Of a stretch of DNA of 64,000 nt, positions 1 through 64,000 are shown piece by piece (the stretch's first letter is position 1; each line of letters starts with the position of its first letter). The DNA lies in contig JAINDK010000030.1 in NCBI GenBank assembly GCA_019931185.1, forward strand, positions 1-64,000. The letters are read 5' to 3'. The translations under genes were made by a program, and so were the position numbers. A model generated the notes under the pieces. The model did not search any database. It saw only the letters and a list, made by a program, of their open reading frames with translations, and was not told where the DNA came from. The stretch comes from Bryobacter sp. CoA8 C33 (lineage in GTDB: Bacteria > Acidobacteriota > Terriglobia > Bryobacterales > Bryobacteraceae).

Positions 1-175
1 AGGAGCTGACTGAAAATGCTGGATACTTGAGCCATGGGCGGTTTCCTTGCGGGGTAGAGATGTGTTCTTGCAGGAACTTCTTTACACTAACAGCAGGCCG
101 CCCTCATGCTCGACTTAGGAAGCTAATTTGGACACGAGTGAGTAAGGGAAGTGAAGGGGGAGAGGATGGAGTGGG

Positions 176-210
176 AGCCGGGATCCGGTTTTTGGGCCTG
201 GATCCCGGCT
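176..210. terminator. Perfect 11-bp inverted repeat, possible bidirectional terminator
   Basis: The arms AGCCGGGATCC (176-186) and GGATCCCGGCT (200-210) are perfectly complementary around a 13-base loop. The repeat lies just downstream of the minus-strand Spy-like gene, whose stop is at 227. On the plus strand it is followed by a short T run, and on the minus strand there is none, so termination is only one reading. The remaining sequence from 1 to 226 shows no convincing gene. Confidence 0.45.
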
Positions 211-226
211 TTTGCGGGAGGGGAAT

Positions 227-664
227 TTAGGGATGGTGGCCGCGGGGGCCACGGCGGGCCTGGAGGGTATCGAGTTTGGTGCGCTGCTCGGGGGTGAGGA
301 TCTGGTAGAAGTCACGTTGGGCTTTAGCCGAGAGGGCGAGGGCCTGGCCTTCGAGGGCGGCGATCGAGGCGGCGCGCTGATCGATGACCGGGTTGGGGGC
401 ATTCGATTTGACGGCGGTTTGGAGGGCTTCGCGAGCGGCTTCGATTTGGCCGCGGGTAGATTCGCGGGCAGCCTCGGCGGCGGAGAAGAAAGCTTGGGCC
501 TGCTGCTTTTGGGAGTCGGAGAGCGCGAGGTAGCCGGAGAGAAAATCGAGGCGGCCGGCGGCATGGTGGCCATCGCCGTGGGGGCCGCCCTGGGGGGGCT
601 GGGCGAGAACCGGGAAGGCAAGGGCCGAGGCCAGAAGCAGAGTGAGGGTGGAAGATCGGGTCAT
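227..664 (-). CDS. Spy/CpxP-like periplasmic LTXXQ-motif protein
   Basis: This is a 145-residue protein with an N-terminal signal peptide (MTRSSTLTLLLASALAFPVLA) followed by a His/Gly-rich stretch and a helical body. The body carries two LTXXQ-type motifs, LSDSQ and LTPEQ, which are the hallmark of the Spy/CpxP family of periplasmic chaperones and metal or envelope-stress sensors. The start at 664 is chosen because AAGGA sits 7 bases upstream and because the signal peptide begins there; a longer reading frame upstream lacks these. The gene stands alone, divergent from the small lysine-rich gene at 885. Function beyond the family assignment is inference. Partner sensors or efflux pumps are not visible next to it. 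Confidence 0.75.
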   Translation of the reverse strand: MTRSSTLTLLLASALAFPVLAQPPQGGPHGDGHHAAGRLDFLSGYLALSDSQKQQAQAFFSAAEAARESTRGQIEAAREALQTAVKSNAPNPVIDQRAASIAALEGQALALSAKAQRDFYQILTPEQRTKLDTLQARRGPRGHHP

Positions 665-884
665 GGAAGTATCCTTTGTTTTTTGAGTTAGGAAGGGGAA
701 CCGTACGCTGCCCTTCTGTGGGGTAGGACGCAAGGGAGAGAGAGGGGGTAAGTAAAGAAGAGTGAAGGAGTGTAAAGGAAGGGAATAGACTTTAATCAAT
801 TCTTAAGGACACAGGAATATGAAAATCGGTAATATGCAAGCAGCGAGTGTGATATTCGCTGATTCCATAGGAGAAAAAGTACCA

Positions 885-1034
885 ATGAAAAAGTTTGCGT
901 CTTTGCTGCTCGCCCTGTCGCTCGTGACCGGCGTGGCCACCGTGTCCTTCGCTCAGGATGCTCCCAAGAAGGAAGAAAAGAAGAAAAAGAAGAAGAAGGA
1001 AGGCGGCGAGGAAAAGAAGAAGCCTGCTGCCTAG
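885..1034 (+). CDS. Tiny secreted lysine/glutamate-rich protein
   Basis: A 49-residue product consists of a clean signal peptide (MKKFASLLLALSLVTG..SFAQ) and a mature part of only about 24-26 residues that is almost entirely Lys and Glu, with two Gly and a few Ala and Pro. The start is supported by AGGAG about 11 bases upstream and by the signal-peptide pattern. A strong intrinsic terminator follows at 1061-1098, so the gene looks like a monocistronic transcript. I do not recognise a family. A strongly basic secreted peptide could bind polyanions such as nucleic acid, LPS or exopolysaccharide, but nothing in the context proves this. The composition is low-complexity, so database matches would be weak. 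Confidence 0.6.
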   Translation: MKKFASLLLALSLVTGVATVSFAQDAPKKEEKKKKKKKEGGEEKKKPAA

Positions 1035-1060
1035 GCTTCGGACCAGGTTTGCGATGAAAG

Positions 1061-1098
1061 ACGCCATCGGGCATCAAGAGGCTAGATGGCGTTTTTCT
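1061..1098 (+). terminator. Intrinsic terminator after the lysine-rich gene
   Basis: ACGCCATC (1061-1068) pairs perfectly with GATGGCGT (1085-1092) around a 16-base loop and is followed immediately by a T-rich run. It separates the small secreted gene from the arsenic operon. Confidence 0.8.
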
Positions 1099-1120
1099 TT
1101 TTTTGGGCGGGAAGAGGGCG

Positions 1121-1155
1121 TTGACAATTTCTGTATTTCTATTATTTTAGAAGTA
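1121..1155 (+). promoter_or_regulatory. arsR promoter with overlapping ArsR-type operator
   Basis: A consensus -35 TTGACA (1121-1126) is followed after 16 bases by TATTTT (1143-1148). An interrupted palindrome, TATTTCT (1134-1140) and AGAAGTA (1149-1155) with 8 bases between and one mismatch, covers the -10 box, as expected for autorepression by an ArsR-family dimer. The predicted transcription start falls at or within a few bases of the arsR ATG at 1155, so the mRNA may be leaderless. Confidence 0.6.
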
Positions 1156-1520
1156 TGGTGACGGCGAGGCCAGTTCAAAGCCAAAGCGGGAAGGAGACGG
1201 CGCGGTACGCGGAGATGTTCGCGGCACTGGGCTCGGCGGCGCGTCTGAGTGTTTTGCGGGCGCTGTTGCGGGCGCATCCGGGAGGGATGGTGGTAGGGGA
1301 GATACAGGGGGAAGTGGGTGTGGCAGGCTCGACGCTTTCGCATCATCTAGAGAAGCTGCGGGTGGAGGAGTTGATCACGGTGGAGCGGGAGTCGACGTTT
1401 TTGCGCTATCGGGCGAATACGGTGGTGCTTGAGGAATTACTGGGGTTTCTGCTGGCGGAGTGTTGCCAGGGGAGCCGGGCGGTGGAAGCGAAGGGTTTGA
1501 TTCAAATCTGTCAGGAGTGA
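1155..1520 (+). CDS. arsR: ArsR-family arsenic-responsive repressor
   Basis: A 121-residue winged-helix repressor of the ArsR/SmtB family. The recognition segment GSTLSHHLEKL (about 58-68) is typical. The canonical CXCXXC sensor in the helix before the HTH is absent. Instead Cys103-Cys104 and Cys119 lie near the C-terminus, resembling the C-terminal arsenite site known for the Acidithiobacillus ferrooxidans type of ArsR. It is the first gene of an operon with arsM, aqpS and arsC, so its job is very probably derepression of these genes by trivalent arsenic. The ATG at 1155 has no Shine-Dalgarno and overlaps the predicted transcription start. A later start would truncate the domain. Confidence 0.9.
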   Translation: MVTARPVQSQSGKETARYAEMFAALGSAARLSVLRALLRAHPGGMVVGEIQGEVGVAGSTLSHHLEKLRVEELITVERESTFLRYRANTVVLEELLGFLLAECCQGSRAVEAKGLIQICQE

Positions 1521-1525
1521 AAGCC

Positions 1526-2389
1526 ATGGAAATCAAGGAAATCGTAAAAGAGAAGTACGGGCAGGCAGCGCTGCGGGCGAGCCGGGGCGAGGGGAATGCG
1601 CAATGCGGGGCGAGCGGGTGCTGTGGGCCGGAGGCGGGGACGACGGAGATTTGGGATCCGATTACGGCGAACCTGTATGACGAGCAGCAGAAGCAGGGAG
1701 TGCCGGATGAGGCGATTCTGGCGTCGCTAGGGTGTGGGAACCCGACGGCGCTGGCGGCGCTGCACGAGGGGGAGGTGGTGCTCGATCTGGGTTCGGGCGG
1801 GGGGATTGACGTGTTGCTGTCGGCCCGGCGAGTGGGGGAGCGGGGCAAGGCTTATGGGCTGGACATGACCGATGAGATGCTGGCGCTGGCGCGGGCGAAC
1901 CAGAAGCGGGCGGGGGTGAAGAATGTGGAGTTTTTGAAGGGGGAGATCGAGGCGATACCTTTGCCGGACAACACGGTGGACGTGGTGATTTCCAATTGTG
2001 TGATCAATCTGTCGGCGGACAAGGATGCGGTATTGCGGGAGGCATTCCGGGTGTTGAAGCCGGGGGGCCGGTTTGCCGTGTCGGACGTGGTGGTGAGGGG
2101 GGAGGCACCGGCCGAGGTGAGGCGGAACATGGAGATGTGGGTGGGCTGCATCGCGGGGGCGCTGAGCGAGGAGGATTACCGGGCGAAGCTCAAGGCGGCG
2201 GGATTTGAAGGGATTGGAATCGAGCCGACGCGGGTGTATACGATCGAGGATGCGCGGCAGTTTCTAGCGGCGGAGGGAGTGGATGTGGACCGGATGGCGG
2301 CGGAGGTGGAAGGGAAGTTCATGAGCGCGTTTGTGCGGGCGGTGAAGCCGGCGGGGAGGAGCGGTTGTGGCCCGTCCTGTTGTTGCTGA
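1526..2389 (+). CDS. arsM: Arsenite S-adenosylmethionine methyltransferase
   Basis: A 287-residue ArsM that methylates As(III) using SAM, giving methylated and volatile arsenicals. The Rossmann SAM site VLDLGSGGG (about 85-93) and the three arsenic-binding cysteines typical of ArsM are present: Cys70 (SLGCGNP), Cys158 (SNCVINL) and Cys208 (GCIAGAL). An N-terminal CGASGCCGP cluster and a terminal CGPSCCC tail give additional thiols. The start at 1526 follows AGGAG with 8-base spacing, 6 bases after the arsR stop. The 3' end overlaps the aqpS start by 23 bases, which suggests translational coupling. Confidence 0.95.
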   Translation: MEIKEIVKEKYGQAALRASRGEGNAQCGASGCCGPEAGTTEIWDPITANLYDEQQKQGVPDEAILASLGCGNPTALAALHEGEVVLDLGSGGGIDVLLSARRVGERGKAYGLDMTDEMLALARANQKRAGVKNVEFLKGEIEAIPLPDNTVDVVISNCVINLSADKDAVLREAFRVLKPGGRFAVSDVVVRGEAPAEVRRNMEMWVGCIAGALSEEDYRAKLKAAGFEGIGIEPTRVYTIEDARQFLAAEGVDVDRMAAEVEGKFMSAFVRAVKPAGRSGCGPSCCC

Positions 2390-3005
2390 GGGGGTAGCGA
2401 CGGGACTGCTGCTGGCGGGGGTGGTGGGCTCGGGGATCATGGCTGAGCGGCTGGCGGGGGGCAACGGCGCGGTGGCGCTGCTGGGGAATGCATTGGCGAC
2501 GGGGGCGTTATTGCTCGCGTTGATCCTGAGCTTTGGTCCGCTTTCGGGGGCGCATCTGAACCCGCTGGTGACGGCGATGGAATGGTGGGGCGGGAAGATG
2601 AGCGGGGGCCAGGCGCTCGGGTATGTAGCGGCGCAGGTGGTGGGGGCCGTGGGAGGAGTGGTACTGGCGGAAGTGATGTTTGAGGCGCCGGTGCTGGCCT
2701 GGTCGGGACAGGGGCGAAGCGGGTGGGGGCAGTGGACGGGGGAAGTGGTGGCGAGCTTTGGGTTGTTGAGCGTGATCCGGGGCACGAGTGGGCGGGAGGC
2801 GGGCGGGACGCCGGTGGCAGTGGCGGCCTATATTGTGGGGGCTTATTGGTTCACGTCGTCGACATCCTTCGCGAACCCGGCGGCTACGCTCGCGCGGAGC
2901 CTGACGGACAGCTACGCGGGGATCGCGCCGGGAGACATCTTGGGGTTTGTGGCGGCGCAACTGGCGGGGGCGGCGCTGGCGATCATTTTTTGGAGGGAAG
3001 CATGA
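2367..3005 (+). CDS. aqpS: AqpS-like aquaglyceroporin (MIP family), arsenite efflux channel
   Basis: A 212-residue MIP-family channel with about six membrane segments. The first NPA box reads NPL (in GAHLNPLVT) and the second reads NPA (in SFANPAATLARS), without the Arg that normally follows NPA. That pattern resembles the AqpS subgroup found in ars operons of rhizobia, which lets arsenite made by ArsC leave the cell down its gradient. No ArsB or Acr3 pump is present, so this channel is the only visible exit route. Translation starts at GTG 2367, preceded by GGAGGAG with 5-base spacing, inside the last codons of arsM. The gene ends with a 4-base overlap into arsC. Confidence 0.88.
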   Translation: MARPVVAEGVATGLLLAGVVGSGIMAERLAGGNGAVALLGNALATGALLLALILSFGPLSGAHLNPLVTAMEWWGGKMSGGQALGYVAAQVVGAVGGVVLAEVMFEAPVLAWSGQGRSGWGQWTGEVVASFGLLSVIRGTSGREAGGTPVAVAAYIVGAYWFTSSTSFANPAATLARSLTDSYAGIAPGDILGFVAAQLAGAALAIIFWREA

Positions 3006-3427
3006 GGAGGAATAAGCGGGTATTGATTCTGTGCACAGCGAATTCGGCGCGGAGCCAAATGGGGGAGGGGTTGTTGCGGGCGATCGGCGGCGGGCGGATC
3101 GAAGTGGAGAGCGCGGGGGCGCGGCCGACGCGTGTGAGGGAGGAGGCGACCGCGGTGATGCAGGAGTTGGGGATTGACCTGGGGGGACACCGGTCGAAGA
3201 GTGTGGATGAGTTCGCGGGGCAGGAGTTTGATGTGGTGTTGACGGTGTGCGACAACGCGCGGGATGCCTGTCCGGTGTTTGCGGGGGCGAAGCGGGTAGT
3301 GCACCGGGCGTTTGCGGACCCGGCGGGGCAGGAGGGGAGCTGGGAGGAGCGGCTGGCCGCGTTCCGGGTGGTACGGGACGAGATGGCGGGATATCTGAGG
3401 GAGCTGGCCAGGGAGCTAGAGCAGTGA
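3002..3427 (+). CDS. arsC: Arsenate reductase, low-molecular-weight phosphatase (thioredoxin) type
   Basis: A 141-residue ArsC of the LMW-PTPase fold. The catalytic loop CTANSARS starts at Cys11, and Cys83 and Cys90 (VCDNARDACPVF) match the three-cysteine relay known in pI258 ArsC (Cys10, 82, 89). It reduces As(V) to As(III), feeding both the methyltransferase and the channel encoded upstream. The start ATG at 3002 overlaps the aqpS stop. The 3' end overlaps the convergent manC gene by 12 bases. Confidence 0.95.
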   Translation: MRRNKRVLILCTANSARSQMGEGLLRAIGGGRIEVESAGARPTRVREEATAVMQELGIDLGGHRSKSVDEFAGQEFDVVLTVCDNARDACPVFAGAKRVVHRAFADPAGQEGSWEERLAAFRVVRDEMAGYLRELARELEQ

Positions 3428-4513
3428 TTCGCGGCGTTGTTTCTCGAGGAGTTTGACGAGTTTGCCGACGTTTTGGGCCTGATCGCGGTCGAGGACGAGG
3501 AGGGCGTCGGGAGTGTCGACGACGATGAGGTTCTTGACGCCGAGCAGGGCGACGAGTTTACCGGGGGCATCGACGTAGCTGCCGGAGGAATCCTCAAAGA
3601 GGGCATCGGTGCGGGCGGCATTGCCGGAGGCATCGTGCTTTTGGAGTTCGTAGACGGCGCTCCAGGAGCCGACATCATTCCAGCCGAATTCCGGGGCGGG
3701 GACGCCGACGATGGATTTTTCTTTTTCGAGGACGGCGTAGTCGATGGAGATGTCCTCGCAGAGGGGGAAGACGCGGGCGAGCTCGGAGTGGAAATCGGAG
3801 TTGAGAAAGGGGGGTAAGCCGCGGATGAGCTTGGCGGTTTTGGGCAGGTGGGTATCGAGCGCCTCGAGGAGGCGGGAGGCCTGCCAGAAGAACATGCCGG
3901 CATTCCAGTAGTAGTTGCCGGACTTGAAGAATTTCTTAGCGGTGAGGAGGTCGGGTTTTTCGCGGAAGCGGGAGACGGGGACGGGTTCGAGGGAGCCGAA
4001 GGCGGTCTTTTTTGGGAACTCGATGTAGCCGAAGCCGGTTTCGGGGTAGCGGGGTTTGATGCCGAGGACGACCATTTCGCCCTGGCTGGCGGCACGGAAG
4101 GCGGGGCGGACGGCGCGGAGGTAGATGGCGGGGCGGGTGATGAGGTGGTCAGCGGGGAAGATGCCGAGCACGGCATGGGGGTCGAGGGAATGGAGCATGT
4201 GGCAGGCGAGACCGATGGCGGGGGCGGTGTTGCGCTGCGCGGGTTCGGCGATGATCTGGCGTTGAGGGACCTCGGGGAGTTGGCGAGCGATTTCGTCGCG
4301 GAGGTGGTCGTTGGTGAGGATCCAGATGCGCTCGGGAGGGAGGAGGGGGCGGAGGCGGTCGACGGTTTGCTGGATGAGGCTGCGTTCGCCGAAGAAGTTG
4401 AGGACCTGCTTGGCGCGGGCTTTGCGGCTGCGGGGCCAGAAGCGGGTGCCGCGGCCGCCGGCGAGGATGAGCCCGTAATAGTTGGTGCGGGGCGTGGTGG
4501 AAACCATGAGCAT
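3416..4513 (-). CDS. manC: Mannose-1-phosphate guanylyltransferase
   Basis: A 365-residue nucleotidyltransferase that makes GDP-mannose from mannose-1-phosphate and GTP. The pyrophosphorylase signature LILAGGRGTRFWPRSR lies at about residues 15-30. EPAQRNTAPAIG and FREKP follow in the order usual for the family, and there is no fused isomerase domain. The start lies 4 bases downstream of the lepB stop, so it is probably the last gene of the long minus-strand transcript from ffh or rpsP. GDP-mannose feeds exopolysaccharide, LPS or glycoprotein synthesis. Confidence 0.93.
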   Translation of the reverse strand: MLMVSTTPRTNYYGLILAGGRGTRFWPRSRKARAKQVLNFFGERSLIQQTVDRLRPLLPPERIWILTNDHLRDEIARQLPEVPQRQIIAEPAQRNTAPAIGLACHMLHSLDPHAVLGIFPADHLITRPAIYLRAVRPAFRAASQGEMVVLGIKPRYPETGFGYIEFPKKTAFGSLEPVPVSRFREKPDLLTAKKFFKSGNYYWNAGMFFWQASRLLEALDTHLPKTAKLIRGLPPFLNSDFHSELARVFPLCEDISIDYAVLEKEKSIVGVPAPEFGWNDVGSWSAVYELQKHDASGNAARTDALFEDSSGSYVDAPGKLVALLGVKNLIVVDTPDALLVLDRDQAQNVGKLVKLLEKQRRESLL

Positions 4514-4517
4514 GGGT

Positions 4518-5354
4518 TTATTGAAGGGGATAGCCGCGGATCAACTGAAAGGTGCGGCTCCAGCGGGTTTTGGAGAAGAAGTTGAGGGCGAGGTCCTGGA
4601 GGTGTTCGGGATTGATGGGGCTGCCGGCGAGGCGGTCGGTGGAGGACTCGTAGGACCAATAGATGATGAGGGGCTTACCAATGATATTTTCGCGGGAGAC
4701 GAAGCCCCAGTAGCGGCTGTCGAGGGAAGAGTCGCGATTGTCGCCCATGGCGAAGATGGAGTTGGGGGGGACGACGACTTCGCTGATTTCCTCGCCGTTG
4801 GCGCTGTAGCGGCGGACGTGTTTGTTGAGCATCTCTTCGGCGCCGGGGTAGACGCGCATGTTGGGCTCGGAGGGGAAGTTATCGCGGTAGGAATCGAAGT
4901 AATCGGTCTTGTGGTACTTGTAAGGCTCCTGAACGGGCTTGCCGTTGAGCATGAGCTGCTTATTGACAACGCGGATGCGGTCGCCGGGGACGCCGATGGC
5001 GCGTTTGACGAAGGTTTGGCGGATGTCTTCGGGGTAGCGGAAGACGATGATATCGCCGCGCTGGACGTCCTGGTAAGGGAGGAGAAATTTGGAGAGGGGG
5101 CCCTTGGGCGAATAGGTGAGTTTGTCGACGAGGAGGTGGTCGCCGATAAGAAGGGTATCCTCCATGGAGCCGGTAGGGATGACGAAGGCCTGAACGAGGG
5201 AAGTGGTGGCGAACAGGAGCAGAAGGATGGTGACGGTCCACTCGGCGATGGTGCCGCGCTGGGTCTCGGCGAGGCGGAGACGGGCGGCATTCCAGCGGGC
5301 GAGGAGGCTGGCGGGGGAGGCGGAAGGGGAGGGTGGCGTGTTGGAAGTGCTCAC
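4518..5354 (-). CDS. lepB: Signal peptidase I
   Basis: A 278-residue inner-membrane serine protease that removes Sec/Tat signal peptides. One N-terminal membrane segment (about 37-58) precedes PTGSMEDTL with catalytic Ser63 and the general-base lysine in FVKRAIG (Lys117). The family box GDNRDSSLDSRYWG sits near residues 206-219. It lies between a small membrane-protein gene and manC within the ribosome-associated operon, a common neighbourhood of lepB with rnhB. Confidence 0.96.
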   Translation of the reverse strand: MSTSNTPPSPSASPASLLARWNAARLRLAETQRGTIAEWTVTILLLLFATTSLVQAFVIPTGSMEDTLLIGDHLLVDKLTYSPKGPLSKFLLPYQDVQRGDIIVFRYPEDIRQTFVKRAIGVPGDRIRVVNKQLMLNGKPVQEPYKYHKTDYFDSYRDNFPSEPNMRVYPGAEEMLNKHVRRYSANGEEISEVVVPPNSIFAMGDNRDSSLDSRYWGFVSRENIIGKPLIIYWSYESSTDRLAGSPINPEHLQDLALNFFSKTRWSRTFQLIRGYPLQ

Positions 5355-5367
5355 GGAAACTTACTCT

Positions 5368-5649
5368 CTAGTCATTATCGTGGATTGGAGGGGTGTTTGG
5401 CCCGGAGAAACGGCGGAGGCGGAAAGCCTCGAGGACGCTGATGTAGATATTGATGATGCCGATGCCGGAGATGGCGCCGCGGAAGTAGGGATTCAGCCAG
5501 AACAGGCCCCATTCGGGGCTGAAGTTAGCGAGGTAATTGGGCTTCCAGTAATCGCTCCAGGGGAAAAAGAGGAGGAAGAGGCCGATCTCGAAACAGAGGA
5601 CGACGTAGAGGACAGCGGAGAGTTTGTGATACCAGCGGTAGTACGTCAT
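5368..5649 (-). CDS. Small two-segment membrane protein, unknown
   Basis: A 93-residue protein with two hydrophobic segments (about 10-30 and 57-75) separated by an aromatic-rich loop. I do not recognise the family. Its ATG overlaps the rnhB stop by 4 bases and it ends 13 bases before lepB, so it is cotranscribed and probably translationally coupled. The location between rnhB and lepB may indicate a membrane role but no function can be assigned. Confidence 0.75.
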   Translation of the reverse strand: MTYYRWYHKLSAVLYVVLCFEIGLFLLFFPWSDYWKPNYLANFSPEWGLFWLNPYFRGAISGIGIINIYISVLEAFRLRRFSGPNTPPIHDND

Positions 5650-6269
5650 GGCCGGGACTCGCGGGCTCTGATTATCTCGCGGACTGGGGCGAAGGTGGCG
5701 CGGTGCTGGGGAGTGGGCCCATGCTGGCGGAGGGCGGCGAGGTGTGCGGCGGTGCCATAGCCTTTATTGGAGTCGAGGTGAAAGAAGGGGTAGCGGCGGG
5801 CGAAGGCATCGAGGAGGCGGTCGCGTTCGACTTTGGCGAGGATGGACGCGGCGGCGATGGAGCGGGAGAGGGCATCGCCCTTGATGAGGGGAAATTGGGG
5901 CAAGGGAGAGGGAATGCGGATGGCATCGATGAGGAGGGCATCGGCGGGGGGATCGAGGGTGGAGACGGCGCGGAGCATGGCGAGGCGGCTGGCTTCGAGG
6001 ATATTGATGCGGGCAATTTCGGCGACGCTGGCAAAGCCGAAAGCCCAGGAGATGGCTTCGGCCTTGATCCGGGCGGCGAGGCGGAGGCGCTCGGGAGCGG
6101 GGATGATTTTGGAATCGCGAAGGCCGGCAATGGAGCAATCGAGAGGGAGCACGACGGCGGCGGCGGTGACGGGGCCAAACAGGCACCCACGGCCGGCTTC
6201 ATCTACGCCGGCCGGAGCAAGAAAACCGAGAGCCCGCAGGCGGGCTTCGTTGTCAAAGGTGCAAGCCAA
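5646..6269 (-). CDS. rnhB: Ribonuclease HII
   Basis: A 207-residue RNase HII that cuts RNA in RNA-DNA hybrids and at misincorporated ribonucleotides. The motif GVDEAGRG contains catalytic Asp23 and Glu24. DALLIDA and SRSIAAASILAKVERD follow in family order. The likely start is TTG at 6269, because no ATG or GTG lies between it and the catalytic motif at a suitable distance. It follows rplS by 18 bases and overlaps the next gene by 4. Confidence 0.94.
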   Translation of the reverse strand: MACTFDNEARLRALGFLAPAGVDEAGRGCLFGPVTAAAVVLPLDCSIAGLRDSKIIPAPERLRLAARIKAEAISWAFGFASVAEIARINILEASRLAMLRAVSTLDPPADALLIDAIRIPSPLPQFPLIKGDALSRSIAAASILAKVERDRLLDAFARRYPFFHLDSNKGYGTAAHLAALRQHGPTPQHRATFAPVREIIRARESRP

Positions 6270-6287
6270 GAGTGGCGCTCGAGGAAG

Positions 6288-6635
6288 CTAGACGCGTTCC
6301 TTGAGGCGGGCAGCCTTGCCCTTGAGACCGCGGAGATAGTAGAGCTTGGCGCGGCGGACGCGACCGGTGCGGACGAGCTCGATCTTGTCGATAACGGGGG
6401 CGTTAATGGGGAAGATGCGTTCGACACCGGTGCCGAAAGTCATCTTGCGGACGACGATGTTTTCGCCAAGGCCGGTGTTTTTGCGGGCGATGAGGACGCC
6501 TTCGAAAGCCTGGGTGCGTTCCTTGTCGCCTTCCTTGATCTTGACGTGGACACGGAGGGTGTCACCGATGCGGAAGTCGGGGTGATCGGTGCGCTTGTAT
6601 TTGTTGTAGACCTTGGTCAGAGCCGGGTGGTTCAT
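6288..6635 (-). CDS. rplS: 50S ribosomal protein L19
   Basis: A 115-residue L19 from the 30S-50S interface. The conserved block [13 protein letters not shown], the segment [11 protein letters not shown], and the C-terminal [14 protein letters not shown] are all present. The start at 6635 gives the usual length; the frame stays open upstream, but that part overlaps trmD in another frame. It lies 19 bases downstream of trmD in the conserved rpsP-rimM-trmD-rplS arrangement. Confidence 0.96.
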
Positions 6636-6654
6636 ATAGTTTCGATAGCCTCTT

Positions 6655-7383
6655 TCATGAGTCCCGCCGGGAGAGGTCGGGACGATTTTTTTGGCGTTTG
6701 GCGAGGGCTTGAGCCGCGCGCCAGCGCCGGATTTCGGCGTGATTGCCCTGGAGTAGAACTTCGGGAACACGCCAGCCGTTGAAGTCCGCCGGTCTGGTGT
6801 AATGCGGACAATCCAGCAGGAGTTGGCCGTCGCCGTCAGAGACGGAGAAGGACTCGAATTGCGAGGATGCTTCGTTGCCGAGCACGCCGGGAACGAGCCT
6901 CGCGACCGCGTCGACCACGAGGGCGGCTGGGAGTTCGCCGCCGGAGAGAACAAAGTCTCCGATGGATAACTCTTCGTCGACCAAGTGACCGGTGATACGC
7001 TCATCCACGCCTTCGTAACGGCCGCAGAGGAGCAGAACCTCATCGTAATCGAGCAGGGCGCGGGCTTTGGCCTGGTGAAAGCGGGGGCCTTGCGCGGAGA
7101 GCAGGATGACGCGAGTATTGCCATGGTTGCCTTCTTCGGGCGGGGAGAAGCGGGAGGGCAGGATGGACTGGAGAGCGCGGAAGACGGGTTCGACTTTGAG
7201 CACCATGCCTTCGCCGCCGCCGAAAGGGCGGTCGTCGACGGTCTGATGGCGGTCAACAGCCCAATCGCGGAGGTTGTGAACGCGAATGCCGATGCGGCCG
7301 GCCTCCACCGCTTTGGGGACCACGCCGTATTTGAGCGGGCCATCGAAGAAGGAAGGAAAAATCGTAAGGATGTGAAAGATCAT
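6655..7383 (-). CDS. trmD: tRNA (guanine-N1)-methyltransferase
   Basis: A 242-residue TrmD that forms m1G37 next to the anticodon of several tRNAs, preventing frameshifts. The trefoil-knot SAM site is visible as [12 protein letters not shown] and [12 protein letters not shown]. The start ATG at 7383 overlaps the rimM stop by 4 bases and gives the standard N-terminus [10 protein letters not shown]. An in-frame extension upstream lies inside rimM and is rejected. Confidence 0.96.
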
Positions 7384-7904
7384 GGCTGGTTGACCTCGAG
7401 GAGGCCCTCGGGGAGGTCGGCTACCAACCGTTTGTGTGCGAAATCCTGAACGGGGAAAAGAGCGGGGACCCAAGGGATGAGTGCATCACCGGGGTCGAGG
7501 ACGAGCCAGACGAGATCGCCTTGCTCGAGGATGTCCCGCACGCTGCCGAGCAGGAGGTTCGCATTATCAAAGACCTGGCAACCGATGAGGTCGCTGAAAA
7601 ACACTTCTCCGGGACGGGGGGCGCGACGCTGACTGAAGGGGATGCAGAGGTCGGCACCCGCCAGGGTTTCAGCCTCCGAGATCGAATCGATGCCGGAGAG
7701 TTTGACGACGGCCTTGTCCTGGTGGAGCCAGGCGTTGTCGATGGTGAACTCGCGGGGGGAAAGGCCGGGAGCGGCAAAGACGGAAACGCCGGGGACTTCA
7801 CGCAACCGGTCGATGGAGGAGGTGAGGAGATCGACGATGACTTCGCCTTTATTGCCGCGAGGCTTTAGGACGGTAGCGAGGGTCAACCAGCCTTCCGGAA
7901 CCAT
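7380..7904 (-). CDS. rimM: 16S rRNA processing protein RimM
   Basis: A 174-residue two-domain factor for 30S maturation that binds S19. The N-terminal RimM domain contains TVLKPRGNKGEV, and the C-terminal PRC-like barrel ends with DLPEGLLEV. It lies between khpA and trmD, 12 bases after khpA, and shares a 4-base overlap with trmD. Confidence 0.94.
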   Translation of the reverse strand: MVPEGWLTLATVLKPRGNKGEVIVDLLTSSIDRLREVPGVSVFAAPGLSPREFTIDNAWLHQDKAVVKLSGIDSISEAETLAGADLCIPFSQRRAPRPGEVFFSDLIGCQVFDNANLLLGSVRDILEQGDLVWLVLDPGDALIPWVPALFPVQDFAHKRLVADLPEGLLEVNQP

Positions 7905-7916
7905 CGGGGACCGGGT

Positions 7917-8147
7917 TTATTCTAGGATCGAGAGCTCGAAGCGGCGATTTTGCTTCATGCCGGCGGCGCCAAGCAAAGTGCGGATGCAACGAGCGGTACG
8001 ACCCTGTTTACCAATAATTTTGCCAATGTCCTCGGGGGCGACACGCAACTCGAGAACGGTGACGCGTTCGCCTTCGACTTCCTTGACGGAGACGGAATCG
8101 GGCGCATCAACAAGCGCCTTGGCGATCTCTTCCACTAAATCTTTCAT
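7917..8147 (-). CDS. khpA: KH-domain RNA-binding protein KhpA
   Basis: A 76-residue single KH domain with the RNA-binding GKQG loop in [15 protein letters not shown]. Proteins of this type sit between rpsP and rimM in many genomes and in Gram-positive bacteria act with KhpB/Jag on small RNAs and cell division. Here position and size match exactly. No khpB is in the window. Confidence 0.92.
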
Positions 8148-8174
8148 GGCCGCGGAGCTCCTTGGAGGAAAAAG

Positions 8175-8432
8175 TTAGACAGCAGCAGTCTGGGCCGGAG
8201 CCGGGTTGTTCTTCAACAGGCGGGCCACGGTGTCGGAGGGCTGAGCGCCGCTCTTCATCCAGTGTTCGATGCGGTCATGCTTCAGGGAAATGATTTGGGG
8301 CTGGGCGACGGGGTTATAGTGGCCGACAACTTCGACGGCGCGGCCGTCGCGGGCGCGTTCCTTTTCAATCACAACGACGCGGTAGGTCGGCTTTTTCTTT
8401 GAGCCGAAGCGCGCCAAACGAATCATCAACAT
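8175..8432 (-). CDS. rpsP: 30S ribosomal protein S16
   Basis: An 85-residue S16. It starts MLMIRLARFGSKKKPTYRVVV and contains the conserved GHYNP, both diagnostic for the family. It heads the ribosomal part of the minus-strand operon, 57 bases after ffh. Confidence 0.97.
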   Translation of the reverse strand: MLMIRLARFGSKKKPTYRVVVIEKERARDGRAVEVVGHYNPVAQPQIISLKHDRIEHWMKSGAQPSDTVARLLKNNPAPAQTAAV

Positions 8433-8489
8433 GAGTACTATTCTCCTCTACAAAAAACCTGCGTGAGCGGGGTTGAGACGCGGGGCCGG

Positions 8490-9881
8490 TCAGCGCCGCA
8501 TCAGATCTTCCATTCCGGGCAAGCCGAGCTTGGCGAGGCGTTTGGCCATCGAGCCGCCGAACTTGCCGCCACCGAGGCCGCCGAGAGAGTCCGTGAGGGT
8601 CTTCATCATCTTGCGGGCCTGGGTGTATTGTTTCAATAAATTGTTAATGTCCTGGGGTTGGGTACCGCTGCCTTTGGCGATGCGGCGGCGGCGGGCGCCA
8701 TTGATGATCATGTGGTTGGCGCGCTCAAAGGGGGTCATGGAGTCGATGATGGCAACGATTTTTGTTAGCTCTTTTTCGTCCATTTTGGCGTCCTTGAGCT
8801 GTTTGGACATTTTGTCCATGCCGGGGATCATGCCCATGAGGGAATCGAGGGGGCCGAGCTTGCGGAGTTGTTTGAGCTGGTCGCGGAAGTCCTCAAGGGT
8901 AAAGTCGTTTTCGATGAGCTTGCGCTGCATCTTTTCGGCTTCCTTGACGTCGATGGCGGACTCGACTTTTTCGATGAGGCTGAGGACGTCGCCCATGCCG
9001 AGGATGCGTTGGGCGACGCGGTCGGGGTGGAAGGCCTCGAAGGCATCGGTTTTTTCGCCGACGCCGACGAATTTGAGGGGTTGGCCGGTGACGCGGCGGA
9101 CGCTGAGGGCGGCGCCACCGCGGGCGTCGCCGTCCATCTTGGTGAGGATGATGCCGGAGATGCCGAGGCGCTTGTTGAACTCATCGGCCGAGCGGACGGC
9201 GTCCTGGCCGGTCATGGCGTCGGCGACGAAGAGAATTTCCTGGGGGTTGAGGTAATCTTTAAGCTGCTGGAGCTCTTGCATGAGGGCGTCATCGATATGG
9301 AGGCGGCCGGCGGTATCGACGAGCAGGACGTCGCGGCCTTCGCGGATGGCGGCCATGCGGGCGCCCTTGACGAGGTCGAGGGGTTGTTCGCCGGCGGCGC
9401 CGTCGTGGATGGGGATATTGAGCTGGCGGGCGAGGACGGCGAGCTGCTGGCGGGCGGCGGGGCGGTAGACGTCGACGGAGACAAGCTGGGGGCGTTTGCC
9501 TTCCTTGACGAGGAGGCGGGCGAGCTTACTGGTGGAGGTGGTTTTGCCGGAGCCCTGGAGGCCGACGATGAGGATGACAGTGGGGGGCTCGTTGGCGAAG
9601 CGGAGGCGGGAGACGTGGGAGCCGAGCAGGCGGACGAGTTCATCGCGGACGATCTTGACGACTTGTTGAGAGGGGCTGAGGGAATCGAGAACTTCCTGGC
9701 CCTTAGACTTTTCGCGGACGCTCTCGATGAGTTCCTTGACGACCTTGAAGTGGACGTCGGCTTCGAGCAAAGCGACACGGATCTCCTTCAAGGCCGCATC
9801 CATATTGGCCTCGGTGAGTTTGCCTTCTCCGCGCAGGTTTTTGAAGACGCGCTGGAGCTTGTCGCTTAGGCTGTCGAACAT
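8490..9881 (-). CDS. ffh: Signal recognition particle GTPase Ffh
   Basis: A 463-residue SRP54 protein that delivers nascent membrane proteins to FtsY. It has the N domain (about 1-95), the G domain with P-loop GLQGSGKTT (107-115) and DTAGRLH, DVYRPAARQQL and TKMDGDARGG, and a methionine-rich M domain (about 325-440) with GMIPGMDKMSKQL and RRRRIAKGSGT. The partner 4.5S RNA is not visible in the window. It is divergent from the M20 peptidase gene and is probably the first gene of the operon. Confidence 0.97.
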   Translation of the reverse strand: MFDSLSDKLQRVFKNLRGEGKLTEANMDAALKEIRVALLEADVHFKVVKELIESVREKSKGQEVLDSLSPSQQVVKIVRDELVRLLGSHVSRLRFANEPPTVILIVGLQGSGKTTSTSKLARLLVKEGKRPQLVSVDVYRPAARQQLAVLARQLNIPIHDGAAGEQPLDLVKGARMAAIREGRDVLLVDTAGRLHIDDALMQELQQLKDYLNPQEILFVADAMTGQDAVRSADEFNKRLGISGIILTKMDGDARGGAALSVRRVTGQPLKFVGVGEKTDAFEAFHPDRVAQRILGMGDVLSLIEKVESAIDVKEAEKMQRKLIENDFTLEDFRDQLKQLRKLGPLDSLMGMIPGMDKMSKQLKDAKMDEKELTKIVAIIDSMTPFERANHMIINGARRRRIAKGSGTQPQDINNLLKQYTQARKMMKTLTDSLGGLGGGKFGGSMAKRLAKLGLPGMEDLMRR

Positions 9882-9992
9882 GGTATTACTCTATGGTTCC
9901 AGAAAGGGTGAATCGGGCGGGACTCGACCAAAATTCTGATTTTAGCAGAGTGGAAGGGATCGTGGCTAGGGGATGGCTTATGCTGGGGGGAG

Positions 9993-11234
9993 ATGAGAAT
10001 ACTGATCGTTTTGGGTTGTTTGGGGATGGGGCTGGTGAGCGGGGGAGTGGAAGAGGTGATGCGGGAACCGGGGATGCGGGGGGCACTCGAATGGATGAGG
10101 ACGCACCAGGGGTGGACGCTTGAGCAGCAGATCTCGATTTGTGAGATTGCGGCGCCGCCGTTTGGGGAGGCGGAGAGAGGTAAAGAGTTTGCGCGGCGGC
10201 TGGGGGAGCTGGGCATGGAGGAGGTGCGAACGGACAGCGAGGGGAATGTGATCAGCCGGCTGCCGGGGACAAAGGGCGGCAAGCCGGTGGTGGTGTTGAG
10301 CGCGCATCTGGACACGGTGTTTCCGGCGGGGATGGACGTGAAGGTGTACCGGGAGGGGAAGCGATTGCGGGGCTTGGGGATGGGGGATGATTGCCGGGGT
10401 TTGGCGGTGGTGTTGACGGTGGCGCGGGCGTTGCGGGAAGTGAAGGTGGAGATACCGGGGACGGTGTTGATTGTGGGGACGGTGGGGGAGGAGGGGCAGG
10501 GGGACTTGCGGGGGGTGAGGCATCTGTTTACCAAGGAGCTGGCGGGGCAGGTGGATGCGTTCATTTCCGTGGATGGGACGGGATGGAGGCTGACGACGCG
10601 GGGGGTGGGGAGCAACCGGTACAAAGTGACGTATAAAGGGCGCGGGGGGCACAGCTATGGGGCATTCGGGATGCCGAACCCGGCGCATGCGATGGGGAGG
10701 GCGATTGCGCGGCTCGCCGATATCACGGTGCCGCAGACGCCGCGGACGACATTCAACGTGGGGACGGTGACAGGGGGAACGAGCGTGAATTCAGTGCCGA
10801 TTGAGGTGAGCATGGAGGTGGATTTGCGGAGCGAGTCGCCGCGGGAGCTGGCGGCGCTTGATGAACGGATGAAGGCGGCGCTCGAGGGGGGGCTCGAGGC
10901 GGAGAAGAAGCGGTGGCCAGAAAGCAAGGCGCCGATTGAACTGGAAGTGAAATCGATCGGGGTGAGGCCGGCGGGGGAGGTAGGGGACGATGAGCCGATT
11001 GTGCGGAAGGCGATGGCGGCGGCGCAGGCATTGGGCCTGCCGGTGCTGGCGACGGGGAGCGGGAGTACGGATGCGAATTTGCCGATAAGCCTGGGGATCG
11101 CGGCGGTGACGATCACGGGAGGGGGCTTCAGCCCGAACGCGCACTCGATCGATGAATGGTATGAGGAGCGGGAGGACGCCTATAAGGGGCCACAGTGGGC
11201 GGCGGTGCTGGTGAAGCTGCTGGCTGGGAATTAG
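9993..11234 (+). CDS. Secreted M20-family metallopeptidase
   Basis: A 413-residue di-zinc peptidase. A short signal-like N-terminus is followed by the metal-site motifs SAHLDTVFP, GMGDDCRG and VGTVGEEGQGD, and by a dimerisation domain with YKGRGGHSYGAFG and GGTSVNSVP. These are typical of the M20 (peptidase T/carboxypeptidase-like) group. The terminal metal ligand lies in FSPNAHSIDEW. The purine-rich GGGGGGAG immediately before ATG 9993 acts as ribosome-binding region. It shares a TTAG stop overlap with the convergent DsrE-like gene. Substrate is unknown; peptide scavenging is inferred. Confidence 0.88.
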   Translation: MRILIVLGCLGMGLVSGGVEEVMREPGMRGALEWMRTHQGWTLEQQISICEIAAPPFGEAERGKEFARRLGELGMEEVRTDSEGNVISRLPGTKGGKPVVVLSAHLDTVFPAGMDVKVYREGKRLRGLGMGDDCRGLAVVLTVARALREVKVEIPGTVLIVGTVGEEGQGDLRGVRHLFTKELAGQVDAFISVDGTGWRLTTRGVGSNRYKVTYKGRGGHSYGAFGMPNPAHAMGRAIARLADITVPQTPRTTFNVGTVTGGTSVNSVPIEVSMEVDLRSESPRELAALDERMKAALEGGLEAEKKRWPESKAPIELEVKSIGVRPAGEVGDDEPIVRKAMAAAQALGLPVLATGSGSTDANLPISLGIAAVTITGGGFSPNAHSIDEWYEEREDAYKGPQWAAVLVKLLAGN

Positions 11235-11656
11235 TTGGCGTTGCGGATGTACTGCCAGCCGGCTTGTTGCTTGCGGACGAGTTCGGCGACGGCGGAATCG
11301 ACGACGCGGATATTGGGCAGCAGCGAATCCTTGGGGATGTTACGCATCTTAAGGGAGTTATTGCAGGCGAGAAGGGTGACGCCGGATTTGGCGAGGCGTT
11401 CCCATTCGGGGGCGAGGGTGGATTTGTCGCGGGTGAAGGAGAAGATGGCGGCGCCGTGGAGGACGATTTCGACGTTGACCTGATCGGGGCCGAGGGCGAT
11501 GCGGAGGTTGTCGATGTTGCGGATGACGCCTTCGAGGCGGGGCTGTTCGCCGGCGGACATCTCGAAGATGACGTGGTACTTTTTACCGTCCTTGGGGAGG
11601 GCATCCTGAGCGGGGGCCAGGAAAGCAGAGAGCAACAAAAGACAAAGAAGGGGCAT
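11231..11656 (-). CDS. Secreted DsrE/DsrF-like protein
   Basis: A 141-residue protein with a signal peptide (MPLLCLLLLSAFLAPAQ) and a DsrE/DsrF-like fold. The pattern LLACNNSLKMRNI followed by a Val-rich strand and AVAELVRKQQAGWQYI is typical of periplasmic DsrE-like proteins. Cys at LLACN is the residue corresponding to the sulfur-carrier position in the family, but a role in sulfur trafficking is not shown here. It lies 10 bases downstream of the M24 peptidase gene, so it may be cotranscribed with it. Confidence 0.75.
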   Translation of the reverse strand: MPLLCLLLLSAFLAPAQDALPKDGKKYHVIFEMSAGEQPRLEGVIRNIDNLRIALGPDQVNVEIVLHGAAIFSFTRDKSTLAPEWERLAKSGVTLLACNNSLKMRNIPKDSLLPNIRVVDSAVAELVRKQQAGWQYIRNAN

Positions 11657-11665
11657 GGGTTGATT

Positions 11666-12844
11666 CTATAGCCGGAGGAGGGAGTGCTGGACTTCGCCGG
11701 TGGTGCGGGCGGAATTGTGACCGGTGAGGACGTTGAATTCCGAGCGGATGCCGAATTGGTCGAGATAGACGCCGGGCTCGATGGAAAAGAGGGTGTTGGG
11801 GAGGATGAGGCGTTCGTCGTGAGTTTCGAGATTGTCCATGTTGGCGCCGGTGCCATGGACGTTGCTGGTGATGGAATGGCCGGTGCGGTGGACGAAGGCG
11901 TGGCCATAGCCATGGGCGTCGATGTGGGAGCGGGCGGCGTCATCGACCTCGAAGCCGTGAAGGGGCAGGCCGGAGGAGAGGGTGGACTCCACGAGAGCGA
12001 AGGCAGCGTCGCGGGCGCCGCGGACGATGTGGAAGACGTTTTCGACTTCGGTGGGGACGGCGGAGCCGCAGTAGGCAGTCCAGGTGATGTCGTAGAAGAT
12101 GCTGGCGGGCTGGTTGAGCTTGGCCCACATGTCGATCAGGAGAAGATCGCCGGGACGGATGGGGAGGCTGGAGGCCAGTGTGGGTTCGTAGTGGGGATCG
12201 GCGGCGTGGGCGTTGATGGCGACGATGGGGCCGTGATCGGTGATGAGGCCCTCGCGCTCGAAGGCGGAGCGGAGCCAGAGGTGGAGTTGCCACTCGTCGA
12301 GTGGAGAGGAGGAGAGGCTTTGGGAGGCGAGCTGGAAGGCCTCGCGGCGGATAGCATCCATGCGGCGGCCGGCCTCGAGATGAGATTCGATCTGAGCGGG
12401 GGAGAGAGTGGCGTGGAAGATCTGGATGAGGTCGGCGGAGGAGACGATCTCGACATCGAAGGAGCGAATCAACTCAATGGTGCCGCCGTCGACCAGGGAG
12501 ACGTAAGGGATGGCGCAGCCGGGGGAATACTGCATGGCGACGCGTTTGAGGCCAAACAGAAGGGAGGCGAGGCCTTCCTGATGAGAGCGCCAACCGGAGT
12601 AGAGGTGGCGGTGACCGGGGAGGGGGTCGAGCGCGCGGGGCTCGATGCGGTGGACGAGGGCTTGTGGCTCGCCTTCGCGGGGGATGAGGTAATGCCAGCG
12701 GCGGGAGGGCGAGAGAGTGGGAGGGAGACCGAGGATCTGGTAGGCAATGGGGTCGCGGTGGTGGTGGTCGAAAAAGAGCCAGGCGTCGAGTTGGAGATCG
12801 CGGAGGGATTGCTGGACGCGAGCCAGAAAATCAGGGCCGATCAT
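11666..12844 (-). CDS. M24-family (Xaa-Pro dipeptidase-like) peptidase
   Basis: A 392-residue protein with an N-terminal creatinase-like domain and a C-terminal pita-bread catalytic domain. Metal-binding segments are visible as LLIDMWAKLN, FVHRTGHSITSNVHG and FSIEPGVY followed by GIRSEFNVL. The first two Asp ligands of the family motif appear to be represented by DMWAK, where a second Asp would be expected, so activity should be checked. The ATG at 12844 overlaps the Wzt-like gene stop as ATGA. A GTG 12 bases earlier is possible. It probably trims proline-containing dipeptides. Confidence 0.8.
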   Translation of the reverse strand: MIGPDFLARVQQSLRDLQLDAWLFFDHHHRDPIAYQILGLPPTLSPSRRWHYLIPREGEPQALVHRIEPRALDPLPGHRHLYSGWRSHQEGLASLLFGLKRVAMQYSPGCAIPYVSLVDGGTIELIRSFDVEIVSSADLIQIFHATLSPAQIESHLEAGRRMDAIRREAFQLASQSLSSSPLDEWQLHLWLRSAFEREGLITDHGPIVAINAHAADPHYEPTLASSLPIRPGDLLLIDMWAKLNQPASIFYDITWTAYCGSAVPTEVENVFHIVRGARDAAFALVESTLSSGLPLHGFEVDDAARSHIDAHGYGHAFVHRTGHSITSNVHGTGANMDNLETHDERLILPNTLFSIEPGVYLDQFGIRSEFNVLTGHNSARTTGEVQHSLLRL

Positions 12845-13998
12845 AGGAGTTTCCACTCAAAGGTACCATCGAGCCGGAGGGTGCCGGCGAGGTCGCGGCG
12901 GTCGGTGATGGTGAACTCGAGCCAGTCGTCGCGCCAATCGAAGGGGGCGCCGTTGAGGGATTGGGTGGCGAGGGTGAGGGTGTAATCGCCGCGGGTGAGG
13001 CGGCAGGGGAAGGTGAAAGTGAGCTGGAGGGAGGAGGGTTGTGAGGGGAGTTCGACGGCCTCGATGGAGGTATTGGTGCCGGCGACTTCGATGCCCTGGC
13101 GGTTGCGGATGAGGAGGCCAAACTGCCAAGGGAGGCCGGGGGAGGAAAGCGAGACAGTGGCGGTGAGGACGATGGTATCCGTGGATTGAAAGCTGGTTTG
13201 GGGGCTGCCGCCGGGCAGGGAGAGGGAGGCAGAGAGGAGGCGGACGGAGGAGTAGGGAGCGGCGGGGGCGAGGGTGGGGTGGGGGAGGGTGGACTGGACG
13301 CGTTGGGAGTAATCGATGGCAATTTCCGAGGGGGAACCGATGCGGAGAAGGCGGCCTTCCCAAAGGAGGGCGGCACGGTCGCAGAGGCGCTTGACGATGC
13401 CGAGGTCATGGGATACGAAGAGGATGGTGGTGCCGGAGGCTTTGAGTTCTTCGAGACGACGGATGCACTTGTTGGCGAAGCGGGCATCACCGACGGCGAG
13501 GGCTTCATCGACGATCAAAGTTTCGGGATGCTGGTAGATGGCGGAAGCAAAGGCAAGGCGGACGTACATGCCGGTGGAGTATTCACGGACGGGGCGGTCA
13601 AAGAAGCGGCCGATTTCGGCAAAGGCTTCGATGGGGGGGATGGCCTGATCAATCTGCGAGCGGCTGAGGCCATGGAGTTCGGCGCTCAGGCGGACGTTTT
13701 CGCGGCCGGTGAACTCGAGGTTGAAGCCGGCGCCCAGCTCGAGCAGGGCGCTGACGCGACCGCGAACGAGGACGCGGCCGTGGGTGGGCTCGAGGATGCC
13801 GGCGAGGATCTGCAAGAGGGTGGATTTACCGGCGCCATTAGGACCGACGAGGCCGAAGACCTCGCCGGCGGCGATATCGAAGGAGATGTCACGCAAGGCC
13901 CAATAATCGTTGGCGGCTTCGTCCGCCAGGGGACCGCGGCCGACCCATGCGCCGGGCGCGGTCCGGTAGCGTTTGGCAACGTTTTGAACCGAAATCAC
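12841..13998 (-). CDS. wzt: Polysaccharide-export ABC ATPase, Wzt-like
   Basis: A 385-residue ATPase with an N-terminal ABC domain: Walker A GPNGAGKST, the signature REYSTGMYVRLAFA, Walker B TLIVDEALAVGD, and the H-loop FVSHD. A C-terminal beta-sandwich of about 130 residues resembles the Wzt carbohydrate-binding domain that recognises the finished O-antigen or teichoic-type polymer. The start is GTG at 13998. The membrane partner Wzm is not beside it, because the next gene upstream on the same strand belongs to the phage-like cassette. manC in the window could supply GDP-mannose for the exported glycan. Confidence 0.88.
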   Translation of the reverse strand: MISVQNVAKRYRTAPGAWVGRGPLADEAANDYWALRDISFDIAAGEVFGLVGPNGAGKSTLLQILAGILEPTHGRVLVRGRVSALLELGAGFNLEFTGRENVRLSAELHGLSRSQIDQAIPPIEAFAEIGRFFDRPVREYSTGMYVRLAFASAIYQHPETLIVDEALAVGDARFANKCIRRLEELKASGTTILFVSHDLGIVKRLCDRAALLWEGRLLRIGSPSEIAIDYSQRVQSTLPHPTLAPAAPYSSVRLLSASLSLPGGSPQTSFQSTDTIVLTATVSLSSPGLPWQFGLLIRNRQGIEVAGTNTSIEAVELPSQPSSLQLTFTFPCRLTRGDYTLTLATQSLNGAPFDWRDDWLEFTITDRRDLAGTLRLDGTFEWKLL

Positions 13999-14027
13999 AC
14001 TAACCAGTATCGGGCAGAGTGATGCGG

Positions 14028-17000
14028 TCAGAGTTGCAGAACGACGTTGAGATCCTTGCCGGGCAGACCCTGAGCCGCGGAGGGGACATTGAGAATGTCG
14101 ACCGTGACACGGGAGGTGGCGGGGAGAGCGGGGAGGTTGAACGCGTTGAAGCTGTTGGAAGTGAAATTACCGGGAGCGATGGTTAGCTCGCAGTAAGGGT
14201 TACCGTTGACGCGGACCAGGATGAGGATGGCAGCACCGGTGGGAGGCTCCTGGACGTAGGCGAAGACATCACGGACGACGGTCTTACGGTCGAGGACCAG
14301 GGAGTTGCCAGCGGAGGCCTCGATGGCTAGATAGCCCTGGATGCTGTTGATCAGCTGGCCACCGCTGAGGCAGCGAATGCCGAAGTTGGAAAGGGCGGTG
14401 TAGTTGGCCTCGCCGCGAGCGCCAGGGCCGAGGCGATTCCAGAGGACGAGACCGGCGGCGGAGAGCCGGACGTTTGGCAGGCGGATGTGATGGCGGAAGC
14501 CGAGAGCGGAGAAGGAGTTGAAGTAACCGGGAGCAAAGGGGATGGTAGTCTCCAAGCGGGAGAGGGCAAAGACCGGCGTACCGGAGGTGCAGGCCGCGGC
14601 GGGAGTGCCATAGCGGGAACGGAGGACCGGATAGACCCCGGGGGAGACGGGCGCGCCGGAGACTTCGAGGATTTCTTCTTCGATCTGCAGGGGGGCGCCT
14701 TCGGGGAGAGCCGCGGCGAGGCCGGCGATGGAGAGAGTGGAGTCTGCCGGGCTAAGGGTGGCGGCGAGGCTGAGGGGAGTGGGGGCGGAGAGTTCGTCCC
14801 AGTAAAGCAGCCCGAGCTGGCCGAGGTAGACGGTGGAGAGGTTTTCGAGAATGGTGAAGGAAAGGGGACCGATAGCGATGGTGCCTTCTTCAATCAGGTT
14901 GATGGTGAAGGCGGGCTCGGGGGGCAAGCCGGCATCGGAGCCGCCGGAGGCACCGACGCCGACCTGCCAGAGGAGGGAGGGCGCATCGAGAGGGTCGAGT
15001 TCGGAGTTGTCGCGGGCCACTGAGCGAAGACTGACTTCAAAGGAAGAGCCAGTCTGGAGCGGCAGCAGGACGTCGATGTCAGAGGTATCGGATTCGGCAG
15101 CGAAGCTAAACGCAGTCTCGACAATGGCGAAGCGCGAGGAAGCATCGGGCAGAATGAGCCAGGGCACGGCGAATTGGATCGTGTCGGCGGTGTTGGCGGT
15201 GATGACACGCTCCTGACCGGCGCCTTTGCCGGAACGGATCACGAGTTTCTTGCCGGTCCAGCGATCAGGAATCAGGTTGAGCGCAGTGCGGGTGATCGAA
15301 AGCGGGGTCCAGGCGGTGGGCGCCTGATCGACGAGATAGACCTGGCGGAACCAAGCGCGGAGACGGCTGTAGTTGGGATCGGGCGGCAGTTGCGCCTCGA
15401 GGAGAGTCCCGGTGTCGGTGACTGAAGACGAGACGGGCAGCGCGGCAGCCACACGCAGCAGAGCGTTCGGGGAGGAGCCGCGATACAGACGCAGGGACTG
15501 AGTCGCGGAATCGGCACTGATACCGGTGAGCGTGACACGGTTGGTGGAGGTGGCGCTGGTGAGACGGACCGGAACAAGGCTGGAGAGCAGGCTCTCACGG
15601 CCTTGAGCATCAACGGCAGTCAAGGCGTAGAAGTAAGAACCCGGGGCGAGCGATCCACCGGTGGAGGCGACCGAATAACTGAAGCTGACCAGGGGAACGG
15701 AGGCGGTGGAGCCGGTTTGCGCGAGTGGACGGCGGAAGGGGATGTGAAGGCGGCAGCGCTGGGCGCCGGAGTCATCGACGGCGAGACTTTCGGAGGCTGC
15801 AAAGCGGATGACACCCTGATCAACGACGGTGCCGCAGATGGCACGAGACGAGGCACTGCTCCAGGCATAAATGCGGGAGCGGTCGTAGCGGGTGGCGGGA
15901 TCATCGGAGTACCAATGATCCTGGTGCAGTTGGGCGACGATTTCCATCTCGTCGAGGCGGCTGGAGAGATGGAACTCAAGAACGCGGAAGAGGGTGCGGT
16001 CAAATCCGTAGCGGCTATAGCTGACGGCGATCAAATCGCCGGGCCGGATGTGGACACCACGAATGGAGGTGCGGAACTGAATGAAGAAATTGCCAGCGAT
16101 GGACTTATTAAGGGCGGTCTGGCAGATGCGCTGGGCCTGGGCGAAGTTTGGAACGCCGGTGGCGGGCAGGGCCTGGTTGACTTCCTGGCGGCGCAGGCGA
16201 ATGTCGTCAGTATCAGCAATCGAGATGCTGTCCTGCTGGAACTCATTGAGAGAATCCTGGATCTCGAAGGAGACGCGGTTGGGGGAATCCTGGGAGGGAC
16301 GGGAAAAGACGCGGAATTCCGGTTCGCGGCGGCTATTGACGAGAATGCCGCCGGCGGGGCCCAAGCCCTCGCCGAACTCATAAACGGGCCAGCCGCTGTT
16401 GACCTGGCTGGGGGCATTGCTGCCAGCGGGTTTGACAGGCTGTTGGGCGGCGATGGTGGATTCGGGGCGGACGGCGAGGCGGCCGTCGGGCTGGTAGAAG
16501 AGAAAGAGCAGGGAGCCGAGGCGGAGTGAGCGCAGGAGTTCGCCGACGCTATAGCGGCGGTTGAGGACGAGATTGCACTCGAAGCGGCGGACCTGACGAA
16601 GATTGCCATTGGCGTCGCGAGCCTCGAGGGTTTGGTCGCAGAAGGAGGCGGCGGCGCGGAAGGAAGCCAGATCGAGTTCGGGAAGCTTCCAGCCGGTGCG
16701 GCGGAGAATATCGCAGAGAATCCAGGCGGGATTGGCGGACCAGGAGAAGCTTTCGAGATCGCCGGTGGAAGAGAGGATGGGCAGCTTGAGGCCTTTGAGG
16801 AGAACCTGGACCTTGGGGCTGCGCTTGCCATCGTTGATGCGATTGGGCAAGACGAGATTGAGGTAGGCCATGCTGCCATAAGGGTCGCCAACGGGAGCGC
16901 CAGAACCGTCGGCAAAGCCGAGATTGCGGTTGCCGTTGCGGTTGCCGGTGCTGACGAGGTTGTACCAGCCGGTGCCGGTTTGATTGCGGCCATCGACGCC

Positions 17001-17939
17001 CTCGGGGATTTCATAGCCGTCGGCGACGACTTTGATGACGGAATCGATTTCACCGAGGCCGAGGAGGACTTCGGAACGGGTGAGATTGCCGTCGTTACGG
17101 GAGAAGACAACGGGGGCCTGGAGCCAGCCCTGGCCATAGACGACGGGGACGACGTCGTTGTAGCGGGTGTCGAGGCTGACGAGGTTGGAGACACGGCCGG
17201 AGGATTCGCCATGGCCACGGACCAGGAAGGAAGGGGGAATGAATTCAAAGCCGCTGAAGCGATTGGTGGGCCGGTTGGCGGAATCCTTGCTGAACATACC
17301 GCGCGATTCGCAATCGCGGCGGGTGAAGTTACAAGAAGTGAATGGTTGGGCGCAGTCGAGGTTACCAGCGCCGCCGGCGACATCGGGGGAATAACCGCAG
17401 CGGAAAAGCGGCGAGTAGCGGCCATCCTCACCGGAACCGCAGGCGAGTTGGCGTTCGGTGGAGTTGGAGGGGAAAGCCCAGGAACATTCTTTTTGAATGC
17501 GCATGGGGGGGAAGCTGGAGCGGATCGCGCTAAGCCGGCTCATGACGTTGAGGCGGGCGGAAGCACCATCGAGGTCGCTGACAGTGTCAAGCAGACCGGT
17601 CCAGAGGACGGTTTTGGAAGTGACGTTGCGGCCGGAGAGAATGGCGGCGGAAAACTGGACCTTGGCGCCGAGCAGCATACCGGTGCGGTAGAGCTGGGCG
17701 ATCGAGCCATCGTGATCGGCGAGCACGAGGGAGAGCTGGCCGGCGGATTCACTGGAGACGTCGCTGGTGAGCTTCCAACGGGTGCTCTGTCCGGGATGGA
17801 TGCGGGCCTCGTATTCACGGGAACCGTCCAGGCAGCGGGAGTCAGCCCAGAAGCGGCTGGCGCCATCGGAGAGCGTGACTTCGCACAGCAGGGAAGTCAC
17901 GGGAACGGAGGGAAGTTCTTTATCTTGGAAGAGGCTCAT
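14028..17939 (-). CDS. Phage-type tail-tip/host-specificity protein with L-like and J-like parts
   Basis: A 1303-residue protein, the last gene of the head-tail cassette. Residues about 1-240 resemble the lambda gpL and gene-transfer-agent baseplate type, with a set of cysteines (KEC, LAC, FRCGY, LDC, TSC, RDC) followed by an NRFSGF segment. That is the pattern of the gpL iron-sulfur cluster region. The middle (about 250-680) looks like a J/baseplate-hub domain with IRPGDLIAVSYSRYGFDRT. A fibronectin-III-like segment (about 750-845) and a beta-rich C-terminus probably form the tip. It overlaps the preceding gene by 4 bases. Assignment rests on pattern and gene order, and the receptor is unknown. 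Confidence 0.75.
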   Translation of the reverse strand: MSLFQDKELPSVPVTSLLCEVTLSDGASRFWADSRCLDGSREYEARIHPGQSTRWKLTSDVSSESAGQLSLVLADHDGSIAQLYRTGMLLGAKVQFSAAILSGRNVTSKTVLWTGLLDTVSDLDGASARLNVMSRLSAIRSSFPPMRIQKECSWAFPSNSTERQLACGSGEDGRYSPLFRCGYSPDVAGGAGNLDCAQPFTSCNFTRRDCESRGMFSKDSANRPTNRFSGFEFIPPSFLVRGHGESSGRVSNLVSLDTRYNDVVPVVYGQGWLQAPVVFSRNDGNLTRSEVLLGLGEIDSVIKVVADGYEIPEGVDGRNQTGTGWYNLVSTGNRNGNRNLGFADGSGAPVGDPYGSMAYLNLVLPNRINDGKRSPKVQVLLKGLKLPILSSTGDLESFSWSANPAWILCDILRRTGWKLPELDLASFRAAASFCDQTLEARDANGNLRQVRRFECNLVLNRRYSVGELLRSLRLGSLLFLFYQPDGRLAVRPESTIAAQQPVKPAGSNAPSQVNSGWPVYEFGEGLGPAGGILVNSRREPEFRVFSRPSQDSPNRVSFEIQDSLNEFQQDSISIADTDDIRLRRQEVNQALPATGVPNFAQAQRICQTALNKSIAGNFFIQFRTSIRGVHIRPGDLIAVSYSRYGFDRTLFRVLEFHLSSRLDEMEIVAQLHQDHWYSDDPATRYDRSRIYAWSSASSRAICGTVVDQGVIRFAASESLAVDDSGAQRCRLHIPFRRPLAQTGSTASVPLVSFSYSVASTGGSLAPGSYFYALTAVDAQGRESLLSSLVPVRLTSATSTNRVTLTGISADSATQSLRLYRGSSPNALLRVAAALPVSSSVTDTGTLLEAQLPPDPNYSRLRAWFRQVYLVDQAPTAWTPLSITRTALNLIPDRWTGKKLVIRSGKGAGQERVITANTADTIQFAVPWLILPDASSRFAIVETAFSFAAESDTSDIDVLLPLQTGSSFEVSLRSVARDNSELDPLDAPSLLWQVGVGASGGSDAGLPPEPAFTINLIEEGTIAIGPLSFTILENLSTVYLGQLGLLYWDELSAPTPLSLAATLSPADSTLSIAGLAAALPEGAPLQIEEEILEVSGAPVSPGVYPVLRSRYGTPAAACTSGTPVFALSRLETTIPFAPGYFNSFSALGFRHHIRLPNVRLSAAGLVLWNRLGPGARGEANYTALSNFGIRCLSGGQLINSIQGYLAIEASAGNSLVLDRKTVVRDVFAYVQEPPTGAAILILVRVNGNPYCELTIAPGNFTSNSFNAFNLPALPATSRVTVDILNVPSAAQGLPGKDLNVVLQL

Positions 17940-18733
17940 AAGGATCTCTGGCTCACAATTCGAAGAGAGATGGAATGCGCACCTGGCGCGTTGGATTGAG
18001 AAACAAAGTCAGACTGATCGAGCCAGGCATGGGGAAAGAGCCCGGAATCAGATGAGGTGGCATGATAGGCGCCAGGCTGGAAGGCGATCTCGAGTTGGGG
18101 TGCGGCCACGAGGATCTGGGTGGTGGCGGGCACGGTAATCGAGACGATGCGCGAGGACGGGGCGGGTGCCGGGGAATGAGACACGTGGAAAGACCTCCAG
18201 GGACCAGCGAGGCAAATGCGGGGAGTGCTGCCTGAATCATCGCCGAGAGAAATCGAAAAATTGACTGGAGAAGTCCAGCGGGCCCGGAGGCTGAAGCAGG
18301 CGGCAAAGGGGCCGGAGAGGCTGACGGATTGGGACAAGGACAGGGGCGCTGGAGTGGGATTGGTCAGGATGAAAGCCGCGGGCTGACCGGGATCGGCGAA
18401 GGGCGCGACCGTGAGGCCGGGACTGGCGAGCCAGACGGAGGCCGTGAGATCGCGGGAGGCGGCGAGCAGGTTGCCGAGGGGGTCGGGGAAGGCGAAGGAG
18501 CGGGCGCCGTGGCCGGTGAGGGCGATGAAGCTGCGGAAACGCTGCCATTCGGCGTCGCTCAGATTGTCGTAGGCGAGCGACCAGGAGTAGCGCAGGAGGC
18601 TGTTCTGGGAATCACGGATCTCGCTGCCTTCGGGAAACAGGAGGCGCGGAATGAGACGTTCGATGGTGAGACGGATGGGCAATTGGGCGATGGCGCCGCC
18701 ATCGAGATGAGGGAAGACGATGGGGTCAGACAT
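17936..18733 (-). CDS. Tail protein with M-like N-terminal half and beta-rich C-terminal half
   Basis: A 265-residue protein. Its first about 110 residues share layout and motifs with the 115-residue gene just upstream: a tryptophan strand (WSLAYDNLSDAEW), then an aromatic FRSFIALTGH segment, then FAFPDP. That suggests duplication of a lambda gpM-type distal tail domain. The remainder is beta-rich and could be a carbohydrate-binding jelly roll. The start at 18733 overlaps the upstream gene by 8 bases (ATGTCTGA) and begins MSDPIVFPHLDGG. A longer in-frame N-terminus is antisense-like and rejected. Confidence 0.7.
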   Translation of the reverse strand: MSDPIVFPHLDGGAIAQLPIRLTIERLIPRLLFPEGSEIRDSQNSLLRYSWSLAYDNLSDAEWQRFRSFIALTGHGARSFAFPDPLGNLLAASRDLTASVWLASPGLTVAPFADPGQPAAFILTNPTPAPLSLSQSVSLSGPFAACFSLRARWTSPVNFSISLGDDSGSTPRICLAGPWRSFHVSHSPAPAPSSRIVSITVPATTQILVAAPQLEIAFQPGAYHATSSDSGLFPHAWLDQSDFVSQSNAPGAHSISLRIVSQRSL

Positions 18734-19073
18734 GGTGCACCTCGAGTTCGAGAGAGTAACGGAAGTCGCGACCGGCCACGAGGTTGAGAGTGGGGGAAGC
18801 GAGGCGGCAAGACGGGAATGTCTCACCGGTCCAGGGGTCGATGAAGTCGAAGAAATCGTTTACGGGCAGCGACTCGAAGAAAGAACGCAGGGAACGGGCT
18901 TCTTCCTCATTGAGCTGGGAGTAGTTGAGTTGCCAGACAGTTCGTGGCTGGTTGGAAGTGGCGTGAGTTTGGCGCTGGCCACCGAGGAAGAAGTGTTCCT
19001 GGTGGCGGGCCGGTTCGATGCGGCGGGCGGAGTATTGGGCGAGCTGGCCGGAGAGAAGCTGCGGGAAGGTCAT
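18726..19073 (-). CDS. Minor tail protein, lambda gpM-like
   Basis: A 115-residue protein of the size and layout of lambda gpM: RTVWQLNYSQLNEEEARSLRSF, then DFIDPWTGE and a final beta strand YSLELEVHHV. In siphoviruses this protein links the tape-measure complex to the tail tip. It starts 3 bases after the tape-measure stop and overlaps the next gene by 8 bases, matching H-M-L order in lambda. Assignment is by position, size and weak motif similarity. Confidence 0.7.
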   Translation of the reverse strand: MTFPQLLSGQLAQYSARRIEPARHQEHFFLGGQRQTHATSNQPRTVWQLNYSQLNEEEARSLRSFFESLPVNDFFDFIDPWTGETFPSCRLASPTLNLVAGRDFRYSLELEVHHV

Positions 19074-19075
19074 GG

Positions 19076-19681
19076 CTAGAGCTCACCGAGGTTGTCATTG
19101 ATTTCGTGATTGGACAGCATGGCCTTGCGGAGGGCGGCGGCGATATCATCGCTGCGGTCGAGAATGGATCGGCCATCGAGAGCCTGGATGGTGATGTTGA
19201 CGGGCGTGGGAGCAGGGGGGGCAGCTTGAGCGAGGCCGAGGGAGTCGCGGCGGAGGGCGGCGGGGGCCTGGTCGCGAGAGGAGGAGGCGGCAACATCGGT
19301 GCGTGTTGGGTTGGGAAACTCGAAGGGGGTCAAGGCTGGTGGTTCGCTTGAGGAGGAGCGGCCATTGAAGATGTTAAAGATGCCGCGCCAAACCGGGCCA
19401 AGGAAGAGGGTGGACAGGAGGTCGGAGCCACGGCGGGAAGAGAGGGGGTTGAAGGCGGAGAGTAACTGATTGGCGACGCCGGAGGACTGGGAGTTGGACT
19501 GAGGATTGGCGACGGCGTTGACGATGCGGCCGAGCGAACTGTGGGTATTGTTCGAGAGCTGTTGCACCTGACTGGATACGTTGAGGCTGTTGAGAGTCAG
19601 CTGTTCGATCATGGAATTGAGGATGGAGCCGATGCTCACGCCTGGGTTGGAGGTTTTGTCTTTGTTGGTGTCGTTATTCAT
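19076..19681 (-). CDS. Short tape-measure-type tail protein
   Basis: A 201-residue protein directly downstream of the tail-assembly chaperone pair, where siphoviruses encode the tape measure. It has a polar N-terminus, a helical segment with SILNSMIEQLTLNSL and VQQLSNN, a hydrophobic stretch (LLSTLFLGPVWRGIFNIF, about 90-107), a Pro-rich linker and a C-terminal helical cap with SILDRSDDIAAALRKAML. The start ATG at 19681 is preceded by AAGGA with about 9-base spacing and overlaps the stop of the frameshift extension. It is unusually short for a tape measure. At about 1.5 angstrom per residue it would specify a tail near 30 nm. Confidence 0.65.
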   Translation of the reverse strand: MNNDTNKDKTSNPGVSIGSILNSMIEQLTLNSLNVSSQVQQLSNNTHSSLGRIVNAVANPQSNSQSSGVANQLLSAFNPLSSRRGSDLLSTLFLGPVWRGIFNIFNGRSSSSEPPALTPFEFPNPTRTDVAASSSRDQAPAALRRDSLGLAQAAPPAPTPVNITIQALDGRSILDRSDDIAAALRKAMLSNHEINDNLGEL

Positions 19682-19988
19682 GGTCGGAATCCTTGAGATG
19701 AGTTCGGATGGCCAGGAGGGCGTCACAGTCGGCGGCGGGCCAGGCGAGGGCCTGGGCGGGGTCGACGGAGGCAGTCCAGCGGGAAAGCGAAATCCAGTAA
19801 TGCGCCATGGGCTCAATGGAGCTTTCGGGGCAGGCGAAAAAGAGAGCCGAGGAGCCGGCCCAGACAGGAGCCGCGGCGGGTTCCAGATGGAGGAAACCGC
19901 AGCGGCGTGTGGTCTCAAGCCCCCGCAGACGACAAGAGCCGCACTCCCAGCGGGGGCTGGAATTCAGGTATTGGAGGGCGGCAACTAA
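19674..19988 (-). CDS. Frameshift extension of tail-assembly chaperone (T part of GT)
   Basis: This is a 104-codon open frame in -1 relative to the upstream gene. It begins at the heptamer and ends with TAA across the ATG of the tape-measure gene. Its first ATG is at codon 61 and no ATG, GTG or TTG precedes that in frame, so it is unlikely to be translated independently. It starts LVAALQYLNSSPRWE and contains CGSC and RRCGF, a CxxC plus a third Cys, then WISLSRWTASVDP. Expected product: a GT fusion of about 229 residues made at low frequency, which in lambda recruits the tape measure to the tail tube protein. Confidence 0.75.
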   Translation of the reverse strand, partial: LVAALQYLNSSPRWECGSCRLRGLETTRRCGFLHLEPAAAPVWAGSSALFFACPESSIEPMAHYWISLSRWTASVDPAQALAWPAADCDALLAIRTHLKDSDHE

Positions 19989-19994
19989 TTTTTT
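19938..19994 (-). promoter_or_regulatory. Programmed -1 ribosomal frameshift site
   Basis: The heptamer A AAA AAT occupies 19988-19994 and immediately precedes the TAG stop (19985-19987) of the G-type gene. Five bases downstream of the heptamer, GCCGC (19978-19982) can pair with GCGGC (19938-19942). This outer stem encloses a second hairpin, CCAGC/GCTGG (19947-19951 and 19956-19960, 4-base loop). A slippery site followed by a structure at about 5-9 bases is the known design of -1 frameshift signals. Confidence 0.75.
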
Positions 19995-20362
19995 CGGCGG
20001 GTCTCGCTGAGGGCGATTTCGTCGCTTGCGCGGGCGAGCACTTCCAGGCAGAGGCTGGAAGGGGCCTGATGGAGAATCCAGTCGATATCGCGAGAAGGAA
20101 TGCCGGAATCGGGATCGGCGGTCTCCAGGGCGATGAGGCCGAGATCGAGGACGGCGTGGCTGAGATCCAACTCGAGAGACGCCATGGCAGCGAGGGTTTG
20201 TGGGTTGGGCTCGGGGGAGGCGGCGAGAAAGCGGATCCGGCTCATGAGCTCATGATTGGCGGCGAGAAAAGCGAGCCGCTGGGACAGTGAGATGCGGCGC
20301 ACCCGGATCATGAGACCCGGGTGCGCGGCGGAGGGATAACTGGACTCGAGAAGGAGCTGCAT
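19985..20362 (-). CDS. Tail-assembly chaperone, G-type
   Basis: A 125-residue helical protein located between the tail-tube gene and the tape-measure gene, the invariant place of lambda G-type chaperones. It starts 3 bases after the tube-gene stop. It ends RRKN on a run of six A residues before TAG, and the -1 frame is open beyond it. Sequence similarity to a named family is not evident to me; such chaperones diverge strongly and are usually found by position and frameshift. Role: binds the tape measure and brings tail-tube subunits during assembly. Confidence 0.75.
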   Translation of the reverse strand: MQLLLESSYPSAAHPGLMIRVRRISLSQRLAFLAANHELMSRIRFLAASPEPNPQTLAAMASLELDLSHAVLDLGLIALETADPDSGIPSRDIDWILHQAPSSLCLEVLARASDEIALSETRRKN

Positions 20363-20365
20363 GGG

Positions 20366-21535
20366 TTATCGCATCGCCAGGAAGACTTCATCGTTGGCAG
20401 CGCCCAGGGCGAGAGCGTTGCGGAACTGCCAGAGCAGGCGAGGCTGGGAGTCGTTAAAAGCCGGTACCGGGAAGAGGACGGCGGGCAGGTAGATGGCAAA
20501 CAGGGAGCCGGGTTGGGTGCCCATCTGGAGCATGACGGAGAGGGGCTGGTTGAGTGTGGCGCTCGAGTACAGGACCTGACTGATGAGGTCATTGCGCTCA
20601 AAGAGGGTGAGGTCGAGGGAGACCTTACGGCGGCCGAGGACAAAACCCTTGGTTTCGTAGCAGCCGAACTCGTCCGTGCGGGGTTCGATGTTGTTCTCGA
20701 TGCGAACTTCGGCCTGCGTGAGGGTGCAGAAACGCGAGGCGGGCGAGCCGATCCAGACCTGACCGAGGTGGCCGGCGATGGGGGCGCTGATGGCCGACTG
20801 GGCAGCTGGGGGCGGATCGGGGAACTGGAAGTTGACGCCGCCCACTCCGCTGACATTGTCATAGAGGGAGGTAGCGTAGCCGCGGGTTTCGACCTCGAGG
20901 AAATCGTTGTTGACGCGAATGCGCATCTGATCGGTTACGGCGCCGCTCACGAGGCGCTGCACGGCTTGAGCGGGAGCCCAGGTATCGAGGATCGAGAGCG
21001 GACGGACGGCATCGCCCGGGGCGAGATTGGCGCAGACCTGGAGATCGGAGGCAGGGGCCAGTTGAACCGAGAAGGGCGCGTTGAGAGTGAAGTCGCGGGG
21101 ACCGGCGATGGAGGCGACGAAACGAATTTCAGCGCCGAAGGCGAGGCCCATGCCAATGGTAAGGTTGGCATCGGCCTGGAGAGTCACGTTGACGCTGGAG
21201 GCGGCACTGACCTTGAGAGTGGCGCCGATGGCCATGGCATTGCCCATGCCGCTTTCAAGAAGGGGAGCGATAGCGGGCTTGGAGGTGGACCCGGACCAAC
21301 CGGTGCCGTAGCTTTCGAGATTGAACTCAAGCAATTCACGCTGTGGGCCGAGGACGGGGGATTCCGAGCGGAAGCCTGTCTTGTCGCGGCGAAAGAGTTG
21401 TTTGCGGTTGCTCGTCAGCGCAAAGCTGGTGACGGGCGCCAATTGGGCGTCAGCCATGGAGGCTAAGCCGGGAAAATCGGATTCCGATTTAAGGAAGATT
21501 CGATTGGACAAAGAGGCGATGTATTCGTTAGCCAT
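20366..21535 (-). CDS. Major tail-tube protein
   Basis: A 389-residue beta-rich protein starting MANEYIASLSNRIFL, followed by a long set of strands with the pattern SMADAQLAPVTSF and DEFGCYETKGFVLGRRKVSLDLTLFERND. The latter resembles tail-tube domains of the lambda gpV/siphovirus type that stack in hexameric rings. It sits between the tail-terminator-like gene and the G chaperone, with 2-3 base gaps on both sides. An inserted region with EIRFVASIAGPRDFTL may form an outer decoration domain. Tube identity is inferred from fold-like pattern and order. Confidence 0.75.
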   Translation of the reverse strand: MANEYIASLSNRIFLKSESDFPGLASMADAQLAPVTSFALTSNRKQLFRRDKTGFRSESPVLGPQRELLEFNLESYGTGWSGSTSKPAIAPLLESGMGNAMAIGATLKVSAASSVNVTLQADANLTIGMGLAFGAEIRFVASIAGPRDFTLNAPFSVQLAPASDLQVCANLAPGDAVRPLSILDTWAPAQAVQRLVSGAVTDQMRIRVNNDFLEVETRGYATSLYDNVSGVGGVNFQFPDPPPAAQSAISAPIAGHLGQVWIGSPASRFCTLTQAEVRIENNIEPRTDEFGCYETKGFVLGRRKVSLDLTLFERNDLISQVLYSSATLNQPLSVMLQMGTQPGSLFAIYLPAVLFPVPAFNDSQPRLLWQFRNALALGAANDEVFLAMR

Positions 21536-21537
21536 GG

Positions 21538-22029
21538 TTATTCCTGCCAGAGGTGAATTTCGAAAGAGATCGTGGCGTTTTGCACGAAGTTGAGGCCGCC
21601 CCGGGAAACGGGCGAAACGTCGACGTGAAAGCCGCCGGCATAGAAGACGCCGTCGGCCCAGAGGCCCTGATTGCGATTGAGAACATCGCAGAGGGCATCG
21701 ACATAGTCGCCGAGGGCGGACTGGAGATCGGCGGCTTTTTCGTGAGTCAGAGTGAGTTCAAACTGCAAGCCGGCCAAGGCGCTGAAATCGGCCAGTTTAT
21801 CTTTTTGACCCCGATACATTTTCGTGAGCGCGATGGAGACGCGGGGAAAACGGTTGTCGGGAATGCGATCAGCGAGCTTCGCACTCCAGTAGGAAGTATC
21901 GACCGTGAAGCGGGCTTCGGTGGCGAGCGAGCCGCGGAGTTCCTCGATGGTCTCGATGCTGACCTTGAGACCGGAGGGGCCACTGAGCAATTCGCGCGCG
22001 GCGGAGACGGCGCGGGATGAGAGGTTCAT
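21538..22029 (-). CDS. Tail terminator/completion protein, gpU-like
   Basis: A 163-residue protein with alpha-beta layout: SGLKVSIETIEELRGSLATEARF at the N-terminus, RFPRVSIALTKMYRG in the middle, and a C-terminal strand ATISFEIHLWQE. Size and location, between the head-tail connector gene and the tail tube gene, match lambda gpU, which caps the tube and joins it to the head. Spacing to both neighbours is 2 bases. Assignment by context; a neck or virion-morphogenesis role is nearly certain, the exact one less so. Confidence 0.65.
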   Translation of the reverse strand: MNLSSRAVSAARELLSGPSGLKVSIETIEELRGSLATEARFTVDTSYWSAKLADRIPDNRFPRVSIALTKMYRGQKDKLADFSALAGLQFELTLTHEKAADLQSALGDYVDALCDVLNRNQGLWADGVFYAGGFHVDVSPVSRGGLNFVQNATISFEIHLWQE

Positions 22030-22031
22030 GG

Positions 22032-22793
22032 CTATCTCCAGAGCTGGGGCGAATGAATGAAGTATTGGTCCGGGAGTTGGGCTTCCGGGTTGGCAACCGG
22101 GGCGCCGATCGCGGGCAGGGAGGGTGTAACCTCGACGGTGGCGCCGGCGGGGACCGGAGCCGTGGTGGCGCGGTAGAGCGGATCAGAGGTTTCGCCGAGG
22201 AAGAGTAACCAGCCGGATACATTGGCCGGCAGGGAAGCGAAGCTCAACTGAGCGGTCTCGCCGTTTGTTAGATCGAGATTGAACTCGGAGCTGAGGGCGC
22301 CGACGGCGCCGCTGGCGGAAACGAAGCGAACGCGAGCGCGGAGGAAGCGCGGAGCGTTGGCGCCAGGAGCCAGCACAACGAAAGGCAAGGGAGCTTTGGG
22401 GATGGGCTGATAGACGATACCGATACCGGTTTCAAAGAGTTGAACGCGGGCGGCGTCGGCTTTCAGGTCGTAATACCGGGCCTGATCGCGATGAAGGGTG
22501 TTGTTCTGCAAGCAGGCGATGTCGGTATAGAACAGGCTCAGGGTGAGGAGACTGTGCCAACGCGCAAGGGGTTCGGTAACAACGATCTGGGAGAGAAGCT
22601 CTCGCGCCGCGAACTCGGACAGGCCGCTCTGACGGAGCAGGAAGCCAGTGACCTGGGTTTCGATTTCGTTCTGGGCGAGGCGCGATTTGGCTTCGATCGA
22701 GGTGGATTCCTGTTCGGAAAGGATCGTCAATTTGGTGTCGTAAGCCATCCAGTCGGTCAGGCAGGTGATGAGTTGATCTTTCAATAAGGCCAT
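22032..22793 (-). CDS. Head-tail connector-like protein with C-terminal Ig-like domain
   Basis: A 253-residue protein. Residues 1-130 are helical (MALLKDQLITCLTDWMAYDTKL.., QARYYDLKADAARVQL), as in adaptor or connector proteins downstream of the capsid gene. Residues about 140-235 are beta-rich (RARVRFVSASGAVGALSSEFNL.., LPANVSGWLLFLGETSDPLYR) and resemble a fibronectin/Ig fold. A similar segment occurs in the tail-tip protein, suggesting shared surface-decoration domains. Position between coat and tail terminator supports a neck role. I do not recognise a precise family. Confidence 0.55.
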   Translation of the reverse strand: MALLKDQLITCLTDWMAYDTKLTILSEQESTSIEAKSRLAQNEIETQVTGFLLRQSGLSEFAARELLSQIVVTEPLARWHSLLTLSLFYTDIACLQNNTLHRDQARYYDLKADAARVQLFETGIGIVYQPIPKAPLPFVVLAPGANAPRFLRARVRFVSASGAVGALSSEFNLDLTNGETAQLSFASLPANVSGWLLFLGETSDPLYRATTAPVPAGATVEVTPSLPAIGAPVANPEAQLPDQYFIHSPQLWR

Positions 22794-22826
22794 GGGCTTT
22801 TGCTCGATTCGTGGTTTGAGGAAAGA

Positions 22827-22856
22827 ACGGGACTGGCCCCGAGGGACCGGTCCCGT
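22827..22856 (-). terminator. Hairpin between coat gene and connector gene
   Basis: On the minus strand ACGGGAC (22850-22856) pairs with GTCCCGT (22827-22833). Most of the interior (GGTCCC with GGGGCC, one G-U pair) also pairs, giving a long stem with a 2-4 base loop. It is followed by TCTTTC. It may be a partial terminator or an RNA-stabilising hairpin that raises coat-protein mRNA over downstream tail mRNA. Confidence 0.5.
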
Positions 22857-22876
22857 CGAGAGAGGACGTCTGAGTG

Positions 22877-23785
22877 CTAGCTGCGCACCTGGACGCCGTG
22901 GTTGTTGCGGAGAATGGCGCAGCCGTACAAGCAGTCGACGGTGAACTGCTGGGACAGGGTGTCGGGCTGATAGCTCATGACGACGCGCACGCCGAAGTTG
23001 CCGAGTTCGGCGTATTCGGCGACGGCGCCGGTACCGGGCAGCGGCTGCGGAAGACGGCGGACAGCGAGACCGATGGCGTTCTTGGCGAAGGCCAAGTTAA
23101 AGGTGGTCAACGGACTGCCAGACTTACGGACGAACTGGGACCGGAAGACGTAGAAGTCCTTGAGGCGGCCGATGCTGCCCTCAATGATGGCTTTCAGACC
23201 CGCTTCGCCCGCGCGGGAGTATTCGCTGAAGCGGGGATTTTGACGCAGGGCGGAGTAGCCGCTGGCATCGACAACCAGATACTTCTGAGCGCTGGCCGGA
23301 ACCTTGGCGTTGAAGAGAGCGGTTTCCGCGTCGTCCACCACCTGTTCGGTGAGCGGAGTAGCGGCGGCACCGAGGGGCGTGTTGGCCGTAAAGGTATTTG
23401 CGAGCGCGAGCAGATCGGTTTCGACACGTTCGGCGAGGGCGACGATAGCGGGCTCCATATAGAGCTTGAGCAGGTCAGGTACGGCCAGAACCTTGGTGAC
23501 ATCGGGGATCTGGAAAGTAGCTTCGGCGTGGGTGTTCAGAACAATCTGCGCATTGCCGAGGTTGGGATTCTGGGTAACGACCGCGCCGCCACGGGCGAGG
23601 TTATTGGCGATCAGGGTCGGCGGCACGGGAACATTGACCGTGTCGCCAGCTTTTGCCAGGGTGGGCTCGAAGTCACGATTGACGAGGTTACCCATCACAA
23701 GATTGCCCATGAGGGCAGGCAGCGCATCGGCCGCAACGAGCTTCACGATCGCATTTGCAAGATTCGCATCGGTAATAGAAGGCAT
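22877..23785 (-). CDS. Major capsid (coat) protein, P22-coat-like
   Basis: A 302-residue HK97-fold coat protein. The N-terminal pattern NLVNRDFEPTLAKAGDTVNVPVPP is characteristic of P22 coat-like families. RLKDFYVFRSQF, LTTFNLAFAKNAIGLAVR and the final YGCAILRNN follow in the usual order. The P22-type coat needs a scaffold but no prohead protease, in accord with the scaffold gene upstream and the lack of a protease gene. It follows the scaffold gene by 22 bases. A strong hairpin downstream may boost its relative expression. Confidence 0.85.
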   Translation of the reverse strand: MPSITDANLANAIVKLVAADALPALMGNLVMGNLVNRDFEPTLAKAGDTVNVPVPPTLIANNLARGGAVVTQNPNLGNAQIVLNTHAEATFQIPDVTKVLAVPDLLKLYMEPAIVALAERVETDLLALANTFTANTPLGAAATPLTEQVVDDAETALFNAKVPASAQKYLVVDASGYSALRQNPRFSEYSRAGEAGLKAIIEGSIGRLKDFYVFRSQFVRKSGSPLTTFNLAFAKNAIGLAVRRLPQPLPGTGAVAEYAELGNFGVRVVMSYQPDTLSQQFTVDCLYGCAILRNNHGVQVRS

Positions 23786-23807
23786 TGAATTTCCTTTGTA
23801 AGTTGAG

Positions 23808-24383
23808 TTATTCGATCAGCAGGCCAGCCAGGCGCGCGATTTCCTTGCGCGCTCGGGCCATGTCTTCTTTACTCATCCCCGGCCGAATCGAATTGATATC
23901 GACTCCCGGGGATGATTGGGAGGAACGGCTGGAAGAGGTTGTACCGCTCCCACCCAAATTTCGTGCCGGCAGCAGTTCGGGATTGTCATCCACGAATTTG
24001 CGGAGGAATTCCGCTACCGGAATGGGACCTTCAGTGCCCTTGGCGTGGAGGGAACCATCGGAGTCCCGCTGAATATCGTCCTTGACAGCTTTAAAGGCTA
24101 AGTCGAGCTTGGCGACGCCGAGGCGCTGGAGTTCGGTGCGGATAACAGTTTCGCGCTCCATCGATTCGGCGCGGGCTTTGGAGCGGCGGTTCTCTTCGAT
24201 GACTTCGTTGAGGCGCTTTTCCATCAATTCCCGCTTGCGGCGTTCTTCTTCGAGTTCAGCCTTGTAGGCGGGTTCGGTACGTTTGTGTTGCACGGAAGAG
24301 TACTCTTCAAAAACCTCATGGATGAGTTTTTTGAGATCCGGCGAAGGACTTACCGGAAGGGAAGAATCGTTGTTTGAGTTCAT
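23808..24383 (-). CDS. Capsid scaffolding protein
   Basis: A 191-residue, highly charged protein with a long coiled coil (about 35-90; AELEEERRKRELMEKRLNEV and following). It then has a linker rich in Ser and Gly, and a basic helical C-terminus (MSKEDMARARKEIARLAGLL) of the kind that binds coat protein. Location between portal and coat genes is diagnostic. It overlaps the portal stop by 4 bases. Assignment by architecture and order. Confidence 0.8.
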   Translation of the reverse strand: MNSNNDSSLPVSPSPDLKKLIHEVFEEYSSVQHKRTEPAYKAELEEERRKRELMEKRLNEVIEENRRSKARAESMERETVIRTELQRLGVAKLDLAFKAVKDDIQRDSDGSLHAKGTEGPIPVAEFLRKFVDDNPELLPARNLGGSGTTSSSRSSQSSPGVDINSIRPGMSKEDMARARKEIARLAGLLIE

Positions 24384-25786
24384 TCTTGTTCTCCTTTGTC
24401 GATCTGGGCTTCAATTTCGGCGGCAATTCGCTCTTTTGTGGTTTCGTTGATGTCGGCGAGGAACTTGAAAGCGAGCTTCTTGAGGGCTTGCTTACGGAAC
24501 GTACTGGAGGACAGGCCGAGGCGGAAGAGCTTTTCGGCCTCGTCGAGTTCTTCGTTGAACTCTCCCACCTCGAATTCGTCGAGACCGGAAACGGAGATCC
24601 GTAAATCATCCTTGCGAACGTGGACGAGGACCTGCAGAAGACGTTTCAGGGTGTCCTTGACGGAATCTCCATAGGCGCGAAGCACTTCCTGGGTGATCTG
24701 GTAATCGGCGCGTTTGCTGTAACCGCTGACCTGAGCGGAGCCGGAGAGCCAACTGCGTGACTGCCCCATGAGGTAGCAAGTACGATAGATCTCCTCCTGA
24801 AGACGGGCGAGGTTTTCCATAGCGATGCGGAAGACATTGCCTTCAGGTTCGGTCCAACCGAATTTGTCCTCAGGATCGAGGTGGATGTAATAAGACTCGC
24901 CGAGGATCGATTTCCAGTCGCGCTTGCTGTAGATAACCGGTGTGGCGTAAAGGGCCATGCCAAGCGACCAGGACAGCGAGTTTGATTTATTGAAGTGCTC
25001 GATCTGGAGGTGAGCGGCTTTGTTCATGAGCCACAATCCGTCACTGAGAGCGATTTCGAAAATGGGGACGCGGAATTCGGAGGCACAGGAGTGCGGACCG
25101 GATTCGATCACGCGGAGTGAGTTAGAGTCATCGGATTCTTTTTCAACGATGAAGTAACTGGTTTCGTCGTAGATTAGGTAGCGGAGTAGTTCAGCGGACG
25201 AGGCCAGAGCGCCGGCGTGGCGTTCTCCGGCCAGACGCACCACGAAGAGGGTGACGCGGCCATCGGGACCGGCCTGCCAGTTGATGACGTCGGCGGGGTG
25301 GATCGAGGTAAGGTAACCACGATCTCCGCCGAGGGCTTCTTCCTCGAGGCGGCTGCTGAAGGCAGCAGCGAGTTTGGGAAATTCGAGCGCGATAAAAGCT
25401 TTCCCAAAAATGAGAGCTTCAATGAAGCGCTTGCGCAGGAAGTCGGTAATCGAGGTTCCGTTGCGGTCGCAATTATTGAAAAATTCAAAGTAATACTTGC
25501 TGGCGCGGCGTGAACTGTCTTCGACAGTAAGGATCGGCTCGCGCCGGAACAGAGTAGAAGCGTACCAATCGATGATGGAGCCGATGTAGTTTTCGTAAAA
25601 GGCGCGGGAGACTCTTTCCTGGTAAACTTCGGCGGGTTCACGGTGGCGTCGGTAGAGATAATTGCTGGCCTTGGATTTCATTTGGGCGCCGCCAGCGTAG
25701 AGATCGCGGTACATCTCTAGGGTGGGAAGCCAGGCGCGGTACTCCGGATGAGGCTGGAGGGCATCGGCAATTTGCGTCAAGTCCAT
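24380..25786 (-). CDS. Portal protein (DUF4055-like)
   Basis: A 468-residue portal: an N-terminal clip/stem part with HPEYRAWLPTLEMYRDLYAG, then VYQERVSRAFYENYIGSIIDWYASTLFR. A middle wing has LTSIHPADVINWQ and a helical C-terminal stem/crown has RADYQITQEVLRAYGDSVKDTLKRL. The pattern fits the DUF4055 phage portal family. The ATG at 25786 is preceded by GAGAAG; an in-frame TTG 21 bases upstream has no better site. It is the first gene of the cassette. No terminase large or small subunit precedes it: the next gene upstream is the divergent ribBA. Confidence 0.85.
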   Translation of the reverse strand: MDLTQIADALQPHPEYRAWLPTLEMYRDLYAGGAQMKSKASNYLYRRHREPAEVYQERVSRAFYENYIGSIIDWYASTLFRREPILTVEDSSRRASKYYFEFFNNCDRNGTSITDFLRKRFIEALIFGKAFIALEFPKLAAAFSSRLEEEALGGDRGYLTSIHPADVINWQAGPDGRVTLFVVRLAGERHAGALASSAELLRYLIYDETSYFIVEKESDDSNSLRVIESGPHSCASEFRVPIFEIALSDGLWLMNKAAHLQIEHFNKSNSLSWSLGMALYATPVIYSKRDWKSILGESYYIHLDPEDKFGWTEPEGNVFRIAMENLARLQEEIYRTCYLMGQSRSWLSGSAQVSGYSKRADYQITQEVLRAYGDSVKDTLKRLLQVLVHVRKDDLRISVSGLDEFEVGEFNEELDEAEKLFRLGLSSSTFRKQALKKLAFKFLADINETTKERIAAEIEAQIDKGEQE

Positions 25787-25797
25787 TTCTTCTCGAA

Positions 25798-25835
25798 TAC
25801 GAAACAATCGCTTCGTAACTTTCTGTTAGTTCGTA
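25798..25835 (-). promoter_or_regulatory. Three TTCGTA/TACGAA hexamers before the portal gene
   Basis: TACGAA (25798-25803), TTCGTA (25812-25817) and TTCGTA (25830-25835) lie within 38 bases directly upstream of the cassette. The first two form an inverted repeat with 8-base spacing. This could be an operator or an RNA hairpin next to the portal start. The rest of the 25787-26057 intergenic region holds the ribBA ribosome-binding site but no gene or FMN riboswitch that I can see. Confidence 0.35.
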
Positions 25836-26057
25836 TCTGCAGGGCAGTTACCCCAGAAAGAAATTAGCGTTGGGAGGATGTGTTTTTTTTCCATTGGCCG
25901 GTATTTCCTTGATTCGAAAGGAAATAAAAAGTACAAACCAATGGGAATCTATTTTCGAGGCCGAAAGGAGGGACTTTGGGCGGAGATAGGAAGGCGGCGG
26001 CCTTGCCAGACGGGGGTGAAACGGGGTCGGGCCGGAGTCGGCGACAATGGAGGATAT

Positions 26058-27188
26058 ATGGGTTTTGATTCGATCGAGTCGGCGATAGAGGATTTCCGCG
26101 CCGGCAAGATGGTAGTGATAGTAGACGATGAGGACCGGGAGAATGAAGGGGATCTTACGTTCGCGGCGGATGCCGTAACGCCGGAGTTGATCAACTTCAT
26201 GGCGGTGCATGGCCGTGGGCTGGTGTGCCTGGCATTGGCGCCTGAGTTGTGCGACAAGCTTGGGTTGCCATTGATGTCGAGAATCAACACATCAAACTTC
26301 GGGACGGCATTCACGGAATCGGTGGATGCGAAGACGGGTGTAACGACAGGGATCAGCGCGGGTGACCGGGCGCGGACAATCACGGTATGTCTGGCCGAGG
26401 AGAGCACGCCGGAAGATCTGGCGAGGCCGGGACATGTGTTTCCGCTGCGAGCGCAGAGCGGCGGCGTACTGGTGAGGGCGGGACAAACCGAGGCGGCAGT
26501 GGACCTGGCGAGGCTGGCGGGCCGCAAGCCGGCGGGTGTGATCTGCGAAATCATGAACGAGGACGGGACGATGGCGCGGGTTCCGGAACTGATTGAGTAT
26601 TCGAGGACACATGGGCTGAAGATGATCTCGGTGGCGGATTTGATCCGTTACCGGTTGAAGCATGAGAGCTATGTACGGCGGCATAGCGAGGGGATGTTGG
26701 ACACGATCCATGGTCCGATGCGGATGCTGGTATACGAGAATGTCCTCGATCAACATCTGCACACCGCGCTGATTAGCGGGAACTTAGCGGGAGACGAGCC
26801 GGTTTGGGTGCGGATGCACAGCCACTGCCCATTTGGGGATCTGTTCGGGAGCCGGGCGTGCGACTGCCGGAGTCTGCTTGAGGGATCGATGCGAATGATT
26901 GCCGAGCGAGGCCGGGGAGTAGTGGTGTATCTGCACCATGGGAACTTGACGCGGCTAGGGGCGCGAGAGGAGTCGGGCCGGCTTTTGGCGCATAGCCGGA
27001 CAGGGTTACCGTCGGAAGGGGAAACGAAGCTGCAGCATCAGGTGGGGATCGGGGCGCAGATTTTGCGGGATCTGCAATTGCGAAAAATTGAATTATTGAC
27101 GAACTCTCCGCTGAAGGCAGTGGGGCTGGAGGGATTCGGCTTGGAGATCGTGGGAAAACGGCCGATTTTGATAAGCGGATTGGGATAG
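26058..27188 (+). CDS. ribB: RibBA-type protein: DHBP synthase with degenerate GTP cyclohydrolase II
   Basis: A 376-residue two-domain protein. The N-terminal 3,4-dihydroxy-2-butanone-4-phosphate synthase (about 1-205) is intact, with DDEDRENEGDL, HGRGLVCL, TAFTESVDAKTGVTTG, and GHVFPL. The GTP cyclohydrolase II half keeps the zinc cysteines (HSHC.., RACDC) and the tail LLTNSPLKAVGLEGFGLEIV. The catalytic segment that normally reads QEGRGIG is replaced by HGNLTRLGARE, and the domain is about 30 residues short. It therefore probably makes DHBP only, with a separate RibA elsewhere. Start ATG 26058 has GGAGG 5 bases upstream. Confidence 0.9.
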   Translation: MGFDSIESAIEDFRAGKMVVIVDDEDRENEGDLTFAADAVTPELINFMAVHGRGLVCLALAPELCDKLGLPLMSRINTSNFGTAFTESVDAKTGVTTGISAGDRARTITVCLAEESTPEDLARPGHVFPLRAQSGGVLVRAGQTEAAVDLARLAGRKPAGVICEIMNEDGTMARVPELIEYSRTHGLKMISVADLIRYRLKHESYVRRHSEGMLDTIHGPMRMLVYENVLDQHLHTALISGNLAGDEPVWVRMHSHCPFGDLFGSRACDCRSLLEGSMRMIAERGRGVVVYLHHGNLTRLGAREESGRLLAHSRTGLPSEGETKLQHQVGIGAQILRDLQLRKIELLTNSPLKAVGLEGFGLEIVGKRPILISGLG

Positions 27189-27196
27189 GGAAGAAA

Positions 27197-27640
27197 ATGG
27201 CGAGAACACCTGATCTGAAATTTTGGTCGCGAATGATCCAAGCCGCCGCAGCAGTGATTCTGGCGCTGAGCTGCGTATTGCTTTTGGCGCCAGAGACGGG
27301 GGCATTCTTCTTTAATCTTGTCTATTACCAGCAGAGGGTGGAGACTGTGGCGGCGCCTGAGACAACGCGAGGATATATCTATTTCGCGAACGGAATCATA
27401 GGGGCCGTGATGACGGGGTGGATGACGGGGATCATCCTGGTGGCGCGCGGACCATTTGAGGCGGGGCAGAAATGGGCTTGGGACGCAATTGCAGTACCCC
27501 TTGGTGTCTGGTTCGTAATCGACTGCGCGTTTACGATCGCGCATGGGGTATGGGGCAATTTGGTTCTGAATATCGGGACGGCGCTTTTATTCGCTATTCC
27601 GCTGACGGCGGCACGAAAACGATTTAGAGGAGGGGAGTGA
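27197..27640 (+). CDS. Four-segment membrane protein, unknown
   Basis: A 147-residue protein with about four hydrophobic segments (near 15-35, 60-82, 96-115, 120-138) and a basic C-terminus. I do not recognise the family with confidence. It starts 8 bases after ribBA on the same strand, so it is likely cotranscribed. The region downstream to 27674 is the only convergent boundary in the window without overlap, because the next gene is a tRNA. Confidence 0.8.
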
Positions 27641-27674
27641 AAATGGATTCTTGGAGGGCAACAAGGAGGGAGAA

Positions 27675-27764
27675 TGGCGGAGAAGGAGGGATTCGAACCC
27701 TCGGTACAGTTTCCTGTACACACGCTTTCCAAGCGTGCGCCTTAAACCACTCGGCCACCTCTCC
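27675..27764 (-). tRNA. tRNA-Ser (anticodon GGA), CCA encoded
   Basis: On the minus strand GGAGAGG (27758-27764) pairs with CTTCTCC (27679-27685). The discriminator G is at 27678 and CCA is encoded at 27675-27677. The anticodon stem CACGC/GCGTG holds the loop TTGGAAA, giving anticodon GGA for UCC/UCU serine codons. A long variable arm (GTACAGGAAACTGTAC) and the T-arm GGGTTCGAATCCC are typical class II serine tRNA features. Confidence 0.96.
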
Positions 27765-27799
27765 GAACCAGCAATAACATTATATCAGAGGGTCTGCAT

Positions 27800-28474
27800 T
27801 TATTGGGCTCTGGCCTGATTGCGGCGGCGTGCCAGCCAAGCGGGAATCTGAGGTTGGAGTAAGGGAAACGGGAGGCACTCACCGGTTTCGGCGGCCCAGG
27901 AAGCGGTGAGGACATCTTGCCAGAAGGCGGCTGTGGAGGGACACGGGGCGGGCGGATGAGCGAGGGGAGCGGGGGGAAGAATGCGGACCTCCATGGGGTA
28001 ACGGATCCAGAAATCACTAAGGCTGGAATCAGGCAGCCAGAGGGCGGGCTCGAGCTTGATTCGGGTGGGGGAAAGAGACGGCGGGGCGGTGGCTTCGATG
28101 AGGAAGAGAGCGCAGGAATGGGATTCGGGGATGCGAGCGCGGAGGGTGAGAGGGACGGCAACGGGATCGTGAGGAGGGTCCCAATCGGGAAAGATACGCC
28201 GGACTTGGATCAGCAGAGCGGAGGGCGGATTCTGGCCAACGGAGAATACGAAGGGCTTGCCGGGAAGGTGAGAAACGAGGGCGATGAAGCGGAGCGTTCC
28301 GCCAGCGGGTACGGCGGGAGAGAGACTGGCGAAGGAGGCGGCGCGGGGAGCAAAGCCGCAATCGGGGGCGGAAGGCCGGGAGAGGGTGAGCAGGGAGAGT
28401 TCAGAAAAAACAAAGAGCTCCCCGGCGGAGCTCTTTGTAAGGATCAACAAGAAAAAGGGCAGGAGGCGCGACAT
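27800..28474 (-). CDS. Secreted protein of unknown function downstream of rng
   Basis: A 224-residue protein with a signal-like N-terminus (MSRLLPFFLLILTKSSAGE) and a Pro-rich beta-type body. I do not recognise a domain. The ATG at 28474 shares one base with the rng stop (TGATG). An intrinsic terminator (28404-28438) lies inside its first codons, so rng transcription probably attenuates here unless ribosomes keep moving. The reading frame stays open and Pro-rich to the end and codon use resembles its neighbours. Confidence 0.6.
   Translation of the reverse strand: MSRLLPFFLLILTKSSAGELFVFSELSLLTLSRPSAPDCGFAPRAASFASLSPAVPAGGTLRFIALVSHLPGKPFVFSVGQNPPSALLIQVRRIFPDWDPPHDPVAVPLTLRARIPESHSCALFLIEATAPPSLSPTRIKLEPALWLPDSSLSDFWIRYPMEVRILPPAPLAHPPAPCPSTAAFWQDVLTASWAAETGECLPFPLLQPQIPAWLARRRNQARAQ
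28404..28438 (-). terminator. Intrinsic terminator at the end of rng
   Basis: The arms ACAAAGAGCTCC (28410-28421) and GGAGCTCTTTGT (28427-28438) form a perfect 12-bp stem with a 5-base loop. On the minus strand it is followed by a T run (complement of 28405-28410). It lies 36 bases after the rng stop, inside the coding start of the downstream gene. Confidence 0.9.
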
Positions 28475-31143
28475 CAGGCGAGGTCGAATTTTTCCTGGTG
28501 GATGAGTCCGTCGGAGACGACCATGACGGGGCGGCCGAGGAGTTCCTCGAGTTCCTCGAGGTGTTGATTTTCCGAGGATTTGAAGAGCTTGGCGACCTCC
28601 GGATTGACGCGGAGGAGGACGTCCTTGGAGTCTTCGAGGGCGGGGGCGAGTTTCTTGGCCTCGTTGAGAATTTCACCGACGACGGTGGAGACACTCTTGA
28701 CGTAGCCGGAACCTTCGCAATAGGGGCAAGGAGCGCACAGAGTGCGTTCGAGCGATTGCTTGACACGCTTGCGGGTGATGGCGACGAGGCCGAAATCGTT
28801 GAACTGGAGAATCTTGTAGGGAGCGCGGTCGGCGCGCATGGCCTCCTCGAGGGACTGCATGACGCGCATGCGGTTCTTGCGTTCATCCATGTCGATGAAG
28901 TCGATGACGATGATGCCGCCGAGGTCACGGAGGCGGATCTGGCGGACGATTTCGCGGATGGCCTCGATGTTGGTTTTGACGATGGTGTCCTCGAGGCGAT
29001 TGGACTTGCCGACGAACTTGCCGGTATTGATGTCGATGGCGACGAGGGCTTCGGTCTGATTGATGACGATGTAGCCGCCGGACTTGAGCCAAACCTTGGG
29101 GCGGAGGGCTTTTTCGAGTTCCTGGGTGATGCCGAAGTTGTCGAAGATGGACACCTGGCGGGTGTACATGCGAACACGGGAGACCATCTGAGGCTGGAAG
29201 CGTTCGAGGAAGCGGAGAATTCTTTCGTAGATCTCCTCATTGTCGACCCAGATGGATTTGAACTCGGGGCCGAGCTGGTCGCGAAGGACCCGTTCGACGA
29301 TCTCGAGATCGTGATAGACGAGGGCGGGTGCGGGGCGGCTTTCGGCCTTCTTGCGGATATCGATCCAGAGGTTATGAAGGAAGTCGATATCGGCGAGGAT
29401 TTCCTCTTCGGTGCGGCCTTCGCCGGCGGTGCGGATGATGAAGCCGCCGGGAATGCCTTCCTTGCGGCTTTGGAGAATGCGTTTGAGGCGCAGGCGCTCT
29501 TCGTCGGAGGCGATTTTGCGGGAAACGCCGGTGTGATCGACGGTGGGCATATAGACGCAGTAGCGGCCAGGGAGAGCGATGTGGGAGGTGATGCGAGCGC
29601 CCTTCTGACCGAGAGGCTCCTTGGCGATCTGGACGAGGATTTCCTGGCCCTCGCGGAGGAGTTCGGTGATGGAGGGAAGAGGGCGGCGTTCGCGGTCGGG
29701 GCGGTCGGAATGGGAGCGGTCGCCGCGGTCGCCACGGTCGCCGCGATCGCGACGGCCACGGCGGTCGTCGCGGGATTCGCGACGGGGGGCCGGATCGGCG
29801 GCGGCCACCGGGGTGTCTGGTTCGATGGGGGATTCGGGGGCATCCTCACGCGGTAGGGCGATGGGGTCGGACAGGCGGTCGCGCCCACGTCCGCCACGGC
29901 GGCGGCGGCGCCCAGAGCGTTCACTGGAATCGGAGGAGCGTTGCTGGAGGAATCGCTGATCATCCTGGCGGATATGTGCGGAGTAACCAAGGGAGGGCAG
30001 AGTACCGCCGGAGTCGGCTGGGTCGTATTCCTCGTCCCCAGGAGCGGAGAGTAAATCGGCTTCGCCCGCTTCGGCATCGGCGGCTTCGGGGGACAAAGGT
30101 TCGATCTCAACGGCATCCTCGAAGACGTCCAGTTGAACGGCTTCGGGGAGATTATGGCCGGATTCGGACGATTCCTGGTCCTCATAGACGAGGCGCTCGG
30201 CTTCTTCGAAATCGCGCTCTTCTTCTTTTTCCTTGGCGATCTCAGCGAGGTGTGCTTTCACTTCAGCGAGAACTTCCGCTTCGCGACGCTCGGCGATGCT
30301 CTCGGGGGTGAGGGCATGGAGGGGCGTGACGCTGGCTTCCTGCGAGAGCGGAGCTGGTTCGGGGGCAGGAGCTTCAGGCAACTTGATAGGAGAATCGTCG
30401 GACTCGTCGGCTTCTTCGTCCAAGTCTTCAGACGAGACGGAATCATTTTGCCGGGCGGAATACTTTGATAGCGATTCGCCGGGCAGGAGGATGGGAAGTT
30501 CCGGAGAGGTGGAATCGAGTTGCTCTTCGATGACGGATTCGATTTCTTCGGTGACGGCTTCGTCCTCGCCGGCGGCGGCAAACTTGGATTCCGGGAAGTT
30601 GCCACCCTGGTTGCCGCGGCCGCGACGGCGACGGCGGTTACCGCGGCGGAGGTCGGCGGAATCGACCGCAGAGGCGCGTTCCACCAGGACCACTTCGGAA
30701 TCGGGGCTGGAGGCTGGTTCGATTTCGATTACAGATTCAGAATCAGCGGAGGCAGCCTGAACAATGGGAAGGGCTTCGCGGCGCTCACGGTCGCGGCCAC
30801 GGCCACGGCCACCATCGCGGTCTCTGCCGCGTCCACGTTCGCGGTCGCCACCGCGGTCACGATCGGCGCCACGGTCGCCGCCACGGCCTTCCGGCATGCG
30901 TTCGAACTCTTCATTCTCTTCGAAGAAATCCGAGACATAGAGAAAGGTATCGCGCTCGAGGCCGAGATCGACAAAAGCGGACTGCATGCCGGGGAGGACA
31001 CGCGTAACGCGGCCTTTGTGGATGGAGCCGGCCAAGGAGTATTCATTGGCGCGCTGAAAATAGATTTCGACCAGTTGGTCGTCTTCAAGAATAGCGACGC
31101 GCGTCTCGTGGCGGCCGCAGGAAATAACAAGTTCTTTTGCCAT
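28474..31143 (-). CDS. rng: Ribonuclease G/E with a large insertion in its S1 domain
   Basis: An 889-residue endoribonuclease. The N-terminal RNase H-like part and the first strands of S1 (EYSLAGSIHKGRVTRVLPGMQSAF, LYVSDFF) are interrupted after about residue 75 by roughly 410 residues. The insert is rich in Arg, Asp, Gly and Glu, with several RD/RG-type tracts. The S1 domain resumes at about 488 (ELLREGQEILVQIAKEP). The catalytic DNase I-like part has ALVAIDINTGKF and GGIIVIDFIDM, and the Zn-link CPYC is present (residues about 795-806). The C-terminal scaffold of E. coli RNase E is absent. AAGGAG precedes ATG 31143. It is downstream of the mre-mrdA-rodA genes, a neighbourhood seen for rng/cafA in other bacteria. 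Confidence 0.92.
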   Translation of the reverse strand: MAKELVISCGRHETRVAILEDDQLVEIYFQRANEYSLAGSIHKGRVTRVLPGMQSAFVDLGLERDTFLYVSDFFEENEEFERMPEGRGGDRGADRDRGGDRERGRGRDRDGGRGRGRDRERREALPIVQAASADSESVIEIEPASSPDSEVVLVERASAVDSADLRRGNRRRRRGRGNQGGNFPESKFAAAGEDEAVTEEIESVIEEQLDSTSPELPILLPGESLSKYSARQNDSVSSEDLDEEADESDDSPIKLPEAPAPEPAPLSQEASVTPLHALTPESIAERREAEVLAEVKAHLAEIAKEKEEERDFEEAERLVYEDQESSESGHNLPEAVQLDVFEDAVEIEPLSPEAADAEAGEADLLSAPGDEEYDPADSGGTLPSLGYSAHIRQDDQRFLQQRSSDSSERSGRRRRRGGRGRDRLSDPIALPREDAPESPIEPDTPVAAADPAPRRESRDDRRGRRDRGDRGDRGDRSHSDRPDRERRPLPSITELLREGQEILVQIAKEPLGQKGARITSHIALPGRYCVYMPTVDHTGVSRKIASDEERLRLKRILQSRKEGIPGGFIIRTAGEGRTEEEILADIDFLHNLWIDIRKKAESRPAPALVYHDLEIVERVLRDQLGPEFKSIWVDNEEIYERILRFLERFQPQMVSRVRMYTRQVSIFDNFGITQELEKALRPKVWLKSGGYIVINQTEALVAIDINTGKFVGKSNRLEDTIVKTNIEAIREIVRQIRLRDLGGIIVIDFIDMDERKNRMRVMQSLEEAMRADRAPYKILQFNDFGLVAITRKRVKQSLERTLCAPCPYCEGSGYVKSVSTVVGEILNEAKKLAPALEDSKDVLLRVNPEVAKLFKSSENQHLEELEELLGRPVMVVSDGLIHQEKFDLA
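29681..29790 (-). repeat. Degenerate GC-rich tandem repeat encoding RGD/RDR units
   Basis: The plus strand carries repeated blocks like CGGTCGCC over this stretch. They encode Arg-Gly-Asp and Arg-Asp-Arg units in the second charged tract of the RNase G/E insertion. Confidence 0.65.
30790..30897 (-). repeat. GC-rich simple repeat encoding Arg/Asp/Gly tract
   Basis: Imperfect repeats of GGTCGC and GGCCAC on the plus strand encode residues about 83-118 of the RNase G/E, an RG/RD-rich tract. Replication slippage could make its length variable. Confidence 0.65.
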
Positions 31144-31348
31144 CAGGCATCTCCTTCAGAGGCCCGGGGGAAACAGAGGCGTGGGTAACAAGCATGGAGA
31201 ACGACTCGACGCGAAACAAGACGCGGAAAGCACGGAGTGCATGTAAAAGCGTTTGGGAGCTGGGAGCGGACAGGCGCAAAGAGTGCGGCCACGGAGCCGC
31301 AGTACTGAACGAAGAGATCGCGCCACTCACCAGCGGGGGCGTCCCGGC

Positions 31349-31377
31349 AAAATAGTTCCAAGCGATTGTATTGCCAA
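31349..31377 (-). promoter_or_regulatory. Candidate rng promoter with long leader
   Basis: On the minus strand TTGGCA (31372-31377) and TATTTT (31349-31354) are separated by exactly 17 bases. A start near 31340 would give a leader of about 200 bases before rng. No reliable gene was found in 31144-31406, so this region is best read as a regulatory leader and the end of the shape operon. Confidence 0.45.
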
Positions 31378-31406
31378 ACATCATCTGAGTGGGCCCGGGT
31401 GAATCA

Positions 31407-32495
31407 TCATTGCAAGAATCGGCGGAGGCGTACGTTGTTAACGAGCCCCAGCATGAGAAAAAACGAGAGAATGCTCGAGCCGCCATAGCTCATCAGGGGT
31501 AGGGGGATCCCGGCGACAGGCATGAGGCCGGCCACCATCCCGACATTCTCCAGAACATGGAAAAGAAGCAACGCACCAACGCCCATGCAAATGGCGGCTC
31601 CAGCCCGGTCGGGGGCTGTTTGTGCGTTCTGCAAAATCTGCATCAATAAAAGGAAATATAACCCAAGAATGGTGACGACGCCGACGAAGCCATGCTCCTC
31701 GGCAAAGGCTGCGAAGATGAAATCGGTATGGGCAAAGGGGAGAAAGCGGAGCTGGATCTGCAGGCCGCGGGTTACGCCGAGGCCCCACATACCGCCGGAG
31801 CCAACGGCGATCTTGGACTGAATGACTTGATAACCGGAGCCCTGGGGGTCGGAGGCGGGATCGAGGAAGCTGGTAATGCGAGCTTTTTGGTAGTCTTTGA
31901 GAAAGAACCAGCCCACGGGAACGACGAGGACAAAGACGAGGATGAGGGCGATGGCTTGCTGGCGGGTAAGGCCGGCAAGCAGGATGCCGACACCGAGAAT
32001 GGGGAGATAGCAGAGGGCGGTGCCGAGGTCTGGCTGGAGGCAGACCAAACAAAAGGGAACCAGGACGAGAGCGGAGAGTTTGGCAAGTTCGCGCAGATCG
32101 AGGGAGTCGGATTTCAGTTCCGCGATATAGCGGGCGACCATGAGGATGAGAATCAGCTTCATGAACTCGCTGGGCTGGAGTTTGAAGCCGCCGCCCAAGG
32201 CGATCCAGCGCTTGGCGCCGAGGACGACGCGGCTGAGGATCAGGAGCAAAACGAGAATTAAGCCAAAGATGGCGTACAACATGGGGGATTGGCCAAGCAG
32301 GGTGTGGTAATCAATTTGGCTGACCAGAAAGAAGACGAAAAGACCGGCCACGACATAGAGCCCCTGTTTCCACCAGCGCTCGGCTTCGCCGGTAGATTGG
32401 GTGGCGGAATAGATTTGCAGGATGCCGATGGCGCAGAGAACGAGGCTGAGGATAAGCAAGGTCCAGTCGATATCGCGAAGAAAGCGCAGCAGCAT
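31407..32495 (-). CDS. rodA: Rod-shape SEDS glycosyltransferase RodA
   Basis: A 362-residue polytopic SEDS protein, which polymerises lipid II for side-wall growth together with the class B PBP. The start MLLRFLRDIDWTLLILSL, the motif KRWIALGGGFKLQPSEFMKL and the C-terminal PLMSYGGSS are typical of RodA/FtsW. It shares one base with the mrdA stop (TGATG), so the two partners are translationally coupled, as expected for a stoichiometric complex. Confidence 0.95.
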   Translation of the reverse strand: MLLRFLRDIDWTLLILSLVLCAIGILQIYSATQSTGEAERWWKQGLYVVAGLFVFFLVSQIDYHTLLGQSPMLYAIFGLILVLLLILSRVVLGAKRWIALGGGFKLQPSEFMKLILILMVARYIAELKSDSLDLRELAKLSALVLVPFCLVCLQPDLGTALCYLPILGVGILLAGLTRQQAIALILVFVLVVPVGWFFLKDYQKARITSFLDPASDPQGSGYQVIQSKIAVGSGGMWGLGVTRGLQIQLRFLPFAHTDFIFAAFAEEHGFVGVVTILGLYFLLLMQILQNAQTAPDRAGAAICMGVGALLLFHVLENVGMVAGLMPVAGIPLPLMSYGGSSILSFFLMLGLVNNVRLRRFLQ

Positions 32496-34390
32496 CAGTT
32501 GAGGCTCCTGGGGGAAGGGGCGGAATCGAGACTGGCGGTGAGGTCGCCGGACTTGGACTGGGAGAGCTCGCGGCGGGACTTCTTGTCGAAGAAGGCTTTC
32601 ACTACATCGCGGGCAATGGTACCGGCGAGGTTGCCGTGCTCACCCTCTTCAAATAGTACGGCGACGGCGATTTCGGGGTTGATGCGGGGAGCGAAGGCGA
32701 CGAACCAGGCATTGTCCTTGAGGCGGAGATTACGCGCCTTTTGATATTCATTGGAGGCGGTTTGGGCAGTACCGGTTTTGCCGCACATTTCAACGCCGGG
32801 TATGCGAGAATTCGCGGCGGTGCCCCAGCCGTTGACGACCTCGCACATGCCGTCGATAACCAAGCGGACATTTTCGAGATTGAGATCGGTCTTGCGGGCG
32901 GGCTTGAGCGGGGCATTACCATTGCGTAACAGGTGGGGGGTGTGCCAGATGCCTCCGATCGAGAGGCCACCGATGGCGTGGGCCAACTGGATGGGGGTAG
33001 CGGTCAAATAGCCTTGACCGATCGCGACGCTGACGGTATCGCCGCCATACCACTTCTCGCGGAGTGTACGCACCTTCCATTTACTGGAGGGCAGGGTGCC
33101 CTCGGCCTCGGCGGGCAGATCGATACCGGTGCGGGAGCCGAAGCCGGAGACTTCGGCATAGCGGGCGATTTGATCGATACCGATGCGGTTGCCGACATTA
33201 TAGAAATAAACATCGCAGGACTGGGCCAGAGCTTTCTTGAGAGTGGTAGCACCGTGGCCCCGTTTGTTGTGGCAATGGAAGTAGCGGCCAAAGAAGTTGA
33301 GTCCGCCGCCGCAGTTGAAATTCGTATCATTGGTGACCTCGCCGCCTTCTAAGGCGGCAAGGGCGACGATGGGCTTGAAGGTGGAACCGGGGGCGAGCTG
33401 GGCCTGGATGGCGCGATTGAGCAGAGGCTTATCGGGATTGGTGAAGATGTCACGCCACTGGCGATTGCGATCACGGGAAGAGAGGCGGGCGAGATCGAAA
33501 GCCGGGCGGGAGACCATGGCGAGGACTTCGCCGTTGCGGGGATCGAGGGCGACGGCGCCGCCGCGGCGGCCATCCATGGCGAGTTCCATCACGGCCTGGA
33601 TATCGAGATCAATGGTCAACTCGATGGACTGGCCGGGGACGGCGGGTTTCAATCCAAGGATGCGTCGTTCGTTTCCTTTGTTGTCGACCAGAACCTGGCG
33701 CTGCCCATCGATGCCGGTGAGGATGTCATTGTACTGGCGCTCGATTCCGGTTTTGCCGACCAGGTCGCCTTGCTCATATTTAGCGAAGTCGGCGAGGTTG
33801 AGTTCGGAGTCCGACACCTCTCCGACGTAGCCGATCAGATGGGCTCCGAAGCCGTTTTGCGGATAGACACGGCGTTCGGTGTGAATCAGTTCCAGTTCCG
33901 GATAGGTATCGGGATCGCGATGCGACTCGACAAAGGCGATCTCGGCGGGGGTGAGCTCTTCCTTGATGATCATGGCCTGATACTTCGGCCGGGAGCGATG
34001 GCGCTTGAGCTGGGCGAGAAGCTCGTCATAGTCAAGGCCGAGACCATCGGCGATGGGTTTGAGATGTTCTTCCTTCAAAGACTCGCGAGAGAGCAGCACG
34101 GAGAAGCTGGAGTGGTTATCGACAATGACGCGTTTGTCACGGTCGAGAATCTTCCCGCGCGGCGCGGGGATGGGGAGAGACTTGATACGATTTCGCTCGG
34201 CCTTGAGGGAGTAGAGTTCTTCATTGCGAATCTGCAGATTCCAGTAACCACCGGCGAGGAAAATCAGAACCGCAAAACTGAGGTATTGGAGGAAAGCGAT
34301 CTTACCTTGGGCAAACTTCGACTCATCCCGCAAGAAGCGGAGGCGGTCAGGGAAGTCTTCGCGCATGCTGCGCCGGGGGAGATGAAACAT
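32495..34390 (-). CDS. mrdA: Penicillin-binding protein 2 (peptidoglycan transpeptidase)
   Basis: A 631-residue class B PBP of the rod complex. An N-terminal membrane anchor is followed by the PBP dimer domain (PAPRGKILDRDKRVIVDN) and the transpeptidase domain with Ser in STFKP (about 338), SCD and KTGT. Two starts are possible: GTG 34414, which overlaps the mreD stop but has AAGGAGG only one base away, and ATG 34390, which has GGGGA at 7 bases. ATG is preferred here. The region between them contains strong inverted repeats, see the hairpin entry. Confidence 0.93.
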   Translation of the reverse strand: MFHLPRRSMREDFPDRLRFLRDESKFAQGKIAFLQYLSFAVLIFLAGGYWNLQIRNEELYSLKAERNRIKSLPIPAPRGKILDRDKRVIVDNHSSFSVLLSRESLKEEHLKPIADGLGLDYDELLAQLKRHRSRPKYQAMIIKEELTPAEIAFVESHRDPDTYPELELIHTERRVYPQNGFGAHLIGYVGEVSDSELNLADFAKYEQGDLVGKTGIERQYNDILTGIDGQRQVLVDNKGNERRILGLKPAVPGQSIELTIDLDIQAVMELAMDGRRGGAVALDPRNGEVLAMVSRPAFDLARLSSRDRNRQWRDIFTNPDKPLLNRAIQAQLAPGSTFKPIVALAALEGGEVTNDTNFNCGGGLNFFGRYFHCHNKRGHGATTLKKALAQSCDVYFYNVGNRIGIDQIARYAEVSGFGSRTGIDLPAEAEGTLPSSKWKVRTLREKWYGGDTVSVAIGQGYLTATPIQLAHAIGGLSIGGIWHTPHLLRNGNAPLKPARKTDLNLENVRLVIDGMCEVVNGWGTAANSRIPGVEMCGKTGTAQTASNEYQKARNLRLKDNAWFVAFAPRINPEIAVAVLFEEGEHGNLAGTIARDVVKAFFDKKSRRELSQSKSGDLTASLDSAPSPRSLN

Positions 34391-34422
34391 GGGGAATTCC
34401 CCAAGGAGGCTCACGCCTCCTT
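34391..34422 (-). promoter_or_regulatory. Hairpin hiding a perfect Shine-Dalgarno at the mreD-mrdA junction
   Basis: On the minus strand AAGGAGGC (34415-34422) pairs perfectly with GCCTCCTT (34403-34410) around a GTGA tetraloop, which contains the possible GTG start. Directly after it the 12-base palindrome GGGGAATTCCCC (34391-34402) precedes ATG 34390. Both structures would cover the ribosome-binding site and could control mrdA translation. Confidence 0.6.
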
Positions 34423-34956
34423 ATCTCTCATCTTATCCAACAGCAAGAACAACGGGAGGGCGAGCGCGGAATTGAGCAAGGCGCGGGCGAGTTCATCGAA
34501 GCCATTGACGTTGATGATCTGACCGAGCAAGGCGCGGACCATAACCCAATAAAGGAACTGATGAAAAAGAAAGAAGAAGGCGCAGAGCATGAAGCGGAGG
34601 GCGGGATTGTTTACATCGAAGCGGAGGCTGACGGAGGCGGCAAAAAAGCCGACCAGAGTCTTGACGATGCCGAACATTCCGAGGGGCTGTTGGGAGAGGG
34701 AATCCTGCATGAGGCCGATGACAGCGCCGATAATGATGCCGGCCAAGGGTTGGCGCTTCATCAGGGAGAAGTAAATCGTGATGAGAAGGGGAAACTCCAG
34801 GGTGCGGGTCGGCTCAACAAAACGGGGTAAGAAGATATCGAGCAGCACGGAGAAGAGCGGAACAAGGAAGAAGACAATGGGGCGAAAGCTGGAGGAAGCC
34901 GATTTACGGCGGCGGCCTTCGAGAAAATTCGCTTCGTTGAAATCCGGTGGAGGCAT
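34411..34956 (-). CDS. mreD: Rod shape-determining protein MreD
   Basis: A 181-residue membrane protein with about five membrane segments. The pattern LPRFVEPTRTLEFPLLITIYFSL and GAVIGLMQDSLSQQPLGMFG is characteristic of MreD. It links MreC with RodA-PBP2. It starts 8 bases after mreC and ends on the mrdA initiation hairpin. Confidence 0.92.
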   Translation of the reverse strand: MPPPDFNEANFLEGRRRKSASSSFRPIVFFLVPLFSVLLDIFLPRFVEPTRTLEFPLLITIYFSLMKRQPLAGIIIGAVIGLMQDSLSQQPLGMFGIVKTLVGFFAASVSLRFDVNNPALRFMLCAFFFLFHQFLYWVMVRALLGQIINVNGFDELARALLNSALALPLFLLLDKMRDKEA

Positions 34957-34964
34957 GGTCGGAT

Positions 34965-36101
34965 TCAGGGATTTGGGGCCCGGGGAGTTGAAGGAGGAGT
35001 GATGTTAGGGGAGGGGGCCACGGCGGACGCTTTGGGAGCGGAGGTGCGGGGCACGGCGGGCGCGTTGAAATTCGGCAGGCGTCCGCCGTTGCCGTAGCTG
35101 ACGCCCTGTTGCTCTCCGAGGGAACGGTAGCGTTGCAGCAGACGGTCAGCATCGGTGGCGAATCCCTGTCCGGATGCGGGGCGGGGACTAGCGTCAACGG
35201 GAGCAGCGGCGGCATCGGCCTCGGGGGGGGGCATCAGTTTCGCTTCGGCGCTGGAGCTGCTTTGCGAGGCGAGATCGGGAATCGGCAGGTGGACACCCTC
35301 GAGCACAACCAGAACTTCCTCGAGGCCCCTGTCAAAGGCTGCCGGGGAGACATAAATCTCCTTGAACAGCTTACCTTGGCGCGCGACACGCACCGGACCC
35401 ACGGGTAGGCCCTTGGGGAAAATTCGATCATCACCCGAGGTGTAGAAGATCTCGCCGACCAGCACGGTCTGTTCGTTCTGGATGTAGTCGATGAGAATCT
35501 GATTGTTCCCTTGGCCGCGCGCCGTACCGTGGATGCGGGACTTGTCGCTCAGAACGCCGCAGGCGAAGGTGGGGTCAGTGATCAACATGACCTGGGATCC
35601 AGTGGGATAAGAGGCGGTAACCTTCCCGACAATTCCATCCGGGGTAATGACGGCCATGCCCTTGAGCACACCGGCGGTGGAGCCGCGGTCAATAAAAACG
35701 ACTTTCGAATTCATGCCGGCGCCAGTGCCGATAATGCGGGCGCCGATCGTCTTGTTGGGGCTCCGCTGAACAAAGCCGGCCATGGCCTCGATCCGCTTCG
35801 CGGTGGCCAATTCCGCCTTGAGGTATTGATTTTCGAGCTTTAGGCGATCGAGGTCCGATTTCATCGATTGGTTGCGGGAGCGGACCTCGAGCAGATCCCA
35901 GTATTCCCCCGCCAAGCCAAAAGTATTGGCGCGAATTCCTTCCAGCACGCGAGCCAGGGGCGTAATAGCTGTCACAGCCCAGACGCGGATCAGGCGAACA
36001 TCCTGATTGTTCTTGACCTGCACGGCCAGCAGAACCAGCTGCGCCATGATAACGATGACGAGCACGGAGAGGTTGCGGTAACGGCCGAGGAGTCCATCCA
36101 T
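34965..36101 (-). CDS. mreC: Rod shape-determining protein MreC
   Basis: A 378-residue bitopic protein: one N-terminal membrane segment, a coiled coil (RNQSMKSDLDRLKLENQYLKAEL, about 75-97) and the MreC beta domain with MAVITPDGIVGKV and SRIHGTARGQG. A long, Pro/Ala-rich C-terminal tail of about 100 residues (from about 275) is extra compared with E. coli MreC and looks disordered and periplasmic. It follows mreB by 21 bases. Confidence 0.93.
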   Translation of the reverse strand: MDGLLGRYRNLSVLVIVIMAQLVLLAVQVKNNQDVRLIRVWAVTAITPLARVLEGIRANTFGLAGEYWDLLEVRSRNQSMKSDLDRLKLENQYLKAELATAKRIEAMAGFVQRSPNKTIGARIIGTGAGMNSKVVFIDRGSTAGVLKGMAVITPDGIVGKVTASYPTGSQVMLITDPTFACGVLSDKSRIHGTARGQGNNQILIDYIQNEQTVLVGEIFYTSGDDRIFPKGLPVGPVRVARQGKLFKEIYVSPAAFDRGLEEVLVVLEGVHLPIPDLASQSSSSAEAKLMPPPEADAAAAPVDASPRPASGQGFATDADRLLQRYRSLGEQQGVSYGNGGRLPNFNAPAVPRTSAPKASAVAPSPNITPPSTPRAPNP

Positions 36102-36122
36102 GGCATTGCCCGAGGGACGCTC

Positions 36123-37148
36123 CTATTCGATGGCGATGCGCCGGAGCAGTTTGAAATCGGACAGCATTTTGCCGATGCCGAGAGCGACGCAGGCAAGCGG
36201 ATCCTCGGCAATCGAGACCGGAAGACCGGTTTCCTGCCGGATGCGCTTGTCGAGGTTCTTGATGAGGCCGCCGCCGCCGGTCAGCACAATGCCGCGGTCG
36301 GAGATGTCGGCGGAGAGTTCAGGTGGGGTGCGTTCGAGTGCAACGCGGATAGCATTCATGATTGTGGAAATACCTTCGGCGAGCGCCTCGCGAATCTCAT
36401 CATCACCGATCGTAATGGTGCGCGGCACCCCTTCAATGAGGTTGCGGCCTTTGATCTCCATAGTGAGCGGCTTTTCGAGCTCAAAGGCGGAACCGACGGT
36501 CATCTTGATATGTTCGGCTGTGCGCTCCCCAACGAGGAGGTTGTATTTGCGCTTGAGATATTGGATGATCGCCTCGTCGAGCTCATTACCGGCGACACGC
36601 ACGGAGCGCGAGTAGACGATACCGGCAAGCGAAATCACCGCGACGTCGGTGGTGCCGCCACCGATATCGACAACCATGTTGCCGCCCGGCTCGGTGATGG
36701 GGAGACCAGCACCAATAGCGGCGACCATTGCCTGTTCGACCAAGTGAACTTCACTCGCCTTGGCGCGGTAGGCAGAGTCGATGACGGCCCGCTTTTCCAC
36801 TTGCGTGATTTCAGAAGGCACTCCAATGACGATGCGGGGGTGAACCAACATTTTGCGGCCGTGAGCCTTCTGAATGAAATAGTTCAGCATGCGCTCGGTG
36901 ACTTTGAAGTCAGCGATCACACCGTCTTTCATGGGGCGGATGGCGACGATATTGCCGGGCGTGCGGCCCAACATTTCCTTGGCTTCCTTGCCAACTGCTT
37001 CCACTTCCCCGTTGGACTTGTTAATGGCGACAATCGACGGTTCGTTTACAACAATCCCCTTGCCCTTGGCGTAGACGAGAGTGTTGGCCGTGCCAAGGTC
37101 AATGGCCAAGTCGGAAGAGAACAGACTGAACAACGAACGAATATTCAT
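36123..37148 (-). CDS. mreB: Rod shape-determining actin homologue MreB
   Basis: A 341-residue actin-like ATPase. Nucleotide-binding motifs are [14 protein letters not shown] (phosphate 1), [13 protein letters not shown] (phosphate 2) and VLTGGGGLI (adenosine). The start at 37148 gives the normal N-terminus [19 protein letters not shown]. An extended in-frame upstream part lacks any family similarity. There is no obvious Shine-Dalgarno. First gene of mreBCD-mrdA-rodA. Confidence 0.97.
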
Positions 37149-37407
37149 GGAGGCAAAAGCTTGTTTACTGAAGGTCACACTGGTATCACTCAACTGGGTG
37201 AGTGTGAAGAACCCGTACATTGAGCGTAGCAATACGTCCTTTTTTTTGCATCTCTTTCGCGAGAGCCTGCGCGGGACACACCCCCATATGAGGGTATTGC
37301 TGCGGGGGGGCGACACCCACAACTGAGTTTGAGAATGTCCCCGCGTGGTGACTAGATGGCTGGAGGCATCCCGAGATACAACTGAAATCACTAGAGGAGA
37401 ATTGACA
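37149..37407 (-). promoter_or_regulatory. mreB upstream region with a leader hairpin
   Basis: This 259-base region has no supported gene. Near mreB CACTCA (37187-37192) and TGAGTG (37199-37204) form a perfect 6-bp hairpin. An A run (plus-strand T run near 37238-37247) and G/C runs lie further upstream. It presumably contains the mreB promoter and the divergent start of the small gene at 37408. Confidence 0.35.
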
Positions 37408-37698
37408 ATGCTGATGGGTCTCGAAGACGATCTGACGAATACGCTTGATGCACAAAGTTGCGCTCAGGTTGGGAAAGACTGCCGTGGGTGTGTCCGTCAG
37501 AGTGCGGAGGTGGTGGCGTTGTTGTGCCCTGCTCTACAGGCGACAGACGCACAGAGGATTTTTTTCCGGATGTACAGGCAACCAGGCTGCGAGGGCATGG
37601 CACGAAGTTTTGTACGAGAGTATTTGTGCATAACGGAGCAAGAAGTAGTCTTCCGGCCAGTGAGAGAAGAGCGTTACAAAGTCGCTGTTTGTGCCTAG
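37408..37698 (+). CDS. Small cysteine-rich hypothetical protein
   Basis: A 96-residue frame beginning [14 protein letters not shown], with GAGGAG 9 bases before the ATG and seven cysteines (AQSC, DCRGC, LLCP, PGCEG, YLCI, VCA). I do not recognise a family and the context gives no function. Support comes from the ribosome-binding site and from its stop, which overlaps the convergent M24 gene by the four bases CTAG, a pattern repeated elsewhere in this window. It could still be a chance frame. Confidence 0.4.
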
Positions 37699-39023
37699 CG
37701 GATGAGGTGAAAGTTTTCCTGGCGGCGTAGAACCCAACGAATCTTGCCATCGGGACCGACCATGGCGTCCTCCTCCATTCCAACGAAGAGTGTCTGATTA
37801 CCCCACTCGGGTATAGGAGTTTGGCTGGAAAGTTCGATGGAGAACCAGGTATTGGGCAGGAGTTTGACGTCGCCACGGCCGGGGACGCCTTGCTGGCGGT
37901 CCCAAAGACCTATGATCGGGCCTGCGCCGTGGCCGTGGTCGCCGATGGGGTGGGAGTAGACGGTTCCCGTGATACCAAGAGCGCGGATCTGCTGAAGGGC
38001 CGCGGCGAGCACTTGGTTGCCTGTTTTGCCAACGGTCATATTTTCCATGACGATGTCCTGCATTTTCTTGGAATTCTCAAGGGCGCGCAGGATGCCGGGG
38101 GGTGGGGCGGATTCGCCCTCGCGCAACACGTAGCCCATGTGCTGGGTGTCCGTAGCCAGACGCATGGCGGTAAGCCCGTAATCGAGCCAGAGCACGTCAC
38201 CGCGTTCAATAACAATCGGGGCTTCGTCCTGCTGCAGAATCTGAGCGGCTTTTCCGCGATGACGCTGAACGCGAATGCCGGGCTGAAACCAAGTACCGAA
38301 GCCGTTACGCTGGTTCTCCTGACGCAGCCACCAGACGACGTCCTGATCGGTGGTTTTGCCGGGCACGATGACCTCATTGGAGAAGACGCGGGCCAGAATG
38401 GAGTGGACATGTTCCATAAGCGCCTGGTAGGTGGACGCCATTTCCGGGGTGCGCAGGGCGACGAAATCGAGGGCAAGACCTTCGGCGCGGACGAGCTTCG
38501 CGCGATTGGCGGGGCCGATGGCTAGTTCGAGTTGCTCACGTTCGCCCGCGGTCAAACCGTCGGAGAAAGCATGGGTATGAGAGATGTTAATGGCGATACG
38601 GGAGGGTTTACGTTCGTCGATTAGTTTTCGCAGCAGAGTCCACTGGGAGTCGCCATAGAGCTCAATGCCGGAGTCAGGATCGCGGTAAACCTCATAGAGG
38701 CCAGCCTGGGAGCCGCCGCCAAGGGCGAGACGCTCGACACCCTTGTCGGGTCCGCGGTCGAAGAAGACATAGATGGTGCGGCGGCGGGCAGCGAACATGG
38801 TGGGCGAGACGAGGGAGAAGAAGACAGGGTCTTCATTGTATTCGCGGCTGGAGATGACCCACATGTCAATTCCGTATTGGCGCATGAGGGCGGGGAGGAT
38901 GCGCTCGAGGCGATGGCGGAGCCAGCTTTGTTGCAATACAGCCTGTTCTCGCAGGGACGGCAGGGCAGCAGGAGCAGCGGCGAGAAAAGCTGCGGTCAGG
39001 AGTCCAGCGGCTAAGCGATGCAA
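37695..39023 (-). CDS. Secreted M24-family metallopeptidase
   Basis: A 442-residue protein with a signal peptide, an N-terminal domain and an M24 domain. Visible elements are GDVLWLDYGL (first metal Asp), SHPIGDHGHGAGPIIG (His), TWFSIELSSQT (Glu), and MEEDAMVGPDG. Several of the usual five ligands seem altered, for instance the second Asp in DYGL and the final Glu context, so catalytic competence is uncertain. Probable start is TTG 39023. It begins 3 bases after the cstA stop, suggesting cotranscription. Confidence 0.75.
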   Translation of the reverse strand: MHRLAAGLLTAAFLAAAPAALPSLREQAVLQQSWLRHRLERILPALMRQYGIDMWVISSREYNEDPVFFSLVSPTMFAARRRTIYVFFDRGPDKGVERLALGGGSQAGLYEVYRDPDSGIELYGDSQWTLLRKLIDERKPSRIAINISHTHAFSDGLTAGEREQLELAIGPANRAKLVRAEGLALDFVALRTPEMASTYQALMEHVHSILARVFSNEVIVPGKTTDQDVVWWLRQENQRNGFGTWFQPGIRVQRHRGKAAQILQQDEAPIVIERGDVLWLDYGLTAMRLATDTQHMGYVLREGESAPPPGILRALENSKKMQDIVMENMTVGKTGNQVLAAALQQIRALGITGTVYSHPIGDHGHGAGPIIGLWDRQQGVPGRGDVKLLPNTWFSIELSSQTPIPEWGNQTLFVGMEEDAMVGPDGKIRWVLRRQENFHLIR

Positions 39024-39025
39024 GG

Positions 39026-41107
39026 CTAGATTTCTCCGGGCTGCAGGCGGGTGGGGACGAAAGGGGTTTCTGTGATTTCGGCGCGCTTTGAGCCGCGGAG
39101 CACAGCAATCCAGACACGGGCGGACTCAAACAGAATCGTTGCCGTCAGGATGAGAAAGACACCACAGATGATGGCATCCATGCGTTCGTTGAACATCAGT
39201 TGGCGCAACTCGGAGGCCTTGGCCGCCGCGAGATTCCCCGCGGCCAGTTGGGCCTCGATCTGGTCAGCGCGGGCAAGGAAGCCAAGGCGCGGATTGGCGG
39301 CGAAGATCTTGGTCAGTCCGGCGGTGAAGGTGACCGCGAGCATCCATGCCAGGGGTAAGCCGGTGACCCAGACGTAGCGCAGACGGTACATTTTGATCAA
39401 AACCGTGGTCGCCAGGCACAAGGCTATTGTGCCTAGCAATTGGTTGGCGATGCCGAAAAGCGGCCAAAGAGAGTTGATACCGCCGAGCGGGTCCAGCACG
39501 CCCTGGTAGAGAAACCACCCCCAGGCGCTGACGACCAGGGCGCTGGCGAGGATGACGCCCGGCAGCCAACTGGTTTGTCCGAAAGGTTTGTAGACATGGC
39601 CGAGGAGGTCCTGGAGCAGGAAGCGGCCGACACGGGTGCCGGCGTCGATGGTGGTCAGGATGAACAGGGCCTCGAACATGATGGCGAAGTGATACCAGAA
39701 GCTAAGGATGGTTTTTCCGCCGGCTGAATCGAGGGCCAATGCCTGCGAGAAGATGTGCGCCATGCCAAGGGCGAGAGAAGGAGCGCCGCCCGTGCGGGCA
39801 AAGAGACTTTGCTCGCCGACGCTGCGGGCGAGATCCTCCATATGGGCGACCGTCACGGGGTATCCCCAGCCAGTGATTGTTTCGACGGCTTTGAGGGGCA
39901 AAGCACCGACGACACCGCCCGGGGAGTTAATGGCGAAATAGACACCGGGCTCCATGGCGCAGGCGGCGATGAGGGCCATAATCGCGACCATGCCCTCGAC
40001 GAGCATGCCGCCAAAAGCCACCGGCAGGGCATGGCTTTCGCGGGCCAGAAGCTTCGAGGTGGTGCCGGAGGAGATGAGGGAGTGGAATCCACTGAGAGCC
40101 CCGCAGCCGATTGTGATGAAGCAGAACGGAAAGACCGAACCGGCGAAAATTGGCCCGGTACCGTCCACGAATGAAGTGAGGGCCGGAAGATTCAACTCCG
40201 GCCGGACGAAGAGGACGCCAACAGCAAGCATGGCGGCAACACCCAGTTTGACAAATGTGCTGAGGTAGTCGCGCGGAGCAAGAAGAAGCCAAACGGGCAG
40301 CGCACTGGCGAAGAAACCGTAGGCGATGAGCATCAGCGCCAAGGCGGGGCCACCATAGGTAAACCAGGGGGCCAGAGCGGCGGATTCTGCCACATACTTA
40401 CCGCCAAAAATGCTGAGTACAACGAGAACGAAGCCGATCAGGGATATTTCGACGACGCGTCCGGGACGGAAGAAGCGGAGGTAGAGGCCCATGAAGAGGG
40501 CGATGGGCATGGTCGCGGCAATGGTGAAAGTACCCCAGGGGCTGCCTTTGAGGGCATTGACGATGACAAGACCAATTACGGCCATCAGGATGACCATGAT
40601 GAGCAGGACAGTGACCATGGCGGTGATTCCGCCGAGTTTGCCGATTTCCTCCTTGACCATTTGACCCAGGCTTTTGCCGTCGCGCCGGATGGAAAAAACG
40701 AGAATCATCAGGTCGTGAACGGCGCCGGCGAGGGCAGCGCCGAGGATGATCCAGAGGGTTCCCGGCAGATATCCGAACTGGGCGGCAAGAGTGGGCCCGA
40801 CGAGTGGACCTGGTCCGGCGATAGCGGCGAAGTGATGACCAAAGACAATCCATTTGTTGGTGGGTTCAAAATCGTGGCCATTACGCAGGCGTTCGGCGGG
40901 GGTAGCACGATCTTCGCGCAGAGCGAGAATGCGGGCGGCGATGAATTTGCCGTAGAAGCGGTAGGAAACCAAGTATATGCAAGCGGCGGCAACGACGATC
41001 CAAAGAGAGTTAATGGATTCACCGCGCTGCAAGGCGACAGCCGCCAGGCAACCGGCGCCGGCCAAGGAGATAGCCAGCCAGATCAAGTACTGGGCCAAGG
41101 ACTTCAT
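39026..41107 (-). CDS. cstA: Carbon starvation protein CstA-type peptide/pyruvate transporter
   Basis: A 693-residue polytopic membrane protein with many segments. The conserved N-terminal [34 protein letters not shown] and the later [19 protein letters not shown] are diagnostic of CstA. The family imports pyruvate or peptides during carbon limitation. The downstream secreted M24 peptidase, only 3 bases away, would fit peptide use, which is inference. It is divergent from the HEAT-repeat gene. Confidence 0.94.
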
Positions 41108-41215
41108 GACTTAATGAGGCTATCACAGTGACAGTCTGGGCTCTGCTTGCAAGTTATTGATTTCAAGAGACAGCAATAGATTCAAGCGGGATGAATTGAC
41201 GCCGATAAGCCGTGC

Positions 41216-42940
41216 ATGGAACGTGTGGAGGGCCTGATTGAGGAATTGGAGGAACAATTTCAACAATTGCCGTCCGAGGGTCTGCGTCAGCTTAAGAGTT
41301 TAGTACATGAATCACCAATAGGCTTTGCCGAACAAGCGGCGGGATACCTTGCGCAAGGAAAGGACTCTCGATTCACCAGATTGATCGTACAAGAGTTGCA
41401 GGAACAAAGTGCGGCTTTCGAGAAAGCCCTGTTTGATTCTCTCGTCCTGCCGGTTGCAGAAATGGAACGGGTGGCGGCCTTGGTGGCGAAAATTGAGCCG
41501 AGAATCCCGGTTGGATGGACGAATGGGCTGCAGCGGGAACTGATCGACACTACGAGCAATGATCCCGTACAGCCGATCCTGCGGCGAATGGTGGCCATTA
41601 GCGCGGCGGTGGATGCGCCACGGATGCGGGCAGTAATCAGCCCGGCCTGTGAGCACTCCGATGCCCGGGTACGAGCCAAAGCGGTTGCTTTGGTGAACCG
41701 CGCCGTCGCTGAAGATCAGGAACCAGCCGGACTAAACGACAGTGACGCGCGGGTGCGGTCCACCGCGGTGGAAACACTTTGGGGGCGCACGGACGCCCTG
41801 GCGATACGGATTTTTGAAAAGCATGCGCGCTCAGGGACCCCTCGCGAAGCCATCAATTCGGTGATAGGGCTGCACCGTGCGGGCTCGCTCGAAGCTAGAA
41901 AGTTGCTGATGGATTGGGCTGAGGCGAAGGATGGGCGATTTGGTCGTTCGGCGGTTTGGGCGATGGGTCAATCCGACGATCCGCGTCTGCTCGCCTATCT
42001 GCAACAGCGCGTACGAACCGTTGACAGTTCTTTGCGGGGCCACGTACTTCGCTCACTCAAACGTTTGCGGGATTTTCAGGAAGCGGCCCTGAAGGGCAAG
42101 CAGATTCATTTCAAGAGGCTGGGAGTCGAGCAGTTGGGATTGGGACGCATTCGCATTCTAGCCGGATTGACCGATGAAGCTGGGCGGCCTTTTCCCTTGG
42201 GGGAGTTAAGGCCCAATCATTTGCTGGTGGAGGACCAAGAAGGTATCGTTGAGAACTGCCAGGTTCGATTCACCGGTTCGGACAAGCCCATTGACTATTT
42301 GCTAATTTTTCCGGCACAAACTCCGGAATTGATCCAGGACAAGCTGGAAGAATTGCTGGCCAATAAGCGACGTGAGGATTTTGTTTCCATACAGCGGTAT
42401 CCGAGCGGGACAAGCGGCACGCATTTAGTCACAAGCACGGTCGAATTCACGCAGAACAGAGATGGATTGATTACGCTGGCAAGAACGCATCGAGTAGCTG
42501 GCAAGGACTGGGAAGAGGCACTTGATCGATGCTTCGGCTCATTTCCACCCAATGAGGGGCGAAAGCATCTCTTGTTTGTTTCCAATCCGGATTGGGGTGC
42601 TGATAAGACACCCAGCCCGGAATGGGCGGCGCGGCTGAAGCGGCTGGGGATCACTTTCCACTTTCTTGCACGGCACCGGGCACGACCGGTGATCGGTCTG
42701 GCATGGAGGAAGTTATGTCAAGCCAGTGGGGGCTCGTATGTGGAATGTCCTTCGGCCCTGAATCTGCAGTTCAACCTGCAGCGCTTCATGCAAGAGATCG
42801 TGTCGGGAGTGGAACTGATCTGCACTCGCAGAGAATTATTGCGCGGCGCGCCACCGGCGGAGCAGGAATTGCGAATTGAGCTGCTGGCGCGGGCCAAGTG
42901 GGGTAAAGTTGAGATCAATCCATTCGACATGGTTAGCTAA
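41216..42940 (+). CDS. HEAT-repeat protein with C-terminal VWA-like part
   Basis: A 574-residue protein. Residues about 1-310 are helical HEAT-like repeats (SDARVRAKAVALV, SDARVRSTAVETLW, SDDPRLLAYLQQ). The second half alternates strands and helices with a von Willebrand A-like layout, for example IDYLLIFPAQT and HLLFVSNPDWG, but no MIDAS is seen. The start ATG 41216 has no strong ribosome-binding site. The end overlaps the next convergent gene by CTAA. Function unknown; a cytoplasmic protein-interaction role is inferred. Confidence 0.7.
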   Translation: MERVEGLIEELEEQFQQLPSEGLRQLKSLVHESPIGFAEQAAGYLAQGKDSRFTRLIVQELQEQSAAFEKALFDSLVLPVAEMERVAALVAKIEPRIPVGWTNGLQRELIDTTSNDPVQPILRRMVAISAAVDAPRMRAVISPACEHSDARVRAKAVALVNRAVAEDQEPAGLNDSDARVRSTAVETLWGRTDALAIRIFEKHARSGTPREAINSVIGLHRAGSLEARKLLMDWAEAKDGRFGRSAVWAMGQSDDPRLLAYLQQRVRTVDSSLRGHVLRSLKRLRDFQEAALKGKQIHFKRLGVEQLGLGRIRILAGLTDEAGRPFPLGELRPNHLLVEDQEGIVENCQVRFTGSDKPIDYLLIFPAQTPELIQDKLEELLANKRREDFVSIQRYPSGTSGTHLVTSTVEFTQNRDGLITLARTHRVAGKDWEEALDRCFGSFPPNEGRKHLLFVSNPDWGADKTPSPEWAARLKRLGITFHFLARHRARPVIGLAWRKLCQASGGSYVECPSALNLQFNLQRFMQEIVSGVELICTRRELLRGAPPAEQELRIELLARAKWGKVEINPFDMVS

Positions 42941-43722
42941 AAGCGGGGTAGACGCGCCAGCACCTGGTAAGTGTTGGATCCGCCCTTCTGATTGACACTG
43001 TCTATCACTTTCCAGTCGTCATCGAGAGCCCCGAGGTAGAGAACCTTGCCCCGCTCCCGTCCTGCCAGGACAACGTTGAGCTTTTGCTCCGGGTAAACAA
43101 GAACACGATATTGGATGCTTTCGCCCTGGGCTTTCCAGCGGTCGGCGGCGGGCTGGCCAAGCTTGCGAACGACAGCGAAGTAGTCGTCCTCGGCCCCGAG
43201 CCCCAGGTTTTGTTGGACCACGGGCTTGAACTGAACCATTTCGCCCGACTCCCGGCCCCGGAAGTAAAACACAATGAAGGCGACGAGCAGCAAGCCAACT
43301 CCGAGGGCGAGGAAAATCAGGCTGCCCAGTTTTTTTTCGGCGGCATCGAACCGAAACTGATGCCCTAGCGAAGGATCGAGGGGTGACAGGGAATTGGTGG
43401 CCTGAGGAGCTGATTCTCCGGCTGGTGGGCGGGGCATCTCCAGGACTCGCTTTTGCACAGGCCATAGCTGTCCGGCTTTGTATTCGAGGTTCCGGTTGAG
43501 CCCAACAATCATCACTGGGCGATCCGAGGCTGAAATCTCGCCCAGATAGCGGCGAGGCACCCAGACTTGAACCGGTTCGTCTTCATTCTCAACAAGAAAC
43601 TCGGACCAATTGGCGTCCTTCAGGCGCCAAAGGTTGGTGGGGACGTTGACGATGGAAGGATGGAAAGAGAACTCACGACCGCGCAGAGAATCGAGAGGTG
43701 GGGGGAAGGAAGGATTTTCCAT
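42937..43722 (-). CDS. Single-pass membrane protein, unknown
   Basis: A 261-residue protein with a cytoplasmic N-terminal part, one membrane segment at about 132-154 (LGSLIFLALGVGLLLVAFIV) and a C-terminal domain with a beta pattern (YRVLVYPEQKLNVVLAG, VLYLGALDDDWKVID). I do not recognise it. It begins 3 bases after the stop of a small hypothetical gene, so the two form a pair. Confidence 0.7.
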   Translation of the reverse strand: MENPSFPPPLDSLRGREFSFHPSIVNVPTNLWRLKDANWSEFLVENEDEPVQVWVPRRYLGEISASDRPVMIVGLNRNLEYKAGQLWPVQKRVLEMPRPPAGESAPQATNSLSPLDPSLGHQFRFDAAEKKLGSLIFLALGVGLLLVAFIVFYFRGRESGEMVQFKPVVQQNLGLGAEDDYFAVVRKLGQPAADRWKAQGESIQYRVLVYPEQKLNVVLAGRERGKVLYLGALDDDWKVIDSVNQKGGSNTYQVLARLPRF

Positions 43723-43725
43723 CGA

Positions 43726-44103
43726 CTAGGCCATATTGAGAGTGTTCATGTGCTCGAGGAGTTCCGCGGCAGCGGGACGAATGACTTGCCGCAGTTCGTC
43801 CGGGGAGGAGGCGGCGTCGAGGCAAGCAAACAAACAGAGTTTGGCGAGGGCATATTTTTCATTCCAACGAAGTTCCGAGCCCATGCGCTCACTGCAAGGC
43901 CGAAGGGCGTCTTCGCCGAGGTCGATGCGCAATTCAAAGGAAGCTTGGCGACCGGCGCTTACAAGGAAGACATGCTGTGACCCAGCCAGCCCGGAGAAGA
44001 TGTACTGATAGACGTGTCCCGAGACCGCCGAGTAGCTTTTTTCCCGCCGTGACAGTGGCAGAGGCTTAACGGGAGCGGGCGACTTCGTAAACCGGGAAAA
44101 CAT
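43726..44103 (-). CDS. Hypothetical cytoplasmic protein
   Basis: A 125-residue protein beginning MFSRFTKSPAPVKPLPLSRRE with strands followed by helices (CLFACLDAASSPDELRQVIRPAAAEL). The start at 44103 is chosen because the frame upstream runs through the divergent promoter region. It is paired with the following membrane protein gene, 3 bases apart. No family recognised. Confidence 0.65.
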   Translation of the reverse strand: MFSRFTKSPAPVKPLPLSRREKSYSAVSGHVYQYIFSGLAGSQHVFLVSAGRQASFELRIDLGEDALRPCSERMGSELRWNEKYALAKLCLFACLDAASSPDELRQVIRPAAAELLEHMNTLNMA

Positions 44104-44124
44104 GCAAACTGACTCCAGTCTAGT

Positions 44125-44934
44125 ATGAGCATAGTGGAAACTCTGATTCTGATTCTCCTTCTGAGCCAGATGGCGCCGGCGGGGCAAGCGCCCGCCGTCG
44201 AAACACAACCGGCAGTATTTCAAACGACGCCAGCGGGAATTCTGCTGCCGAACCAGTGCGCTGATGTGGATTTTGCGGCGCTGGGGCTGACCTGCAGTGA
44301 AGCCGAGCCTTGCCCGAGCTTTCTCGAACTGTCCGCGGTGGAAGCACTGGGGCCCAAGTTGGTGGTTTCAGGAAATGTGCATACTTCCTCGACCACGCTG
44401 CAATCGGTACTGTTGTTCAGCGAGGACTCCGGGGCGAGTTGGCGGGAAGCTCACCCGAGAATTCAGGCCGGCGCGCTTGAGTCGATGCAATTCATTGATT
44501 TCGCCACCGGCTGGATCAGCGGGCAATCGTCATTGGGGCTGCCGCGCGATCCCTTCCTATTGCTGACAACGGATAGTGGCCGGAGTTGGCGTAAGGTGGA
44601 CATCTATGCCGAATCACGAGTGGGGGTGATAGAGAGCTTTGCGTTCCAATCCACACGTAAGGGATGGCTGGTGGTGGATAACCGGGGGAGCGGCGAGGCG
44701 GGAAAGTATGAATTCTACGAAACGCAAACCGGAGGTACGAGTTGGGAATTGCGCGAGATTTCGAGCCGGATTCCTAAGGCGGCGCAAGCGGAGGCGCGGA
44801 GTGAGCCAGCAGGAGCGCGGCTTAGGGTAGACGAGAAGAAGGGGCTGTATCGCGTCGAGGTGCGCTCGGGCAATGGATGGCGGGAAGTGAGCAGTTTCAA
44901 GCTTAAGCTTGAGGATTGTAAACCGAATCCGTAG
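44125..44934 (+). CDS. Secreted BNR/Ycf48-like beta-propeller protein
   Basis: A 269-residue protein with a signal peptide (MSIVETLILILLLSQMAPAGQA) and beta-propeller repeats of the sialidase/Ycf48 type: FSEDSGASWREAHP, TTDSGRSWRKVD, ETQTGGTSWELRE, each with the Asp-box-like S-x-D/G-x-G-x-x-W pattern. Only about three blades are visible, fewer than a full propeller. Its last 32 bases overlap the convergent nucleotidyltransferase gene. Function unknown. Confidence 0.7.
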   Translation: MSIVETLILILLLSQMAPAGQAPAVETQPAVFQTTPAGILLPNQCADVDFAALGLTCSEAEPCPSFLELSAVEALGPKLVVSGNVHTSSTTLQSVLLFSEDSGASWREAHPRIQAGALESMQFIDFATGWISGQSSLGLPRDPFLLLTTDSGRSWRKVDIYAESRVGVIESFAFQSTRKGWLVVDNRGSGEAGKYEFYETQTGGTSWELREISSRIPKAAQAEARSEPAGARLRVDEKKGLYRVEVRSGNGWREVSSFKLKLEDCKPNP

Positions 44935-46180
44935 CAGCGCGCCGGGGCCGCGCGTCCAGGCGAGCGGCAATCAGTTGCTTGCGTAGCTTTTGGCCCTTGG
45001 GGGATAGCGGGTCGGCGCCTTCACGGAGCACATCTTCGCCGGTAATTTCGACGGCGGCGGGCAGATATTTCTGGAGGAAGTTCTTGATGCGGTCCTGCAC
45101 AAGGCGAAGGGAGGTTTTTCCCAGTAAAACGAAGATGATCTCGGCCGGAACGTCGGCGAGAGCAGCGTATACAAGCGAAGGCTTTTGCAGCTTCGCTGAC
45201 TTCAGGGTGGTTTCGAGGCTCCGCACCTTGGCGTCGATCTGCTTCCAGGCGTCGACTTCGCGGCGGGAAAGCTTGCATTGATTCACGAAGGCCTGTTTGT
45301 CCTTGGGGGTCCATTTTTCACTGATGGTATGGAGAAAGAGTGCGAAGCGATCTTCCTTGATTTGGACGCCAAAAGGCGCAAGACCGCGAAGCTTGTGCAG
45401 GCGCTGGAAGCCAGCCGGATTGAGTTTGGCGCCATTGAAGCCGGCAAAAAAGAGCTCGAGAAAACCTTCCTTCTCGAGGGTTTCAAGAATGGGGAGCGGA
45501 TTGAATTCCTCGCCGATTTTGATGATTTCCCGGCGCAGCGCTTCGGCTGGAATGAGCTTTTCGATCCCCGCTTCGCGGGCATTCTGATACTGCCTGCGGG
45601 TGCGGTCATCGAGTTGGAAGCCGAGCCGGGCCTGGAGCGTAACAAGCTTGAGTACACGTGAAGGCTCGTCCATGAGGGCGTGAGAGGTGGCGGTGCGCAG
45701 TTCGCGGAGAGCGAAATCCGAAAGGCCATTCGTGGGATCAAGCAGCAGGCCGCGCGAGCCCTGGGCAAGCGAGATAGCCAGACAATTGATGGTGAAGTCA
45801 CGGCCTCGTAAGTCCTCGTGAATCGTGGCGGGGATCACCTTGGGTTTGGCGCCGGGCTTGGAGAACTTTTCGACGCGGGCCATGGAGACCTCGGCGAGCA
45901 CACCATTGGGGAAGGCAATTTCGAAGCTTTTGCGGACTTCATCGCTGTTTACAACATAAACACCGGCTTCTTTTTCGAGTGCCTTGACAAGCCGGGACGG
46001 GGAGCCCTCCACGGTGAAGTTGAGATCGCGCACGGGCAGGCTGGCCAGCATGTCCCTTAAAGCGCCGCCGGTCAGAAACACATTGATCTGCAGTTTGGCC
46101 ATCAGCCGCTGCACTTCACCAACGGCAAAGTTCTGGGCCTGGCTTAGATGGCTTTCGAGCATGAACATGTAGTCGCTCAT
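44903..46180 (-). CDS. CCA-adding/poly(A) polymerase-type nucleotidyltransferase
   Basis: A 425-residue class II nucleotidyltransferase. The head domain motif is FLTGGALRDMLASLPVRDLN, and motif B is EDLRGRDFTINCLAISL. The C-terminal half has DEPSRVLKLVTLQARLGF and helical neck/body segments. The catalytic carboxylate pair normally DxD reads DLN, so the second Asp is Asn. The HD domain is absent. It may add CCA or A tails, or have lost activity; tRNA-Ser here has CCA encoded, so demand for CCA addition may be for repair. It overlaps xerD by 4 bases. Confidence 0.85.
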   Translation of the reverse strand: MSDYMFMLESHLSQAQNFAVGEVQRLMAKLQINVFLTGGALRDMLASLPVRDLNFTVEGSPSRLVKALEKEAGVYVVNSDEVRKSFEIAFPNGVLAEVSMARVEKFSKPGAKPKVIPATIHEDLRGRDFTINCLAISLAQGSRGLLLDPTNGLSDFALRELRTATSHALMDEPSRVLKLVTLQARLGFQLDDRTRRQYQNAREAGIEKLIPAEALRREIIKIGEEFNPLPILETLEKEGFLELFFAGFNGAKLNPAGFQRLHKLRGLAPFGVQIKEDRFALFLHTISEKWTPKDKQAFVNQCKLSRREVDAWKQIDAKVRSLETTLKSAKLQKPSLVYAALADVPAEIIFVLLGKTSLRLVQDRIKNFLQKYLPAAVEITGEDVLREGADPLSPKGQKLRKQLIAARLDARPRRAATDSVYNPQA

Positions 46181-47088
46181 AGTTTCTTGGCTTCCCTCGG
46201 ATGGAATTGGTCAACGATGCCGCGCAAGCGGTCGCGCTCTAGGTGGGTGTAGATCTGGGTTGTGGCAATATCGGCATGGCCGAGAAGAGCCTGTACGCTG
46301 CGGAGGTCAGCGCCGCCAGCAAGCAGATGGGTAGCAAAGCAATGACGGAGAAGATGGGGATGGAGGTTTTGTTGCTCGCCCTGCACCAGTTGGAGATGCC
46401 GCAGCACTTTCCAATAAGAGCGGGTATCGAGCCGGGGTCCGCGGGAGCTGACAAAGAGAAAAGGTGAGGCCTTTCCTTTAAGGAGAACCGGACGGGAGTC
46501 CCGCAGATAGATGTCGATGGCTTCAGAGGCCGCCTGACCGAAGGGGACCACGCGCTGGCGGCTCCCCTTGCCCGTCACCCGGAGCCGCATATTGATCGGC
46601 TGGTAGTCGCCAAGGCGCAGACCAACCAGTTCACTGACACGAAGGCCGGAGCTGTAGCAGAGCTCGAACATCGCCCAATTGCGAATGCCGAGCGGATTGC
46701 CACGGTCGAAAGCAGCGGCAAATTCACTGATCTTCGATAGGCTGAGCGCCTTGGGGAGGCGGCGGCCGAGATGAGGAGATTCCAGAAGTTCGGTTGGGTC
46801 GGCTGCCAATTGCCCCTCCGCTACCTGATGCTGCAACAGGCCGCGCAGGGCGGAGAGCGCGCGTTGGATCGAACGGGGCTTCTTGCCAGCCGCGAGGAGT
46901 TGGGCTTGGTAGTCCATCAGACTCCGCGGAAGGCAATACTCAGCCATCCGGGATTCCCCAAGCCAAGAGAAGTAGGACTCAATATCCTTTTCATAAGCCT
47001 GAAGCGTCGCGGTGGAAAGACCTTTTTCAACCCTGCAGTAAGTCAAATACGACCTTACGGCAGCCGCGCAGGATGCCTGGCCGAACAT
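46177..47088 (-). CDS. xerD: Tyrosine recombinase XerD/XerC
   Basis: A 303-residue site-specific recombinase that resolves chromosome dimers at dif with its partner. N-terminal SAM-like domain (about 1-95) and catalytic domain with Arg150 (SSGLRVSEL), Lys174 (TGKGSRQ), His245 and Arg248 (HPHLLRHCFATH), His271 and nucleophile Tyr280 (QIYTHLERDRLR). Length and sequence are of housekeeping type, not of phage integrase. Whether it is XerC or XerD cannot be decided. It is followed by the nucleotidyltransferase gene in an overlapping pair. Confidence 0.93.
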   Translation of the reverse strand: MFGQASCAAAVRSYLTYCRVEKGLSTATLQAYEKDIESYFSWLGESRMAEYCLPRSLMDYQAQLLAAGKKPRSIQRALSALRGLLQHQVAEGQLAADPTELLESPHLGRRLPKALSLSKISEFAAAFDRGNPLGIRNWAMFELCYSSGLRVSELVGLRLGDYQPINMRLRVTGKGSRQRVVPFGQAASEAIDIYLRDSRPVLLKGKASPFLFVSSRGPRLDTRSYWKVLRHLQLVQGEQQNLHPHLLRHCFATHLLAGGADLRSVQALLGHADIATTQIYTHLERDRLRGIVDQFHPREAKKL

Positions 47089-47133
47089 TGAGCTAATGAT
47101 ACAATATTGGCATTTGTGTTTGAAACAATTTCA

Positions 47134-47177
47134 GCTGGAATTGGCTGGCCTCGAGAAAAGAGGACCTAAATTCCAGC
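47134..47177 (+). promoter_or_regulatory. Two-tier hairpin upstream of 47206 gene
   Basis: GCTGGAATT (47134-47142) and AATTCCAGC (47169-47177) are perfect 9-bp complements. Inside, CCTC and GAGG can extend the structure. It lies between xerD and the start region of the next gene and would form a stem-loop in the leader, or a terminator-like element without T run. Confidence 0.4.
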
Positions 47178-47205
47178 CTTGAGCACCGGTTCCGCCAAGA
47201 AAGCC

Positions 47206-47652
47206 ATGATTTACCGCTTTGAGAGGGAAACGCTGGCCGGCTTTGTGGATTCCAGTCTCGAGACGGTTTCCGGGCAGTTGCCGGTGCTGACACCATCAGG
47301 CGTTTTGCAGAACGTTCCCCTAGAGCAGGTGAAGGTGATCTGCTTTACCCGGGACTGGGGAGATTCCCTGCCCTGGCAACGAAACCATTACGCGGTGCGG
47401 CCAAGGCAGCAGGGTTTATGGGTCCGGCTGAAATTTCAGGACGGGGAACTTTTGGAGGCCACAATGGCGAACAATCTAAGCCTATTGGACCCCGCCTTCG
47501 TGGCGATCTCTCCTCCAGAGATGGGAGCGGGAGTGCAGCGCCTGCTGGTACCGCGTCAGGCGCTGGTCGGCTTCGAGGTGCTGGGGGTAGTGGGAAGTCC
47601 GCTCAAGAAAGCACGCGAGAAGACGCAAAACCAGCTTAGTATGTTTGACTGA
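47206..47652 (+). CDS. Hypothetical cytoplasmic protein
   Basis: A 148-residue beta-rich protein. It has two repeated strand-rich blocks (FVDSSLETVSGQLPVLTPSG and VRLKFQDGELLEAT) and ends LSMFD. I do not recognise a family with certainty. The ATG at 47206 is preferred; a TTG 27 bases earlier lies directly behind a hairpin. The 3' end overlaps the convergent 2H phosphoesterase gene by 17 bases. Confidence 0.65.
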   Translation: MIYRFERETLAGFVDSSLETVSGQLPVLTPSGVLQNVPLEQVKVICFTRDWGDSLPWQRNHYAVRPRQQGLWVRLKFQDGELLEATMANNLSLLDPAFVAISPPEMGAGVQRLLVPRQALVGFEVLGVVGSPLKKAREKTQNQLSMFD

Positions 47653-48235
47653 GCAAACTCTCCGGCACCCTGCCGGGAGTGGAGGGCACACCGAGCAAAG
47701 GAAAGCTGCGGAGGTCGGTCCAGCGGTTATTTGCGGAATTCCGAACGAATACGACACGGTCGAGAAGAAACTCCCGGGGGCCTTTGTACTCCGCCCAACG
47801 GGCCCGAGCGGCATCGAGGCGGCTGGATACCGTATCGACAGCGAAGTTTTGCGCGAGCGTGATGTGAGGATGAAAGGGGAAAGGCTCGACAAAAGCCAGA
47901 GCATCCGCTGACATTTCATCGTGCAGGGAGGTCAACTGGCGCGCACCGGATACCACTTCGAGATAAATGACAGCGGTCTCGGGAAAAACGGCTACGTTGC
48001 CTACTTTGACGATAAAGGGCTCGCAAAGGCGGCTGATGCGCTGGATTTGCGATTCTGCTTCTTGCTGAGGAACGGACAGAGATCGGGGAGGAAGCAGGGA
48101 AAGGTGAGAGCGCGCGGTGCAATCCAAAACGAGGTCCCGCCGCAATTGATCCAGAAAACAACCTAGTTCATCAGGGAAATAGGTTACCAAGGCGTACTGA
48201 TTAATCGGTTCGCCGGGAGCCGAACAACTACCCAT
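47636..48235 (-). CDS. 2H phosphoesterase, 2'-5' RNA ligase/ThpR-like
   Basis: A 199-residue protein with the two H-x-S/T motifs of the 2H superfamily: RSHLSLL and HPHITLA, spaced about 80 residues apart. Family members open cyclic nucleotides or ligate RNA with 2'-5' bonds. The start MGSCSAPGEPINQYALVTYFP is normal for the family. Substrate cannot be inferred from neighbours. Confidence 0.85.
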   Translation of the reverse strand: MGSCSAPGEPINQYALVTYFPDELGCFLDQLRRDLVLDCTARSHLSLLPPRSLSVPQQEAESQIQRISRLCEPFIVKVGNVAVFPETAVIYLEVVSGARQLTSLHDEMSADALAFVEPFPFHPHITLAQNFAVDTVSSRLDAARARWAEYKGPREFLLDRVVFVRNSANNRWTDLRSFPLLGVPSTPGRVPESLLSQTY

Positions 48236-48282
48236 GTCCGGGAGTTTAGCGCAGTTTTGGCCCGTTTGGTCGGAAGGGTGGA

Positions 48283-48600
48283 TCAGGTTGAAGCGGGGAT
48301 TGATTCCGGCTCGGCGGCGGATTCCGGCCGGGGCGGGGCCACGAACCAGGAGGCATCCTCGAGGCCGACGAATTTGAAAATTTTCAGGCTGCCGTCCGGT
48401 AGCTCAACCACATCGCCGACACGCAGGGCGTTTGGCGTCGCACGCAATTGGTTGAATAAGGCATAAGCGCCGGGCGCCTCTACTTCTCCAATTACTTCGT
48501 AGTCCCGCTGTTTGACGGTCGCCGGACCGGAGGTGTGGGGAGCCCATCGGAATTGATGGGAAACATGATCCTTGCAACGGTGGATCTTGAAACTGAGCAT
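48283..48600 (-). CDS. Small hypothetical protein
   Basis: A 105-residue protein, with MLSFKIHRCKDHVSHQFRW at the start, a beta-type central part (GDVVELPDGSLKIFKFVGLEDASWF) and a Pro/Ala-rich tail. Family unknown. It is divergent from the zinc-finger gene at 48636. Its N-terminus resembles small ligand- or nucleic-acid-binding beta barrels but this is only an impression. Confidence 0.6.
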   Translation of the reverse strand: MLSFKIHRCKDHVSHQFRWAPHTSGPATVKQRDYEVIGEVEAPGAYALFNQLRATPNALRVGDVVELPDGSLKIFKFVGLEDASWFVAPPRPESAAEPESIPAST

Positions 48601-48635
48601 TCTTCGTTCACGTTAGCATGAGAAGAAGCGAGAGA

Positions 48636-48848
48636 ATGCGTCCGACACACTGCACTCACTGTGGCACTGCCCTGATGGAAGCCCCGATTCTTTACGAAGT
48701 GATCGTCCGTGAAGAACTGTTCCAGATCGAGGACGTTCCGGGGCTGGTTTGCCGCAATTGCGGGGAGCAGTGGGTTGAGGATGAAGTGCGGGAGAACATT
48801 GAGAAGATCATGGCGGAGAACGCCGTCGCGGATCCGCATGTTCAGTAA
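48636..48848 (+). CDS. YgiT/MqsA-type zinc-finger protein
   Basis: A 70-residue protein with two CxxC pairs, CTHCG and CRNCGEQW, separated by a strand segment ILYEVIVREELFQIEDVPG. This is the YgiT-type zinc finger found in MqsA-like antitoxins. A toxin gene usually lies beside it, but here neighbours are unrelated, so it looks solitary. MRPTHCTHC at 48636 is chosen over an upstream ATG at 48618. It overlaps the next gene by 11 bases. Confidence 0.8.
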   Translation: MRPTHCTHCGTALMEAPILYEVIVREELFQIEDVPGLVCRNCGEQWVEDEVRENIEKIMAENAVADPHVQ

Positions 48849-49338
48849 AGAACTGCTGGCTGGCTTTCCGCAACCATTGGGCGCCTTTTCCCTCCTCGAG
48901 GGCAAGGGAGGACGTTTTCCTGGAATCAAGCGGCCACACCGGGCAACCTTTGCGCGTTGCAAGCAAGCCGCTGAGGCCGAGGCGGGTTGGCTGCTCTATG
49001 CGGGCTTCGGGGCGGAATGCCATGCGGTTGCCCAGGATTTGAGTAGCCAGGAGGGCAGCTACTGGCACGCGATCCATCACCGCATGGAGCCGGACGCTTG
49101 GAACTCGAAGTACTGGTTCCGCCAGGTAGGATCGCATCCGTTGTATCCCGCGCTTGCGGAGAAAGCACGGCAAGCGGGCTGGAGTCCGGGGCCGCGATGG
49201 GAACCGGCGCGATTTGTCGACTTTGTTCTGCAAGCGATCGAAAAACAGGATGAGCCGCACATCGAGCTGGCCGAATCGATTCAATTCCTCGAATGGCGGT
49301 TGCTTTTCGAATTCTGCGTATCCGGAGAGATCGCATGA
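48838..49338 (+). CDS. Hypothetical protein
   Basis: A 166-residue soluble protein with conserved-looking aromatic segments (SYWHAIHHRMEPDAWNSKYWFRQ, then HPLYPALAEKARQAG) and a final helix. I do not recognise the family. The ATG at 48838 overlaps the zinc-finger gene by 11 bases, and its own stop overlaps the hlyD start by 4, so all three are coupled. Confidence 0.7.
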   Translation: MFSKELLAGFPQPLGAFSLLEGKGGRFPGIKRPHRATFARCKQAAEAEAGWLLYAGFGAECHAVAQDLSSQEGSYWHAIHHRMEPDAWNSKYWFRQVGSHPLYPALAEKARQAGWSPGPRWEPARFVDFVLQAIEKQDEPHIELAESIQFLEWRLLFEFCVSGEIA

Positions 49339-50546
49339 AGCGCGTGCTTTGGCTACTGGCTGCGGTGGTGCTGTTAAGCGGGGCTGGAGTGGTTTGGTTT
49401 TGGACCGGTGAGCCGCCGGCGGTTCCGGCGGTGCGACTGGCGGAAGGATCCTTCGAGGACCAGGTAACGACAAACGGCAAAGCGGAGCCGCTTGAATGGG
49501 CCAGTGCGCGGGCTGAGCGCGAAGGTCTGGTAGCCGGGGTGGCCGTCCGGCAAGGGCAGTCCGTGGCCAAAGGCGCTGTGCTGGCGGTGATGGACACGCG
49601 GGAGGCGCGCGGCGAACTGGCGAGCGCGCAGGCGAGGATCGAGGAGACGGAAGCAGCCCTCAAGCAACTGGAAGGCGGTGGGCGGCAGCGGGAGATTGTG
49701 GAAATTGATCAGGGGCTGCGGCAACGCGCACTCGAGATCGCACAAACGGAAAAAGATTTAGCCGCCGTGGAACGATTGGTGGCCCGGAATGCGGCGCCGG
49801 CGGTGGAGGCAACGCAAATGCGTGACCGTCTGGCGGCGCTGCGACTGCAGGCGGCCGCGCTCGAAGCCCGCAAACCCGCTCTGGTTGCTGCCGCCGATCT
49901 GGCGGCGGCGCGGGCGCGCGTGCGCGAGGCGCAAGCCGCGGCTGAATCGGCCCGTCGGCGGATCGAACTCGGAACAGTGCGTGCCCCGCTCAGCGGTGTG
50001 GTGTACCAGTTGGAGGCACGCGTGGGGGCTTATCTCAGCCCTGGCGCCCTAGTGGCCAATATCGGACAGACTGGAACCCTGAAGGTGCTGGTTTATGTGG
50101 ATGAACCCGAATTGGGCCGTGTGCGCCAATCGATGCCGGTCAAGATCACCTGGGACGCGCTGGACAACCGAAGCTGGGCGGGAATCGTTGAGCGAACGCC
50201 CACGCAGGTCGTGCCCTTAGGGACGCGCCAGGTGGGTGAGGTGGAGTGCCGGATTGCGAACGAACAGGGCGACCTGCTGCCGGGCACCAATGTGAATGTG
50301 CGGATCCTGACGAAGAAGGCGGATTCCGTCCTGCTCACACCAAAAGAGGCAATCCGGCGAAAAGAGGGCATTACTGGCGTTTATGTGATCGAAAATGGCC
50401 AGCTTGGCTGGCGCCCGGTCACACTGGGAGCAGGGAATGTGACGAGTGTCGTTGTTACCTCCGGCCTGCGCGCCGGTGAAGTTGTTGCTCTCGGACCGGA
50501 GACCAATTTGAAGGCCGGGACCAAGGTAAAGATATCCTTACCTTGA
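49335..50546 (+). CDS. HlyD-type periplasmic adaptor protein
   Basis: A 403-residue membrane-fusion protein: an N-terminal anchor (MKRVLWLLAAVVLLSGAGVVWF), a lipoyl half-motif (SARAEREGLVAGVAVRQGQSV), a long coiled-coil hairpin (about 95-215) and a beta-barrel/membrane-proximal domain with LKVLVYVDEPELGRV and VLLTPKEAIRRK. It normally joins an ABC or RND pump to an outer-membrane channel. No transporter or outer-membrane gene is adjacent, so it is an orphan or its partners lie elsewhere. It starts inside the stop of the upstream gene (ATGA). Confidence 0.88.
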   Translation: MKRVLWLLAAVVLLSGAGVVWFWTGEPPAVPAVRLAEGSFEDQVTTNGKAEPLEWASARAEREGLVAGVAVRQGQSVAKGAVLAVMDTREARGELASAQARIEETEAALKQLEGGGRQREIVEIDQGLRQRALEIAQTEKDLAAVERLVARNAAPAVEATQMRDRLAALRLQAAALEARKPALVAAADLAAARARVREAQAAAESARRRIELGTVRAPLSGVVYQLEARVGAYLSPGALVANIGQTGTLKVLVYVDEPELGRVRQSMPVKITWDALDNRSWAGIVERTPTQVVPLGTRQVGEVECRIANEQGDLLPGTNVNVRILTKKADSVLLTPKEAIRRKEGITGVYVIENGQLGWRPVTLGAGNVTSVVVTSGLRAGEVVALGPETNLKAGTKVKISLP

Positions 50547-51248
50547 CGCTGCTTTCAAATCGAACAGGAGGAGGTGCGAGTCCTCCCCAGCCGTGAGGTG
50601 AAGGTCTGTTTCCGCTTCGATTTTGGCGGCGTCACCGGTATCGAGCGGAATGCCGTTGAGCTGAATCTTTCCCTGGGCCACATGAAGATACTGACCGCGG
50701 TCTGAATCGGCCCCAAAGCGTAATTGCTCACCGGTACTCAAATCAGCAACGAAAAATCGTGCGTCGGCTTGGATGGACAAGGATCCTTCGGCGCCCTCGG
50801 CGCTCGCCAGGAGTTGGAAGCGGCCGCGACGGCCGTCAGGCGCGAAGCGGGCCTGGCTATAGCCCGGCTCGATTCCCCGCAGTGCAGGTTCGATCCAAAT
50901 CTGAAGGAAGTGCACGGGCTCGGTGGCCGAGGGGTTGTACTCACTGTGCAAGAGGCCGGAGCCAGCGCTCATCACCTGGAGCTCATCCGCCTCAATCGTG
51001 CGTCGATTCCCGATCGTATCGGCATGCTCCAGGCGGCCTTGCCGAACCCAGGTGAGGATTTCCATATCGCGATGAGGGTGCATGTCAAAGCCTCTGCCGG
51101 CCGCCACACGGTCTTCGTTGATGACGCGGAGCCCATGGAAACGAATATGAGCGGGGTCATGGTAGCCGGCGAAGCTGAAGCTGAAACGCGACTGGAGCCA
51201 GCCGTGGCCGGCACTGCCTCGCTCGGCGGAGGGTCGAAGGAGAATCAT
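50538..51248 (-). CDS. Pirin-family bicupin
   Basis: A 236-residue pirin. The N-terminal cupin carries the four metal ligands His57, His59, His101 and Glu103 (MHPHRDME and HSEYNPS), identical in position to those known for E. coli YhhW quercetinase. So a metal-dependent dioxygenase activity is possible. The second cupin domain is shortened. It is monocistronic and overlaps hlyD tail to tail by 9 bases. Confidence 0.9.
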   Translation of the reverse strand: MILLRPSAERGSAGHGWLQSRFSFSFAGYHDPAHIRFHGLRVINEDRVAAGRGFDMHPHRDMEILTWVRQGRLEHADTIGNRRTIEADELQVMSAGSGLLHSEYNPSATEPVHFLQIWIEPALRGIEPGYSQARFAPDGRRGRFQLLASAEGAEGSLSIQADARFFVADLSTGEQLRFGADSDRGQYLHVAQGKIQLNGIPLDTGDAAKIEAETDLHLTAGEDSHLLLFDLKAASR

Positions 51249-51334
51249 CGGTTTAGCCCAATTCTTTACTTAGTTTCTTAGATATCATGACCACGGAAAA
51301 GGTGCAGGCTTCCGACTTGCGAAACTGAATAGAG

Positions 51335-54300
51335 ATGAAGAACGTCCCTCCGACCATGAGGCCATTGCCACTAACCGCCGCTGCCGTCTTGCTGAGCCTG
51401 TTCACCAGCCTTGCCCTGGCGCAGCGGGGCGGCGATTCCTACATCGTGATTTTGAAGGAACCGCCGGTTGCGGCGGCGATCGAGACCCGTCACGATCTCA
51501 ATACAAACCAGAGCCGTAGCGCCCGCGTTGGGCTCGCCGCAAGGCAAAAGAGGACAGGGGACGCGCTTGCCGGCCTCGGCATTGAGGTTTTCGATTCGAC
51601 AGCGGTGCTATTGAATGCACTCTATGTCAAGGCCTCGGCGGATCAACTCGAGGCTTTGCGCGCGCATCCCGAGGTCGCCTCGGTGCAGCCGATGCGGCCG
51701 CTCAAGCGCAACATCAATCAGGCGCTCGATCTCGTCTCGGCACGCGCGGCCTGGACGCAGGTAGGGGGAGCGGCCAATGCGGGGGCCGGAGTCAAAATCG
51801 GGATTCTCGATACTGGAATCGACCAGAATCATCCGGCCTTTCGGGACTTTACAAGCGCTCCGCCCGCGGGCTATCCAAAGTGCCGCGCCGACAACGGAGA
51901 TTGCGCCTTTACCAACAACAAAGTGATCGTCGCGCGCAGTTATGTGGATTTGCTGAACTTTGCCTTCGGGACCGACCCCGTCAACACGAGGCCGGACGAC
52001 AATACGCCCGCCGACCGGATCGGCCATGGCACGGCGACGGCGATGGTAGCCGCCGGACAGGAGCATGATTCTCCCGTGGGCCGGATTTCAGGTGTTGCTC
52101 CCCGCGCGTTTCTCGGCAATTACAAGGTGTTTGGCACGCGTGGGGTAAATGACAGCACGTTTCCGAACGTTGTCATTAAGGCGCTCGAAGAGGCGGCGGC
52201 TGATGGCATGGACATCGTTTCACTCAACCTCGGCCAGCCGGCCAGCTACGGTCCGCTGGACCGGATTTGCGGCCCCCAGGGGAACCAACCCTGTGACGCT
52301 TTCGCGATTGCGATTCAGAACGCCGTCCGCCTCGGAATGGTAGTTACAGCCTCGGCTGGGAATAGTGGTCTCTCCGGAGCGAACTTCCCTTCCCTGAACA
52401 CGGTTGAGAGTCCGGCTACGGCTCCAGATGCGATCGCGGTGGGCGCCTCGACAAACTCCGTGGTTTGGTTCAACACACTCAGTGTGCTGGGTACGGGGGT
52501 GCCCACGGAGTTGCAGACGATCAACATGCGAGTTAGCCAGGGGCCACAAATTGCCGCGCCGATCGAGGGCCCAATCGTCGATGTAGGCTCGCTTGCGGCG
52601 GATCGTCTGGCCTGCGCCCCGCTGCCGGATAACTCCCTGGCCGGGCGCATTGCCCTGATCCAGCGGGGCAACTGCGCGCTGCGGCTCAAGATCCTCCATG
52701 CGCAAAGGGCCGGGGCAACCGCGGCGGTTCTCACCAATTTTGACGGCGGCGGCGTGGTGCAACTGGAGGGCTTGGACAATACGGGGATTCCATCGGCTCT
52801 GATCAGCTTCAATGCCGGAAGCAGCTTGCGCGCGTTTCTTTCCAGCCAGCAGCGCAGTGTCCGCCTGAATCCGGCTTTTCGAGAGGTCAGCGCTCCGGCC
52901 GACGAAATCGCGGATTTCAGCTCACGCGGGCCCTCGATCGGCGATTATGCGATCAAGCCGGATCTAGTAGCGGTTGGCACCGATCTCTACATGGCTACTC
53001 AGACACTGGATCCCGGAGGCGAACTGTATCACCCGAGCGGGTACACGGTATCTCAAGGAACCAGCTTTTCCGCACCGATGGTAGCGGGAGCAGCCGCGCT
53101 GATCAAACAAAACACGCCGAATCTCCGCCCCGCGCAAATCAAGAGCGCGCTTGTCAACAACGCCACAGCCAATCTGCGTGATTTAGACAACAATGGAAGG
53201 CAGTTGCAGGCTGGAATTCCGGCCATGGGCGGCGGCAAGCTCGATACCAGCCGTGCCTTGCGCACTTCGGTAACGGTGGAGCCCTCTTCACTTGCTTTCG
53301 GTCTGTTGCCACAGATCAACTTCCCTGCCCTGGGGCTCGTTATCTCGAACTTGAACACGGCCACGTCGGCAAATCTTTCCGTGCGCGTGGAACAGCGCAA
53401 CGCCACCTCGGCGCTGACGGTCTCAGTGACACCCGGCAACATCGCGATAGCGCCGGGACGGGAAACACAGGTAACCGTGAGACTCAATGGAACGCGCCCC
53501 GCGCCGGGACGCTATGACGGCTTTCTCGTGCTCAGCGGCGGAGCCACGGAGTTGCGTGTTCCCTATTCGTTTTACTCGGGCCCGTCGGCGGCATGGAACA
53601 TGTACGCCTTGGCGGGCGGCTTCTTTGAGGCTATCCCCGGCTTCCGCCAGGGTTTGCTGATGAAGATCGTGGATGAGTTCGGCATCCCGGTGCGCGAGGT
53701 GGCCGTGCGCGGCATCGTTACCCGGGGAAATGGCCGCATCATCTTCGCCAACGAACGTACGGACGAGTATGGCATCGCCGAGGCAACCTACGAGACGGGG
53801 CAAAACCTGGGAGAACAGGTGGTGCGCTTCGAGGCGGGCAATCTCTTTGCGGACTTCGTGGGCAATATCATTCCGCGTCCGGCTATCGCCACCGGTGGGG
53901 TTCGCGACGCCGCCAGTGGAGAAGCCTCCCCCGCGTTCGCCGCCGGCCAGTACATCTCCATCTTCGGCAACGGGTTGAGCCCGGGCTTGCGGGTCTTTTC
54001 TGGGAGCGAACTGGCGCTGGCTCTTTCGCGTGTCAGCGTCAGCTTTGATAACCCCGCGCAGCGCGTCAGTGCTCCGGGACGAATCCAATTTGTGAGCGAA
54101 GACCAGATCAACGTTCAAATCCCCTGGGAGTGCGCCGGTTTGGCAACCGTGGACATGAAGGTCTCAATCGGCGAATTCTCGAGCGCAGTCCAGACGCTGG
54201 CGCTGCGCGCCGCCAATCCAGCGCCCTTCGAATACATCGAAGCGGGCTCCAACCGGCGCTATGCCTCCGCTCTCGATGCCTCCTTCAATTTAATCAGCAG

Positions 54301-54607
54301 TGCGAACCCCGTCCGTCGCGGGCAGGTCGCGCAACTCTTTGTCAACGGAATGGGGGCGGTCAGCACAATTCCCGGCTCCGGCAAACCAAGCCCCTCCAAT
54401 CCGCTAGCCAGGACAAACGCCGTCCCGGAGGTGCGCATTGGCGGCCAGGCCGCCCAGGTGCTTTTCAGCGGCCTGGCTCCTGGCATCATCGGCCTCTACC
54501 AATTGAATGTTGTGATTCCCGCTGATATCCCCCCCGGGACCGACGTGGAGCTTACGATCCAACAATCCGGCGTCACTTCCCGCGCCAGCCGCATCGCCGT
54601 TCAATAG
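51335..54607 (+). CDS. Secreted subtilisin-like protease with Solibacter-type C-terminal domain
   Basis: A 1090-residue secreted protein. A signal peptide (about 8-30) is followed by an I9-type propeptide (YIVILKEPPVAAAIE.., NALYVKASADQ). The S8 catalytic domain has Asp159 (GILDTGID), His231 (GHGTATA) and Ser577 (GTSFSAP), with a PA insertion of about 120 residues. After it come beta domains and, from about 860, a Solibacter-specific C-terminal domain pair (YISIFGNGL, FVNGMGAV, GLAPGIIGLYQLNVVIP) assigned to TIGR03437. The catalytic triad looks intact. It marks the lineage and probably acts outside the cell on proteins. Confidence 0.92.
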   Translation: MKNVPPTMRPLPLTAAAVLLSLFTSLALAQRGGDSYIVILKEPPVAAAIETRHDLNTNQSRSARVGLAARQKRTGDALAGLGIEVFDSTAVLLNALYVKASADQLEALRAHPEVASVQPMRPLKRNINQALDLVSARAAWTQVGGAANAGAGVKIGILDTGIDQNHPAFRDFTSAPPAGYPKCRADNGDCAFTNNKVIVARSYVDLLNFAFGTDPVNTRPDDNTPADRIGHGTATAMVAAGQEHDSPVGRISGVAPRAFLGNYKVFGTRGVNDSTFPNVVIKALEEAAADGMDIVSLNLGQPASYGPLDRICGPQGNQPCDAFAIAIQNAVRLGMVVTASAGNSGLSGANFPSLNTVESPATAPDAIAVGASTNSVVWFNTLSVLGTGVPTELQTINMRVSQGPQIAAPIEGPIVDVGSLAADRLACAPLPDNSLAGRIALIQRGNCALRLKILHAQRAGATAAVLTNFDGGGVVQLEGLDNTGIPSALISFNAGSSLRAFLSSQQRSVRLNPAFREVSAPADEIADFSSRGPSIGDYAIKPDLVAVGTDLYMATQTLDPGGELYHPSGYTVSQGTSFSAPMVAGAAALIKQNTPNLRPAQIKSALVNNATANLRDLDNNGRQLQAGIPAMGGGKLDTSRALRTSVTVEPSSLAFGLLPQINFPALGLVISNLNTATSANLSVRVEQRNATSALTVSVTPGNIAIAPGRETQVTVRLNGTRPAPGRYDGFLVLSGGATELRVPYSFYSGPSAAWNMYALAGGFFEAIPGFRQGLLMKIVDEFGIPVREVAVRGIVTRGNGRIIFANERTDEYGIAEATYETGQNLGEQVVRFEAGNLFADFVGNIIPRPAIATGGVRDAASGEASPAFAAGQYISIFGNGLSPGLRVFSGSELALALSRVSVSFDNPAQRVSAPGRIQFVSEDQINVQIPWECAGLATVDMKVSIGEFSSAVQTLALRAANPAPFEYIEAGSNRRYASALDASFNLISSANPVRRGQVAQLFVNGMGAVSTIPGSGKPSPSNPLARTNAVPEVRIGGQAAQVLFSGLAPGIIGLYQLNVVIPADIPPGTDVELTIQQSGVTSRASRIAVQ

Positions 54608-54642
54608 ACAGTTTAGAATGGTGAAAGAAGAAGTCAGATGCG

Positions 54643-55119
54643 ATGATCGACATTAAAAAGAAGTTGGCCGAAGAAATCGCCGTGCTCGAGCACGAGTTGC
54701 GCAGCGAGCTCCCCAAGGAGATCCTGCGCGCCCGGGAACTGGGTGACTTGAGTGAAAACGCCGAGTATCATGCGGCGAAGGAGCGCCAGGGCTATGTCAA
54801 TGCGCGCATCGGCCAATTGAAGATGCGTTTGCAGACCATGTCGATGGTGGATATGAGCAAGATTCCCGCCGACCGAGTCGGCCTGGGCTCGGAAGTGGTA
54901 GTCTTCGATGTGATCAAGGAGGAGGAGATCACCTATAAACTGGTGACCAGCGAGGAAGCCGACGTGAGCAATGGGATGATCTCGACCAGCTCACCCATTG
55001 GCAAAGGCCTTTTGAATAAACAAGTTGGCGATGAAGTGAAAATTGTAATACCGGGTGGAACCAAACAGTTCGAAATCCTTGGCCTCAAAACCATTCACGA
55101 CCTGGCGGATTTGAGTTAA
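54643..55119 (+). CDS. greA: Transcript cleavage factor GreA/GreB
   Basis: A 158-residue Gre factor: N-terminal coiled-coil hairpin with ARELGDLSENAEYHAAKERQG, including the acidic tip residues Asp and Glu that activate RNA polymerase cleavage. A C-terminal FKBP-like domain ends SPIGKGLLNKQVGDEVKIVIPGG. It follows the protease gene by 36 bases. It rescues backtracked polymerase. Confidence 0.95.
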   Translation: MIDIKKKLAEEIAVLEHELRSELPKEILRARELGDLSENAEYHAAKERQGYVNARIGQLKMRLQTMSMVDMSKIPADRVGLGSEVVVFDVIKEEEITYKLVTSEEADVSNGMISTSSPIGKGLLNKQVGDEVKIVIPGGTKQFEILGLKTIHDLADLS

Positions 55120-55141
55120 CCTGAGCCAAACGGACACTCAC

Positions 55142-55798
55142 GTGGAAGTGAAAACTACTTGGACCGGCACCGTAGGCCGAGTCTGCAATGTTCTGCTCAT
55201 CAAGATCGTTGATGGCTTCGCGCTATCGAGGATTCATCCGAACGTACTGACGTTTATTGGCCTCGTGATCAACATCGGCGCGGCCTGGTTGCTGGCCCGG
55301 GGGGCCTTTATCCAGGCCGGCTGGGTGATCATCGGGGCAGGACTGTTCGACATGGTGGATGGAAGGGTGGCGCGGCAGACGGGGCAAGTAACCCGTTTCG
55401 GGGGCTTCTTCGACAGCGTGATCGACCGCTACTCCGACCTCGCCCTGCTGATTGGCCTTTTGGTCTACTACGGAAACATCAACCGCCCGTTGTACGTAGT
55501 ACTCACGGCGATCGTCATGATGGCCAGCGTAATGATCAGCTATACGCGAGCCCGGGCGGAGAACACGATTCCGCAATGCAAGGTAGGGTTTCTCGAGCGT
55601 CCCGAGCGGGTTGTGCTGTTGATTATCGGGGCGCTGTTTGACCGTATGGCCCCAGTGCTTTGGATTATCGCGGTGATTGGAAACTTGACCGTTGTACACC
55701 GCATGATCTTCACCTTCCAGGAAGCCAAGCGACTCGAAGAAGCCCAAATGCGTATACCGGGCAACACAAATTCCTCTTCGATTGCGGTCGGACGCTAG
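55142..55798 (+). CDS. CDP-alcohol phosphatidyltransferase
   Basis: A 218-residue integral membrane enzyme. The CDP-alcohol motif is complete: Asp70, Asp73-Gly74, Ala77-Arg78, Gly88, Asp91 and Asp95 (DMVDGRVAR..GGFFDSVID). It transfers a phosphatidyl group to an alcohol such as glycerol-3-phosphate or inositol; which one is not decidable here. The start is GTG 55142. It shares a CTAG stop overlap with acpS. Confidence 0.88.
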   Translation: MEVKTTWTGTVGRVCNVLLIKIVDGFALSRIHPNVLTFIGLVINIGAAWLLARGAFIQAGWVIIGAGLFDMVDGRVARQTGQVTRFGGFFDSVIDRYSDLALLIGLLVYYGNINRPLYVVLTAIVMMASVMISYTRARAENTIPQCKVGFLERPERVVLLIIGALFDRMAPVLWIIAVIGNLTVVHRMIFTFQEAKRLEEAQMRIPGNTNSSSIAVGR

Positions 55799-56172
55799 TC
55801 CTCAAACACAACAACAGCGGTGACATGGCCACGCGTGTGGCTGAAGGATACATGCGCGCGGCGAATCCCCTTGCTAGCCGCGAACTCCGCCGTTCTGCCG
55901 CGTAACTCGAGCCGCGGCGCGCCCCCCGGCTGGGCAATTACTTCAAATTCCCGCCAACTCAGGCCCTTTTCCCAATCTCCCTGCAATGCCTTGAACGCTG
56001 CCTCCTTGGCGGCAAAGCGCGCGGCGAAACGCTCATTGGCATTGGCCTTGCCACGGCAGAAGGCGATCTCCCCGGCAGTGAAAATACGTTCGAGAAAGCG
56101 TTCGCCGAATTTCTCAATCGACTTGCTCAGCCGGTCTACTTCTTCGAGGTCGATGCCGATGCCAAGGATCAT
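55795..56172 (-). CDS. acpS: Holo-acyl-carrier-protein synthase
   Basis: A 125-residue AcpS that attaches 4'-phosphopantetheine to acyl carrier protein. The magnesium motif GIGIDLEEVDRL (Asp8) and the second motif FAAKEAAFKALQ are clear, as is the C-terminal VSFSHTRGHVTAVVV. It starts within the amidase stop (4-base overlap), so the two genes form one transcript. Confidence 0.95.
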   Translation of the reverse strand: MILGIGIDLEEVDRLSKSIEKFGERFLERIFTAGEIAFCRGKANANERFAARFAAKEAAFKALQGDWEKGLSWREFEVIAQPGGAPRLELRGRTAEFAASKGIRRAHVSFSHTRGHVTAVVVFED

Positions 56173-57422
56173 GATGCTTGAGCCAGAGCCGGCCGGGGAA
56201 AAGGCCCGCGCCGGGATTCCAGTTTCTCACCGAATCGCAGTAATTGGTCTTCCGCCCATGGCTTGGCCACCAGTTGCACGGATCGTGGCAGCCCCTCGGC
56301 ATCAAGACCGATTGGAACCGCCAGGGCGGGAAGGCCAAGGAGGTTCGCCAGCGTCAGGGGCGCCATGGCACGCACGCCGGGAAACTCGCCCGGCCGCCAG
56401 GGAGCGACTCCAGGGTTTGGCAGGAGCAGGACGGTGCTCTTACTCATGAGTTCGAGCAAATCGCGGCGTAAGGCGTCGCGGGCCGCGAACATCGCCAGTA
56501 TTTCCTCGGCCGAAGGCGGAGGCAAAGCAAGAAACTCCGCGGTATGGGGCGTCGGAAAGCCGATCGCATGAGCATTGAGACGAAGAAAGAAGAACTCCCA
56601 AACCGCAAAGGCCCTTTGCCAATGAGGCCAGCGGAACTCATGCGGATCCAAACCGAACGCATTTGCCGCGAGTTGAGTATCGGGGTGATCGAAGGCGAGC
56701 ACCTCAACTGCATCGGGAAAATCGCAGGCGGCAGCAGGCACCGAGAAGGGGTCGCTATCGGCGTGACCCGAAACAACCCGAAAAATGAGCTTGAGGTCGG
56801 ACACGGTGCGGGCCATGGGGCCAATTACACCCAGCAGCCCGCCCGGCAGGCCGACGCCCGGGAAGTGTCCCGTTGCCGGTACCCGGCCGGGAGTCGGCTT
56901 CAGGCCGCAGATGCCGCAGAAGCCGGCTGGAAGGCGGATACTCCCCCCGCCATCCGAGCCCATGCCGCCCGCGGAAAGTCCAGCGGCAATAGCCGCGGCC
57001 TCACCGCCGCTTGAGCCGCCGGCGGTGAGGCCGGGATGATAGGGATTGGCGGTGAAGCCATGGACAGTATTATGCGTCTCCCAGTTCATCAATAACTCAG
57101 GAGTGTTTGTTTTGCCGAGCAAAACGGCGCCAGCGCCAAGTAGTCGTTCGACGCAAAGTGCATGGCGCGCGGCGCGCAGCGTTAGACGCGCCGGGCTTCC
57201 ACAGACAGTGGCATACCCGGCCACATCCAGTGAATCCTTGACACTCAGGGGGATGCCCGCGAGAACTCCGGCTTCACCCGTCGCCAGTGGCGGATCAAAC
57301 CGGACCGTAAAGGCGTTCAGGCGGTGATCCAGTCGCCGCCCCTGTTCGAGGTGAGCGGCAAGAAGCTCCCGCGGGCTAAATTGCTTTTTGTCGAGACCGT
57401 GGCGCATTTCCGCCAGCGTCAT
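56169..57422 (-). CDS. Amidase-signature hydrolase
   Basis: A 417-residue amidase. The Ser-cisSer-Lys triad is seen as Lys in SVKDSLD (about 62), the glycine/serine loop GGSSGGEAAAIAAG (about 135-148) and the nucleophile Ser in GGGSIRLPAGF (about 161). It may act on aryl, aliphatic or peptide amides, or belong to the GatA group; the length and lack of Gat partners argue against GatA. The ATG at 57422 is chosen, a TTG 18 bases earlier is possible. Confidence 0.88.
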   Translation of the reverse strand: MTLAEMRHGLDKKQFSPRELLAAHLEQGRRLDHRLNAFTVRFDPPLATGEAGVLAGIPLSVKDSLDVAGYATVCGSPARLTLRAARHALCVERLLGAGAVLLGKTNTPELLMNWETHNTVHGFTANPYHPGLTAGGSSGGEAAAIAAGLSAGGMGSDGGGSIRLPAGFCGICGLKPTPGRVPATGHFPGVGLPGGLLGVIGPMARTVSDLKLIFRVVSGHADSDPFSVPAAACDFPDAVEVLAFDHPDTQLAANAFGLDPHEFRWPHWQRAFAVWEFFFLRLNAHAIGFPTPHTAEFLALPPPSAEEILAMFAARDALRRDLLELMSKSTVLLLPNPGVAPWRPGEFPGVRAMAPLTLANLLGLPALAVPIGLDAEGLPRSVQLVAKPWAEDQLLRFGEKLESRRGPFPRPALAQAS

Positions 57423-57466
57423 GCCGCAGAGGTGGTTCAAACTAACAGGTTAGACTGAGTCTTGGC

Positions 57467-58657
57467 ATGGCTACACTGACTTTCGCCGCTGCCCGGCAAA
57501 TGGTGCTGGATCGAGTCGCCGTTCCCCCAACGCTGACCGCGGAGACGGTTTGGTTGACCGACGCCGCCGGCCGTATAAACGCCTTCGACGTCCCCTGTGA
57601 TCGCGATATGCCTCCGCTGGCGCGAAGCCTGCGGGATGGTTTTGCCGTCCGATCAAGCGACCTGGGCCAATCGCTTCGCCTCGCGGGGGAGATTCGTGCC
57701 GGGCAGATGCCGCAAGAGGCCTTGCCCGAGCGATCGGCCTTTGCCATTATGACCGGAGCCATTCTCCCCCCCGGCGCGGACCAGATCGTCATGAAAGAGC
57801 ATGGGCAAGTGGTGGGGGGCTGCTTTCAGAGTGACCGCCCGGCGCAACCGCGCGAATGGATCAGTGAAGCCGGCAGCATGGCACGGGCGGGCGATATAGT
57901 TATCCCGCGCGGTAAGCGAATGGACGCCGCAGCCATCGGCATGCTCGCCGCCATCGGGAAAACTCAGGTTGAGGTCGTTCGCCGCCCCGTGGTGCGCATT
58001 CTCGCCACCGGTGACGAAGTTGTGGATATCGCCCTCAAACCCAACGCCACTCAGGTGCGAAATTCCAATTCCTGGGCTCTGGCTGCCGAGGTGTCCCGGC
58101 GTGGCGGGCGGGCCGAGATCCTGCCGATCGCTCCGGACCGGCTTGACATCACGCGCGATCTGATTGCCTATGGTCTCGAGGCGGACCTCCTGCTGATCAG
58201 TGGCGGCGTTTCCGCCGGAGACTATGACTTTGTGGAAGCGGCGCTCGCTGAACTGGGCGCTGAGTTCTTTTTCGACCGCGTCCTCATCCAACCCGGCCAG
58301 CCAACCGTCTTCGGCCATGCCCGGGGAACTTTTTTCTTCGGTCTTCCCGGCAACCCCCTGTCCACCCTGGTCACCTTCCACTTGTTTGCCACCGCCGCAC
58401 TCGAGCGTCTCGCCGGCCTGCCCGAGCCCGCGCTTTTCTTCCACCGCGCGCAGCTCGCTGCCCCTTATTCCCACAAGCCCGGACTGACGCGTTTTCTGCC
58501 CGGCGAACTGAGCGAGGATGGCCGCGCGGTGAGCGTGCTGCCTTGGCAGGGCTCCGGCGATATCCCCACCCTCGTGCGGGCAAATTGTATGGTGGTCATC
58601 GACGCTGCACGGCCCAGTTGGGCGGCAAAAGATTGGATTGAGGTTTTACTGCCATGA
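57467..58657 (+). CDS. moeA: Molybdopterin molybdotransferase
   Basis: A 396-residue MoeA that inserts molybdate into adenylated molybdopterin. Conserved segments are RSLRDGFAVRSSD, MTGAILPPGADQIVM, LLISGGVSAGDYDFV and FFGLPGNPLSTLVTF. It overlaps moaC by 4 bases, giving a two-gene molybdenum cofactor unit. No molybdoenzyme is in the window. Confidence 0.95.
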   Translation: MATLTFAAARQMVLDRVAVPPTLTAETVWLTDAAGRINAFDVPCDRDMPPLARSLRDGFAVRSSDLGQSLRLAGEIRAGQMPQEALPERSAFAIMTGAILPPGADQIVMKEHGQVVGGCFQSDRPAQPREWISEAGSMARAGDIVIPRGKRMDAAAIGMLAAIGKTQVEVVRRPVVRILATGDEVVDIALKPNATQVRNSNSWALAAEVSRRGGRAEILPIAPDRLDITRDLIAYGLEADLLLISGGVSAGDYDFVEAALAELGAEFFFDRVLIQPGQPTVFGHARGTFFFGLPGNPLSTLVTFHLFATAALERLAGLPEPALFFHRAQLAAPYSHKPGLTRFLPGELSEDGRAVSVLPWQGSGDIPTLVRANCMVVIDAARPSWAAKDWIEVLLP

Positions 58658-59127
58658 GTCAGCTAAGTCACTATGACGAGCAGGGCACGGCCCGTATGGT
58701 CGATGTCTCGGCCAAGCCCCCCACCGCGCGCACGGCCAAAGCCCATGCTTTTGTTCGCATGTCGGCGCAAGTTCTAGCGGCACTGCCGCGAAACCCAAAA
58801 GGCAATCCGCTTGAGGTAGCGCGCATCGCCGCCATCCAGGCGGCTAAGCGCACCTCCGACCTCATTCCCCTCTGCCATCCAATTCCACTTTCACTCGTCG
58901 ATGTAGATTTTGGAATCGAAAAGGACGGCATTCGCGTCATCACAAGTGTGGCCTGCACGGCCGGCACAGGTGCTGAAATGGAGGCGTTAATGGCCGCCTC
59001 GATTGCCGCCCTGACGATCTACGATATGACCAAGGCCCTCGACAAAGCCATTGAAATCACCAGCCTTCACCTCATATCCAAAACGGGTGGGAAAAATGGA
59101 GACTACCAGAGACAGCCCCATGAATAA
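58654..59127 (+). CDS. moaC: Cyclic pyranopterin monophosphate synthase
   Basis: A 157-residue MoaC. The motifs MVDVSAKPPTARTAKA, AAKRTSDLIPLCHPIPL and the catalytic-site segment TIYDMTKALDKAIEI are typical. It converts the MoaA product to cPMP. The end overlaps the next gene by 8 bases. Confidence 0.96.
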   Translation: MSQLSHYDEQGTARMVDVSAKPPTARTAKAHAFVRMSAQVLAALPRNPKGNPLEVARIAAIQAAKRTSDLIPLCHPIPLSLVDVDFGIEKDGIRVITSVACTAGTGAEMEALMAASIAALTIYDMTKALDKAIEITSLHLISKTGGKNGDYQRQPHE

Positions 59128-60181
59128 GCTACGCCTCCTACTCACAACCCTGCTGGCTCTTTCCTTGCTCGCTCAGGAAGGCAGCGATGTAATTCGTGTA
59201 ACGACGCGTACGGTTATAGCCCCCACCTCAGTCAAAGACCGGGACGGAAATTTTCTCAATAACCTCGATGTCAAGGATTTCGTGCTGCGCGACAACGGCA
59301 AGCTGCAGGACATCAGGATTGACCAAACCTATGTGCCAGTATCGCTCGTGCTAGTGATTCAGCGCAGTGCATCCACCGAGCAGGTACTGCCGACCGTACA
59401 GAAGGTCGGCTCACTGCTTGAGCCGCTGCTGATCGGCGAGCGTGGTGAAGCGGCGATCGTGACATTTGATCACCGGATCGAAACGATTCAGGATTTCACG
59501 AACGATACCGCGAAGTTTCAAAAAGCACTTACGACACTGCGGCCGGGCTCGCAAACACGCGCCATGTCCGACGCTGTGCTGCAGGCGGCACGGATGCTCA
59601 AGAAGCGCAATCCCGATCATCGCCGGGTCATCGTCCTGATCAGTGAGACGCAAGAAAGTGGTAGTACGGCCCGGGTCAAGGATGCGCTGCTCGAAATCGA
59701 ATTGAACAACATTCTCGTTTACTCGATCAATATGTCCCGCTGGGTCAACAAACTCATGGCCAAGCCTGACTATCCCAGGCCCAGTCCGATTCCTACCAGC
59801 GCCCGGCCCATGCCCGGCCCAGTTCCCAATACGCCCACGACACAGGCACAAAACAGCGCACTCGGCGGCACCTTGGGCAATGTGCTGCCTTTGGTGAAGG
59901 AGATTTTCACGGCGGCCAAAGCCGTCTTCGTCAGCAATCCGCAGGAGGTGTACACGCGCTACACGGGCGGCTCAGAGTATTCATTCTTGAACCTGCGGGG
60001 CTTTGAACAAGCAGTTCTCAAATTGGGGGAAGAACTCCAAAACCAATACATGATCAGCTACAGTCCGAACAAGCAGGTACAGATGGATGGAGGCTGGCAC
60101 ACGATCGAAGTGGAAGCCAGACGCCCGGACGTAACGGTTAAGACACGCACCGGCTATTGGCTGGCCGCGACGCCGAACTAA
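59120..60181 (+). CDS. Secreted VWFA-related Acidobacterial protein
   Basis: A 353-residue secreted protein with a signal peptide (MNKLRLLLTTLLALSLLAQ) and a von Willebrand A fold assigned to the Acidobacteria-specific TIGR03436. The MIDAS DxSxS is replaced by QRSAS and the final acidic loop by SETQES, so metal-ion adhesion is probably lost. A Pro-rich linker (about 213-250) precedes a C-terminal beta domain. The role is unknown; such proteins are abundant in this lineage. It is coupled to moaC by overlap but probably functionally unrelated. Confidence 0.88.
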   Translation: MNKLRLLLTTLLALSLLAQEGSDVIRVTTRTVIAPTSVKDRDGNFLNNLDVKDFVLRDNGKLQDIRIDQTYVPVSLVLVIQRSASTEQVLPTVQKVGSLLEPLLIGERGEAAIVTFDHRIETIQDFTNDTAKFQKALTTLRPGSQTRAMSDAVLQAARMLKKRNPDHRRVIVLISETQESGSTARVKDALLEIELNNILVYSINMSRWVNKLMAKPDYPRPSPIPTSARPMPGPVPNTPTTQAQNSALGGTLGNVLPLVKEIFTAAKAVFVSNPQEVYTRYTGGSEYSFLNLRGFEQAVLKLGEELQNQYMISYSPNKQVQMDGGWHTIEVEARRPDVTVKTRTGYWLAATPN

Positions 60182-60182
60182 C

Positions 60183-61505
60183 ATGAGAAGCATGCGCTTG
60201 CTGCTTGCTCTGGCCCTCGCCGCCAGTTGGCTTGATGCCCAGGGTTCCGTCGTTGACCTGACAATCCTGCACTTCAACGACTTCCATTCCCGGCTGATGC
60301 CTTCTCCCCAGGGGACTGGGGGGGCCGCTCATTTGGCAACAGCAATCCGGCGGGAGCGGGCCCACTGCCCCCGCTGCCTGCTTCTTAACGCCGGCGACAA
60401 CGTCCAGGGCTCGCCCGTAAGCACCGTATATCGCGGATTACCCGTTTTTGAGGTGCTCCGTCCGCTCAAAACGGATGCTTTCGTGCTGGGCAATCACGAA
60501 TTCGACTACGGCTATGAACGCATCAACGACTTTCTCGCCGCGGCGGGTCACCCGATTCTGGCGGCGAACTTTCAGACCGCGGAGGGCCGGCTGTTTACCG
60601 AAGCCGGTCACGTCATCATCGAACGGGATGGTCTCCGCATTGGCATCGTCGGTGTTTTGATGGAAGACCTGGTTCCCGGTTTTACGTCGGCGGCAAAATT
60701 CGGCCCAAACCGGATGCTGCCCGCCTTGGCTACATTAAAAGCCGAAGCCGCCCGGCTGCGGGATCAGACAGACCTGTTGATCGCCCTCGTGCATCTGCAG
60801 CGCGAAGCCTGTGACGAGATCGTCGCGACCCTGCCGGAGTATGCGATCACCATCTCCGGCCATGACCACGGTGGGAAGGAAAATTTGTTCGAAGTGGACG
60901 GCCGTGTCGGAGCTCGGCTGCGCGCTTCCGGTACCGAACTCGGCCGGCTCGATGTTCGCTACGATCAGGCCAGCCGCAAGGTGATCCAGGCGAATTGGAA
61001 GAAGATCCCCATCACGGCCCGGGATTTTCCACCCGACCCGGAGGTGGCCGCCCTCGTCGAGAAGTGGGAAAGCAAGGTCCGCGCCGTAGTGGACACTCCA
61101 ATTGGCCAGAGTAGCGCCCGGCTGGACCGGCCAGGAACGCGGGCTTGGATCGAGTCTGTCATGCTGCGCAAAACAGGCGCCGATTTTGCTCACATGAATC
61201 AGGGCGGAGTGCGGGATATTCTGCCGGAAGGACAGATCCTGGCCCGGCACATTTGGAATATCATGCCCTTCGATAACGCTATGGTAGTGGCCAAGGTAGC
61301 CGGCAAGAAAATCCCCGGCTTCATCCGCGGCGCCCAAACGCTCGATCCGGAAAAACTGTATTCCGTCGTCACGATCGACTTCTTGGTCGAAGCCTGGCGC
61401 AACGCCCAGGATCCGGCGCTGCAGGATTTTGGCAGGGCACTGCCGCTCGATGGCCCCATGCTGCGTGATGTTTTGATAGAAGCCGTGCGCCAAGGGCAGC
61501 CCTAG
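60183..61505 (+). CDS. Secreted 5'-nucleotidase/2',3'-cyclic phosphodiesterase-type metallophosphatase
   Basis: A 440-residue UshA-like enzyme. A signal peptide is followed by the metallophosphatase motifs ILHFNDFHS, NAGDNVQGSP, LGNHEFDYG, and GHDHGGKE. The C-terminal 5'-nucleotidase domain has FAHMNQGGVRDILP, which forms the nucleotide pocket. It hydrolyses nucleotides outside the inner membrane. It starts 1 base after the VWFA gene and is followed closely by the aminotransferase frame. Confidence 0.92.
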   Translation: MRSMRLLLALALAASWLDAQGSVVDLTILHFNDFHSRLMPSPQGTGGAAHLATAIRRERAHCPRCLLLNAGDNVQGSPVSTVYRGLPVFEVLRPLKTDAFVLGNHEFDYGYERINDFLAAAGHPILAANFQTAEGRLFTEAGHVIIERDGLRIGIVGVLMEDLVPGFTSAAKFGPNRMLPALATLKAEAARLRDQTDLLIALVHLQREACDEIVATLPEYAITISGHDHGGKENLFEVDGRVGARLRASGTELGRLDVRYDQASRKVIQANWKKIPITARDFPPDPEVAALVEKWESKVRAVVDTPIGQSSARLDRPGTRAWIESVMLRKTGADFAHMNQGGVRDILPEGQILARHIWNIMPFDNAMVVAKVAGKKIPGFIRGAQTLDPEKLYSVVTIDFLVEAWRNAQDPALQDFGRALPLDGPMLRDVLIEAVRQGQP

Positions 61506-61515
61506 GACGGTCCCC

Positions 61516-62658
61516 CTGCTGCCCCGCTCGCATCGCTACCCGTGGGATCAATCTCGCAACGCCATCTCCGAGGCCCTCGCGGCCCGGCGGCAACGCGGAC
61601 ATGCTTGTATCGACCTTTCCCTTTCCAACCCAGCCCGTGCCCTTCTTGATCTACCCGACCCTTGGGACATCTCCCCCCTTCCCGCAACAGGATATGAGCC
61701 AAGCCCGCTCGGCGCCAGCGAGGCCCGCGAAGCCATTTGCCGCTATTACGAAGAAGAGTTTCAATGCCCGCTTTCCCCCAGCCGGATTGTACTCACCACC
61801 AGCACCAGCGAAGCCTACAGCTATTGCTTCAAGGCCTTCGCCGACCCGGGCGGCGAGATACTGATTCCCGAGCCCTCTTACCCGTTATTGCGATTTCTCG
61901 TTGAAGCGGAGGGGCTCACCCCGGTGCCCTACCGGCTGCTCTTTGCCGCCGGCGAGTGGGTTCTGGATCGTGATCACGTGAGCTCGGTTTACTCCAACCG
62001 CACCAGAGCCCTGGTCGTCGTGCACCCGAACAATCCCACCGGCCATTACCTCACCACGAGCGATTGGTTGTGGCTCCGCGAGTGGACAGCCGGACGAATT
62101 TGGCTGCTGGGAGATGAGGTTTTCGCCGACTACGACTGGACAACTTCGGCGCGGCCGAACCGATCATGCCTGCGGTTACCAGCTCCAAACCTGATTCTCA
62201 TGAGCGGCTTATCCAAGATTTGCGCTTTACCTCAGATGAAACTGGGTTGGATCGTCCTGCCGCCAAACGACAGATTAGCTCAGGATTTTGATTGGATCGC
62301 TGACACTTACCTCAGTGTTTCGGGGCCAATTCAACACTGTACCCCCGCATGGATTGGGGCCAGGCATCACTTTCAAGCTCCCATTCGCGCCCGTTGCCTT
62401 CAGTCTCTTCAACTTCTCGCTGGGCAATTGCGGCATTCTCCCTGGACCCTACTCAAGCCGGAGGCGGGATGGATGGCCATACTGCAAGGACCGGCTCAAG
62501 AAAATGAAGAGCGCCTCGTTTTGCAACTCATCGCGAATGGCATTTCCGTGCATCCGGGCTTCTTTTACGATCTCCCCCTCCCCAATTCGCTTGTCGTCAG
62601 CCTGCTGACGCCAGCAGATCCATTGCGGCAGGGTCTGCAAGCCATCATTTTTTCTTGA
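61516..62658 (+). CDS. PLP-dependent class I/II aminotransferase, non-canonical CTG start
   Basis: A 380-residue aminotransferase with VVHPNNPTG, GDEVFADY, and the PLP lysine in LSGLSK-type context (MSGLSKICALPQMKLGW). The frame is full length and clearly homologous upstream of the first ATG/GTG/TTG (TTG 61888): HRYPWDQ, GYEPSPLGASEAREAI, LTTSTSEAYSYCFKAF. No standard start exists there. CTG at 61516 with AGGA 8 bases upstream is the best candidate. Alternatively the start lies elsewhere or a base is misread. It is close to the nucleotidase gene. Confidence 0.8.
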   Translation: MLPRSHRYPWDQSRNAISEALAARRQRGHACIDLSLSNPARALLDLPDPWDISPLPATGYEPSPLGASEAREAICRYYEEEFQCPLSPSRIVLTTSTSEAYSYCFKAFADPGGEILIPEPSYPLLRFLVEAEGLTPVPYRLLFAAGEWVLDRDHVSSVYSNRTRALVVVHPNNPTGHYLTTSDWLWLREWTAGRIWLLGDEVFADYDWTTSARPNRSCLRLPAPNLILMSGLSKICALPQMKLGWIVLPPNDRLAQDFDWIADTYLSVSGPIQHCTPAWIGARHHFQAPIRARCLQSLQLLAGQLRHSPWTLLKPEAGWMAILQGPAQENEERLVLQLIANGISVHPGFFYDLPLPNSLVVSLLTPADPLRQGLQAIIFS

Positions 62659-63349
62659 AGATCAGGATGTGCTGCCAGGGGAGATCTTCCATCACTTTTT
62701 CGAGGCGGAATCCTTCCCCTTCGACTTCGAGTTTCGCTTCCTTCAGGCTCATCTTGTGTTCCGGGCGAATCGGTACATAGGGATCTTCTTTTCGGTATTC
62801 GAGCAAGACCAGACGGCCATCATCCTTGAGGCTTTCTCTCAACTTGCGCAACATCTCGACCGGGTGAGAGAACTCATGGTACACATCGACCATCAGAATG
62901 AGATCGCAACAGGCGGCTGGCAGTTTCGGATCCTGTTCGGTCCCGAGCACCGGCTCCACGTTCGTTACCTGGCGCAGCCGCATTTGCCGCTTCAGGATTT
63001 GAATCATCTCCGGCTGGATGTCATTGGCGTAAACCTTGCCAGTTGGCCCCACTTTTTCGGCAATCCGTGAGGAATAATAGCCGCTGCCCGCTCCGACATC
63101 AGCAACCACCATGCCTTTTTGGAAACGCAGTAGTTCGATTGCACGCGTGGGGTTTTCCTCGCTTTCCCGCTCGCTGCGCTCAAGCCAATCGGCTCCCGCG
63201 GCGCCCATTACCTGAGCAATTCTTCTGCCTGAGCGCGGATGCTTGCCCTGAGCCTGCATGCCCTCCACCCAAACAAGCGAAAGCAAAAGGCCCAGCATGA
63301 ATGCACTTTTTAGTGATTGCCAAGGACCCATCAGATGAATTACGCTCAT
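62645..63349 (-). CDS. Secreted or membrane-anchored SAM methyltransferase
   Basis: A 234-residue protein with an N-terminal hydrophobic segment (about 10-27), then a Rossmann methyltransferase: VVADVGAGSGYYSSRIA (SAM site), ANDIQPEM, DLILMVDVYHEF and LVLLEYRKEDP. The layout resembles ubiquinone/menaquinone-type methyltransferases that carry an export signal in this lineage. Start 63349 or 63331 cannot be decided. It overlaps the aminotransferase tail to tail by 14 bases. Confidence 0.8.
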   Translation of the reverse strand: MSVIHLMGPWQSLKSAFMLGLLLSLVWVEGMQAQGKHPRSGRRIAQVMGAAGADWLERSERESEENPTRAIELLRFQKGMVVADVGAGSGYYSSRIAEKVGPTGKVYANDIQPEMIQILKRQMRLRQVTNVEPVLGTEQDPKLPAACCDLILMVDVYHEFSHPVEMLRKLRESLKDDGRLVLLEYRKEDPYVPIRPEHKMSLKEAKLEVEGEGFRLEKVMEDLPWQHILIFKKK

Positions 63350-63377
63350 ACCGAGTAGGATGATCCAGAATCGCAGT

Positions 63378-63935
63378 ATGTTCCATTCTCGTCGCGGCTT
63401 TTTCCTGACTGGCGCGGGCGCGGCGTTGAGCCTCAGTTCCTGTTCGAAGGATGGCGCGGAGACCGATGCCAGAATCAAGCAAGCTGGAAAAACCTTCAAA
63501 ATGGGTGAAAAGGCTCCGGTTGGGCCGCTTACCTACACCGTTTTGGAAGCCACTTACTTTACACAGTTAAGCGAGGCCGGAAAAAGCCGGTTACCGGAAA
63601 AGCGCTTCCTGGTCATTCGCTTGGCAATTACGAATGGGAGCGGCAAGGAGGCGGAGCTTCCCCTTTTCCGTCTCATTGACGATCAGGGATCGGAGATATC
63701 CGAGTCGCAGGATGCCGACTTTTTGCCGGGATGGCTCGGAATCATCCGCCGGATCGGACCCACTCAAACCGAGGAAGGCCGCATCCTCTTCGATGTCTCG
63801 CCGAAGCTCTATAAGTTGGAGGTCACCGACGGAGCTGAGCCTGGCAAGGAGCAACTGGCACTGGTGGAGATCCCGATCGATTTTGATACCTCGGAACCGG
63901 TTAGTGCCCCGGCTCAAGCTTCGCCTCGCCCGTAG
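63378..63935 (+). CDS. Lipoprotein with DUF4352-like domain
   Basis: A 185-residue protein with a twin-arginine-like start (MFHSRRGFFLTGAG) and a lipobox LSSC, so the N-terminus is probably cleaved and lipidated. The body is a beta sandwich with FLVIRLAITNGSGKEAELPLF and EGRILFDVSP, the pattern of DUF4352-type telokin-like domains. An ATG 18 bases earlier at 63360 is possible. The remaining 65 bases to the window end hold nothing I can identify. Confidence 0.75.
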   Translation: MFHSRRGFFLTGAGAALSLSSCSKDGAETDARIKQAGKTFKMGEKAPVGPLTYTVLEATYFTQLSEAGKSRLPEKRFLVIRLAITNGSGKEAELPLFRLIDDQGSEISESQDADFLPGWLGIIRRIGPTQTEEGRILFDVSPKLYKLEVTDGAEPGKEQLALVEIPIDFDTSEPVSAPAQASPRP

Positions 63936-64000
63936 AAACTCACCCAATTGTCCCCTTGCTTGAGCTGGCGGAATCGCACTAACCTCCCCGCCGTTTCCGG

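Follow-up and report, generated by a model that had tools for sequence, protein, structure and literature searches.

Frameshifts in the tail-chaperone genes of phages are textbook knowledge, and the slip site of phage lambda is GGGAAAG. In the lambda G/GT frameshift, ribosomes move into the −1 frame close to the 3′ end of a small gene located between the tube and tape genes; the short protein is the main product and the fusion the minor one (PMC5009743). Retroviral gag-pro signals, such as that of MMTV, combine an A_AAA_AAC heptamer with a pseudoknot (PMC5009743). In Escherichia coli, A_AAA_AAC is a weak slip site (PMC5009743). Among insertion sequences, a cluster that uses A_AAA_AAC is listed as proven with no established stimulator (PMC4066793), and some IS elements carry pseudoknot stimulators (PMC4066793, PMC5009743).

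We examined a 64,000-nucleotide stretch of DNA from Bryobacter sp. CoA8 C33 (contig JAINDK010000030.1, hereafter the window), in which a first-pass annotation had proposed a programmed −1 frameshift at the end of a tail-chaperone gene, here called G. The heptamer, the −1 reading frame and the missing conserved start codon in relatives from the family Bryobacteraceae all support this proposal. On this comparative evidence, the end of G almost certainly encodes a programmed −1 ribosomal frameshift into an extension that we call T. The junction has the following features.

20362-19985, minus strand: gene G in the zero frame, 125 aa ending RRKN, stop TAG
19994-19988, minus strand: slippery heptamer A AAA AAT, covering the final two sense codons of G; most relatives have A AAA AAC
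19983-19987, minus strand: 5-nt spacer, which contains the zero-frame stop TAG
19674-19988, minus strand: T extension in the −1 frame, 104 aa plus stop; W14, C16, C19, R28, C30, W43, C53 and P54 invariant
19973-19982, minus strand: pseudoknot stem 1, 5′ arm (GCCGC C CTCC), from predicted fold and covariation
19938-19947, minus strand: pseudoknot stem 1, 3′ arm (GGAG T GCGGC), from predicted fold and covariation
19950-19958, minus strand: pseudoknot stem 2, 5′ arm AGCCCCCGC, in the stem 1 loop; consensus in relatives CCAGGCC
19918-19926, minus strand: pseudoknot stem 2, 3′ arm GCGGGGGCT, from synonymous covariation

The 3′ end of G reads CGC CGA AAA AAT TAG on the minus strand. The −1 frame reads TTA GTT GCC, stays open for 104 codons (19988-19677) and ends at TAA (19676-19674), so that its end overlaps the start (ATG at 19681) of a downstream 201-aa gene. 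Within the window's T extension the earliest ATG, GTG or TTG is codon 61, and the 88 open codons of the −1 frame upstream of the heptamer contain none of these triplets. The first-pass annotation had described the heptamer on the last two sense codons, the 104-codon frame from TTA with no start before codon 61 and a stem beginning 5 bases past the heptamer. Each of these is confirmed in the window, the fold placing the start of the stem at 19982, and the interval originally marked (19938-19994) corresponds to the heptamer plus stem 1. The A AAA AAT form of the heptamer is present as described, but it is a minority variant of a motif that in relatives nearly always ends in AAC. Six A residues followed by a T are not rare in themselves, with five minus-strand copies within the window. 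The copy at the end of G is nevertheless far from chance, because its position, frame, extension and RNA fold are kept in about 175 distinct junctions; conservation across junctions rules out a chance heptamer.

We searched for G in 150 Bryobacteraceae genomes and obtained matches in 102, one in each, representing 61 of 76 genera. Excluding G062, whose match does not hold at the junction, leaves about 101 of the 150 genomes. A second set of loci, from a coat-protein search, comprises MAGs from Bryobacteraceae and other Acidobacteriota and includes records titled Bryobacter, Paludibaculum, Ca. Solibacter and Ca. Sulfopaludibacter. The few loci in this set that carry other taxon names are likely mislabelled bins. 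Together the two sources gave 177 distinct junction sequences, in which the heptamer is AAAAAAC (166 junctions), AAAAAAT (7 junctions), A AAA AAA (L193 and L234) or disrupted (2 junctions).

Of the 177 distinct junctions, 175 thus have a slippery heptamer in zero-frame register and a −1-frame extension after it, which is the conservation in homologues that the first-pass annotation had proposed to look for. The residue whose codon bears the first A of the heptamer varies (R 159, E 5, K 3, I 3, Q 3, A 2, T 2), and across these seven residues the third base of that codon is A in 176 of 177 junctions, against a background of 16%. The Lys codon that follows is almost always AAA, a codon that accounts for 26% of Lys elsewhere in G and T. 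Protein-level constraint cannot be the cause of this wobble-A and AAA conservation. The zero-frame stop is the codon right after the heptamer in 163 junctions, and the remaining 14 have a sense codon there, nearly all of them stopping one sense codon later. In G002 and G148 the full heptamer is kept and the zero-frame stop is absent for more than 30 codons.

The two disrupted junctions retain T and stem 1. One, from a single MAG contig (G017, the same as L015, L136 and L220), reads GAGAGAAAC TGA, and the other (L247) reads AGAAACAAC TAA. A broken heptamer above an intact downstream frame had been named at the outset as evidence against programmed frameshifting, and it occurs in these 2 of 177 junctions only. 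Real loss, slippage of a single tRNA or an assembly error could each account for them, and they do not outweigh the 175 others.

The T extension also evolves as a protein in the −1 frame, a sign of coding selection. Substitutions in T by −1-frame codon position (253/172/673 in 25 close pairs) are biased towards the third position, like those of G in its own frame (210/109/679). In an alignment of 102 sequences, all eight of the T residues listed above are invariant, and AlphaFold2 models built on these alignments have a mean pLDDT of 90.8 for G and 93.3 for T. T is a separate domain with four invariant cysteines and probably binds zinc. The slip site, the RNA fold and this putative zinc-type domain are kept in more than 50 genera. 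No start codon is conserved for T, whose first codon is CTG, CTA, CTC, TTA, CTT or TTG; extensions with their own start in homologues, the other observation flagged initially as contrary evidence, are not a conserved feature of the junctions.

Downstream of the heptamer, RNAalifold on 98 sequences predicted a 10-pair stem after a 5-nt spacer. Stem 1 of the window (GCCGC/GCGGC plus CTCC/GGAG) has a folding energy of −18.8 kcal/mol (z −2.3) and the same spacer. Pairing is maintained in 96.7% of stem 1 cells, compared with 39-56% in slid controls, and 40 cells are changed on both sides, compared with 11 in shuffles (0 of 500 shuffles reach 40). Folding energy is most unusual for the 55-nt segment that starts at +4 (mean Z −2.7), whereas most other offsets give values close to zero.

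The loop of stem 1 pairs with sequence further downstream, giving an H-type pseudoknot in which AGCCCCCGC (19958-19950) pairs with GCGGGGGCT (19926-19918) in the window and CCAGGCC pairs with GGCCTGG in most relatives. Among 43 ungapped sequences, stem 2 pairing holds in 81.1% of cells (18-56% in slid controls), with 16 double-changed cells versus 5 in shuffles. Swapping the downstream arms of stem 2 among sequences weakened the duplex from −16.3 to −13.4 kcal/mol, and a control segment had no such effect. The clearest sign of stem 2 is synonymous covariation between a Gln and a Leu codon, in which CAG occurs with CTG and CAA with TTG (counts 55/7/4/19; Fisher p 9e-10, a value that ignores kinship). 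A loop Ala codon is GCC in 142 of 144 sequences, against a background of 22%. Kinship is not fully removed from the covariation tests, but the concern is limited because taking a single sequence from each of 56 genera still gives duplex energy z-scores of −9.8 (stem 1) and −8.4 (stem 2).

These compensatory changes show that the stem belongs to a conserved H-type pseudoknot, which is new in this analysis. The stimulatory stem of the first-pass annotation is thus present and covarying, but forms part of a larger fold. No Rfam family matched the signal at E up to 1. A Shine-Dalgarno stimulator is not supported either; an SD-like motif is found in 46% of cases, compared with 35% background, and is absent in the window.

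The arrangement suggests the following mechanism. Most ribosomes would stop at the codon after the heptamer and release the 125-aa G protein. We infer that a fraction of ribosomes would meet the pseudoknot that starts 5 nt downstream of the heptamer, upon which the Lys and Asn tRNAs would re-pair one base back, from A_AAA_AAU to AAA_AAA, and translation would go on to produce a 229-aa G-T fusion. Loss of queuosine as the reason for slippage on AAC is not supported, as tgt was present in 7 of 7 genomes checked.

Other ways of expressing T have to be weighed against tandem slippage. T could be a separate gene, reached by re-initiation or from a non-standard start beside the G stop. About half of the junctions have CTG as the first T codon, upstream SD-like motifs are a little commoner than background (46% versus 35%), and 28 of 171 junctions have some ATG, GTG or TTG within the first 12 codons. 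Most other junctions, including that of the window, begin with CTA, CTC, CTT or TTA, however, and no start is conserved, the window having none before codon 61 or in the 88 upstream codons. A separate gene would also leave the wobble A of a varying codon, the heptamer and the pseudoknot unexplained, and we consider it extremely improbable. Nearly as improbable is transcriptional slippage, in which frames would be mixed at the A6 run by RNA polymerase and not by the ribosome. Nearly all members do have a run of at least six A (10 in L011, 9 in L234), but six is short for bacterial RNA polymerase slippage, and both the register of the heptamer with the zero frame and the pseudoknot at a 5-nt spacer are translational features. 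A less remote alternative, though still a quite unlikely one, accepts ribosomal slippage and ascribes it to the P-site tRNA alone while a slow stop codon occupies the A site. The stop that directly follows the heptamer in 163 of 177 junctions would fit such a slip, as would the two disrupted junctions, which still permit a single-codon move from AAC to AAA. Against it, the heptamer is kept in the 14 junctions with a sense codon next, among them the two (G002 and G148) with no stop for more than 30 codons.

The proposed role of the two products comes from the genes around them, which form a complete head-tail structural cassette at 14028-25807 of the window and include the following.

19076-19681, minus strand: tape-measure-position gene, 201 aa, short and helical (phrog_3779 tape measure, E 0.095); its ATG overlaps the end of T
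20366-21535, minus strand: tail-tube-like protein, 389 aa (PF18906, E 1.2e-5, below the Pfam cut-off; phrog_290, E 2e-4)
14028-17939, minus strand: J-like tail tip protein, 1303 aa (PF13550, E 1.7e-11; phrog_31, E 2.9e-21)
22877-23785, minus strand: P22-type major coat protein, 302 aa (PF11651, E 5.8e-18; phrog_283, E 3.2e-42)
24380-25807, minus strand: portal-like protein, 475 aa (DUF4055, sub-threshold)

G lies between the tube-like and tape-position genes, an order that is conserved across long loci. By analogy with lambda, G and GT are probably a tail-assembly chaperone pair, in which G would coat the tape protein and T, carried on few copies, would recruit the tube protein. The label rests on gene order and mechanism because G and T match no known family. 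In the window neither has a known family in Pfam or PHROGs, and relatives give scattered weak matches. Foldseek returned no significant match in the PDB for G or T, nor any in BFVD for T, and the best Z values in a VIA structure comparison did not rise above background (2.1 for T, 7.4 for G). No phage relative of a consensus-like G-T protein was found in 50,697 phage records, where one match was at chance level. The frameshift could thus be real and GT could do another structural or regulatory job in the particle; the lack of a sequence family or significant fold match would allow this and, to our knowledge, a four-cysteine domain is not the known form of lambda T. We regard this other job as unlikely, since the gene matches lambda G/GT in its place between tube and tape, in its size and in the −1 frameshift at its 3′ end, and since Foldseek lists the HK97 tail chaperone 2ob9, though weakly (rank 14, E 2.4, TM 0.37/0.42). 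For the chaperone reading, the order of tube gene, G, extension and tape measure noted in the first-pass annotation is right, with the tape label itself depending on order and a weak match. Its comparison with the lambda arrangement holds for order and mechanism but does not extend to a sequence match or significant fold match with known chaperones.

The cassette runs in the order portal, scaffold, P22-type coat, adaptors, tube, G/T, short gene, distal tail genes and J in all loci examined at length, some of which are incomplete at one end. Of 124 Bryobacteraceae genomes with a completeness of at least 95%, 108 carry the coat gene, nearly always once, and it occurs in 51 of 52 genera. Sampling 297 genomes across the phylum gave only two matches, both in Bryobacteraceae. 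Coat proteins are 73-87% identical between genera, and neighbouring tail proteins mostly 25-40% identical outside the window's genus. The coat protein (22877-23785 in the window) is under unusually strong constraint. Many of these chromosomal cassettes are filed in IMG/VR as 4-21 kb 'viral' contigs (L192-L271), one of which (L192) has a coat protein 100% identical to that of the window. In some genera, a conserved ORF of ~650 aa directly follows J (L037:17928-19922, L039:1-1935); it has no Pfam match in L037.

Host genes flank the cassette in the several genera examined. In the window's genus, ribBA and rne lie to one side, and the opposite side carries genes for an ABC transporter and an M24 peptidase. 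ABC or ABC/M24 genes likewise flank the cassette in some other genera, and proline dehydrogenase, penicillin-binding protein, histidine kinase or alcohol dehydrogenase genes are found elsewhere. No integrase or replication genes were present in the flanks examined, which cover a few genera. A large terminase adjoins the portal in other genera (L035-L039), together with an apparent small terminase in L035. In the window's genus, a search of five genomes yielded no homologue of this large terminase (portal side, window 25807-25878), and the structural genes persist without it.

The host-gene flanks, usual single copy and family-wide presence fit a domesticated, GTA-like element, and the cassette looks like such a family-wide element rather than an ordinary prophage. 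It is plausible that the cassette is a gene transfer agent, and G/GT would most likely serve a short-tailed, vertically inherited, gene-transfer-agent-like particle. A domesticated cassette that is still selected for a precise protein ratio argues that particles are still made. More tentatively, we suggest as one possibility that Bryobacteraceae carry an undescribed, vertically inherited GTA-type particle whose assembly needs a retrovirus-like A_AAA_AAC and pseudoknot frameshift, under selection at the level of base pairs, which gives the tail chaperone a zinc-binding T domain; this particle would persist without its own terminase in the window's Bryobacter-like genus. In literature of incomplete coverage, we found no description of this cassette or of its frameshift signal.

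Standard gene calling in Bryobacteraceae genomes likely misses the second half of the G-T protein. The signal itself is a bacterial pseudoknot signal, readable by synonymous covariation in more than 50 genera, on a heptamer that is weak in E. coli. It thus provides a natural case in which to test the response of bacterial ribosomes to pseudoknots.

Lambda G/GT is the nearest functional model for G/T, here with a proposed division into major short product and minor fusion. The Bryobacteraceae locus differs from lambda in its A_AAA_AAC/U heptamer with an H-type pseudoknot 5 nt downstream, in a T with four invariant cysteines and no detectable homology, and in belonging to a family-wide chromosomal cassette. 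The MMTV-type signal shares the heptamer, short spacer and H-type pseudoknot, whereas the signal described here lies in a bacterial mRNA, with a stop right after the heptamer and a long loop 1. The Bryobacteraceae signal resembles retroviral signals more than those of dnaX or lambda, and no common ancestry with retroviral signals is implied. IS-element frameshifts likewise use an A-rich heptamer on bacterial ribosomes, in some cases with pseudoknots, but here the gene is structural, not a transposase, and the pseudoknot covaries across a bacterial family. Like RcGTA, the element is a small, family-wide head-tail cassette, usually in single copy and without adjacent integration or replication genes. 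RcGTA also has a short gene in the tape position and a tip protein of about 1300 aa, sizes that the cassette shares. In contrast to RcGTA, the element has a P22-type coat, with no homology to RcGTA seen in this analysis, and in the window's genus terminase is missing beside it. Each ingredient is thus known in some setting, and what is new is that they are combined, that T is a four-cysteine domain and that the whole sits in a family-wide host cassette.
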